The notes beneath the pieces are model-generated. The model worked only from the letters and a program-made list of their open reading frames with translations. It did not search any database and was not told the DNA's origin. 37,644 bases of DNA from Betaproteobacteria bacterium (GTDB taxonomy: Bacteria; Pseudomonadota; Gammaproteobacteria; Burkholderiales; SHXO01): NCBI GenBank assembly GCA_009693245.1, contig SHXO01000021.1, positions 1 through 37,644 of the forward strand. The letters run 5' to 3'. The position numbers were made by a program, and so were the translations under genes. This document shows, one piece after another, positions 1 to 37,644 of the stretch. How positions within the stretch are numbered: position 1 is the stretch's first letter; the number at the start of each line of letters is the position of its first letter.

Positions 1-159
1 GTCATGAATACGAGCAAACGGCCGGTTCTGCTGAAGACCAACATGGGGGCAGGGCACGGCGGGGCCTCGGGGCGCTACGATTTCTTGCGGGAGATCGCCT
101 TTACCGACAGCTTTATTTTGTGGCAACTGGGACTGAATACGCCGGTTGGCGGGCCTTAG
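1..159 (+). CDS. S9 family peptidase (oligopeptidase B-like), C-terminal fragment
   Basis: The window begins inside this gene, and only the last 52 codons before a TAG stop are present. The visible tail reads LLKTNMGAGHGGASGRYDF and then a short hydrophobic helix. This matches the end of the alpha/beta-hydrolase domain in S9A oligopeptidase B / prolyl oligopeptidases, where the His of the G-H-G-G motif is the catalytic histidine. Such enzymes cleave short peptides, after basic residues in oligopeptidase B. The Ser and Asp of the triad and the beta-propeller lie upstream of the window, so activity and subfamily cannot be judged. The next gene starts about 50 bp downstream on the same strand. 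Confidence 0.8.
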   Translation, partial: VMNTSKRPVLLKTNMGAGHGGASGRYDFLREIAFTDSFILWQLGLNTPVGGP

Positions 160-209
160 GCAAGGCTATTGCTCACCGCCTGCGGCGTCACGCCGGTGAA
201 TGACTCACT

Positions 210-2984
210 ATGGGGAATAGCATGCAACAGGTGAAAGCGCTCAGTGCGTTAGGTATTGTTCTGATGATGGCTATGTTGGCTGCCTGCGGCGAAAACCCAG
301 AGGCACTCGTCTCCGCGGCCAAGAAGAACATTGCTAATAAGGAGTACAAGGCCGCCGCGATCCAACTGAAGAATGCCCTCCAGAAGGAGACCAATCACAA
401 GGAGGGGCGCTTCTTGTTGGGACAAACACTTACGGAAACTGGCGATATGGCCGGGGCGGAGAAGGAATTCCGGCGCGCCCTCGATCTGGGTTACGACAAG
501 GAGCGCGCGACCCCGCAGTTGGCTCGAACCGTATTCGAGCAGGGCAAGCTGGAGGATTTTGTCAATGAGTTTGCCCTTGCCCAACTTTCCAGCCGCGATG
601 GCAGTGCCGAACTGAAAGCCATGCTGGGTCATGCCCATCTCGGGCGCGGGAAAACCGACGCCGCGGTGGTTGCGTTCGAGGATGCGCTCACTTTGAAACC
701 CGGGCTGATGTCCGCCCGAATCGGGAAGGCCAAAGTCGCCGCCTTGAAAAACGATCTGGACGATGCTCTGCGCCAGAGCGACGAAATTCTGGCGGATTCG
801 CCCAAGGAGCGCGAGGTCCTGGTGCTCAAAGCGGAGATCGCGCGTGCGCGCGGCAAACGAGATGAAGTTCTTACCCTATACCGCCAACTGGTGGAGTACT
901 ACCAGAAGGGAGCGGGAGAGCATTACGCACTCGTCATGGCATTGATAGAGAACGGTGCCGTGGAAGAAGCTATTAAATACGGACAACAACTCGAAGCCAT
1001 CGCACCCAAGGACCCCAGATCCTTCCACGTGCGGCCTCTCGTGGCTTTTAGGAAGAAAGATTTCACCGCGGCACATGAGTTTGCGAACAAAACACTTAGT
1101 TTGGCACCGGCTTTCGTACCAGCGCATCTCGTGTCCGGCGCATCGAGTTATCAGTTGAAGTCCTACCAGCAAGCCATCGAGCACTTGGAGATCGTTGCGA
1201 AGCAACAGAAACGCAATGGTTATGCTCGCCAATTGCTGGCGGCGTCGTTCATGGCCGCGGGAGACCGTGCGCGCGCCTCTCGCGAAGTGAAGGATGCACT
1301 CGATCTGCTGCCGAACGACCCCAGGCTACTGTTGCTAGCCGGAGAGATCGCCGTGGCGGAGAACGATCTCACCGAAGCGGCGAAGTATTTCGAGCGCAGC
1401 GCCGCGCAAGGCGGCAGCATGGCCGCGGCGCGGCTCGGACAAGCGCGCATCGCGGCGGGGCAAACGGATGAAGGTTTGCGCATCCTAGAAGGCGCCGCCA
1501 AGGATGAGGGCGACAAGTCGCAATCTGCTCTCACTTTGGTGCTCTATCACTTGCGCCGGGGTGAAATGGGCAAGGCGATGACCTGGATCGATAGCATCGA
1601 GAAAAAACAGCCTGGAAGTCCCCTGCCTCCCAGCCTGAGAGGTATCGTACTAGCCACGCAAAAGGACTTCGCGGGCGCACGCAAGCAGTTCGGCGCGGCG
1701 CTGCAAAAGGATGGTGCCTACGTGCTGGCCTTGGACTCTCTTGCACGCCTTGATGTGCAGGAGAAAAAAACGGACGATGCCAAGCGCCGCTACGAAGAAG
1801 TGCTCGGTAAGGCGCCGCGCAACGAGCCCGTGGCCCTGGCGTACTCTCGTATGTTGTTTGCGCTGGGGGAAAAGAGCGAGGTCACTACCTCGCCCCTTCG
1901 CGCTGTCATAAAGAATGATCCCACCGCCACGCGGGCGCGCTTAGCGCTGGTCGAAGCGCTTTTGCGCGCGAACGATACCAAGCAAGCGCTCGCCGCGGCG
2001 CAGGAGGCCGCCGCCGCGGCCCCGGATAATCCCAGCATCGTGCAAGCGCTGGGACCAACACAACAAGTGGCCGGCGATTTCAACCAAGCCCTTTCCACCT
2101 ACGCGAATCTCGCCAAGTTGCAACCTCAGCGGCCGGAGCCGCTCATGCTGATGGCCGAAACACACTTGGCCGCCGGAGATACCCGGCAGGCCCAAGATAG
2201 CCTGAAGAAGGTGCTGGAAATACGCCAGGACTGGCCGCCCGCATTACAGGCGCAAGTCATGGTTCATATGCGTGCGAAGGAACATGAGCCCGCGCTGGAA
2301 ATCGCGCGCCGCCTACGACAAAAGAATCCCAAGGACATTGGACGTCACGAGTTGGAGGCGGCCGTCCTGGGTGCCATGCTGCGCTGGGGGGATGCGGCGG
2401 ACTTATTGCAGCAAGCCTATACGAACAAGCCGAACGCCGGGGTTCTCACAAAACTGTACGATGCGCTGGCGCAAGGGGGTAAAAAAGAACGCGCCCATTC
2501 GCTGGCGTCCGAGTGGATCGCCAAGAATCCCAAGGACATCGTGCTTCGCATGTTTCTGGCGGAGCGCGCGGCTGGCGATAAGGACTTTCAGGGGGCTATA
2601 CGTTATTACAAGGAAGCCCTTGCCGTGCAACCCAAGAATGCACTGGTATTGAATAATCTTGCCTGGGCCGCGGACCAAGTCAAGGATCCGAGGGCGCTCC
2701 ATTATGCCGAAGAGGCGAATACGCTTGCGCCGAATGTACCGGCCATCATGGATACCTTGGGCTGGATGCTCGTGCAACATGGCGAAAAGCTACGCGGGGT
2801 GGAGTTGCTGGAGAAAGCCAGCAAGGGTGCCCCGCAAGTGCTAGAGATCCGTTTCAACTTCGCGTGCGCGTTGATACAGGCAGGGCGCAAGGTTGAAGCT
2901 AAGAAAGAACTCGAATTCCTAGCCAGCATGGGCGGCAAGTTTCCCCAGAATGCGGAAGTCGGCAACTTGCTTAAACAACTTTGA
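210..2984 (+). CDS. prsT: PEP-CTERM system TPR-repeat lipoprotein PrsT
   Basis: The protein has 924 residues, close to the usual length of the PrsT family. The N terminus is a lipoprotein signal: a hydrophobic stretch at about residues 11-24, then the lipobox L-A-A-C with Cys26 as the predicted lipidated residue. The rest is an almost unbroken array of tetratricopeptide repeats rich in A/L/Y (for example around residues 40-110, 340-470 and 780-900), as expected for a protein-interaction scaffold. PrsT proteins accompany exosortase/PEP-CTERM protein sorting and exopolysaccharide loci. No exosortase, PEP-CTERM substrate or glycosyltransferase is visible here, so the gene looks detached from that locus. 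An alternative start at 222 has a better-placed GGGGA sequence upstream and would only shorten the signal peptide by four residues. Family assignment is strong; the function is known only by association. Confidence 0.88.
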   Translation: MGNSMQQVKALSALGIVLMMAMLAACGENPEALVSAAKKNIANKEYKAAAIQLKNALQKETNHKEGRFLLGQTLTETGDMAGAEKEFRRALDLGYDKERATPQLARTVFEQGKLEDFVNEFALAQLSSRDGSAELKAMLGHAHLGRGKTDAAVVAFEDALTLKPGLMSARIGKAKVAALKNDLDDALRQSDEILADSPKEREVLVLKAEIARARGKRDEVLTLYRQLVEYYQKGAGEHYALVMALIENGAVEEAIKYGQQLEAIAPKDPRSFHVRPLVAFRKKDFTAAHEFANKTLSLAPAFVPAHLVSGASSYQLKSYQQAIEHLEIVAKQQKRNGYARQLLAASFMAAGDRARASREVKDALDLLPNDPRLLLLAGEIAVAENDLTEAAKYFERSAAQGGSMAAARLGQARIAAGQTDEGLRILEGAAKDEGDKSQSALTLVLYHLRRGEMGKAMTWIDSIEKKQPGSPLPPSLRGIVLATQKDFAGARKQFGAALQKDGAYVLALDSLARLDVQEKKTDDAKRRYEEVLGKAPRNEPVALAYSRMLFALGEKSEVTTSPLRAVIKNDPTATRARLALVEALLRANDTKQALAAAQEAAAAAPDNPSIVQALGPTQQVAGDFNQALSTYANLAKLQPQRPEPLMLMAETHLAAGDTRQAQDSLKKVLEIRQDWPPALQAQVMVHMRAKEHEPALEIARRLRQKNPKDIGRHELEAAVLGAMLRWGDAADLLQQAYTNKPNAGVLTKLYDALAQGGKKERAHSLASEWIAKNPKDIVLRMFLAERAAGDKDFQGAIRYYKEALAVQPKNALVLNNLAWAADQVKDPRALHYAEEANTLAPNVPAIMDTLGWMLVQHGEKLRGVELLEKASKGAPQVLEIRFNFACALIQAGRKVEAKKELEFLASMGGKFPQNAEVGNLLKQL

Positions 2985-2990
2985 AGCTCG

Positions 2991-3461
2991 GTGGTAACCC
3001 CGTTCAAGATCCCAAGGTCCGTGCTGGTGGTCATCCACACGCCGGATCTTCAAGTAGTACTTCTGGAGCGTTACGGCAAACCGGGGTACTGGCAATCGGT
3101 GACCGGATCGCAGCATGAGGGCGAGTCCCTCGAGGACACCGCCCGCCGCGAAACCGCCGAAGAGACAGGGTTGGACACGGGCGGGGGAATTTTCCTCGAT
3201 TGGCGGCTTCGCAACGAGTACCAAATTTTCCCCGAGTGGCGCTGGCGTTATGCGCCCGGCGTGACCCGCAACACCGAGCACGTATTCAGTTGGCAGGTGG
3301 ACGGCTTACGCGACATCGTTATCGCACCCAAGGAACACTCTGCCTATCTTTGGGCAGGCCACCAGGAGGCGGCCTCACGCTGCTTTTCCTGGAGCAATCG
3401 CGACGCCTTGCTTCTCCTGCCCAAGATGGTGCGGGTGCTCGCGAAAGGAGGATCGAAGTAG
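2991..3461 (+). CDS. nudB: Dihydroneopterin triphosphate diphosphatase (Nudix hydrolase NudB)
   Basis: This 156-residue Nudix hydrolase has a complete Nudix box, G-x5-E-x7-RE-x2-EE-x-G: G39, E45, R53-E54, E57-E58 and G60. These are the Mg-binding catalytic residues. The surrounding sequence (VTGS before the box; WRLRNEYQIFPEWRWRYAPG after it) is typical of NudB, which removes pyrophosphate from dihydroneopterin triphosphate in folate synthesis. The start is a GTG six bases after the prsT stop. The gene heads a close run with the SRPBCC, ybhP-like and clsB genes. In other proteobacteria nudB often lies near aspS, which is not seen here. Substrate specificity is inferred from family resemblance. 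Confidence 0.88.
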   Translation: MVTPFKIPRSVLVVIHTPDLQVVLLERYGKPGYWQSVTGSQHEGESLEDTARRETAEETGLDTGGGIFLDWRLRNEYQIFPEWRWRYAPGVTRNTEHVFSWQVDGLRDIVIAPKEHSAYLWAGHQEAASRCFSWSNRDALLLLPKMVRVLAKGGSK

Positions 3462-3464
3462 GGC

Positions 3465-4067
3465 ATGTTACTCTCTGGCATGAGATGGCTCATGGCTCCC
3501 TGCGCGCTGGCGAACCTAGCGTGGTTGATGTGCTCGCAAGCATGCCTCGCGGCGGCCGTCGTCGTGAATACTCACCGGGAAGAGGAGGTTCTCGTGGTCG
3601 AGGCGCGTGCCGACTTGGGCGCGACGAACCAACAGGCTTGGGGTGTGCTTACCGATTACGCCCATCTCCATGAGTTTGTGCCGGACCTGGCCGAAAGCCG
3701 GGTGACCGAACGCACCGCGGACCGGGTTGTTGTCGAGCAAAAGGGACGCGCCGGCTTTCTTTTCTTCCGGTTTTCGATCAGCTTGCGAATGGAGATCGAG
3801 GAACGGCCGCCCCGTGAAATCTTGGCCAAGGCGGTATCTGGAAGCTTCAAGGAAATGACGGGCCGTTATGAATTGGAGCCCGCTGGAACCGGCGTCAAAC
3901 TGCACTACACTGGGCGTTTCGTGCCGAACTTTGGTGTGCCCCGGTTCATCGGTAACGCGGCCTTGAAAAGGGCGGTTGAGCGGCAATTTGGCGCCATGGT
4001 GCAAGAGATCGAAAGACGCGCCGCGATCGGTGAAAACCCCGAAGCTGGTGCACCGTCCAAACAATGA
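3465..4067 (+). CDS. Exported SRPBCC-family (polyketide cyclase/dehydrase-like) protein
   Basis: The protein has 200 residues with an N-terminal hydrophobic signal segment (about residues 5-30, ending near A-C-L-A-A-A) and then an SRPBCC/START-like fold. The characteristic opening V-x-A-x-A-D-L-G-A-x-x-x-x-A-W-x-V-L-T-D-Y lies at about residues 44-66, and the closing amphipathic helix (ALKRAVERQFGAMVQEIERR) at about 166-185. These folds bind lipids or other hydrophobic ligands in a deep cavity, and no catalytic residues can be named. An AAAGGAGG sequence about 14 bases upstream suits either the ATG at 3465 or the one at 3480. The stop overlaps the next start as ATGA, which implies translational coupling with the ybhP-like gene. 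A role in envelope lipid handling is plausible next to clsB but is inference. Confidence 0.8.
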   Translation: MLLSGMRWLMAPCALANLAWLMCSQACLAAAVVVNTHREEEVLVVEARADLGATNQQAWGVLTDYAHLHEFVPDLAESRVTERTADRVVVEQKGRAGFLFFRFSISLRMEIEERPPREILAKAVSGSFKEMTGRYELEPAGTGVKLHYTGRFVPNFGVPRFIGNAALKRAVERQFGAMVQEIERRAAIGENPEAGAPSKQ

Positions 4068-4831
4068 ACTTACAACGGGGTATGGATACCTTACACGTCC
4101 TCACTTACAACATTCACAAGGGTTATTCGCAGTTCAAGCGCCGCATGGCGATGCATGAACTGCGCACCCGCTTGCAGGAACTTTCCCCCGACCTGGTATT
4201 CCTTCAGGAGGTAGTGGGCTTTCACGAAGAATTCTCGGAGCGCCATGGTAACGGGCCCTCGCAGCCGCAGTATGAATTCCTCGCCGACAGTGTGTGGGAA
4301 GATTTTGCCTATGGACGCAATGCCATCGCCGACAGGGGGCATCATGGCAACGCCGTGCTGAGCAAGTTCCCCATCGCGCGTTGGGACAACGAGGACGTCT
4401 CCATGCACCATCTGGAAAATCGCGGACTTCTGCATTGTGAGATCGGTATCCCAGGATGGAAGAAACCGCTGCACGCCATCAACGTGCATCTTGGCTTACT
4501 CAAGCGGTGGCGCAGCCAGCAATTGCACGCCTTGGTGCAACGTATCGAACGGCTGGTGCCTCACGATGCACCCTTGATCGTAGCCGGAGATTTCAACGAT
4601 TGGACGCGCCGGGCGAGTACCTATCTGCAACTTGCCCTGGATGCGCGCGAAGTGTTCGAGAGCACGGCGAGCGGCCCCGCGCGCAGCTACCCCGCCGCCA
4701 TGCCTGTGTTGCAGCTCGATCGCATCTACGTGCGCGGATTCGATGTGCGCTTGGCTCATGTGCACCGCGGCAGGCCATGGGTCAAAATATCCGATCACGT
4801 CGCGCTCTCGGCGCTGCTGGCCCTTCAATAA
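4064..4831 (+). CDS. ybhP: Endonuclease/exonuclease/phosphatase family protein (YbhP-like)
   Basis: This 255-residue protein shows the EEP fold motifs in order: TYNIHKG with Asn16, LQEV with Glu49 (metal ligand), the H-x-G segment INVHLG, AGDFNDW (Asp/Asn catalytic pair), and a C-terminal SDH with the general-base His near residue 246. The superfamily covers DNase I-like nucleases, phosphodiesterases and phospholipases, so the motifs alone do not fix the substrate. In Escherichia coli the homologue ybhP lies next to clsB, and the same adjacency is seen here, which supports the symbol and suggests a phospholipid-related role. The ATG overlaps the upstream stop as ATGA. A second in-frame ATG at 4082 would start directly before the first beta strand and is an equally good start. 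Confidence 0.82.
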   Translation: MNLQRGMDTLHVLTYNIHKGYSQFKRRMAMHELRTRLQELSPDLVFLQEVVGFHEEFSERHGNGPSQPQYEFLADSVWEDFAYGRNAIADRGHHGNAVLSKFPIARWDNEDVSMHHLENRGLLHCEIGIPGWKKPLHAINVHLGLLKRWRSQQLHALVQRIERLVPHDAPLIVAGDFNDWTRRASTYLQLALDAREVFESTASGPARSYPAAMPVLQLDRIYVRGFDVRLAHVHRGRPWVKISDHVALSALLALQ

Positions 4832-4840
4832 GGCAAGTGC

Positions 4841-6010
4841 ATGACCCGCTCGAGCGCGGGCAACCGTATCGAACTGTTCAAATCAGGGGCCGGATATTTC
4901 CCGGCACTAGCGTCGGCCATCGACTCGGCGCGCGCGGAGGTCCATCTACAAACCTACATCTACGAGGACGACAGTGCCGGACGCAAGGTCGCCGCCGCGC
5001 TCATACGCGCGGCTCAGCGCGGTGTCGCGGTGCGAGTTCTCCTGGACGGATTCGGCTCGAAGGCATTTCTGAGCAGCGCGACGGTTGCGGATTTGAGGCT
5101 GGCAGGCGCCCGGGTGCTGGTTTTTCGGCCTTGGCAGCGGCTCACCAAATTCCGCCCGCACCGGTTACGCCGGATGCACCGCAAACTCGCGGTGATCGAT
5201 GGGCGCGTCGCCTTCGTGGGAGGCATCAATATCGTGGATGATTTCGAGAAACCGCGGGCCAATCATGGGCGGCTGGATTACGCCGTGTCGGTCGAAGGGC
5301 CCTTACTGGAGGAGATTCACGGTGCCGCTTGCTCCCTGTGGGGGAGGGTGAGTTGGAGTCACTTCAAGCGGCGCTGGCGCCCGGCGCGCCGGATAGAACC
5401 GGTGACCAATGCTTGCGGAGGCGTGCACGCGGCCCTCCTTTTGCGCGATAACCTCAAGCACCGCCGGGAGATCGAGAACGCCTATCTCGATGCCATTCAA
5501 GCGGCGAAGTCGGAAGTGTTCATCGCCAACGCCTATTTTTTCCCCAGCCGGAAGTTCCGCGAGGCCTTGGCGGCCGCGGTGGCGCGAGGCGTGCGCGTGG
5601 TTCTACTGCTACAAGGCAAGGTGGAATACTGGTTCCAGCACTACGCCGCGCGCGCGCTTTACGCGGATTTGCTTAGCGCCGGAATAGAAATCCACGAATA
5701 TCATCTGAGCTATCTGCACGCAAAGGTGGCCGTGATCGACGCAGCGTGGCTGACGGTGGGTTCCTCCAACATCGAACCTCTGAGCCTGCTGTTGGCGAAG
5801 GAAGCCAATATCGTGGTGCGTGACAACGCCAGTGCCTTGGTGTTACGCGATAGCCTAATGGAGGAGATGAAGCGAGGTGCCCGGCAAGTGATCATGGAAC
5901 AGTGGGAGACCTTGCCGATGCTTGAACGCATACTGTGTCGCGCCGCGTTACGTTTGGCGCGCTTGGCTCTGGCCTTTTCCGTGAGTGGAGCGCAGCGTGA
6001 ATACGCGTAG
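4841..6010 (+). CDS. clsB: Cardiolipin synthase B (phospholipase D family)
   Basis: This 389-residue phospholipase D-superfamily enzyme has two HKD motifs: H113-x-K115-x4-D120 in HRKLAVIDGRVAFVGG, and H293-x-K295-x4-D300 in HAKVAVIDAAWLTVGSSN. Each is followed by the usual G-G/S-x-N element. The two half-sites build one active centre that transfers a phosphatidyl group. ClsB makes cardiolipin and can use phosphatidylethanolamine or phosphatidylglycerol as acceptors. There is no N-terminal pair of membrane helices, which fits ClsB rather than ClsA. It starts nine bases after the ybhP-like gene, repeating the clsB-ybhP pairing of enterobacteria. A hydrophobic/basic C-terminal helix (RILCRAALRLARLALAF) may attach it to the membrane. 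It ends eight bases from the convergent glycine-zipper gene. Confidence 0.9.
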   Translation: MTRSSAGNRIELFKSGAGYFPALASAIDSARAEVHLQTYIYEDDSAGRKVAAALIRAAQRGVAVRVLLDGFGSKAFLSSATVADLRLAGARVLVFRPWQRLTKFRPHRLRRMHRKLAVIDGRVAFVGGINIVDDFEKPRANHGRLDYAVSVEGPLLEEIHGAACSLWGRVSWSHFKRRWRPARRIEPVTNACGGVHAALLLRDNLKHRREIENAYLDAIQAAKSEVFIANAYFFPSRKFREALAAAVARGVRVVLLLQGKVEYWFQHYAARALYADLLSAGIEIHEYHLSYLHAKVAVIDAAWLTVGSSNIEPLSLLLAKEANIVVRDNASALVLRDSLMEEMKRGARQVIMEQWETLPMLERILCRAALRLARLALAFSVSGAQREYA

Positions 6011-6018
6011 CTAAATAA

Positions 6019-6588
6019 CTAACGGTTCTCCGGTTGGGCGCTGGAAGAATCCGTCCCGCCTTCGGCGGCCTTGGTACCGATGCGAACGTGTGTTCCGGGA
6101 TCGTAGGGCAGTGACATTTCCCCTTCGCGTCCCTTATACCGGTACACCACGTGATAACGCTTGACGGCAGCCACGTACCGGTCATGAGATTTACAGCGCT
6201 CCACGTTGCGAGTGACCGCTTCGCGGCGGGTCTGTGGTTCCGTGTAATAGTCTTGGTTGTCGATACGATCCCAGATGATCGCGCCGATCACCGCGCCCGC
6301 GGCCGTGGCGGCGCGATTGCCATGACCCCGGCCCGAGTTATGACCGATTATTCCCCCGGTGACACCGCCTATGATGGCACCAGTGCGGGAATGCGGCCGT
6401 GTGCCGCGGGGCTCGGTGTACTCGCGGTACTCCGTGACCGGTTCGGACCAGCATTCGCGCAGGGGTTCATTGACGAACTCCTTGATGGGGGTAACGGAGA
6501 TAACCTCCGCCAGTCCGGCGGAATCCTCGGGCCATGCATTAAAGCTCGCTAATGCAAGCAGCGAAATCAAAGCGGCATTTCTAATCAT
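6019..6588 (-). CDS. Glycine-zipper 2TM-domain surface/envelope protein
   Basis: The protein has 189 residues and is read from the ATG at 6588, which has a good Shine-Dalgarno (GGAGGTTT) eight bases upstream; a longer in-frame reading would run into the neighbour. The N terminus is a signal peptide (MIRNAALISLLALASFNAW). The central part (about residues 75-115) is a glycine zipper with G-A-I-I-G-G-V-T-G-G-I-I-G and G-A-V-I-G-A-I-I-W, the 2TM domain of the 17-kDa rickettsial antigen / SlyB-like family. The Tyr/Arg-rich C terminus is typical of this group. Such proteins sit in or near the outer membrane and their exact function is unknown. Together with the MBL-fold and enolase-superfamily genes it forms a leftward series, 62 bases after the MBL stop, and may be co-transcribed. 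Confidence 0.82.
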   Translation of the reverse strand: MIRNAALISLLALASFNAWPEDSAGLAEVISVTPIKEFVNEPLRECWSEPVTEYREYTEPRGTRPHSRTGAIIGGVTGGIIGHNSGRGHGNRAATAAGAVIGAIIWDRIDNQDYYTEPQTRREAVTRNVERCKSHDRYVAAVKRYHVVYRYKGREGEMSLPYDPGTHVRIGTKAAEGGTDSSSAQPENR

Positions 6589-6650
6589 GGTGGAAACCTC
6601 CTTGGAATCCTGGGGCAACTCGTGCAAGAACGGCTCCAGGGGCGCCGCGT

Positions 6651-7565
6651 TTACTGGCTCAGCAGCCATCCGTCTTCACGCCGCGCGGCGCCTGCCTTCT
6701 CCAACTGGCTAACCATCCATTGCGCCAGATCTCCTGGGGTGAAATGCAAGTACTTTGCGTTGAGTTCGGCGAAGCCGGGTACCCGCACCAGATATTCGGG
6801 TAGCGCCGCCAGTGGTAGACGGCCGCGATCCAACAGCGTAAACGCAAACATGGCTTTGATGGCGTGGCGTGCCAGGCGTTCTGGGTCCTGGGCGAAATAC
6901 TCCACGCGCTTGAAGGCGCGATCAAGAGCCTCGGCCACATTGGAGAAAACCTTGCCGTGCCCCGGTAGCACGTGGCGAACGCTCAGATGCGCGATGGAAT
7001 TCAGCGCCGCCCTGGCGGCCTCCAGGCATTCCGGCGGATCGGGCAGCACCAGTCCGAAGGATTGCTCCCACAGCGCATCGCCGGAGATGAGGAGCTCTTT
7101 CTCCTCGCAATAAAACATCAAGGCGCCCATGTCGTGGCCGGGGGCGGCAATGGCGCGCCACTCGAGTCCTCCACCGTGAAACCGGTCGCCGTCGTGCATC
7201 GCCGAGTCCAGGGCAAAGCGCTCCCCACGGTGATCGGCGTAATCCAGCCACAATCCCTTTCGGTCCCATTGCCGGACGATTTCGGCCTCTCCCCCAGGAA
7301 CCGTGATCTCGCAGGCGTAAATGCTTTTCAGCGCCGCGTTGCCGCCCACGTGGTCGCAGTGACAATGAGTATTGATAATTCGGTGCAAGCGCCTCGCACC
7401 TAGGTTTTCTGGAAGTGCCAGCCGCCTCAGGGTTTTACCGGCCTGGCTGAAGAAACCCGTGTCAATGAGTATGTTTTGATCCGTGCCGAGCAACAGAACA
7501 TGATTGGCGTTGAGCCAGTCGCGCTCTATAAAACGTACATGAGGCGGCAATGTGGCGCTGCTCAC
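6651..7565 (-). CDS. MBL-fold metallo-hydrolase
   Basis: This 304-residue metallo-beta-lactamase-fold protein has the zinc motif T-H-C-H-C-D-H (H-x-H-x-D-H), a later A-P-G-H-D (third metal His), S-G-D-A-L (bridging Asp) and L-P-G-H-G (last His). A C-terminal helical extension (about residues 215-300) resembles the LACTB2/thioesterase-like and lactonase-like MBL groups. The substrate cannot be read from the motifs; thioesters, lactones and glutathione thioesters are all hydrolysed by relatives. The start is a GTG whose last two bases are part of the TGA of the upstream enolase-superfamily gene (GTGA), so the two are translationally coupled and probably act in one pathway. If the enolase-family partner makes or uses a sugar-acid lactone, a lactonase role would fit, but that is inference. 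Confidence 0.85.
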   Translation of the reverse strand: MSSATLPPHVRFIERDWLNANHVLLLGTDQNILIDTGFFSQAGKTLRRLALPENLGARRLHRIINTHCHCDHVGGNAALKSIYACEITVPGGEAEIVRQWDRKGLWLDYADHRGERFALDSAMHDGDRFHGGGLEWRAIAAPGHDMGALMFYCEEKELLISGDALWEQSFGLVLPDPPECLEAARAALNSIAHLSVRHVLPGHGKVFSNVAEALDRAFKRVEYFAQDPERLARHAIKAMFAFTLLDRGRLPLAALPEYLVRVPGFAELNAKYLHFTPGDLAQWMVSQLEKAGAARREDGWLLSQ

Positions 7566-8650
7566 AAGCGGCAGGCTTCCAGCGCCTGCCAGTCGAATTC
7601 GATTCCGTGCCCTGGCCGGTCTGGCGCGATGGCGAAACCTTCGTGGATCTTCAGGGGTTGCGCGATATACCGGTCCAAGCCAAATCCATGGGCCTCTAGA
7701 TAAGATCTATTGGGAGCGGCGGCCAACAGATGCACGGTGACGTCGTGAGCACCGTGGGAAGTCACTGGCAGATTGAAGCCTTCCGCGAGCCGTGCGATTT
7801 TCATGAATCCCGTGACGCCTCCGCACACGGTGACATCGGGTTCGGGAAAGGTGACCGCGCCGGCGCGAATCATCTGCGCGAATTCGTAGAGCGTGTGCAA
7901 ATTCTCTCCGGTGGCGACGGGCACCCCGCCTTCGCGTACTACTCGTGCGTGACCTTCGACGTCGTCGGGAATGGTGGGCTCCTCCAACCAATAAATATCA
8001 TGGGCTTGAAAGGCGCGCGCGGCACGAATGGCCTCGTCGGGAGACCAGCGCATATTGGCATCCACCATCAAGGGAAAATCCGCGCCCAGGTGCGAGCGCA
8101 TGGCCTTCACCCGGGCGGCATCTTCGGATAATGAAGGACGCCCGACTTTCATCTTGATGGCGCGAAAGCCGCGCTTCAAGTTGTCATCCGTTTGTGCAAG
8201 TAGCTGGCCGAGCGTGAAATAAAGATCGATTCCTCCGGCGTAGCAGGGCACCTTCGCGTCATGCCCGCCGAGCAGCGTCCACAACGGCACCCCGAATTTT
8301 CGCGCTTTCAAATCCCACAGGGCGATGTCGATGGCGGCGATAGCCATCGAGGCCGCACCCCCGCGCCCGCCATAATGGGTGGCCCACCACATTTTCCGCC
8401 AAAGAAATTCGATCAGATCCGCGTTCTGGCCCGCCAGCCGGGAGGCGATATCGTGCTCGATGGTGGCGTGAATAGCGTGGCCATTGCAGCCCACGGTGAC
8501 GGTGTATCCCACGCCTTCGGCACCGCTGGCGTCGCGGATGCGTGCGGTGACCAATTCGAAATGGGTCATGTCACCGTGCGTGCTGTCCGATAGGGTGACC
8601 GGCAATTCGATGCGATACAAATCCGTTTTGATGTCTAGAATGGAACTCAC
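7562..8650 (-). CDS. Mandelate racemase/muconate lactonizing enzyme family protein (enolase superfamily)
   Basis: The protein has 362 residues with the full catalytic set of the mandelate racemase subgroup, each position two residues later than in mandelate racemase itself: K166-x-K168 in IKMKVG; metal ligands D197 (VDAN), E223 (LEEP) and E249 (TGEN); the D272/H299 dyad (PDVT and TSHGAHD); and E319 (LEAHG). Members of this subgroup abstract the proton alpha to a carboxylate; many are dehydratases of aldonic or aldaric acids, such as talarate/galactarate. The exact substrate cannot be assigned. The gene is the first of a coupled pair with the MBL-fold hydrolase. No sugar-acid transporter or regulator is adjacent, though an IlvD/Edd dehydratase lies 14 kb away. 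Confidence 0.88.
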   Translation of the reverse strand: MSSILDIKTDLYRIELPVTLSDSTHGDMTHFELVTARIRDASGAEGVGYTVTVGCNGHAIHATIEHDIASRLAGQNADLIEFLWRKMWWATHYGGRGGAASMAIAAIDIALWDLKARKFGVPLWTLLGGHDAKVPCYAGGIDLYFTLGQLLAQTDDNLKRGFRAIKMKVGRPSLSEDAARVKAMRSHLGADFPLMVDANMRWSPDEAIRAARAFQAHDIYWLEEPTIPDDVEGHARVVREGGVPVATGENLHTLYEFAQMIRAGAVTFPEPDVTVCGGVTGFMKIARLAEGFNLPVTSHGAHDVTVHLLAAAPNRSYLEAHGFGLDRYIAQPLKIHEGFAIAPDRPGHGIEFDWQALEACRL

Positions 8651-8687
8651 GATGGCACGTTATGGTTTGGTTGCGGGAGGAGCCGGC

Positions 8688-9122
8688 TTATTTGGATGCT
8701 GGAGCGGTTGCCGGCGGATTGACCGGAAGAGGAGAGGGTGTTTCCTCGATGAGTTTCACCCCCATCACGAAATGACGGGTGTCGCCAAAACAGCTCGAAG
8801 GCAGGCCAACATGTTCCTCGTAATGCAGCGCGGCGCGCTTGCCGATGATGGCGTTGATCTGGCCCGCGACTGCGTCGTCATGAACGGTAAAGAGAAACTT
8901 CTCGGGGATGGAGCCAGGTAGGGAAACCATGGCCATCTCACCCTCCCAGGTCTTGCATAACCATCCCTTCTTGGATAGTTTTTGTACCCAGCCCGCACGC
9001 TCGCCCTCGGAGTAGCTCCACTGAAGCATTATCCAAACGTAAGCGGCAAAAAGCAGTGCGACGGCGGCTAATACGCCATAAAGCAATAAGATGGTGCTCG
9101 CGCCTGCTTGACGGTTTCGCAT
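8688..9122 (-). CDS. Conserved single-pass membrane protein of unknown function
   Basis: The protein has 144 residues with one transmembrane helix at about residues 10-33. A conserved-looking block follows: YSEGERAGWVQKLSKKGWL, then CKTWEGEMAMVSLPG (about residues 37-71), FLFTVHDDAVAG, a small beta-rich stretch, and a Pro/Ala-rich tail. This pattern occurs in short proteobacterial proteins of unknown function; I recognise the family type but no activity. It reads leftward, 37 bases upstream of the enolase-superfamily gene, so the three to four leftward genes could form one unit. It is divergent from the ABC exporter, with about 200 bases between the starts. Confidence 0.7.
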   Translation of the reverse strand: MRNRQAGASTILLLYGVLAAVALLFAAYVWIMLQWSYSEGERAGWVQKLSKKGWLCKTWEGEMAMVSLPGSIPEKFLFTVHDDAVAGQINAIIGKRAALHYEEHVGLPSSCFGDTRHFVMGVKLIEETPSPLPVNPPATAPASK

Positions 9123-9328
9123 GATCGGTTAGGGCCTGTAGTGTTGGACAAGGGACTTCATTATAGGCGGCGTGCCATGGCGTCTTTGCTCGCAATGCCG
9201 CGATGTCACGCGAAATGCCAGTCTTCATGACTTTGGCGATTGTTGGCGCCATTCCTTTAGGCCGCTGCGCCGGCATACGCGCCACCTGGCGGATAGAATC
9301 CAGCCTCACTTCCAATCGATCCCACTTC

Positions 9329-11164
9329 ATGCGCCCTTCCGATAGCGGCCAGCCCCTTACAAGAAAGCGCAACGACTGGAAGACCATTCGCAGTCTGCTG
9401 CCGTATTTGGCGGAGTTCAAAGGCCGCGTGTTTCTTGCCCTCATCTGCCTGGTCGTGGCCAAGCTCGCGAACGTGTCGGTGCCTTTGTTGATGAAAGATA
9501 TCGTGGATCACCTGAGCACCAGGGACGCTGTAGTGTTGCTCCCAGTCGCGCTGCTCGTGGGTTACGGCGTGCTGCGCATGAGTGCCTCGGCTCTAGGGGA
9601 ATTGCGCGACGCTGTATTCGCGAAGGTCACCCAGCGCTCCATCCGCCGGGTGGCCATGAAAGTATTCGAACATCTGCACGCCTTGTCCTTGCGGTTTCAT
9701 CTTGAGCGGCAAACCGGCGGGGTTTCGCGCGATATTGAGCGCGGAAGCCGGGGCATATCATTTCTGCTCAACTTCATGGTGTTCAATATTTTGCCGACCC
9801 TGGTGGAAATCGGCCTGGTGGCGGGCATCCTGATCGCGAAGTACGAATACCGCTTCGCGGTGGTCACCTTCACTACGCTGGCGGCATACGTGGTGTTTAC
9901 GCTGCTGATCACCGAATGGCGCATGGAATTTCGCCGCGCCATGAACGAGAGCGACTCCAAGGCCAATACCAAGGCCATCGATAGCCTGCTCAATTACGAG
10001 ACCGTGAAATATTTCGGCAACGAAGCGTTCGAGGCGAAACGCTACGACCGCGATCTGGAGACTTGGGAAACCGCGGCGGTGCGCAGCCAAACTTCCCTTG
10101 CGGCACTCAATGCCGGGCAGGCGTCCATCATCGCCTTGGGTGTCACCGCCCTCATGGCATTGGCCGCCAACGGGGTGGTTAATGGAACCATGACGCTGGG
10201 CGATCTGGTGCTTGTGAATGCTTTCATGATCCAACTCTACATGCCGCTGAACTTCCTGGGGTTCGTATACCGCGAGATTCGCCACGCCTTGGCCGACATG
10301 GAAAAGATGTTCCGTTTGCTGGACGAGAATCTGGACGTGAGCGACCGTCCCGGCGCGGAAGAGCTTGTGGCGGGTTCGGCCAGCGTGAGCTTCGAGTCGG
10401 TGAGTTTTGGATACGATAGCCGGCGGCAGATCTTGTTCGATGTGAGTTTCGGCATCCCGGCAGGGAAAAGCGTCGCCGTGGTGGGGCACAGCGGCTCTGG
10501 CAAGTCCACGCTTTCGCGGCTGCTGTTTCGTTTCTACGATGTGAACGCTGGGCGCATTGCCATCAACGGCAAGGATATTCGGGATGTCACGCAAAAGAGT
10601 TTGCGCGCAAGCCTCGGCATCGTTCCGCAAGACACGGTGCTCTTCAATGACTCGATTTTCTACAACATCGCCTATGGGAAACCCGAGGCAGGGAAAGATG
10701 AAGTGATCGCGGCGGCGCAGGCCGCGCATATCCACGAGTTCATTCAAAAACTGCCCGATGGCTATGACACCAATGTGGGCGAGCGCGGCCTTAAGCTTTC
10801 CGGCGGCGAGAAGCAGCGTGTGGCCATTGCACGCGCGATTCTCAAGGGACCCAATATTTACGTTTTCGACGAGGCAACCTCGGCGTTGGATTCAAAGTCC
10901 GAGCAAGCCATTCAAGAAGAGTTGCATCGCATCAAGCGCGAGCGCACCACCCTGGTGATCGCCCACCGCCTCTCCACGGTTGTGGATTGCGATCAAATCC
11001 TGGTCATGGACCAAGGCCGCATCATCGAACGGGGGAGTCACGATGAATTACTCGCGCAAAATGGGGTGTACGCGCAGATGTGGGCACTCCAGCAGCGCGA
11101 AGAGACGAAAGACGGCGAGGGCTCCGTGATCTTGAAATTTAGCGCGCTGGCAGGATCAAGCTGA
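9329..11164 (+). CDS. ABC transporter, fused permease/ATPase (ATM1/MsbA-type exporter)
   Basis: The protein has 611 residues from the ATG at 9329; upstream in-frame codons do not look coding. The N-terminal half (about residues 20-310) is a six-helix type IV exporter domain with the sequences TKAIDSLLNYETVKYFGNE and LNFLGFVYREIRHALADMEKMF. These are diagnostic of the ATM1/HMT1 heavy-metal or glutathione-conjugate exporter branch. The C-terminal half is the nucleotide-binding domain with Walker A GHSGSGKST, signature LSGGEKQR, Walker B IYVFDEATSALD and the H-loop AHRLSTV. It would work as a homodimer in the inner membrane. Bacterial ATM1-type exporters move glutathione-linked or metal complexes; the substrate here is inferred. 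It stands alone and is followed by a 325-base gap. Confidence 0.88.
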   Translation: MRPSDSGQPLTRKRNDWKTIRSLLPYLAEFKGRVFLALICLVVAKLANVSVPLLMKDIVDHLSTRDAVVLLPVALLVGYGVLRMSASALGELRDAVFAKVTQRSIRRVAMKVFEHLHALSLRFHLERQTGGVSRDIERGSRGISFLLNFMVFNILPTLVEIGLVAGILIAKYEYRFAVVTFTTLAAYVVFTLLITEWRMEFRRAMNESDSKANTKAIDSLLNYETVKYFGNEAFEAKRYDRDLETWETAAVRSQTSLAALNAGQASIIALGVTALMALAANGVVNGTMTLGDLVLVNAFMIQLYMPLNFLGFVYREIRHALADMEKMFRLLDENLDVSDRPGAEELVAGSASVSFESVSFGYDSRRQILFDVSFGIPAGKSVAVVGHSGSGKSTLSRLLFRFYDVNAGRIAINGKDIRDVTQKSLRASLGIVPQDTVLFNDSIFYNIAYGKPEAGKDEVIAAAQAAHIHEFIQKLPDGYDTNVGERGLKLSGGEKQRVAIARAILKGPNIYVFDEATSALDSKSEQAIQEELHRIKRERTTLVIAHRLSTVVDCDQILVMDQGRIIERGSHDELLAQNGVYAQMWALQQREETKDGEGSVILKFSALAGSS

Positions 11165-11489
11165 GCGGGGTATTGCCGACAATCTTTAACCTAGAAGGCG
11201 AGCGGCCTGCGAAGGGGTGCCGAGATACCGGCGTTATTGCGCGCGCCAAGAAGTTTTGGGCGGTTTGTCGGGGGCTGGATACTTTTGCGCTGGTACAAGT
11301 GTTAATTCATTTAAGTTCGTTGCCTTACTACCTGATTTTTGGTACTTTCTGACCTAGGTTGTTAGACTTTAACTAGCCTCGTAATTGGCTCTAAACCGGT
11401 ATGTGAGATGTATAAAGACCGTTTTTGTCAAGCGGCACAATAGTGGCTACAGGTGTTCGGCTCGTTAGAAGGATGAACTCGAGGAATAT
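11165..11489. other. Intergenic region between ABC exporter and pbpG
   Basis: This is 325 bases without a credible reading frame. The middle (about 11290-11440) is markedly richer in A/T than the flanking genes, as expected of a promoter region for pbpG. No strong hairpin with a T-run is visible after the ABC gene, and no repeat or mobile-element relic is evident. A GAGGA sequence just before the ATG at 11490 is a good ribosome binding site. Confidence 0.6.
11425..11453 (+). promoter_or_regulatory. Possible sigma-70 promoter for pbpG
   Basis: TTGTCA (five of six matches to the -35 consensus) is followed after 17 bases by TACAGG, a weak -10. It lies about 36 bases before the pbpG start. An alternative weaker pair is TTGCCT-17-TACTTT at 11320-11348. 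Both are guesses from consensus matching, and neither is strong. Confidence 0.25.
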
Positions 11490-12506
11490 ATGCCGAGGAA
11501 GTGTTTAGCGAAGAAGTTGTTCTGGGCTGCGGCTCTTTCGGCCGCCGTGCCCGCCCACGCAGATACATTTGATTCCATCATGGCGGTGGTCACACCCGTC
11601 GTCGATCCCGCCAAGACTCTCTTGGCACCTGAACCCACCCATCAGCCGCCCTCCATCCTCCCGCTAACGGGAGAATACAGGCCGGCAGCGTTCCAAGCCC
11701 ACGATGGCGTTGCTATGGTGCGGCGCGGAAATTTGCGACTCGCTTCCTCTGCTGCCCTGGTCATCGATCAAGACAAGGGGCAATTACTGTACGCCAAGAA
11801 TACCAACGCTATCCAGCCCATCGCGTCCATCACAAAGTTGATGACCGCCATGGTGGTATTGGATGCCGGTTTGCAACTCGACCAGGAAATCCGCATCGGG
11901 TATGAGGATGTGGATACCCTGAAGGGCACGCGCTCTCGCCTCCAAGTGGGCACCATCCTGCCCCGTAGGGAGTTGCTGAAGCTGGCCCTGATGGCGTCGG
12001 AGAATCGCGCCGCGGCGGCCCTCGGACGAGTCTACCCCGGTGGCCAGTTCGCGTTCGTGGAAGCCATGAATAGAAAGGCAGCCGCCCTCGGGATGCGCGA
12101 CACCCAGTTTCTCGATGCATCCGGCCTGAATCCCGGTAATGTTTCCACCGCGCAAGATCTCGCCATACTGGTGAATTCTAGCTTTCAGTATCCGTTGATT
12201 CGCCACTTCACCACATCGGAGTCCACGGAAGTGGAAATGGAGTCCCGCAAGCGGCACCGCATGGTGGCGTTCCGTAATTCGAATAGTTTAGTGCGCGCAG
12301 GTAGCTGGGATATCGGATTGTCCAAGACCGGCTACATCTCCGAGGCGGGGCGTTGCCTAGTCATGCAGGCCACCATCGCGACCCGTCCCGTGATCATCGT
12401 GCTACTCGATTCCTGGGGCAAGATGACGCGTGTCGGCGATGCTAACCGTATCAAACGCTGGCTAGAAGGTGCGCCGGCCCGGGGATTCCGCAACCGAATC
12501 GGATAA
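11490..12506 (+). CDS. pbpG: D-alanyl-D-alanine endopeptidase (PBP7 type)
   Basis: This 338-residue low-molecular-mass penicillin-binding protein belongs to the S11 family. A signal peptide occupies about residues 1-24 (cleavage after A-H-A). The three active-site motifs are S113-I-T-K116 (S-x-x-K), S170-E-N172 (S-x-N) and K279-T-G281. There is no C-terminal beta-sandwich or amphipathic anchor of the PBP5 type; the protein ends soon after the transpeptidase fold, which fits PbpG (PBP7), an endopeptidase that cuts DD-crosslinks in periplasmic peptidoglycan. A Pro-rich linker (about residues 35-60) precedes the domain. The ATG has the Shine-Dalgarno GAGGA. It appears to be a single-gene unit, with a long upstream region and an intrinsic terminator right after it. 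Confidence 0.88.
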   Translation: MPRKCLAKKLFWAAALSAAVPAHADTFDSIMAVVTPVVDPAKTLLAPEPTHQPPSILPLTGEYRPAAFQAHDGVAMVRRGNLRLASSAALVIDQDKGQLLYAKNTNAIQPIASITKLMTAMVVLDAGLQLDQEIRIGYEDVDTLKGTRSRLQVGTILPRRELLKLALMASENRAAAALGRVYPGGQFAFVEAMNRKAAALGMRDTQFLDASGLNPGNVSTAQDLAILVNSSFQYPLIRHFTTSESTEVEMESRKRHRMVAFRNSNSLVRAGSWDIGLSKTGYISEAGRCLVMQATIATRPVIIVLLDSWGKMTRVGDANRIKRWLEGAPARGFRNRIG

Positions 12507-12524
12507 GCCGGGCTTCCACCCACC

Positions 12525-12556
12525 AATCGCGGCGCAAGGCCGCGATTGATTTTGTC
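12525..12556 (+). terminator. Intrinsic terminator after pbpG
   Basis: A perfect nine-base-pair stem (AATCGCGGC / GCCGCGATT) with the loop GCAAG is followed by GATTTTGTCCTTT. It begins 18 bases after the pbpG stop. The T-run is short and interrupted, but the stem is strong and well placed. Confidence 0.75.
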
Positions 12557-12719
12557 CTTTGCCTTCTGCTAGCCTGCGCTGTCGCCGAGTCTCCGTGAGG
12601 GGACGGTAGGCGATTATCCCCGCGTCCCCATGTTTGTTCCCGGAAGTGTGCTTTTGCCTGGAGCCGTTGGTAACAGTGGCGCTACAGCATGCAAGCACCT
12701 AATATTTTCCGAAAATGAT

Positions 12720-13448
12720 ATGAAAGTTGGACTCTTCGTTACCTGCCTCGCCGATCTGATGCGGCCAAGTATCGGGTTTGCCGCATTGAAGCTGCTGGAG
12801 CCGGCCGGGTATGAAGTTGTGGTGCCGCGCGCCCAGACTTGCTGTGGACAGCCGGGCTACAACTCTGGCGACCGGGCGAGCGCGCAAGCCATTGCGCGCA
12901 AAGTATTGCGGGAATTTCAGGGCTGCGAGTACATCGTGGTCCCCTCCGGTTCCTGCGGCGGAATGATCAAGGCGCACTACCCCGAGTTGCTGGGCGATTT
13001 TCCGGAATTGGCCAAGGACGTGGAGGATTTTGCCGGCCGCACTTATGAACTCACGGATTTTTTGCTGAACGTGGCGAAGATTGCCAATGTTCCGGGTAGC
13101 TTCAAAGGAACAGTTACCTACCACGACTCCTGCTCCGGCTTGCGTGAGTTGGGTGTGAAGAAACAACCGCGCGCCTTATTGGCGAAGATGCCCGGCGTGG
13201 CTCTCAAGGAGATGAGTACGCCAGAGCAATGTTGCGGTTTTGGGGGTACCTTCGCGGTGAAGTATGGTGCGATCTCCGCGCGCATTGCCGATCAAAAATG
13301 CGATGACGTATGCGCCACTGGAGCGGGTGCCCTTGTTCTGGGCGATCTGGGATGCATGCTCAACATCGAAGGCCGCCTGCGCCGGCGCGGGGACCAAAGT
13401 ACCAAGGTGTGGCATATCGCCGAGGTACTGGCTGGGATGACGGACTGA
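12720..13448 (+). CDS. lutA: L-lactate utilisation protein LutA (Cys-rich Fe-S oxidoreductase subunit)
   Basis: The protein has 242 residues from the ATG at 12720, which begins the conserved MKVGLFVTCLADLM; a longer in-frame reading has no family resemblance. It holds two copies of the Cys-rich CCG domain: TCCGQPGYNSGDR near residue 40 with G-S-C-G-G about 40 residues later, and HDSCSGLRELG with QCCGFGGTFAVKY in the second half. These cysteines bind an iron-sulfur cluster as in heterodisulfide reductase subunit B-like proteins. LutA works with LutB and LutC to oxidise L-lactate to pyruvate. lutB starts two bases after its stop, giving the classic lutABC order. No lutR regulator or lactate permease is adjacent. 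It lies 213 bases after pbpG, beyond the terminator, so it probably has its own promoter. Confidence 0.9.
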   Translation: MKVGLFVTCLADLMRPSIGFAALKLLEPAGYEVVVPRAQTCCGQPGYNSGDRASAQAIARKVLREFQGCEYIVVPSGSCGGMIKAHYPELLGDFPELAKDVEDFAGRTYELTDFLLNVAKIANVPGSFKGTVTYHDSCSGLRELGVKKQPRALLAKMPGVALKEMSTPEQCCGFGGTFAVKYGAISARIADQKCDDVCATGAGALVLGDLGCMLNIEGRLRRRGDQSTKVWHIAEVLAGMTD

Positions 13449-13450
13449 GC

Positions 13451-14851
13451 ATGCAAATCACTTCGCAAAACTTCAAAGCAGTTGCGGCCGCCAAATTGGG
13501 TGACGCGAATTTGCGAAAATCCATGGCTGGCTTGCGCGACAGGATGGTGGAGGGCCGTGCCAAGGCCGCTGCCGAGGTAGGAAATTTCGAGGAAATGCGA
13601 GAGGCGGGAAAGCGCGTGCGCGATCACGCGCTAGCGCATTTGGACCTGTACCTCGAGACCTTCGAGCGCAATGCCATTGCACAAGGCACGAAAGTGCACT
13701 GGGCGGAAAACTCGCGAGAGATGAACGAGTTGGTGCTGAATATCGCGCGGCAAACCAAGATCCGTAAAGTCATCAAATCGAAATCCATGCTGGGCGAGGA
13801 AAGCGGTCTCAACCGTTTCCTCATGGATGCCGGGATCGAGGTGCGAGAGACCGATCTGGGCGAGTACATCCTCGAGCAATCGGGAGACACGCCCTCCCAC
13901 ATCATCGCCCCCGCCGTGCATAAGACGCGCGAAGAAGTCTCCGATCTATTTCACGAGAAGCACAAGCTGCCGCGCAAGACCGATATCGCCGAAATGACGC
14001 GCGAGGCGCGCATGGTATTACGCCCGCACTTCCTGGACGCCGGAATGGGCATTACAGGCGCCAACTTTCTGGTGGCGGACACGGGCACGACGGTAATCGT
14101 GACCAACGAGGGCAATGGCCGCATGACCACCACCATGCCGCGAGTGCACGTGGCCATCGCGGGCATCGAAAAAGTGGTGCCCACGCTGGAAGACGTTAGC
14201 CTCTTGCTGAGATTGCTGACGCGCTCCGCGACCGCTCAGACCATCAGCAATTACCTGTCTTTCGCCACGGGGCCAAAACGCCAGGCTGACCCGGACGGTC
14301 CGGAGGAATTCCACATCGTCCTCGTGGACGCGGGGCGAAGCCGTGTACTGGGTTCCGAACTGCGCGAAGCGTTGCGCTGCATTCGTTGCGGGGCTTGCAT
14401 GAATCACTGTCCCGTGTACCAAAACATCGGCGGACATCCCTATGGCTGGGTTTATCCTGGCCCCATCGGATCCGTGTTGACACCGGCCTATGCGGGACTG
14501 GAAAAGGCCATCGATCTGCCCAATGCCGCTACGCTGTGTAATCAGTGCGGCGTGGTGTGCCCGGTGAAAATCCCGTTGCCCGATCTCATGCGCAAACTGC
14601 GCGAGCAACAAGTGGAGAAAGGCTTGCGCCCGTGGCAGGAACGCTTGGGGCTCAAGCTGTGGACCTACGCCGCAATGCGCCCGCGTTTGTATGCGCTATT
14701 AACCCAATTCGCCGCGCGCCTAGGCAAGTGGATAGGCGGCGAGACCAAATTGCTGCACCGTCTGCCAGGCGGCGCATGGACACAGGACCGTGACCTCCCA
14801 GCCCCGCAAGGAAAAACCTTCCGCGAACTCTACGCCGGGCGTAAGCCGTGA
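13451..14851 (+). CDS. lutB: L-lactate utilisation Fe-S protein LutB
   Basis: The protein has 466 residues. An N-terminal LUD-type domain (about residues 65-290, with NFLVADTGTTVIVTNEGNGR) is followed by a ferredoxin-like part with C310-x2-C313-x2-C316-x3-C320-P and C363-x2-C366-x3-C370-P, ligands for two [4Fe-4S] clusters. A C-terminal helical domain ends in F-R-E-L-Y-A, as is usual in LutB/LldF. It passes electrons during L-lactate oxidation together with LutA and LutC at the inner face of the membrane. The ATG at 13451 follows the lutA stop by two bases; upstream in-frame codons overlap lutA and are not family-like. The stop overlaps the lutC start. Confidence 0.92.
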   Translation: MQITSQNFKAVAAAKLGDANLRKSMAGLRDRMVEGRAKAAAEVGNFEEMREAGKRVRDHALAHLDLYLETFERNAIAQGTKVHWAENSREMNELVLNIARQTKIRKVIKSKSMLGEESGLNRFLMDAGIEVRETDLGEYILEQSGDTPSHIIAPAVHKTREEVSDLFHEKHKLPRKTDIAEMTREARMVLRPHFLDAGMGITGANFLVADTGTTVIVTNEGNGRMTTTMPRVHVAIAGIEKVVPTLEDVSLLLRLLTRSATAQTISNYLSFATGPKRQADPDGPEEFHIVLVDAGRSRVLGSELREALRCIRCGACMNHCPVYQNIGGHPYGWVYPGPIGSVLTPAYAGLEKAIDLPNAATLCNQCGVVCPVKIPLPDLMRKLREQQVEKGLRPWQERLGLKLWTYAAMRPRLYALLTQFAARLGKWIGGETKLLHRLPGGAWTQDRDLPAPQGKTFRELYAGRKP

Positions 14852-15492
14852 GCGCTAGGGAAAACATTCTGCGTCGTGTACGTTCCGCGCTGGAAGTTTC
14901 CTCCGCTTCACAAGCTCGCCGTGCCCAGGACGTCCATGCCATGCTGTCGGGCCATGCACGCGCTCCCATGCCGCAAATGGATTGGGACTTGATAGAACGG
15001 TTCAAGGAACGCTGCATCGAATTGTCCAGCACCGTGGATGAGGCCGCTTCCCTGGACGAGGTTCCCCGCGCCGTGGCGAAGTATGTGCAATCCAATGCCC
15101 TTCCCCCGGCAGCGTGTTGTTGGCAAGCTTATGCGGGCTTGCCCTGGAAAGAATCTGGTCTTGATGCCGCATTTCGCCCCGCCAATGCGGATGACAAGAC
15201 AGGTATCACCGGCTGCTATTGCGCCATCGCTGAAACCGGCACGTTGATGACGCTATCGGGCGAGGCATCACCGCTCACCAATAGTTTGCTGCCAGATACG
15301 CATGTGGCCATTGTTCCTCGGGCCCGCATCGTCCGTTCGATGGAAGATGCGTGGGACTTACTGCGCGGCGAGCACGGAAAAATGCCGAGGCAGGTGTCCT
15401 TCATATCGGGCCCCTCGCGAACCGCGGACATCGAGATGACCATGGTCCTGGGCATCCATGGGCCCTACCGCGTGCATATCATCCTGGTTTAA
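14848..15492 (+). CDS. lutC: L-lactate utilisation protein LutC (LUD domain)
   Basis: This 214-residue LUD-domain protein opens with S-A-R-E-N-I-L-R-R-V-R-S-A-L, the usual N terminus of LutC/YkgG. Its core holds GITGCYCAIAETGTLMTLSG and then LLPDTHVAIVPRARIV, matching the conserved A-E-T-G-T and P-x-x-H segments of the family; the end, GPSRTADIEMTMVLGIHGP, is diagnostic. It is the third subunit of the LutABC L-lactate oxidation complex. The start is a GTG overlapping the lutB TGA (GTGA), so the pair is translationally coupled. It ends 12 bases from the convergent SDR gene. Confidence 0.92.
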   Translation: MSARENILRRVRSALEVSSASQARRAQDVHAMLSGHARAPMPQMDWDLIERFKERCIELSSTVDEAASLDEVPRAVAKYVQSNALPPAACCWQAYAGLPWKESGLDAAFRPANADDKTGITGCYCAIAETGTLMTLSGEASPLTNSLLPDTHVAIVPRARIVRSMEDAWDLLRGEHGKMPRQVSFISGPSRTADIEMTMVLGIHGPYRVHIILV

Positions 15493-15504
15493 GTATCCAC
15501 ATCT

Positions 15505-16359
15505 TTACGAGCGTGGCTTGAAAGTATCCGTGGGGCGGCGGTCTTCGAGAATGTCCTTCATGCGCACTTCGATGGCGCCTTTGATCTTTTCATGAGTCAG
15601 GATGTAAAAGCGGTTGTCGCGCACGCCCTCGAATACCTTATCCGCGACTTGTTCCGCGGAGATGCGGCCCGATTGCACCGCGTGGCGCATCTGTTCCTCC
15701 CTGGCAATCTCGTCCGCGGATCTTTCCCTTGGCGGATTCTTTAGCCCCTCGGGGCGGTTGCGTTCGCTATCCGATATTCCGGTGGGTACGTAGGCTGGGC
15801 ACAGCACCGAAACGCCGATATGCGGACCCGTCTTGCTCAGGTCTTGATAGAGGCATTCGCTGAGGGTCACCACGGCGTGCTTGGACACGCAGTAAATCGC
15901 CATGCCTGGCGGTGACAGGAGGCCGGCGACGGAGGCGGTATTCACGATATGGCAAGGCCCGGCTTGCTTGAGCATGCGCGGCACGAAGCTGCGCAGCCCA
16001 TGGATCACGCCCCATACATTCACGCCCAGGCACCACTCCCAGTCGGCAACCGTACTCTCCCAGGCCAAGCCTCCGGGCGCCACTCCCGAGTTATTGCATA
16101 GGATGTGCGCGCCGCCGTAGGTGTCATAGGCGTGCAGCGCCAGCGCTTCGATATCCTGGGCTTTGGAGACATCGGTCTTGATACCGGTGGCCCTGGTGCC
16201 TTGAGCCACAAACTCCGCGATGGCCTTTTTAAGAGGCATCTCCTCGATATCCGCCAGCACGAGCTTCATTCCCTCGCGAGCGAAACGGCGCGCCATGGCG
16301 AGTCCGAGGCCGCTGGCGCCTCCGGTTATTACCGCGACTTTGTTTTTGAAGGTTTCCAC
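15505..16359 (-). CDS. SDR-family NAD(P)-dependent oxidoreductase
   Basis: The protein has 284 residues from the GTG at 16359, which opens the conserved V-E-T-F-K-N-K-V-A-V-I-T-G-G; the only longer in-frame start lies inside the divergent neighbour. It is a classical short-chain dehydrogenase: cofactor motif TGGASGLG (residues 12-19), NNSG in place of NNAG (about 89-92), and catalytic N114, S143, Y156 and K160 (Y-C-V-S-K). The Asp at the end of beta-2 (LADIEE) suggests preference for NAD(H). A C-terminal extension holds a Glu/Arg-rich segment (about residues 205-235). The gene is divergent from the kinase/acyl-CoA operon and could share its regulation through the palindrome between them. The substrate is unknown; a hydroxyacyl or alcohol substrate would fit the neighbourhood. 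Confidence 0.87.
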   Translation of the reverse strand: METFKNKVAVITGGASGLGLAMARRFAREGMKLVLADIEEMPLKKAIAEFVAQGTRATGIKTDVSKAQDIEALALHAYDTYGGAHILCNNSGVAPGGLAWESTVADWEWCLGVNVWGVIHGLRSFVPRMLKQAGPCHIVNTASVAGLLSPPGMAIYCVSKHAVVTLSECLYQDLSKTGPHIGVSVLCPAYVPTGISDSERNRPEGLKNPPRERSADEIAREEQMRHAVQSGRISAEQVADKVFEGVRDNRFYILTHEKIKGAIEVRMKDILEDRRPTDTFKPRS

Positions 16360-16396
16360 GATGGAGTCCGGAAGGGTGAAGGGATACCAGATTCTA

Positions 16397-16422
16397 GCCC
16401 GCAAGAATGGTATTCTGCGGGC
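16397..16422. promoter_or_regulatory. Palindrome in divergent intergenic gap, candidate operator
   Basis: The arms GCCCGCAAGAAT and ATTCTGCGGGC are complementary over 11 bases, with one unpaired A and the centre GGT. The core AGAAT-GGT-ATTCT is a perfect 5-3-5 inverted repeat. It lies between the SDR start (16359) and the kinase-like gene start (16451). That position suits an operator for a dimeric regulator acting on both genes. The following GCATTTTT also makes a hairpin in the 5' leader of the rightward transcript possible. Confidence 0.5.
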
Positions 16423-16450
16423 GCATTTTTCAACAGGAACCGAGCCAAGG

Positions 16451-17509
16451 ATGCACGAGGAATTCACGGGAACGATGGCCGTGCAAGAGCGGCATCGCTT
16501 CGACATCGCCAAGCTTGAGCGCTACATGGAAAGCCATGTGGCTGGCTTTCAAGGCCCGCTAACGGCTGAGCAATTCAAAGGCGGTCAGTCCAACCCTACC
16601 TTTTTACTTCGCACTCCCAAGGAGTGCTATGTCTTGCGGCGTAAGCCGCCGGGAAAGTTACTTCCCTCCGCGCACGCCGTGGATCGCGAATACCGGGTGA
16701 TCACCGCCTTGCAAGGTTCCGAAGTACCGGTCGCTAAGACCTATTGCCTGTGCGAGGACGATTCGGTCACCGGCACGGCGTTCTACATCATGAGTTACGT
16801 CGAGGGCCGCGTGATATGGGATGGCGCCATGCCTGGTGCCCAACCGGAAGAGCGGCGGGCCATCTATGACCAGATGAATCGCGTCATGGCGGCGCTGCAC
16901 AAAGTGGATTACGAGAAGGTAGGCTTGGCGGGCTACGGGAAACCTGGCAATTACATCGAGCGCCAGATCGGCCGCTGGGTCAAGCAATACCGCGCTTCTG
17001 AAACCGAGCGCATTGAAGCCATGGAAAATTTGATGGAGTGGTTGCCCAAGAATATTCCGGCGGGCGAGGAAGTCTCCATCGTGCACGGTGACTACAGGGT
17101 GGACAACACCATCTTTCACCGCAACGAACCGCGCATGCTGGCAGTACTCGATTGGGAGCTCTCGACCCTCGGGCATCCCTTGGCGGATTTTGCCTATCAC
17201 TGCATGTATTGGCGCTTGTTGCCCGGTGAGTTTCGCGGCATCGCCGGTCTCGATCACAAGGCCTTGGGCATTCCCACCGAGGAAGAATACGTGGAGGCCT
17301 ATTGCTGCCGCACGGGCCGAAGCGCAATCCAGAATTGGGATTTCTACATGACCTACAACATGTTCCGCCTCGCGGCCATTCTGCAAGGCATCATGGGCCG
17401 TGTGATGGACGGTACCGCATCCAGCGCCCACGCGATCCAACAAGGCAAGCGCGCCCGGCCCATGGCCGAGGCGGGGTGGCGGCAGGTGGAGAAGATGCTG
17501 AAAAGCTGA
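16451..17509 (+). CDS. Phosphotransferase family protein (ACAD10/11 N-terminal / aminoglycoside kinase-like)
   Basis: This 352-residue protein has an aminoglycoside-phosphotransferase/choline-kinase fold. Visible motifs are a glycine-rich FKGGQSNPTF loop (about residues 42-51), the Lys-containing strand YVLRRKPPGKLL, the catalytic loop V-H212-G-D214-x4-N219, and the metal-binding D234-W-E (AVLDWELSTLGHPLADFAY). This branch is homologous to the kinase domain of ACAD10/ACAD11, which phosphorylates the hydroxyl of 4-hydroxyacyl-CoA, and to bacterial LvaA. Antibiotic resistance is therefore unlikely. The ATG at 16451 is chosen because upstream in-frame codons overlap the divergent SDR gene. It heads a co-directional set with MDR, GST, acyl-CoA dehydrogenase and thiolase genes, which supports an acyl-CoA role. 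Confidence 0.85.
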   Translation: MHEEFTGTMAVQERHRFDIAKLERYMESHVAGFQGPLTAEQFKGGQSNPTFLLRTPKECYVLRRKPPGKLLPSAHAVDREYRVITALQGSEVPVAKTYCLCEDDSVTGTAFYIMSYVEGRVIWDGAMPGAQPEERRAIYDQMNRVMAALHKVDYEKVGLAGYGKPGNYIERQIGRWVKQYRASETERIEAMENLMEWLPKNIPAGEEVSIVHGDYRVDNTIFHRNEPRMLAVLDWELSTLGHPLADFAYHCMYWRLLPGEFRGIAGLDHKALGIPTEEEYVEAYCCRTGRSAIQNWDFYMTYNMFRLAAILQGIMGRVMDGTASSAHAIQQGKRARPMAEAGWRQVEKMLKS

Positions 17510-17584
17510 AACGGCAATCCCCGGTGTCCTGCGTGACCATGGTGTTCCCTTCGTAAGCTTTGTACCAAGAGAGGTTGAGTTTCA

Positions 17585-18562
17585 GTGAAAGCCGTACTGT
17601 GTAAAGAACTAGGCCCACCCGAGAAGCTAGTAGTGGAAGAGGTCCCGTCGCTCAAACCAGCGAAGGGACAAGTGGTCATTGGAGTGAAGGCCGCGGGCGT
17701 GAATTTCCCCGACACGCTCATCATCCAGGGCAAGTACCAATTCAAACCGGACCTTCCCTTCTCGCCAGGCGGCGAGGTGGCGGGCGTGGTGAAGGAACTG
17801 GGCGAAGGCGTGAGCAATTGGAAGGCCGGTGATCGCGTGATCGCGACCACCACGTGGGGCGGGTTTGCGCAAGAGATGGTCGTGGACGCGGATCGCTTGA
17901 TTGCCATGCTTGGTGCCATGGACTACGTTGCGGGTTCGGCCTTCGTGCTCACCTATGGCACTTCGTACCATGCGTTGGTGGACCGGGCGCAACTCAAAGC
18001 AGGCGAAACGATGTTGGTGCTCGGGGCCTCGGGCGGAGTGGGCCTCGCCGCCGTGCAAATCGGCAAAGCCTTGGGCGCGCGCGTTATCGCCGCCGCATCG
18101 AGTGCCGAGAAGCTCGCCGCATGCAAGCAAGCAGGCGCGGATGAGATCATCAATTACTCGACGGAGGATCTGCGCGCCCGCGTCAAGGTCATCACGGGTG
18201 GCCGCGGTACCGATGTGGTCTACGACCCCGTGGGCGGTACCTACTCGGAACTCGCGCTGCGCGACATGGCGTGGAACGGCCGCTTTCTCGTGGTGGGTTT
18301 CGCGGCTGGCGAAATTCCCAAGATCCCTCTCAATCTCGCGCTACTCAAGGGATGCTCCATCGTGGGCGTCTTCTGGGGCGCCTTTACCCGCACCGAACCG
18401 GAACGCAACCGCCTCAACAACCAGGAGTTGATGCGCATGTTCGAGGCTGGCAAGGTCAAGCCGCATATTCACGCGACCTATCCGTTGGAACAGGCCGCCC
18501 AGGCGCTCAACGATCTGGTGGGGAAAAAAGTGAGTGGTAAGGTTGTTCTGACTACTGAATAA
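17585..18562 (+). CDS. NADPH:quinone oxidoreductase-like MDR protein
   Basis: This 325-residue medium-chain dehydrogenase/reductase of the quinone oxidoreductase group begins with a GroES-like domain (KAAGVNFPDTLIIQGKYQ, then PGGEVAGVV). The Rossmann domain follows, with the cofactor loop GASGGVGLAAVQIGKALG at about residues 145-162. Zinc ligands of alcohol dehydrogenases are absent, as expected for this group. It ends with G-K-V-V-L. Such enzymes reduce quinones or alpha,beta-unsaturated carbonyls and enoyl thioesters using NADPH. The start is GTG with AGAGAGG about 10 bases upstream. A 75-base gap follows the kinase-like gene and ten bases precede the GST gene, so co-transcription is likely. 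The natural substrate is not known. Confidence 0.88.
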   Translation: MKAVLCKELGPPEKLVVEEVPSLKPAKGQVVIGVKAAGVNFPDTLIIQGKYQFKPDLPFSPGGEVAGVVKELGEGVSNWKAGDRVIATTTWGGFAQEMVVDADRLIAMLGAMDYVAGSAFVLTYGTSYHALVDRAQLKAGETMLVLGASGGVGLAAVQIGKALGARVIAAASSAEKLAACKQAGADEIINYSTEDLRARVKVITGGRGTDVVYDPVGGTYSELALRDMAWNGRFLVVGFAAGEIPKIPLNLALLKGCSIVGVFWGAFTRTEPERNRLNNQELMRMFEAGKVKPHIHATYPLEQAAQALNDLVGKKVSGKVVLTTE

Positions 18563-18572
18563 GGACGAAATC

Positions 18573-19358
18573 ATGATCACGCTATACGAACATCCGCTGT
18601 CCTCCTACGCCATGAAGGTGAAGATCGCGCTCATGGAGAAACGCATCGAATTCCAGCCCATCGTGCCCGACGGCATGATGACCGGGGCGGCTAATGCCGC
18701 CTTTGTGGAGGCGAGTCCGCGCGCGGAGATCCCGGCGTTGATCGATGGTGACACCGAGGTCTTCGACTCCACGATCATCATGGAATACCTGGAGGACAAA
18801 TGGCCTAACCCGCCGTTGCTGCCGCGTTCGCCCGCGGACCGCGCGCGCGTGCGCATGATCGAAGATGTGATGGATTGCCTGTACGAACCCAATAACTGGG
18901 GGCTGGGCGAGGTGTTGCGCTTCAAGCGTGCCACGGGTGCGCAAGCGGACAAGATGGTGGCGTTCTCGCGCGAGAGCGTGACCAAGTTGCAAGGCTGGCT
19001 CGATCGCGAGTTGGGCAGCAGGCCTTGGTTCAATGGCGATACCTTCGGTTGGGGCGACGTGGCCTGCGCGCCTTACGTCGCGCGCTCCGCCGTATCGGGA
19101 CATCCTCCGGCCGCGGGCTCTGCCTTGGCCGCCTGGTTGGAGCGTGTGAGCGCGCGCCCCAGCGTGGCGAAGGCGGTGGAGCAGATGAAGCAAGTGATCG
19201 CCAATTTTCCCGATGTTGCAACCATGCTGGCGGAAGGCAAGATCAAGCGTCAGTACCGCGACCATCGCTTGGAGTGGATGATCGCCGCCGGCGGGCTTTC
19301 AGTGGTGCAAGAGGGCATCGCCAAGGGCAGCATCCGCTTTAGCCGCCTGCCTGAATAA
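18573..19358 (+). CDS. Glutathione S-transferase family protein
   Basis: This 261-residue GST has an N-terminal thioredoxin-like domain (MITLYEHPLSSYAMKVKIAL) with a candidate catalytic Ser at residue 10 or 11, the cis-proline at I53-P54 in EIPALIDGD, and the glutathione-binding D65-S66 (VFDSTIIMEYLEDKWP). The all-helical C-terminal domain is longer than usual, with about 45 extra residues (EGKIKRQYRDHRLEWMI and beyond). It could conjugate or isomerise an electrophilic intermediate of the pathway in this operon, but that is inference. It starts ten bases after the MDR gene and ends 18 bases before the acyl-CoA dehydrogenase gene. Confidence 0.87.
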   Translation: MITLYEHPLSSYAMKVKIALMEKRIEFQPIVPDGMMTGAANAAFVEASPRAEIPALIDGDTEVFDSTIIMEYLEDKWPNPPLLPRSPADRARVRMIEDVMDCLYEPNNWGLGEVLRFKRATGAQADKMVAFSRESVTKLQGWLDRELGSRPWFNGDTFGWGDVACAPYVARSAVSGHPPAAGSALAAWLERVSARPSVAKAVEQMKQVIANFPDVATMLAEGKIKRQYRDHRLEWMIAAGGLSVVQEGIAKGSIRFSRLPE

Positions 19359-19376
19359 CGCGAGATGTAGCCTGGC

Positions 19377-20513
19377 ATGCACTTTCGCCTGAGCACGGAA
19401 CAAAAACTCACACAAGAATCCGCTCGCGCGTTCGCGCGGAAAGAAATCGCTCCCATCGCCGCGCAGTGCGATCGCGAGGCGGAGTTTCCCGTGGCCGTTT
19501 ACCGCAAGGCTCTGGAAGTGGGCTTGGTCAATCTCGCAATCCCGCAGCGCCACGGCGGCCTCGGGCTTGGTGCCTTCGAGCAGTGCTTGGTGAGCGAACA
19601 GTTTGCGTGGGGCTGCACGGGAATAGCGGGTGGAATCGGATTGAACGCCATCTTCGCCGATGTATTTCACGTGGCGGGTAACGAAGCGCAAAAGCGCGAG
19701 GCCTTCCACCGCTTGCTCAAGGGCGAGTTCGGCGCCTATGCACTCACGGAACCCAGTGCTGGTTCGGACGTGGCCGCCATCAAAACGCGCGCGGTGAAAT
19801 CCGGCGGCGGCTACGTGCTGAACGGTGGCAAGGTGTGGATCTCCAACGCACCCTTGGCCAGCATGTTCGTAATATTCGCCAAGACCGATCCCGGGGCGGG
19901 TCATCGCGGAATCAGCGCATTCTTCGTCAATCGCGAGACTCCAGGCCTGCGGGTGGGCACGCCCTTGGGCAAGATGGGGCAAAAGGCGGGGCTTGCGGCC
20001 GAGGTATTTCTTGAGGACGTTCACGTGCCCGCTTCAGCGTTGCTGGAGGCAGAGGGTGCGGGGTTCATGATTGCCATGAAAGTCTTCGACCGTTCGCGCC
20101 CAGGCGTGGGCGCCCTTGCACTAGGCCTCACCCAGCGTTGCCTGGACGAGTCCGTGCAATACGCCAAAACCAGGCACACCATGGGCAAGCCCATCATCGA
20201 GCACCAAGCTATCGGGCACAAGCTGGCGGGCATGGCCATGGAGTTGGAAGCGGCAAAACTCTTGGTGTATCAAGCAGCGTGGTTGCTGGATGCGGGCGAG
20301 CGCAATACGCAGCAGGCGGCCTACGCCAAAACCTTTGCCGCCGACACCGGCATGCGAGCCGCGAGCGAGGCCGTGCAAATTTTCGGGGGCATGGGCTATA
20401 GCACCGAATACCCCGTGGAGAAACTCTTTCGTGATGCCAAGGTAATTCAAATCTACGAAGGCACCGCCGAGATCCAACGCAATATCATCGCTAGAGAATT
20501 GGCAAGAAATTAG
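19377..20513 (+). CDS. Acyl-CoA dehydrogenase family protein
   Basis: The protein has 378 residues, the standard length of the family. Signatures are YALTEPSAGSDVAAIKT (FAD and substrate binding), KVWISNAPLASMFVIFAKTD, DRSRPGVGALALGLTQRCLDE, QIFGGMGYSTEYPVEKLFRDAK, and the C-terminal IYEGTAEIQRNIIAREL with the catalytic base Glu361. It would oxidise an acyl-CoA to the trans-2-enoyl-CoA and pass electrons to ETF. Chain length or branching cannot be read reliably from the sequence. Together with the thiolase 34 bases downstream it gives the first and last steps of a beta-oxidation round. No dedicated hydratase or hydroxyacyl-CoA dehydrogenase is adjacent, unless the divergent SDR serves as the latter. 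Confidence 0.9.
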   Translation: MHFRLSTEQKLTQESARAFARKEIAPIAAQCDREAEFPVAVYRKALEVGLVNLAIPQRHGGLGLGAFEQCLVSEQFAWGCTGIAGGIGLNAIFADVFHVAGNEAQKREAFHRLLKGEFGAYALTEPSAGSDVAAIKTRAVKSGGGYVLNGGKVWISNAPLASMFVIFAKTDPGAGHRGISAFFVNRETPGLRVGTPLGKMGQKAGLAAEVFLEDVHVPASALLEAEGAGFMIAMKVFDRSRPGVGALALGLTQRCLDESVQYAKTRHTMGKPIIEHQAIGHKLAGMAMELEAAKLLVYQAAWLLDAGERNTQQAAYAKTFAADTGMRAASEAVQIFGGMGYSTEYPVEKLFRDAKVIQIYEGTAEIQRNIIARELARN

Positions 20514-20547
20514 CGCCACTTCTCCATAACATCGAGAGGAATCACTC

Positions 20548-21723
20548 ATGCCAGAAGCCGTCATCATCGATGCAGTGCGCACGCCCTTCGCGCGCCGGGG
20601 CGGGGCATTGCGCGAAATACGTCCAGATAGCCTATTGGCGCACGCACTCAAGGGTTTGGTACGCCGGGCCGGAATCGATCCCGGAAAGATCGAAGACGTG
20701 GTGGATGGCACCGTGACCCTTTGTGGCGAGCAGGGCGCCAATCCGGCGCGCCTTGGGGTGTTGCTCGCCGGCTTTCCCACCCACGTCGCGGGCGTGTCGC
20801 TCAACCGCATGTGCGGATCGAGCCAGCAAGCGGTGCACTTCGCCGCACAGGCGGTGGCCGCGGGGGACATGAACTACGCTATTGGTTCCGGCGTTGAGAG
20901 CATGACCCGGGCGCCGATGTTTCTCGACATCACCATGGGGCGCGAAGGCGCGGCGGGTTTCGAGGGTTTGAACCCGGAGCTTTTCAAGCATCATGACTTG
21001 ATTCACCAGGGCGAGAGCGCCGAGCGCGTGGCGGATAAGTGGGGCATCACGCGCCGCGACGTGGACGAGTATTCCAAGGAGAGCCACCGCCGCGCCTACC
21101 GGGCGCAACTGGCGGGGTGGAACAAGGAGATCATTCCCGTTGAAGGGGTGAATCCCGAGGCCATGCCTATTACGCTCGCCCACGACGATGGGGTAAGGGG
21201 CGTGCTCGACGAGCAAAAAATGGCAAATCTGAAACCGGCTTTCCGCCCGGAGGGCGCGGGGGTCGTGACGGCCGCCAACTCCAGCCAAATTTCCGATGGC
21301 GCCTCCGCGGTGCTGGTGGCCAACGAAGCCGTGGCGAAGGCCGATGGCTTCAAGCCACGAGCAAAATTTCGCGCGCGCGTGGTCACCGGATCGGATCCTA
21401 CATTACAGCTCACAGGCGTCATACCCGCCACCGAGATCGCGCTCAAGCGAGCAGGGCTCACCATCCGGGATATGGATTGGATCGAGATCAACGAGGCCTT
21501 TGCCACCGTGGTGCTTAGTTGGGCCAAGGAACTCAAGCCAGATATGGACAAGGTCAACCCCTGGGGTGGAGCTATCGCCCACGGCCATCCACTTGGGGCG
21601 ACGGGTGCGGGATTGCTGTCAAAAATGCTTTCAGGTCTGGACGCCGTGGACGGAAAGTTCGGCCTGCAGGTCATGTGCATCGGTCACGGGCAAGCCACCG
21701 CCACAATCATTGAACGTTTGTAG
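20548..21723 (+). CDS. Acetyl-CoA C-acyltransferase (thiolase)
   Basis: This 391-residue thiolase has all catalytic residues: nucleophile Cys89 ([16 protein letters not shown]), NEAFA, His347 ([16 protein letters not shown]) and Cys377 ([17 protein letters not shown]). The C-terminal CIGHGQ replaces the C-x-G-G-G found in most biosynthetic thiolases and is seen in degradative, steroid/FadA5- and FadA-like enzymes. It would cleave a 3-ketoacyl-CoA with CoA to give acetyl-CoA and a shortened acyl-CoA. It has an AGAGGAA Shine-Dalgarno upstream and is the last gene of the rightward set. A GC-rich inverted repeat follows the stop, without a T-run. Confidence 0.9.
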
Positions 21724-21784
21724 ACGGGGCGCGCGGGCGCGCGTACAACACGGGGACTCACAGAAAAATGTCCGGAGACCTTCC

Positions 21785-22441
21785 GTGTTTCGCACTATTC
21801 GAATTTCCATTCTGCTGGTTATCCTGGCTTACGTATCCATCGGTTCCTGGGTGACGCGGGCGCGCAGCACCGCGTGGGAAGAACCCCTCGACGTTGTGAT
21901 CTACCCCATTAACGCCGACCGCAGCGATCGCGCCGCCGCCTATATACGCAGCCTCAACAGGGAAACCTTCGCCCCCATTGAGCAGTTTCTCAAGCGCGAG
22001 GCGCGCAGATATGGCGTGAATGTGGAGGCCCCCGTCACCATGCACGTCGCAAGGGAAGTCGGCGCCATCCATCCACCCGCCCCGCGTAGCGGAAATCCGC
22101 TGGATGCGATCTATTGGAGCCTCCAATTCCGTCTATGGGCTTGGATGCACGACGATATTGAAGGGGTAACGCCCCATGTGCGCCTGTTCGTGCAGTTCTA
22201 CGATCCCTACGGCGAAGAAATAGCGGGTCATTCCGTGGGCCTTCAGAATGGCTTGATCGGTCTAGTGCAGGCGATGGCAAGCGACGAGGACACTGCCCTC
22301 AATAACATGGTCATCGCCCATGAGATGCTGCACACTGTCGGTGCTTCCGACAAGTACGATCCGGAATCCAATCACCCTTACTTCCCCGACGGTTATGCGG
22401 AACCGAAAATGGTGCCTCTCTTGCCGCAAAAATTGGCGTAA
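21785..22441 (+). CDS. Membrane-anchored metzincin-like metallopeptidase, C-terminally truncated by an in-frame stop
   Basis: The frame has 218 codons from a GTG with GGAGA just upstream. An N-terminal membrane anchor (about residues 5-22) is followed by an alpha/beta region. The zinc site A-H-E-M-L-H-T-V-G-A-S-D fits the H-E-x2-H-x2-G-x2-D pattern of metzincin-like peptidases, with the third ligand Asp. Downstream PYFPDGYAEP is typical of a small uncharacterised family. The frame stops at TAA after L-P-Q-K-L-A. The same frame continues past the stop for 37 codons of convincing protein sequence ending at 22555, so the natural protein was probably 256 residues. The catalytic part is intact, so the short form could still fold. 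A sequencing error is possible. It lies between the thiolase and IlvD/Edd genes with no functional link evident. Confidence 0.65.
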   Translation: MFRTIRISILLVILAYVSIGSWVTRARSTAWEEPLDVVIYPINADRSDRAAAYIRSLNRETFAPIEQFLKREARRYGVNVEAPVTMHVAREVGAIHPPAPRSGNPLDAIYWSLQFRLWAWMHDDIEGVTPHVRLFVQFYDPYGEEIAGHSVGLQNGLIGLVQAMASDEDTALNNMVIAHEMLHTVGASDKYDPESNHPYFPDGYAEPKMVPLLPQKLA

Positions 22442-22555
22442 ATCATGGGCGGCCGCATTCCAATGACGGATCGCGCCGCGCTGGTCGCGGAGAACTTGGA
22501 CATCGTGCTCGTGGGCGAGAAGACGGCGCGCGAGATCAACTGGCTGCGTAATTAG
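22442..22555 (+). pseudogene. Read-on C-terminal segment of the metzincin-like gene after its premature stop
   Basis: It is in frame with the upstream gene directly after the TAA at 22439-22441. It encodes I-M-G-G-R-I-P-M-T-D, an acidic helix, then L-V-G-E-K-T-A-R-E-I-N-W-L and a TAG stop. The segment has no good start or ribosome binding site of its own beyond an internal ATG at 22445. It reads as the severed tail of the same protein; a single change such as GAA to TAA would explain the break. Confidence 0.6.
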
Positions 22556-22637
22556 CCAGCGGTTCTTACCTGGCCCTTGAAATTGTGGCGCCGGGCCTGC
22601 AAACTCTGAAAGATCGAACTCTCGCGATCATATTCCG

Positions 22638-24353
22638 ATGCCAAACGACCATCCCAAAGGCCTGCGCCGCAACCTCACCCACTACGGCGACCGCGATTTC
22701 GCCCTGTACCTGCGCCGCTCCTTCGCGCGCTCCATGGGCTACTCCTTGGATCTGCTGGACCGGCCCGTCGTAGGCATTACCCAAACCGCCAGCGATTTCA
22801 ACAACTGCCACCGTAACGTTCCGGAGTTGATTCAAGCCGTCAAGCGTGGCGTTCTGAAATCGGGGGGGCTGCCCCTGGAGTTTCCGACGGTTTCCTTGGG
22901 GGAGATATTCCTCAGCCCCACGAGCCTCATGTTCCGCAATCTGATGTCCATGGACGTGGAGGAAATGATTCGCGCGCAACCCATGGACAGCGTGGTGCTG
23001 GTGGGCGGTTGCGACAAAACGGTTCCGGCGCTGCTCATGGGTGCCGCCTCCGCCGACGTGCCCGCCGTGCAACTGGTCACCGGCCCCATGCTGGCGTTGC
23101 CCTATCGCGGCGAGCGCTTGGGCGCTTGCACCGATTGCCGGAGATTCTGGGCCAAGTACCGCGCCGGCGAGGTCGGTGAGGCAGGCATCCACGACATCGA
23201 AGGCAATCTCGCCACCACCGCCGGCACCTGCGCGGTCATGGGTACCGCAAGCACCATGGCTTGCATCGCGGAGACGTTGGGCATGACCTTGCCTGATACG
23301 GCTGCTATTCCCGCGGTACACGCGGATCGCATGCGCGCTGCGGAAGCGAGCGGTGAACTCGCGGTAAAGCTGGGCAACGGCGGATTGAAACCCAGCCAAA
23401 TCATCACCGAGAAATCCGTCGAAAACGCCATGCGAATTTTGCTCGCCATCGGCGGCTCCACCAACGCCATCATCCACTTGACGGCCATCGCGGGCCGCGC
23501 GGGCGTCAAGATCTCCTTGCATCGATTGAACCAACTCTCGGACGAAACGCCGGTGTTGGTGGATTTGAAACCCACCGGCCAGCACTACATGCAAGATCTG
23601 CATTCGGCCGGGGGATTGAAAACCGTGCTGTGGGAATTGCGCGATATGCTGCACCTGGATTGCCTGACAGTCACCGGCCAAACCCTGGGAGACAGACTTC
23701 GCGCGGCCCCTACCTACGTTGACCGCAACGTGGTGCGCCCGCGCACGGATCCTTACCAAAGCATGGGCGGATTGGTAGCCTTCTTCGGCAGTTTGGCACC
23801 CATGGGCGCCATCCTGAAACGCTCCGCGGCGGATGCATCCTTGTTCGAACGCGAAGGCCGCGCCGTGGTATTCGAATCCCTGGAAGACTTGGCGCTGTGC
23901 ATCGACGACCCCGCCCTCGACGTCACCAAGGAAGATTTCCTGGTCCTGAAAAACGCTGGCCCATGCAGCCCCAGCGCCATGCCCGAGGCAGGTTACATTC
24001 CCATCCCCAAAAAGCTCGCGCAAGCCGGCGTGAAAGACATGGTTCGCATTTCCGATGCGCGTATGAGCGGCACCGCCTTCGGCACCGTTGTACTCCACGT
24101 CACGCCGGACGCGGCCAGTGGTGGTCCCTTAGCCTTCGTGCAGTCCGGCGACCGCATTCGTTTAAGCATCAAGGACCGTAAGCTCGACCTCCTCGTGCCG
24201 GAGGACATCCTCGCGCGGCGGCGGCTGGGTTTCAAACAACGCGTCATTCCAACCCGGGGTTATGCAAGGCTCTATGCGCAGCAGATCACGCAGGCGGATA
24301 AAGGATGTGATTTTGAGTTTTTGCGCGGAGAACCGGGGGAGGAGGGGGCTTAG
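22638..24353 (+). CDS. IlvD/Edd family dehydratase (pentonate/sugar-acid dehydratase type)
   Basis: This 571-residue member of the IlvD/Edd family has the [2Fe-2S] cysteines C57 (NNCH), C125 (GGCDKT) and C198 (AGTCAVMGTAS). It also has D126-K127 (the carbamylated Lys/Mg site) and DARMSGT near the C terminus, with the Ser that abstracts the proton. The sequence style (IQAVKRGVLKSGGLPLEFPT; KKLAQAGVKDMVRISDARMSGT; Q-A-D-K-G-C-D-F-E-F-L at the end) resembles L-arabinonate/D-xylonate dehydratases more than biosynthetic IlvD. The likely reaction is loss of water from an aldonic acid to give a 2-keto-3-deoxy acid; the exact sugar acid is unknown. No other sugar-acid genes adjoin it, and it lies back to back with the convergent SUFU gene. 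Confidence 0.85.
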   Translation: MPNDHPKGLRRNLTHYGDRDFALYLRRSFARSMGYSLDLLDRPVVGITQTASDFNNCHRNVPELIQAVKRGVLKSGGLPLEFPTVSLGEIFLSPTSLMFRNLMSMDVEEMIRAQPMDSVVLVGGCDKTVPALLMGAASADVPAVQLVTGPMLALPYRGERLGACTDCRRFWAKYRAGEVGEAGIHDIEGNLATTAGTCAVMGTASTMACIAETLGMTLPDTAAIPAVHADRMRAAEASGELAVKLGNGGLKPSQIITEKSVENAMRILLAIGGSTNAIIHLTAIAGRAGVKISLHRLNQLSDETPVLVDLKPTGQHYMQDLHSAGGLKTVLWELRDMLHLDCLTVTGQTLGDRLRAAPTYVDRNVVRPRTDPYQSMGGLVAFFGSLAPMGAILKRSAADASLFEREGRAVVFESLEDLALCIDDPALDVTKEDFLVLKNAGPCSPSAMPEAGYIPIPKKLAQAGVKDMVRISDARMSGTAFGTVVLHVTPDAASGGPLAFVQSGDRIRLSIKDRKLDLLVPEDILARRRLGFKQRVIPTRGYARLYAQQITQADKGCDFEFLRGEPGEEGA

Positions 24354-24360
24354 ATCGCAA

Positions 24361-24993
24361 CTACTTCACCGCCGCGTGCTTGAGCGGGTCCTTCACTTCG
24401 CGACGCCGCCCGAATTCCATTAAATCGATCTCCTGCTCATCGAACGCATCTTCGAATGCACGCCAGCCGTTATTTTTGATGAACTCTACTTCGTTTGCGG
24501 TTATGGGAATTACCTGCATGAAACGCACAGGGGGTTTCAGGTCATCGCATACTTCGAACTCGGAAGGCAAATAACCTGGGAAGCTCAAATAGGCGTACTC
24601 GAAACGTGGATCGCCTCCAATGATGATGGGACTCCCGCAAGGATAGATGCAGTGCACGCCGGGTACCGAATGGGACTCGAGGACCATCTCTCCTAGCATC
24701 ACTAATAGGACAGCAAGAATTTTGGAGTCAAAGGACGCATTCGCGCAAATGACGAATTCCATCCGGATTCTTTCATCTCGCCCAGAGATTTCAAGTAAAT
24801 GAGTGGACAAGCCAAAAGTAACCAGGGATTGGTCAGCGGGCTCGGGCTTTCCAGGAAAGCGCAACACGAAAAACTCGCGCGCTGTGCCAGATCCAAGAAC
24901 CAACTTTTGATCTATCGGGCCCAAATACCGTTCTATGTACTGCATCAGAACTTCGCCAACTCGACTCGAAGGGATTCCAGATTCTTCAATCAT
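24361..24993 (-). CDS. Suppressor-of-fused (SUFU) domain protein
   Basis: The protein has 210 residues. The C-terminal half carries features of bacterial SUFU-domain proteins: a strand-rich central region, the block FMQVIPITANEVEFIKNNGWRAFEDAFDE (about residues 158-186), and then an acidic/aromatic end. Bacterial SUFU proteins often act as immunity proteins beside polymorphic toxins, but no toxin gene is adjacent here. The coding sequence and the DNA upstream are visibly more AT-rich than the flanking operons, which suggests acquisition by transfer. An inverted repeat TCAGCT-TT-AGCTGA (24996-25009) lies directly upstream of the ATG and could be a regulatory site. Convergent with the IlvD/Edd gene, with seven bases between the stops. 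Function unknown; the domain call is moderately confident. Confidence 0.7.
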   Translation of the reverse strand: MIEESGIPSSRVGEVLMQYIERYLGPIDQKLVLGSGTAREFFVLRFPGKPEPADQSLVTFGLSTHLLEISGRDERIRMEFVICANASFDSKILAVLLVMLGEMVLESHSVPGVHCIYPCGSPIIIGGDPRFEYAYLSFPGYLPSEFEVCDDLKPPVRFMQVIPITANEVEFIKNNGWRAFEDAFDEQEIDLMEFGRRREVKDPLKHAAVK

Positions 24994-25375
24994 ATTCAGC
25001 TTTAGCTGACAGAGGGGACTATCAGATTATCATTTACTGGCTGGCAGTAGGTCTGTACGGGGTAAGGTACGGGGTCAGGAATGTATAACTGTATAGCGAC
25101 TCACCTTCGGAACGATGTCTGCTCTCTTTTGTCATGGTAATCATGTAAGGCGCGGTATCTCCCGGCGGAACCAGAAGTCCCTGGGAATTCTGAAACACGG
25201 CACTCGCGGCCGAGATCAGAAAATTTCGGTGTAAGCTAACGCGATGCTGTTGTCCGGAGCGAATCGAATGGTCGTTAGGTATTTTGTGGCGGCGTGGTTT
25301 TGCTTAGAAGGCCTTACAGTCGGAAGGGTCAGGTCTATATTTTATAGCATGCCATGCGGTAACTCCCGCTTCACC
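24994..25375. other. AT-richer intergenic patch with repeat-like debris
   Basis: This is 382 bases with no gene I can support. Two GGGTCAGG-containing sequences lie in direct orientation: GGGGTCAGGA at 25071-25080 followed by ATGTATAACTGTATAGC, and GGGTCAGGTCTATATTTTATAGC at 25326-25348. Sequences of this style commonly flank REP-associated (RAYT, Y1-type) transposases, but none lies between them. A stop-free minus-strand frame runs through about 25310-25037 without a convincing start or recognisable family, so it may be a relic. Upstream of the first copy, TACGGGGTAAGGTACGGGGT is a short tandem duplication. Confidence 0.45.
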
Positions 25376-26776
25376 TCACGGTCGCGGCGGATTCTCCCCC
25401 CAATACATCGGTGCGCTGGTTTTTCTAGCGCTCATCAGGTCTTCCAGATATTTCGAAGGGGTCATCTCCCAGGCAAACTCCATCAAGCGTTTGGTGAGTT
25501 CCTTGACCTTCTCCGGATTGGCTTCGGCTTGGTCGTTTTCTTCCGAGGGGTCGCCGTGCAGGTAGTAGAGTTCCGTGCGGTTGGGGAAGGTGCCGTGGAC
25601 GATCAACTTCCATAGTCCCGCGACGATGCCGCCGCGAAAATCCTCCATGTTCAGCAGGATCTCCTTGCGCGGGCTGGGGGCGTTCTCCGCGATAACGGGC
25701 CACACGTCTTGGCCATCGATGGATTTCTTCTGCTCCAAGGAAACGCCCGCGATCTTGAGCAAGGTGGGATAGAGGTCGGTGGCGTGTACCGGTTCGATGG
25801 TGGAGCCGGCATTCACGCGCTTAGGCCAGAAGACGATGGCGCCCACGCGCACGGCGCCTTCGTAGTAAGTACCGCGGCCTTGCTTGAAATGGCTGTTGTT
25901 GGAAACATCGAAGCGGGGGTCACCGTCGCCCGCGGGAAATTTCAGTTTCAGCGCGCCTCCGCAATTGGGATGAAACACGACGAGCGTGTTGGCAAACATG
26001 CCGCGTGCGTCCAGGGCATTCATCACTTTTCCGATCTGTTCGTCCACGGCAGTGATCATGGCGGAGTACGCCCGCAACGGTTCTTCGGCAATGGCTTGGT
26101 AGCGATCCAGATATTCCCTTGGCGCTTGGTAGGGGGCCTGTGGCGCGGAGAAGGAAAGATGCATGAATAGCGGCATCCTGGGGTCGTGCTTGCCGATGAA
26201 GTTAATGGCTTCCTTACCGAGCAAGCTGGTGGCGTAACCTGGCTCCTTGATAGGTTTGCCGTTGCGGCGCCAATCGGGGGTGCCGTCACGGGCGGTTTTC
26301 TTGAAGTAGTCCGCCTCGCCCATCAAACTGCCGTAGTGGAAGTCGAAGCCGCGCTCGGTGGGCCAGTACTCGGGTTTTGCGTGGCCCAGATGCCACTTGC
26401 CGATGAGCGCCGTGCGGTAGCCCGCATCCTTGAGGGCTCGCGGCAGAATGCGCTCGTCGCCGGGCAGTCCGTAGGTGCTGAAGGGTTGCGGAGACAAGGT
26501 CTGAAAACCGTAGCGCATGGGATAACGGCCGGTCATGGCCGCCGCGCGTGTTTGTCCAGAAAAGGGCTGGACATAGAATTTTTCCAGCCGGAAGCCGTGT
26601 TGCGCCAGAGTATCGATGTTGGGCGTTTGTATGCTGCCCCCGTGATAGCCAACATCCTTCCACCCTAGATCGTCCATGGTGATGTAGAGAATGTGCGGCT
26701 TGTCTTGAGCTTGCGCGCCATGGCCCGGCGCAAGTAGGGTGCTCAAGACGAGGCACAACGCGATTCGAAACGGCAT
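25376..26776 (-). CDS. Sulfatase-fold protein with degenerate active site (arylsulfatase B-like, probable pseudoenzyme)
   Basis: The protein has 466 residues from the ATG at 26776. A signal peptide (about residues 1-23) is followed by the alkaline-phosphatase/sulfatase fold: ILYITMDDLGW with D35-D36, TALIGKWHLGH with K127/H129, and VHATDLYPTLL. Key positions are changed. The formylglycine motif normally reads C-x-P-x-R; here it is S73-G-Q75-T-R77. The usual S-D-N-G-G metal motif is P-N271-C272-G-G. The usual N-A-P-H is S-A-P-Q213, and the usual G-K-G is G-R301-G. The nucleophile, a metal pair, a His and a Lys are therefore all replaced while the frame stays intact. It may be a non-hydrolytic exported binding protein or an early pseudogene. 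Divergent from a small exported protein, with 84 bases between the starts. Confidence 0.8.
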   Translation of the reverse strand: MPFRIALCLVLSTLLAPGHGAQAQDKPHILYITMDDLGWKDVGYHGGSIQTPNIDTLAQHGFRLEKFYVQPFSGQTRAAAMTGRYPMRYGFQTLSPQPFSTYGLPGDERILPRALKDAGYRTALIGKWHLGHAKPEYWPTERGFDFHYGSLMGEADYFKKTARDGTPDWRRNGKPIKEPGYATSLLGKEAINFIGKHDPRMPLFMHLSFSAPQAPYQAPREYLDRYQAIAEEPLRAYSAMITAVDEQIGKVMNALDARGMFANTLVVFHPNCGGALKLKFPAGDGDPRFDVSNNSHFKQGRGTYYEGAVRVGAIVFWPKRVNAGSTIEPVHATDLYPTLLKIAGVSLEQKKSIDGQDVWPVIAENAPSPRKEILLNMEDFRGGIVAGLWKLIVHGTFPNRTELYYLHGDPSEENDQAEANPEKVKELTKRLMEFAWEMTPSKYLEDLMSARKTSAPMYWGENPPRP

Positions 26777-26860
26777 GATCTCTCCGGCGTGTATATTTGG
26801 CACGGATGTTACCTGCATTGAACAGGCTGGCTGCGGTCGTTGGAAATCCATGAGGGTGCA

Positions 26861-27361
26861 ATGAGACTTTTGTTCGCGGGATTGGGATGGTTGTTTGCCG
26901 GTGCGGCCAGTGCGGCACCGCTGGCGGCCGAGGGTAGATTCGAAATTGTCTATTGTTATGGCGGCGACGTGAAGGTGATCGAGCACTCCAAGGATGTGAT
27001 GGGAGGCGCGGTTTCCAGCAGCGGCCCGGTGCGCAGCATGACGCAAGGGGGCGTGCTCGACCGCTCCGCGTCTTCGTGCCACAGCGCCTTCACCGTGGTG
27101 CAAGGCAAGCTCAACGAGTACGGTTACTGCGAAGTGGTGGATACGGACGGCGACCGCATGTTCTTCGCCTTCACCTCCGATTCACAAGGTGGCAAGTGGA
27201 CGGGATATCCGGGAACGGGTAAGTATCAAAGCTATCTCTGGCAAGCCGACTGGGAGCGCATGGGGCCTTTTCCGAGCGTGGTGCCTGGCACCGTGCAGGG
27301 CTGCAACCGGTCTTGGGGAACCTACAAGCTGTTTAAAGCCACTGAATTTCAGGCGAAGTAG
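26861..27361 (+). CDS. Exported protein of unknown function
   Basis: The protein has 166 residues from the ATG at 26861 (Shine-Dalgarno GAGGG); a TTG 21 bases upstream is a weaker alternative. The N terminus is a signal peptide ending near S-A-A-P. The mature part is small and probably beta-rich, with four cysteines (in VYCYGG, SSCHS, YGYCEV and QGCNRS) that could form two disulfides in the periplasm. Aromatic/Gly-rich segments (WTGYPGTGKYQSYLWQADWE; NRSWGTYKLFKATEF) suggest a compact barrel-like fold. I do not recognise a named family. Divergent from the sulfatase-fold gene, so a shared regulatory region is possible. A long hairpin follows its stop. Confidence 0.65.
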   Translation: MRLLFAGLGWLFAGAASAAPLAAEGRFEIVYCYGGDVKVIEHSKDVMGGAVSSSGPVRSMTQGGVLDRSASSCHSAFTVVQGKLNEYGYCEVVDTDGDRMFFAFTSDSQGGKWTGYPGTGKYQSYLWQADWERMGPFPSVVPGTVQGCNRSWGTYKLFKATEFQAK

Positions 27362-27370
27362 GCTAGCGCC

Positions 27371-27413
27371 GTCTTCCGTTCATGGTTCGACTAGCTCACC
27401 ACGAACGGAAGAC
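27371..27413. terminator. Long-stem hairpin, likely bidirectional terminator
   Basis: GTCTTCCGTTC and GAACGGAAGAC are perfectly complementary over 11 bases. The stem extends inward through TGGT/ACCA after one mismatch. It begins nine bases after the stop of the exported-protein gene and is followed by TTCTCCGGCTTTTCC. It separates that gene from the MoxR-VWA module. Confidence 0.6.
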
Positions 27414-27455
27414 TTCTCCGGCTTTTCCTTAGGCTCGCACTGCTAGAATCCAACG

Positions 27456-29039
27456 ATGTCAGAAGCCGTCTTGAAGAATGTACTTGCCCGTATCGAACGC
27501 CGTCTGCGCCTCATGCGCTACTTGCGTGGCGCGGTGCTCGTCCTATGCGGGGTACTTTTCGCGGGTGTGCTCACGCGCGGCCTAGCACTGGCGGGCAAGG
27601 AAAATCCCGCCCTTTGGGCAATTGTCGTGTTGGTTGGAATTTTGGGCCTGTGCCTATTCGCCGGTTTGCTGCTGAGGGATTTGGTCCAAGGCCGCGATAC
27701 GCTTGGCCGCGCGGCGGCGGTAGCGGACCAGCGTGCGAATCTCAAGGACGAAATCTCGAGCGCCTATTGGTTCATGGGGATCATCGAACCAGGGCCCGCG
27801 ACGTCGTTGTCCGGCTGGATTTCTCACCATGTCGAGAAAGCCACCCGCACGGCGATGAAGCTCGATCCCGCCCATGTAGTTCCGCTTTCCTTGCCGCGCA
27901 GTGCTTGGGCCGCTGGTGGATTGGCGGTGTTGTTTGCCGCGTTATCCGTGGCCGGCCCGTTGGCACCGGCGCCATGGCAATCGTCCGTGAACCCGGCATC
28001 GAGCGCGGCTGATGCGGAAAAAGCAAAAGCCATTCGCGCGTTGCTAGCCAAGGCGGGCGAGGGCGAGGCCGCGCAAAAGCTCGAACAAGCGCTCGCCGCC
28101 CTGGAACGCAAGAACGCCACGGAAGAGGAAAAGCGCAAAGCCTTGGCGGACGCCAAGGAAGCGGTGGATAAGAACAACATGGAAATGAGTTCCATGCGCG
28201 AGGGGCTCATGCAGTTGGCCGAACGCCTGCGCAACACGAAGGAAAAGTCCAGTACGAGCTGGGATAACTCCGAGCGGGCCGATCGCGCCAAGGAGATGCT
28301 CGATCGCATGCTGGGCCAACGCGCCCTCCAGCCGCATTCCGGGGAACTGGATGCGGAGTCGGCCGCGCGCGAAAAGGAACTGGAAAAACTCCTGGACCAG
28401 GCTAGCAAGGCCACAGGCACGGGGGAGGGCCAGCATTTCGAAAGCGCCGCGCCCAAGACAGTGGTGGACAGGCTGGAGCAAATTGCCAAGCAACTCGATG
28501 CCCAGTCCGCCGGTAATGAGGCCATCCGGCAATTGACCCAGATGCAGCAGTTGCAAGTGGCGCAAACTTCCATTCAGTCCGCTGGGCGCTACTCCTCCGC
28601 CCAAACGCAGAATCCGCCTACGGGCACGCCTTCTCCTGATAGCGGCGACACGGCGATGAGCGGTGGCATCATGTTTCGCACGGCGGCCGTGGCCAAGGGC
28701 GACAAGCCCTCCGTCACGCAAGAAGGGAGCAAGTCCGGAGCGGCGGCAGGCGAATCGCAAGCCGGCCCCGTCATCGGTAACAAGGAAACGCCGCTGGCGG
28801 TGAAGCTCAAGAAAGAGGGCATACGCAAGGAAGGCGAAGACGGCGAGACGGGCGCGGAAGGCTGGTATTACGCCGAGAGCCGCGCACAAGCCTCGCAAGT
28901 CGCGCTACAAAATGTGCGCGCCAATACACGGTACACCCAGTCGCAAGCCATGGATCCCGAGCACATCTCCGTGAAGCACCGCCAGGTGGTCAAGGATTAT
29001 TTTTTGAATTTGCATGCCAACGAGGCCAAACCGCAATGA
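27456..29039 (+). CDS. Membrane protein with long coiled coil, first gene of MoxR-VWA module (DUF4175-like)
   Basis: The protein has 527 residues. Two N-terminal transmembrane helices (about residues 24-45 and 52-74) and a third (about 149-168) are followed by a long charged, alanine-rich helical region (about 185-400) likely to form a coiled coil. A Gly/Ser/Pro-rich stretch comes next, then a conserved-looking C terminus, ISVKHRQVVKDYFLNLH. This architecture is typical of the large membrane proteins (annotated DUF4175 or unknown) that accompany MoxR ATPase and DUF58 genes. It probably scaffolds the complex at the inner membrane with the coiled coil in the periplasm. Its stop overlaps the moxR start (ATGA). 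No enzymatic motif is visible, and the family name is tentative. Confidence 0.72.
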   Translation: MSEAVLKNVLARIERRLRLMRYLRGAVLVLCGVLFAGVLTRGLALAGKENPALWAIVVLVGILGLCLFAGLLLRDLVQGRDTLGRAAAVADQRANLKDEISSAYWFMGIIEPGPATSLSGWISHHVEKATRTAMKLDPAHVVPLSLPRSAWAAGGLAVLFAALSVAGPLAPAPWQSSVNPASSAADAEKAKAIRALLAKAGEGEAAQKLEQALAALERKNATEEEKRKALADAKEAVDKNNMEMSSMREGLMQLAERLRNTKEKSSTSWDNSERADRAKEMLDRMLGQRALQPHSGELDAESAAREKELEKLLDQASKATGTGEGQHFESAAPKTVVDRLEQIAKQLDAQSAGNEAIRQLTQMQQLQVAQTSIQSAGRYSSAQTQNPPTGTPSPDSGDTAMSGGIMFRTAAVAKGDKPSVTQEGSKSGAAAGESQAGPVIGNKETPLAVKLKKEGIRKEGEDGETGAEGWYYAESRAQASQVALQNVRANTRYTQSQAMDPEHISVKHRQVVKDYFLNLHANEAKPQ

Positions 29040-30037
29040 TCAGCGTAAGTGAAGTAGAAAAACAGATGGACCTGTTCCGCGCGAATTTTCGTACCGTGTG
29101 CGATGAAATTTCGCGCATCATCGTGGGCAACGAAGACAACATCGTGGGCATCATGACTTGCCTGCTGGCGCGGGGCCACGTGTTGCTCGAAGGTATTCCA
29201 GGCATCGGAAAAACCAAGCTCGTGCAGACCTTGGCGGACGTGTTGCACCTTAAATTCTCCAGGATTCAGTTCACGCCGGATTTAATGCCCAGCGACATCA
29301 TCGGGACCAACATGGTGCACGAGACCGATACCGGAAAGAAGATCATGGAGTTTCAGCGCGGGCCGGTGTTCGCCAATCTCGTGCTCGCGGACGAAATCAA
29401 CCGCGCCACACCCAAGACCCAATCGGCGCTACTGGAAGCGATGCAGGAAAACAGCGTCTCCGCCGCCGGGCAGACCTATCCGCTGGAGCAGCCCTTCTTC
29501 GTGCTCGCCACCATGAACCCATTGGAGATGGAAGGCACCTACCCGCTGCCCGAAGCGCAGTTGGACCGCTTCTTCTTCAAGCTCAAACTCGGTTTCCCTT
29601 CCGTGGATGGCTTGCATCAGATCGTCGATCGCACTACCCAGCAGCAAGAACCGGTGGTGGAGCGGGTGATGGAGCGCGGGCAAATCCTGGAGATGCGCGA
29701 AACCGCGCGTTCCGTGCCCATCGCCAAGCCCGTGCAGGATTACGCCATTCGCTTGACCCTGGGTACGCATCCGGAACACGACGCGGCGCCGGACATGACC
29801 AAGCGCTACGTGCGTTTCGGCTCCAGCCCGCGCGGCACCCAAGCCTTGATACTCGGCGCCAAGGTGCATGCGTTATTGGAAGGCCGCGCGCATGTGGCCT
29901 GCGACGATATTCGCGCGGTTACCCTATCCGCGTTGCGCCATCGCATCCTTCTGAATTTCGAAGCCGAAGCCGAGCGCATCAGCACTGACAACCTCCTCGA
30001 ACACATCTTGGATAAAACGCCGCTGCCAAAGGAGTAA
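29036..30037 (+). CDS. MoxR family AAA+ ATPase
   Basis: This 333-residue AAA+ protein of the MoxR family has Walker A GIPGIGKT (residues 53-60), Walker [22 protein letters not shown] (about 116-136), sensor-1 VLATMNPLE, and the C-terminal lid with [20 protein letters not shown]. MoxR ATPases act as chaperone-like activators and nearly always partner with VWA-domain proteins. Here DUF58 and two VWA proteins follow, and the membrane protein upstream is translationally coupled through ATGA. The substrate of the module is unknown. A small hairpin (AACCG-TAAG-CGGTT) directly follows the stop, without a T-run, so it is unlikely to terminate transcription. Confidence 0.92.
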
Positions 30038-30078
30038 AACCGTAAGCGGTTAAATAAACGGCTCGACAAGGAAGTCTC

Positions 30079-30981
30079 GTGGCAGCGCTCGCTCCCGCCA
30101 ATCTCAAGCCTCTTTTCGACGAAGCCTTCTTGCGCAGACTAGAAACGCTGAGCCTGCTCACGCGCCAGCGCGCGCAAGGACATTTGCGCGGCCAACACCG
30201 CTCGAAGCGCACCGGCGCGGGCATGGTGTTCAGCGACTTTCGGCCCTACAGCCCTGGGGACGACACGCGCTACATCGATTGGGGAATATACATGCGGCTC
30301 GACCGCTTGTTGTTGCGCCTGTTCGAGGAAGAGGCCGACTTGCCTATCTACATCTTCGTGGACACCAGCAAGTCCATGGACTTCGGCGCGCCCGCCAAAT
30401 TCGATTACGCGAGAAAACTCGCCGCGGCCCTTGCCCACATCAGCTTGCTCAACCACGACCGCGTGAGTGTCGTGGCCTACGCCCAAGGCATCGTGGATGC
30501 ATTGCCCGCACGGCGCGGGAAGAACCAGACTTGGCGAGTGTTCAAATTTTTGGAGGCCCTGGCGCCCGCCGGGCGGACCAGCTTGGACGCGGCCATACGG
30601 AATTACTTTGGCTCTTCGCGCGCACGCGGATTCGTGGTGCTCATCTCGGATTTTCTCGACGCCGGAGGCCTGGAGGAGCCCTTCGCCATCCTGCGGCGTT
30701 ACCGGCATGACGTGGCGGTGCTGCAAGTCACCGAACCCAACGAAGAGTCCCCGCAGCTGCCCGAGGAAGTGACGTTGGTGGACGCGGAAAGCGAAGTGGC
30801 CACGGAGGTTCACGTGACCCCGGGTTTGCTGGAGGCCTACCGCAAAGCCTTCCTGGAACACTGCGAGGGGATCGAAGCTTTCTGCCGCAAGTACGGGTGG
30901 AGTTACGCGCAAGCCTCCACCGCTGTCAGTTTCGACGACTTGATGCTGAAGTTCTTCCGCGAGCACGGAGTGTTGCGTTGA
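30079..30981 (+). CDS. DUF58 domain-containing protein (VWA-like)
   Basis: The protein has 300 residues with the DUF58 signature F-S-D-F-R-P-Y-S-P-G-D-D-T-R-Y-I-D-W at about residues 51-68. A VWA-like MIDAS motif D95-T-S-K-S-M and the later strand FVVLISDFLDAGG complete the metal site. The first 40 residues are basic. DUF58 proteins regularly pair with MoxR ATPases and are thought to be their adaptors or substrates; this is a cytoplasmic protein without transmembrane helices. The start is GTG with AAGGAA five bases upstream, 41 bases after moxR. A 163-base gap holding an inverted-repeat element separates it from the next gene of the module. Confidence 0.9.
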   Translation: MAALAPANLKPLFDEAFLRRLETLSLLTRQRAQGHLRGQHRSKRTGAGMVFSDFRPYSPGDDTRYIDWGIYMRLDRLLLRLFEEEADLPIYIFVDTSKSMDFGAPAKFDYARKLAAALAHISLLNHDRVSVVAYAQGIVDALPARRGKNQTWRVFKFLEALAPAGRTSLDAAIRNYFGSSRARGFVVLISDFLDAGGLEEPFAILRRYRHDVAVLQVTEPNEESPQLPEEVTLVDAESEVATEVHVTPGLLEAYRKAFLEHCEGIEAFCRKYGWSYAQASTAVSFDDLMLKFFREHGVLR

Positions 30982-31001
30982 ACCACGAAAATGCAAGGCG
31001 G

Positions 31002-31132
31002 CCACAGAGGCACAGAGACACAGAGAAAAACTTTTCATCTGCTAACCCATGTTCTCGGCAGCGAGATATACGCGCTCGCAACCACAAACTAAGAAAGCCT
31101 TTGCCTTTCTCCGTGTCTTTGTGCCTCCGTGG
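31002..31132. repeat. MITE/REP-like element with 27-base imperfect terminal inverted repeats
   Basis: The left arm (31002-31028, starting CCACAGAGGCACAGAGACAC) and the right arm (31106-31132, ending CTTTGTGCCTCCGTGG) are complementary at 24 of 27 positions, enclosing about 77 bases with no reading frame. Repeats with this CACAGAGGCACAGAGACA-type core are dispersed in intergenic regions of many environmental bacteria. It lies inside the MoxR-VWA operon between DUF58 and the BatA-like gene. It could fold into a long hairpin in the mRNA. Confidence 0.7.
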
Positions 31133-31144
31133 TGAGGTCTTAGG

Positions 31145-32938
31145 TTGAACTTCCTAGCCGCAAGTTCGAGCACCGCCTTGGCGCTGCTCGCGGGTGTGGC
31201 GTTGGCCGTGCTGGGCCTTTACCTGCTGCGGCCTTCGGCGCGCCGAATCGGTATTTCCTCCAACGTGATATGGAGTCGCGTGCTGAAGGCCCGCAAGCGC
31301 GATGCGGACCGTTTGCGTTGGTGGATTTCCTTGGCGGTGGCGGCGCTCATCGCGCTCGCCGTTGCGCTGGCTTTTACCCAGCCGGAATGGCGGCTCGTGA
31401 GTGGAGGTGCCAAGCGCTTGCTTGTCGTCGTGGATAACTCCGTATCGCTTGCCACGCGCACCCAGGATGGCAAGACGCGCTGGGATCATGCGGTGAAGTA
31501 TGCTCGCGGCGCCATCGAGCGCGCCGGGGCCGGTAGCCAGTTCATGGTGCTCGATACGTTGCGCCAATCCGGCAGTCCCGCATGGGAGAAGCTTGCCGAG
31601 GCACTCATCCGCTTGGACAAGCTGCGACCCGCCGTGGGGACGGCGAGATTTCCCATGGCCCCTGCATCCCCCGCGGACGGACGTACCTTGGATACATTGT
31701 TCATTGGCGATGGTGTAAGCGCCATCCAGGTACCGAAGGGTTACCGTGTGCATTCGGTTTTTGAGAGTGCCAAGAACTTGGGCATTACGGCCTTCGAAGT
31801 GCGCGCACAACCCGCCGGTGCGCGCAAGCATGCCGCTTATCTGGAAGTGTTCAACGCATCCGCGGGCACGGAGCAAGCGGAACTCACCATCACCGGCGCC
31901 CATGGCCGTCTCATCCGCCAGCATGTGGCGATTCCTGGCAACAGCACAGCTTCCGCCGTGATCGATGTATCGGCTTTTCCGCCTGGGGCCGTGCGGGCTT
32001 CCATGCTCTCGGCATCCGATGCGTACGATGCGGACAACACCGCTTTTTCCTTCGTGCCCGCCAAGAGCGTGATACGAGTTGCGCTTGTCACGCGGGGTAA
32101 CGCCGTCCTGGAACGCGCATTACGTTTGCAACCGCGCCTGCAACTCACGCTGATGTCTTCGCCCAAGTTGAAGGAAGAGGATGGTTTCGACGCGGTGGTT
32201 CTGGATCGCATGGCGCCGGCACTGCCGCTGCCCTTTCCAGCATTGATGATTCGCCCGGAGCGCCCCGCCGGATTGCCTGCGAGCGCGGGAGAGCTGCATG
32301 AAGCCACCATCAACATCTGGGACGAGCACCATCCGGTGATGGAGCATCTGAGCTTGCGCGACGTAGTGGTGGAGCGCGCCATGAAATGGCAGGTGGCGGA
32401 TCTCACCAAGGCGCGTGCCGTCGTGCTGGCAAGCGATGCAGCCAAGGGCCCGCTTATCGTTGCGAGCGCGGGAGACCCGCGTTGGGTCGCCACTACCTTC
32501 GATCTCTCGAATTCGAACTTGCCTTTGCAAGCGGGATTTCCGGTGTTGCTGGCGAACACTCTGCAATGGCTCACGGGAGAGCCCCAGGCACTGGTTCGCT
32601 CGCCCGGCTTGGTGGAAGTTCCCGCACCTGGGGGCCGGGTATTGGGATTGGATGGAAAAGAAATTCCCGTTCGCGCCATGGCGAACGGCATCGCCTTCGA
32701 ATCGCCGGGCGCCGGGTTTTATACGGTGGTGACGGCCGATCGCGTGCTGCGCGTTGCCGTCAATGCATTCAGCGGCGAGATGATCTCGGTTAACCGGTCG
32801 CATTTCGCGCCGCATACGGAGGACTCCCAACAGCCGGCGCCGCGAACCCGTGCCGAACCTTGGGTGCTACTGCTTTTCGTTGCGCTGGCGTTGCTCAGCG
32901 CCGAGTGGATGACCTATCACCGAAGGATTACTGTCTAG
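31145..32938 (+). CDS. BatA-like membrane protein with N-terminal VWA-type MIDAS
   Basis: The protein has 597 residues from a TTG start. Two N-terminal transmembrane helices (about 8-28 and 59-78) surround a basic cytoplasmic loop, as in the BatA/aerotolerance N-terminal domain. A VWA-like domain follows, beginning LLVVVDNSVSLATRT with the MIDAS D97-x-S99-x-S101. A long beta-rich middle part and a C-terminal transmembrane helix (about 572-590) complete it. It is probably an inner-membrane protein with its large domain in the periplasm. It follows the inverted-repeat element by 12 bases and the next gene begins three bases after its stop. The TTG is supported by alignment of the membrane segment rather than by a strong ribosome site. 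Its exact partner and ligand are unknown. Confidence 0.8.
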   Translation: MNFLAASSSTALALLAGVALAVLGLYLLRPSARRIGISSNVIWSRVLKARKRDADRLRWWISLAVAALIALAVALAFTQPEWRLVSGGAKRLLVVVDNSVSLATRTQDGKTRWDHAVKYARGAIERAGAGSQFMVLDTLRQSGSPAWEKLAEALIRLDKLRPAVGTARFPMAPASPADGRTLDTLFIGDGVSAIQVPKGYRVHSVFESAKNLGITAFEVRAQPAGARKHAAYLEVFNASAGTEQAELTITGAHGRLIRQHVAIPGNSTASAVIDVSAFPPGAVRASMLSASDAYDADNTAFSFVPAKSVIRVALVTRGNAVLERALRLQPRLQLTLMSSPKLKEEDGFDAVVLDRMAPALPLPFPALMIRPERPAGLPASAGELHEATINIWDEHHPVMEHLSLRDVVVERAMKWQVADLTKARAVVLASDAAKGPLIVASAGDPRWVATTFDLSNSNLPLQAGFPVLLANTLQWLTGEPQALVRSPGLVEVPAPGGRVLGLDGKEIPVRAMANGIAFESPGAGFYTVVTADRVLRVAVNAFSGEMISVNRSHFAPHTEDSQQPAPRTRAEPWVLLLFVALALLSAEWMTYHRRITV

Positions 32939-32941
32939 CTA

Positions 32942-35512
32942 ATGACGGTACGCTTCGAAGCCGCGTGGGCGGCCGTATTTCTGATTCTGTTGCCGGCGCT
33001 GTGGTACACAAGCGCTCGCAGCCGGACCAACCTGAGTGCCAAGCACCGCTACGTAGCCGCCTGGCTACGCAGCCTCGCGGTGACAGCGGTGGTCATCGCG
33101 CTGGCACAACCCGTGTGGGTAGCCACGACGCGCGAGGTGTCCGTCGTCTACGCCTTGGATGTTTCGCGCAGCATCGCCCTTGACTTCGTGGGTACAGCGT
33201 TAAATTGGATGCAGTCCGCCTCGGGCCGGGCGGCGACCGCGCGCTACGTGGCCTTCGCCGGCAGGCCAAAACTGCTAGGCAACCTCGATGCCCTACGCGA
33301 TGTGGGCGTTACGGACGAGCGCGACGCGGACGATTTGATTTATCAGGGCGCGACCAATATCGAGTTGGCGTTGCAGGAATCGTTGCTGGGTTTTGACGCC
33401 CGCCAGCTAAAGCGCCTGGTATTGCTCAGTGACGGCAACCAAACCGGCGGCGACGTTTGGAGTGCGGTACCACGCTTGAAAGAGGCCGGTGTGCGCGTCT
33501 TCACCATTCCGGCGAAACCGCGGGCTCGCAAAGACGTGTGGGTGGAATCCTTGCAGGCGCCCGATACCTTGCGCCGCGACGAACCCGGCAGCGTGAGCGT
33601 GCGCGTAGTGGCGCAACAGCCCACCGGTGCTCTTGTGTCCATAGAGGCCGGCAATGTAATTCTTGCTTCCCGGGCAGTTGCCTTGCGTGTGGGAATCAAT
33701 AGCGTGAATATGCCTGTGCGCCTTGGCCGCTCCGGCAGCGTGTCATTGACGGCCTCGGTAAAAGCCCAGGACGATGAGATCGCCGCGAACAACCGCGCAC
33801 AACAAAGCGTGTGGGTGGGGCCGCGCGCCAAGATTCTTTACGTGGAAGGCCAGCCCAATGCCAGCCAGTATTTGCGCGATGCTCTCGTGAACCAAGGCAT
33901 TGAAGTGGATACGCGGGCCGCGGAAGATCTGCCTGCGGACGTGGCGAGCCTGGACCGCTACGATGCGGTAATGCTGTCCGACATCCCCATTGCGCATTTG
34001 AGCGAAGAGAAAATGTCGGCGGTGAATACTTACGTGCGAGAACGCGGCGGCGGTCTCTTGTTCGCCGCGGGTGAATCCACCTACGGCGAGAAGGGCTTCG
34101 CGGGCACGCCGCTGGAACGCGCGCTGCCGGTGGATTTCAAGGCACAGGAAAAGCGCAAAGACCTAGCCTTGGCCGTGGTGGTGGATCGTTCCTACAGCAT
34201 GAAAGGCCGCAATATCGAGTTGGCCAAGGCCGCCACCATCGCCGCCCTGGAGATGCTGGAAGAGCAGCACCGCTTCACCGTCATCACGTTCGATTCCCAG
34301 CCCTACGAAACCGTGCCCTTGCAATACGTGCGTAGCCGCAAGAAGGCAGAGGACCTCATCAGCCGCATTCAGGCGAGCGGGCAGACCAATATCTATCCCG
34401 CGCTTCAAATCACCTACCGCGTGTTGGCCAAGTCCGGCGCCAAATCCAAGCACGTAATCCTGCTCTCCGACGGCGATACCGCGCCAGCGGATTTCGAGCG
34501 CTTGCTCAACCGTATGAACAAGGAACAGATCACCGTGTCCACCGTTGCCTTGGGTCTGGGGGCGGATAAGGAGTTGATGGGCAATATCGCCAAGTGGGGC
34601 AAGGGGCGCGCGTACCACGCGCAAACAGCGCAGATGGTGCCCCAGATCTTTGTCGAGGACACGCAAAACGCCGTGCGCGCCAACTTGGTGGAGGAGCCCG
34701 TCCGCGTGTTGGTCAAGCGGCGCATCGAGGCTCTGCGTGGCATCGACTTCAAGGACGCGCCTGCGTTGAAGGGGTTCGCCAGCACACAAGCCAAACCGCT
34801 ATCGGAAGTGTTGCTTACGTCCGAATCGGGCGCCCCCATACTCGCGCGCTGGCATCACGGATTGGGCAAGACGGTGGCTTTTACCTCGGATGTGAAGAAC
34901 CGCTGGGCGGCGGATTGGATCAATTGGAACGGTTACGGAAAGTTCTGGGGCCAGCTCGTGCGCGAGACCATGCGCCGCGAGCTGAACGAAGAACTGCGCT
35001 TCGCCGTGCGGCGGGAAGGCGATGAGGCCATCGTGGAAGTGCATGCCGCGAATCCCGATGGTACTTTTCGCGACCAACTCGCGCCACGAATCCGGGTCCA
35101 CACGCCCGAAGGCGCAAGCAGCGTCGCCGCCATGCGCCAGATCGCGCCCGGTTTTTACCAACTGAAGATGCCTGTGGCCACCTCCACGGCCGCGCCTTTC
35201 CGTTTCGAATTAATGGTCGGCGGAGGCATCAGCGCCCAGTGGGCGGGGGCCACCGGCGCGAGGAGTTTGTACTACCCGTTCTCGGACGAATTGCGTTCGC
35301 TGCCCCCCAACACCGAATTGCTGCGTGCCATCGCGCGGGAAACCGGCGGAAAGTACGCGCCAACGATGGACGAGATCTTCGCGGATTACGGCGAGGTGGG
35401 GCAGATCGAGAAACCTCTATGGCGCTGGTTCGCTCTAGTGGCTTTGGTCTTCTATCTTCTGGATTTGTCAGTGCGCCGCGCACCCATCGTGCGCCGGTGG
35501 TTGGATACTTAG
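32942..35512 (+). CDS. Large membrane protein with VWA - GATase-like - VWA domains
   Basis: The protein has 856 residues. N-terminal transmembrane helices (about 8-22 and 42-60) precede a first VWA domain with MIDAS D73-V-S75-R-S77 and KRLVLLSDGNQTGG. A glutamine-amidotransferase-like domain (about residues 298-395: ILYVEGQPNASQYLRDAL; YDAVMLSDIP; GGGLLFAAG) has no obvious catalytic Cys. A second VWA domain follows with D415-R-S417-Y-S419, SGQTNIYPAL and HVILLSDGDTAP. After a beta-rich part comes a C-terminal transmembrane helix (about 825-845). Two intact MIDAS sites in one chain suggest metal-dependent binding of protein partners in the periplasm. It is the last gene of the MoxR-VWA module. 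No substrate can be named. Confidence 0.85.
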   Translation: MTVRFEAAWAAVFLILLPALWYTSARSRTNLSAKHRYVAAWLRSLAVTAVVIALAQPVWVATTREVSVVYALDVSRSIALDFVGTALNWMQSASGRAATARYVAFAGRPKLLGNLDALRDVGVTDERDADDLIYQGATNIELALQESLLGFDARQLKRLVLLSDGNQTGGDVWSAVPRLKEAGVRVFTIPAKPRARKDVWVESLQAPDTLRRDEPGSVSVRVVAQQPTGALVSIEAGNVILASRAVALRVGINSVNMPVRLGRSGSVSLTASVKAQDDEIAANNRAQQSVWVGPRAKILYVEGQPNASQYLRDALVNQGIEVDTRAAEDLPADVASLDRYDAVMLSDIPIAHLSEEKMSAVNTYVRERGGGLLFAAGESTYGEKGFAGTPLERALPVDFKAQEKRKDLALAVVVDRSYSMKGRNIELAKAATIAALEMLEEQHRFTVITFDSQPYETVPLQYVRSRKKAEDLISRIQASGQTNIYPALQITYRVLAKSGAKSKHVILLSDGDTAPADFERLLNRMNKEQITVSTVALGLGADKELMGNIAKWGKGRAYHAQTAQMVPQIFVEDTQNAVRANLVEEPVRVLVKRRIEALRGIDFKDAPALKGFASTQAKPLSEVLLTSESGAPILARWHHGLGKTVAFTSDVKNRWAADWINWNGYGKFWGQLVRETMRRELNEELRFAVRREGDEAIVEVHAANPDGTFRDQLAPRIRVHTPEGASSVAAMRQIAPGFYQLKMPVATSTAAPFRFELMVGGGISAQWAGATGARSLYYPFSDELRSLPPNTELLRAIARETGGKYAPTMDEIFADYGEVGQIEKPLWRWFALVALVFYLLDLSVRRAPIVRRWLDT

Positions 35513-35841
35513 GCTCGGAGCGAGGTTCATCCGGATTTCGTGTGAATCTGTGAGGAAGCCGTTCACTCACCCTCGCCCTTCTCCCCGAGGGAAAAAGGGT
35601 AAACGTACACCCTGGAATTAGGAATCTCACTTGCCCTGAAGCGAATGGTTCTCATACTCCCTTCGCCCTTCGGGAGAAGGACGGGGGATGAGGGAGATTC
35701 GGTTTGAGAACCCACTTAAATCCGCCGCATTTACACGCGCCGTCCCACGGAAATGTCTGAAGCACCCGGATTGATGAACGGCCGCGCAAAGCCGCATAAT
35801 GCAAGGGCAAGACCATTACTTATTTATAGGGAGGAGAGATC
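35513..35841. other. Intergenic region with REP-like inverted repeat
   Basis: This is 329 bases without a supported gene. It holds the inverted repeat described at 35566-35692. The last 20 bases contain the strong Shine-Dalgarno GGGAGGAGA (35829-35837) for the cupin gene, preceded by the AT-rich ACTTATTTATAG, which could include a -10 element. The rest shows no recognisable structure. Confidence 0.6.
35566..35692. repeat. REP-like imperfect inverted repeat
   Basis: CTCACCCTCGCCCTTCTCCC (35566-35585) is largely complementary to GGGAGAAGGACGGGGGATGAG (35672-35692). The inner sequence contains a smaller hairpin, TCCCTTCGCCCTTCGGGAGAAGG. The CTCACCC-x-CCCTTCTCCC style is common in dispersed intergenic repeats of proteobacteria. 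It could also help end transcription of the MoxR-VWA operon. Confidence 0.55.
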
Positions 35842-36324
35842 GTGAAGGTATTCGCGTTCGTAATCGTGGCGGGTTGCATCGGCGCCACCACCGCATGGGG
35901 GCAGGATGACAGGCGGCTGATAAGGCTCGCGCCGGAGGAGATCAAGACGCCCCAGTCCGCCACCACCCAGTCCGGTACGTCGGGAGTGAGTGGATTGCGG
36001 ATGGGAGTGTTGTCAGGCAGTCCCAAGCAAGCAGGTCTTTACACGGTCTTCCTCAAGCTCGGGCCTAACGGCAAGATTCAACCCCATGCCCATCCCGACG
36101 ACCGTGTGGGGATCGTTGTCTCCGGAACGTTTTATTTCGCCCATGGCGACACCTTCGACGAATAGAAGCTGAAAGCATTGCCGCCTGGCAGCTTCTACAC
36201 CGAGCCCCCGGGCGCTAATCACTTCGCGATGACCAGGGATGAGTCCGTCACGATATACGTGACGGGTACCGGACCCACGGGGACCGTCTACGTGAATCCC
36301 GCGGACGACCCGAGCAAGAAGTAA
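35842..36324 (+). pseudogene. Exported cupin-domain protein, interrupted by an in-frame TAG
   Basis: From a GTG with a strong Shine-Dalgarno, the frame encodes a signal peptide (about residues 1-20) and the first cupin motif, G-x5-H-A-H-P-D-D-R-x6-G (about residues 75-95). A TAG at 36163-36165 follows F-D-E. The same frame then goes on for 52 codons to a TAA at 36322, including the second cupin motif in PPGSFYTEPPGANHFAM. The intact protein would have had about 160 residues. The truncated 107-residue product lacks motif 2 and part of the barrel, so it should not bind metal properly. A single base change explains the break; a sequencing error is possible. The neighbouring truncated endopeptidase gene suggests this stretch is decaying. 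Confidence 0.75.
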
Positions 36325-36339
36325 GAGCGCCGCCGCTGC

Positions 36340-36753
36340 GTGAAAGTAACGCGGGTAAAGGCGGCTGTCTTTCTTGCTGCGGGGTGGTACTGCGCCGGCG
36401 CCGTTGCCGAAAGTACCTGTTACGGGACGGTGGCCAAGGGCCGTTTAGAAAATGCGGTCTCTCTGCCCGTTAAAGGCGCCAACTTCATCGCGTACAGTTT
36501 ACTGGCCGCCGTCCTCTGGCGAAACCACCTGCATTCCAAGGTGAAAGAAATCGTCGTGGCCACGTACGCGGCGATGGAAAGGAGCATCCCTTCCAAGGTT
36601 TTCGTATACGGTGAAACGGGTTGGGCAGCGGGCGGGCGCATTCGCCCGCACCGCACCCACCAGAATGGGCTGTCCATCGACTTCATGGTGCCTGTGACCA
36701 ACCAGGGCGGAAAATCCGTGCCTCTTCCCACCAGCCCGCGTAGGGCGCAATAA
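36340..36753 (+). pseudogene. Penicillin-insensitive murein endopeptidase-like gene, 3' truncated
   Basis: From a GTG, the frame encodes a signal peptide (about residues 1-23) and then CYGTVAKGRLENAVSLPVKGANF, LHSKVKEIVVATYAAM, VFVYGETGW, and RIRPHRTHQNGLSIDFMVPV. The last is the H-x2-H-x2-G-x3-D segment of MepA-type zinc endopeptidases. Family resemblance stops after VPLPTS (near 36735); ten unrelated residues and a stop follow. The C-terminal third, which should supply the last zinc-binding His, is missing. An IS110-type relic begins within about 100 bases, so insertion and deletion probably removed the 3' end. The product is unlikely to be active. The start follows the cupin frame by 15 bases. 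Confidence 0.7.
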
Positions 36754-36828
36754 CCGAAGGGCATAGCGCCGCATGTCAATCCGAATTGGGCGCGGACCCA
36801 TGATACCCACCACCCCAACCGGGCGGTC

Positions 36829-37194
36829 TTGGCCGGGTTGGGCAAAGCGCTGCCTCTGGGCACTCAGGCGGTGCGCGAACAGGCCAGCGCGGCGGCGGAG
36901 TGCCTGCCGGCGATGCTGCGGTTGAGTTTCGAACAAATGCTCGCACACTTGCGTGTGCGGGATCATTGCATCGTGGAACTCGATCGCCAGTTCGAGGTGA
37001 TGGCCAAGCAGAGCGAGCCGGCACGGCGCCTGATGGGGCATTCCTGGCATCGGTCCGTTGATCGCACTGGCTATGGTGGCGGCCGTGGGCAATGCACGAG
37101 AGTTCAAGAATGCCCGCCAGTTCGCCGCCTGACTCGGCTTGGTGCCTCGCCAGTACTCCACGGGAGGCAAAGAAGGGTCTCGGGTCGGACCTCC
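36829..37194 (+). mobile_element. IS110-family transposase relic (frameshift and nonsense)
   Basis: The frame from 36829 gives a helical segment ending in E-P-A-R-R-L-M-G. After one surplus G in the run at 37035-37038, the sequence continues in another frame as I-P-G-I-G-P-L-I-A-L-A-M-V-A-A-V-G-N-A-R-E. This is the helix-hairpin-helix-like core of the IS116/IS110/IS902 transposase C-terminal domain. A TGA at 37130-37132 replaces the expected Trp before L-G-L-V-P-R-Q-Y-S-T-G-G-K. The N-terminal RuvC-like DEDD domain is absent. With one frameshift, one nonsense codon and no N terminus, it cannot make a working transposase. The upstream boundary is uncertain (somewhere between 36736 and 36829). 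Confidence 0.75.
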
Positions 37195-37500
37195 CTAAGC
37201 CATTGTCGATTCATGCAATTCGTTCCATGAAAACGTGTTGTCGAGTCTTAAAGCAGTACTTTCCATACCGCATTCGCACACATAAGGTTTCCGTGGTTCG
37301 CGCAGCACGAGTCCTTCTCCTGATTCGGCCATTTCTCGGTGCGATGCCCTGAGCCCAAGCGCTTCCTTTACTCCGGCAATGTAACGCTCGCTCCCTACCG
37401 CAACTGACCGAGTCCAGGTCTCGTCTCGCCTGGTCCCGATTTCTCGAAGCGCCGTGTCCACCCATTTGCGGTACTCCTCCTGAAACGTATCGGCAGTAAA
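37195..37500 (-). pseudogene. REP-associated (RAYT-like) transposase, C-terminal fragment
   Basis: The minus strand reads F-T-A-D-T-F-Q-E-E-Y-R-K-W-V-D-T-A-L and goes on through T-R-S-V-A-V-G-S-E-R-Y to L-R-E-P-R-K-P-Y, ending in L-D-N-T-F-S-W-N-E-L and a TAG at 37195. The Y-R-K-W-V start, S-V-A-V-G-S block and N-T-x-x-W-N/D ending are typical of the tail of REP-associated Y1-type transposases. The catalytic Y1 domain (HUH and Tyr) is missing: the frame is broken at a TAA at 37501-37503, where an IS-like end begins. It abuts the IS110 relic on its other side. Confidence 0.6.
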
Positions 37501-37504
37501 TTAA

Positions 37505-37644
37505 GGGCACCTCTAATAATCACTTTTCTACGACGGATCTCTTACCGCGTTAGCGAAATGAGTTTCATTCTCGGCCAGGTGACCTTCAGCCGGGTTATTT
37601 CTCGACTTTCAAGGCGTTTTGCGAGCCTCTTCACTGGCTTTGTA
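37505..37644. mobile_element. Possible end of an IS5-like insertion sequence, running off the window
   Basis: GGGCACCTCTAATAATCAC begins immediately after TTAA at the point where the transposase fragment is cut. A GAGGTGCCC-type terminus next to a YTAR-like target is seen in IS5-group elements. On the minus strand a stop-free frame comes in from the window edge and ends at 37542 (K-R-L-A-K-R-L-E-S-R-E-I-T-R-L-K then W-P-R-M-K-L-I-S). That could be the tail of its transposase, but I cannot identify the family with certainty. Confidence 0.35.

Follow-up and report, generated by a model that had tools for sequence, protein, structure and literature searches.

A sulfatase-fold putative pseudoenzyme inherited together with a MoxR/vWA operon in Burkholderiales

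The stretch of DNA considered here (the window; 37,644 nucleotides, contig SHXO01000021.1 of assembly GCA_009693245.1) comes from a betaproteobacterium of the order Burkholderiales. It encodes a sulfatase-fold protein divergently from an operon with the gene order A527 - MoxR - DUF58 - BatA - vWA/GATase1-like. The relevant features are as follows.

25376 to 26776, minus strand: putative Ser-type pseudosulfatase, 466 aa, with SGQTR at residues 73-77, Q213, N271-C272 and R301
26861 to 27361, plus strand: open frame of 166 aa whose start resembles a signal peptide, lying between the pseudosulfatase and A527
27456 to 29039, plus strand: A527, 527 aa, with hydrophobic segments, first gene of the divergent operon
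29036 to 30037, plus strand: MoxR-type AAA+ ATPase with a Walker A (GIPGIGKT) and a Walker B-like motif
30079 to 30981, plus strand: DUF58 protein with a DxSxS motif
31145 to 32938, plus strand: BatA-like membrane protein (Pfam BatA, 24.6 bits, just below the cut-off of 25.9)
32942 to 35512, plus strand: 856-aa membrane protein with vWA and GATase1-like domains

The 679-base gap that separates the pseudosulfatase from A527 is accounted for by the 166-aa frame inside it. One open frame also intervenes between pseudosulfatase and operon at a paralogous locus of the same genome, L091 (9492-11540, minus strand), where it is 683 aa long and carries RNase_H_2 together with a sub-threshold AAA_18 match. 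The neighbouring genes of the window join a MoxR ATPase to DUF58 and membrane vWA proteins, and both the MoxR motifs and the DxSxS motifs of the vWA proteins are intact. A527 itself has no Pfam match, DUF4175 being weakly matched by two of its 29 relatives, and its structural model is poor (pLDDT 68.9, pTM 0.40). A SUFU-domain protein encoded at 24361-24993 on the minus strand has a GC content of 50%, against about 59% in the window, and was possibly acquired. Anti-phage defence was considered as a function of the locus and set aside: PADLOC models were unmatched by the pseudosulfatase, A527, DUF58, BatA and vWA proteins, and MoxR matched IetA weakly (37 residues, E 2e-4).

The pseudosulfatase frame is open over all 466 codons and its residues 27-345 match the Pfam Sulfatase family (PF00884) with 162.5 bits (E 1.9e-47), which bears out the intact frame and sulfatase fold described in the initial annotation and supplies the strand that it had not given. 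A signal peptide was read by eye; the protein contains no hydrophobic 19-mer above 1.6 and no strong transmembrane segment. The active site was followed through ten residues, which are presumed to be those of arylsulfatase A and whose columns were checked against Cys-type homologues in the alignment. Five of the ten are replaced, namely S73 (for Cys), Q213 (for His), N271 (for Asp), C272 (for Asn) and R301 (for Lys). All of these substitutions had been claimed beforehand and are present; the accompanying statement that every key position was replaced goes too far, however, since D35, D36, R77, K127 and H129 are retained. The calcium ligands, canonically D, D, D and N, read D35, D36, N271 and C272, an incomplete quartet, and among the catalytic Lys, His, His and Lys residues K127 and H129 are kept while Q213 and R301 are altered. 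The maturation motif [CS]-x-P/A-x-R is likewise replaced by S-G-Q-T-R. In the same alignment, all ten residues are intact in each of the five Rhizobiaceae relatives, and they are complete in 20 of the 21 other sulfatases (L043, a fragment, and L044, L045 and L047, distant, being excluded from these), the remaining one, with S-S-P-S-R, having nine. The 39 genes of the window's own clade retain three to seven. Judged from the aligned sequences, this pattern of substitution is not chance, and the window protein has probably lost catalysis.

Structural modelling, one of the checks proposed with the initial annotation, returned a confident sulfatase fold. The AlphaFold model, for which 37 sequences were aligned (five Cys types and 32 of the 39 members of the clade), has a mean pLDDT of 91.1 and a pTM of 0.91. 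Its best structural matches, obtained with VIA-align, are to 6psm (PsS1_19B; Z 50.3 over 411 residues) and 1fsu (human 4-sulfatase, arylsulfatase B; Z 50.2 over 416 residues), both at 34-35% identity.

The window protein belongs to a family of at least 39 such genes in 29 of 399 genomes of its order (E<=1e-90, window included), a lower bound because at most four candidates were scored per genome. In a tree of 49 rows the 39 form a single clade with a support of 100/100, adjoining the canonical Cys-type sulfatases, and the window gene pairs with one from the same genus, in genome G002. The closest relative found for the window protein is 56% identical, and its own genome (3.0 Mb, 97% complete) holds a second pseudosulfatase, 49% identical, with S-S-Q-T-R. 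Serine occupies the formylglycine position in 39/39 members and Arg77 the +4 position in 39/39, with Gln (24), Ser (10) or Pro (5) at +2. The His of NAPH is gone throughout, that of GKWH in 38 of the 39, the window protein being the sole member to have it, and Lys302 and Lys123 are lost in 24 and 21 members, respectively. Metal ligands are better preserved: the second Asp is present in 39/39, Asp281 in 37, Asn282 in 34 and the first Asp in 28 (it is Asn or Gly in the other 11), so that the full DDDN quartet is intact in 25. It had been asked whether a clade shares the S-G-Q-T-R and P-N-C-G-G sequences. The former holds in the general form S-x-[QSP]-x-R in every member; the latter does not, for a change of both Asp and Asn is confined to the window (N-C) and G002 (N-S). 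The clade also has a C-terminal tail (N462 in 39/39, P463 in 37/39) that is absent from the five Rhizobiaceae relatives. A GDGD loop, taken for a clade-specific feature, was dropped because the Rhizobiaceae Cys types carry a related loop.

Wider sampling returned no further Ser-type member, either from 369 genomes of the class (which include a few members of the order) or from 398 genomes of the phylum (some of the order included). Besides the window's own genome these samples gave three and five matches, respectively, at E<=1e-80, all of the Cys type, and the degenerate Ser clade is therefore seen only in five families of one order. One scan of viral contigs gave no relative. A scan of genome contigs gave 30 loci, none of the degenerate clade, with window-specific peptide patterns that would miss most of it, and a plasmid scan returned matches whose motif class, Ser or Cys, was not assigned.

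Purifying selection prevails in the clade. Across 15 close pairs of its genes, which overlap in part, dN/dS lies between 0.07 and 0.40 and is 0.13 or less in ten, with 0.07 in two Cys-type pairs for comparison. Between the window gene and that of G002 the ratio is 0.28 (dN 0.38, dS 1.34), and the same comparison gives about 0.13 for MoxR, about 0.12 for the dehydratase and 0.36 for A527. In the tree of the clade the end branch of the window gene has a length of 0.44 and that of its sister 0.47. The window protein departs from four of 93 near-invariant columns, in a set that includes the window itself, and the metal Asp is among them. By this pairwise form of the dN/dS estimate called for at the outset, the window protein is kept, although its constraint is below that of the most conserved genes beside it.

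The second property that sets the clade in context is its genomic position. An A527-family gene adjoins 37 of the 39 clade genes, divergently in 35 (34 of the 38 fetched loci, and the window) and co-directionally in two (L096, L101), while the remaining two loci (L076, L102) are cut by a contig end on the operon side. MoxR and DUF58 are present in most of the operons beside clade genes. Ten of the pseudosulfatases, including the paralogue in the window's genome, are of a second type and go with type-2 operons; MoxR is not nearby in eight of the nine readable type-2 loci (L093 has it), and the type-2 BatA copy in L091 exceeds the Pfam BatA cut-off. Among the 399 genomes a profile of A527 matches 32, made up of all 29 carriers, as expected of a profile built from their loci, and only three of the 370 others. 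The hypergeometric value for this co-occurrence (5e-41) ignores both relatedness and the circularity of the profile and is not usable as a probability. Pairwise distances of pseudosulfatase and BatA correlate with r 0.936 over the 33 of 39 genes whose locus includes a BatA of more than 400 aa, the largest value among 999 permutations being 0.228; such mirroring is expected of any two co-inherited genes. Most groups of the sulfatase tree, type 2 among them, recur in the BatA tree (39 rows), with the window and G002 unpaired. As the carriers fall into five families of one order, the linkage does not represent many independent events.

Four loci (L112, L113, L114 and L116) have the operon without a pseudosulfatase, and the machine can therefore exist without it. 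In the BatA tree these loci are scattered over four positions, as expected of losses, and completeness is 64-78% for three of the four genomes. At L112 (6482-7911), in the same-genus genome G001, the same dehydratase and operon are found with a GAF/HD-domain gene in the place of the pseudosulfatase. At L114 an FMN-dependent dehydrogenase stands directly opposite A527.

This dehydrogenase (PF01070 in L084) often follows the pseudosulfatase elsewhere, 3' of it and on the same strand, as in L084, L072, L077, L087 and other type-1 loci. The two genes overlap by four bases in L077 and L087. The dehydrogenase gene is fragmented in L085 and L103, and in L105 only a short piece of it is found. Five type-2 loci (L098, L102, L104, L108 and L109) are flanked by a PQQ-dependent dehydrogenase and a cytochrome c gene. 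In the window's genome a broken A527-family piece with one in-frame stop (L115, 7894-8250, minus strand) lies about 4 kb from a PQQ dehydrogenase-like gene.

The genomic complement of sulfatases and of their maturation enzymes was also surveyed. No canonical formylglycine sulfatase was found in the window's genome (97% complete), where the PF00884 matches are two Ser-type genes and two contig-end pieces that by eye belong to an LtaS-like membrane protein. A Ser-type gene is the only PF00884 match (E<=1e-10) in nine of the 29 carrier genomes. Nor did the window's genome yield a formylglycine-generating enzyme (FGE) with its Cys pair, its three PF03781 matches being, by eye, one protein without the pair, one EgtB-like protein and one EgtB N-terminus cut by a contig end. 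The anaerobic maturase (TIGR03942) has no match at E<=1e-5 in this genome; nine of the 29 carriers have some match, those of G119, G157 and G341 reaching about 139 bits against a cut-off of 349, and a single carrier, G002, exceeds the cut-off. An FGE-fold gene lies near 10 of the 38 loci, and the one copy read, in L084, shows no Cys pair. FGE-fold proteins without an evident Cys pair thus occur in pseudosulfatase-carrying genomes both at L007 (the window's genome) and at L084 (11875-12780, minus strand).

The operon, which had not entered the initial annotation, is the strongest clue to the function of the pseudosulfatase. This disarmed version of an enzyme, kept under selection beside the genes of a chaperone-like membrane machine, is probably a part of that machine and not a sulfatase, and the reading favoured here, by a modest preference, is that the exported pseudosulfatase serves as a dedicated non-catalytic partner, either adaptor or ligand sensor, of the MoxR/vWA membrane machine. 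The initial annotation had proposed a pseudoenzyme, and the clade-wide serine and loss of the catalytic His, the mostly purifying selection and the stable linkage to one operon all speak for it. According to this model, an S1-type sulfatase fold related to the Cys-type sulfatases would have lost its sulfatase chemistry. The machine would consist of a DUF4175-like protein, BatA and the vWA/GATase1-like protein, its type-1 version being driven by the MoxR ATPase and DUF58. The pseudosulfatase would be exported and make contact with the membrane proteins in the periplasm, the side on which the vWA domain of BB0173 is reported to lie (PMC5700661). Its former substrate pocket, with Ser, Arg and usually the metal ligands, may bind a ligand without turnover, and a role in envelope upkeep is suggested by analogy with a Rhizobium MoxR operon and with YejM. 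The most likely partner is A527, BatA or the vWA protein, because type-1 and type-2 loci have the genes for these three in common. The vWA protein is a better candidate than BatA, because DxSxS is present in 30 of 31 vWA proteins and in only 13 of 32 BatA proteins (against 24 of 24 for DUF58), which means that BatA may not be a working vWA protein. A bolder version, entertained tentatively, would make the pseudosulfatase a founding component, a recognition module that points the ATPase-driven vWA proteins to an envelope polymer or client, with the sulfatase-less operons as secondary losses.

Two alternatives would deny the protein any such role, and both are very improbable. Early decay, which had been left open, would fit the absence from the window protein of an Asp and an Asn kept by 37 and 34 of the 39 members, the same-genus operon of G001 without a pseudosulfatase gene, and a window-G002 ratio above those of MoxR and the dehydratase. 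Yet the family is old, the frame is intact, 89 of the 93 near-invariant columns are retained, the end branch is no longer than that of its sister, the dN/dS ratio to the same-genus gene is 0.28, and conservation is lower again in A527, which belongs to the same operon. An active formylglycine sulfatase, its Ser converted by an anaerobic maturase, has precedent in that Ser types account for 21.1% of the 4058 sequences in SulfAtlas, although only from facultative or strict anaerobes, and G002 does have a maturase over the cut-off, with sub-threshold matches in three other carriers. In the same source the +2 position is Pro in 87%, with Ala in 369 sequences and other residues in less than 1% each, and nine sequences are called perhaps inactive (PMC5066984). 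Pro stands at +2 in only five of the 39 clade members, the NAPH His is gone from all of them, the window's genome has no maturase match at E<=1e-5, and the one maturase over the cut-off adjoins another PF00884 gene.

The main rival is new chemistry in the members with an intact quartet. It supposes that in most of the clade a phosphatase- or transferase-like centre is formed by an unmodified Ser73 together with the metal and Arg77, comparable to the Thr-based centres of YejM, EptA and LtaS, and that the metal ligands were lost secondarily in the window's genus. The invariance of Ser73, Arg77 and the second Asp, together with the complete quartet in 25 of 39, hints that the pocket still serves some purpose in most members, and YejM itself, initially taken for a non-enzyme, has since been reported as a phosphatase that depends on Mg and has a conserved Thr (PMC7576196). 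Set against this are the universal loss of the NAPH His, the loss of Lys302 in 24 members, the Asn or Gly at the first Asp in 11 and the N-C for D-N of the window, and the re-purposed enzyme is accordingly considered rather unlikely. It is improbable, too, that the pseudosulfatase is a client of the MoxR/vWA machine, which would fold it or load metal into it. MoxR proteins are credited with chaperone-like roles (PMC3893208), and activation of methanol dehydrogenase and of nitric oxide reductase has been ascribed to them; a client would be expected to show the observed linkage to the operon and the joint inheritance, and the PQQ dehydrogenase and cytochrome c genes beside five type-2 loci are in keeping with it. 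A client that receives metal is hard to square with the loss of ligands in the window's genus and their weaker conservation in other members, eight of the nine readable type-2 loci show no MoxR nearby, and four operons persist without the pseudosulfatase gene.

Should the pseudosulfatase be a partner of the machine, as preferred here, it would be of practical use. MoxR/vWA operons are widespread and their targets are mostly unknown, so that a conserved partner of well-understood fold offers a bait for the substrate. Moreover, an arylsulfatase annotation that is based on fold alone can conceal a pseudoenzyme of long standing, with consequences for sulfatase counts in environmental genomes.

Several known systems provide a frame for these proteins. 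The S1 sulfatases, comprising the S1_19 carrageenan sulfatases and arylsulfatase B, resemble the window protein in fold (Z about 50, 34-35% identity) and differ from it in having C/S-x-P/A-x-R, the NAPH His and the D-N metal pair. Closer are the Cys-type sulfatases of Rhizobiaceae and Phyllobacteriaceae (L018-L021, L024), a sister group that is 48-49% identical and shares the loop after SDNGG, but retains all ten active-site residues; the operon proteins were not found in their flanks (about 1 to 6 kb). Two other Cys-type loci, L159 and L162, adjoin an FGE with the Cys pair (GGS[FH]LCAPSYCRRYR).

The operon consists of the same kinds of genes as those described for MoxR proper, for RL3499-RL3502 of Rhizobium leguminosarum and for Bat, where the available parts of the descriptions mention no sulfatase-fold partner, whereas the window operon is linked to a pseudosulfatase. 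RL3499 is reported to matter for the shape of the cell and the integrity of its membrane (cited in PMC3893208). No description of a pseudosulfatase tied to a MoxR operon was found in open PMC papers; the kinds of component are known, and as far as these papers reach their combination is new. YejM (PbgA, LapC), which resides in the inner membrane and has Thr in its active site (PMC7576196), joins a membrane domain to a sulfatase-like periplasmic domain. The window protein lacks this architecture, having no strong transmembrane segment, and scores 14.7 bits (E 0.007) against the YejM model NF038282, for which the cut-off is 825. Nevertheless, YejM provides a precedent for a sulfatase-like fold acting as a sensor (PMC13125744).
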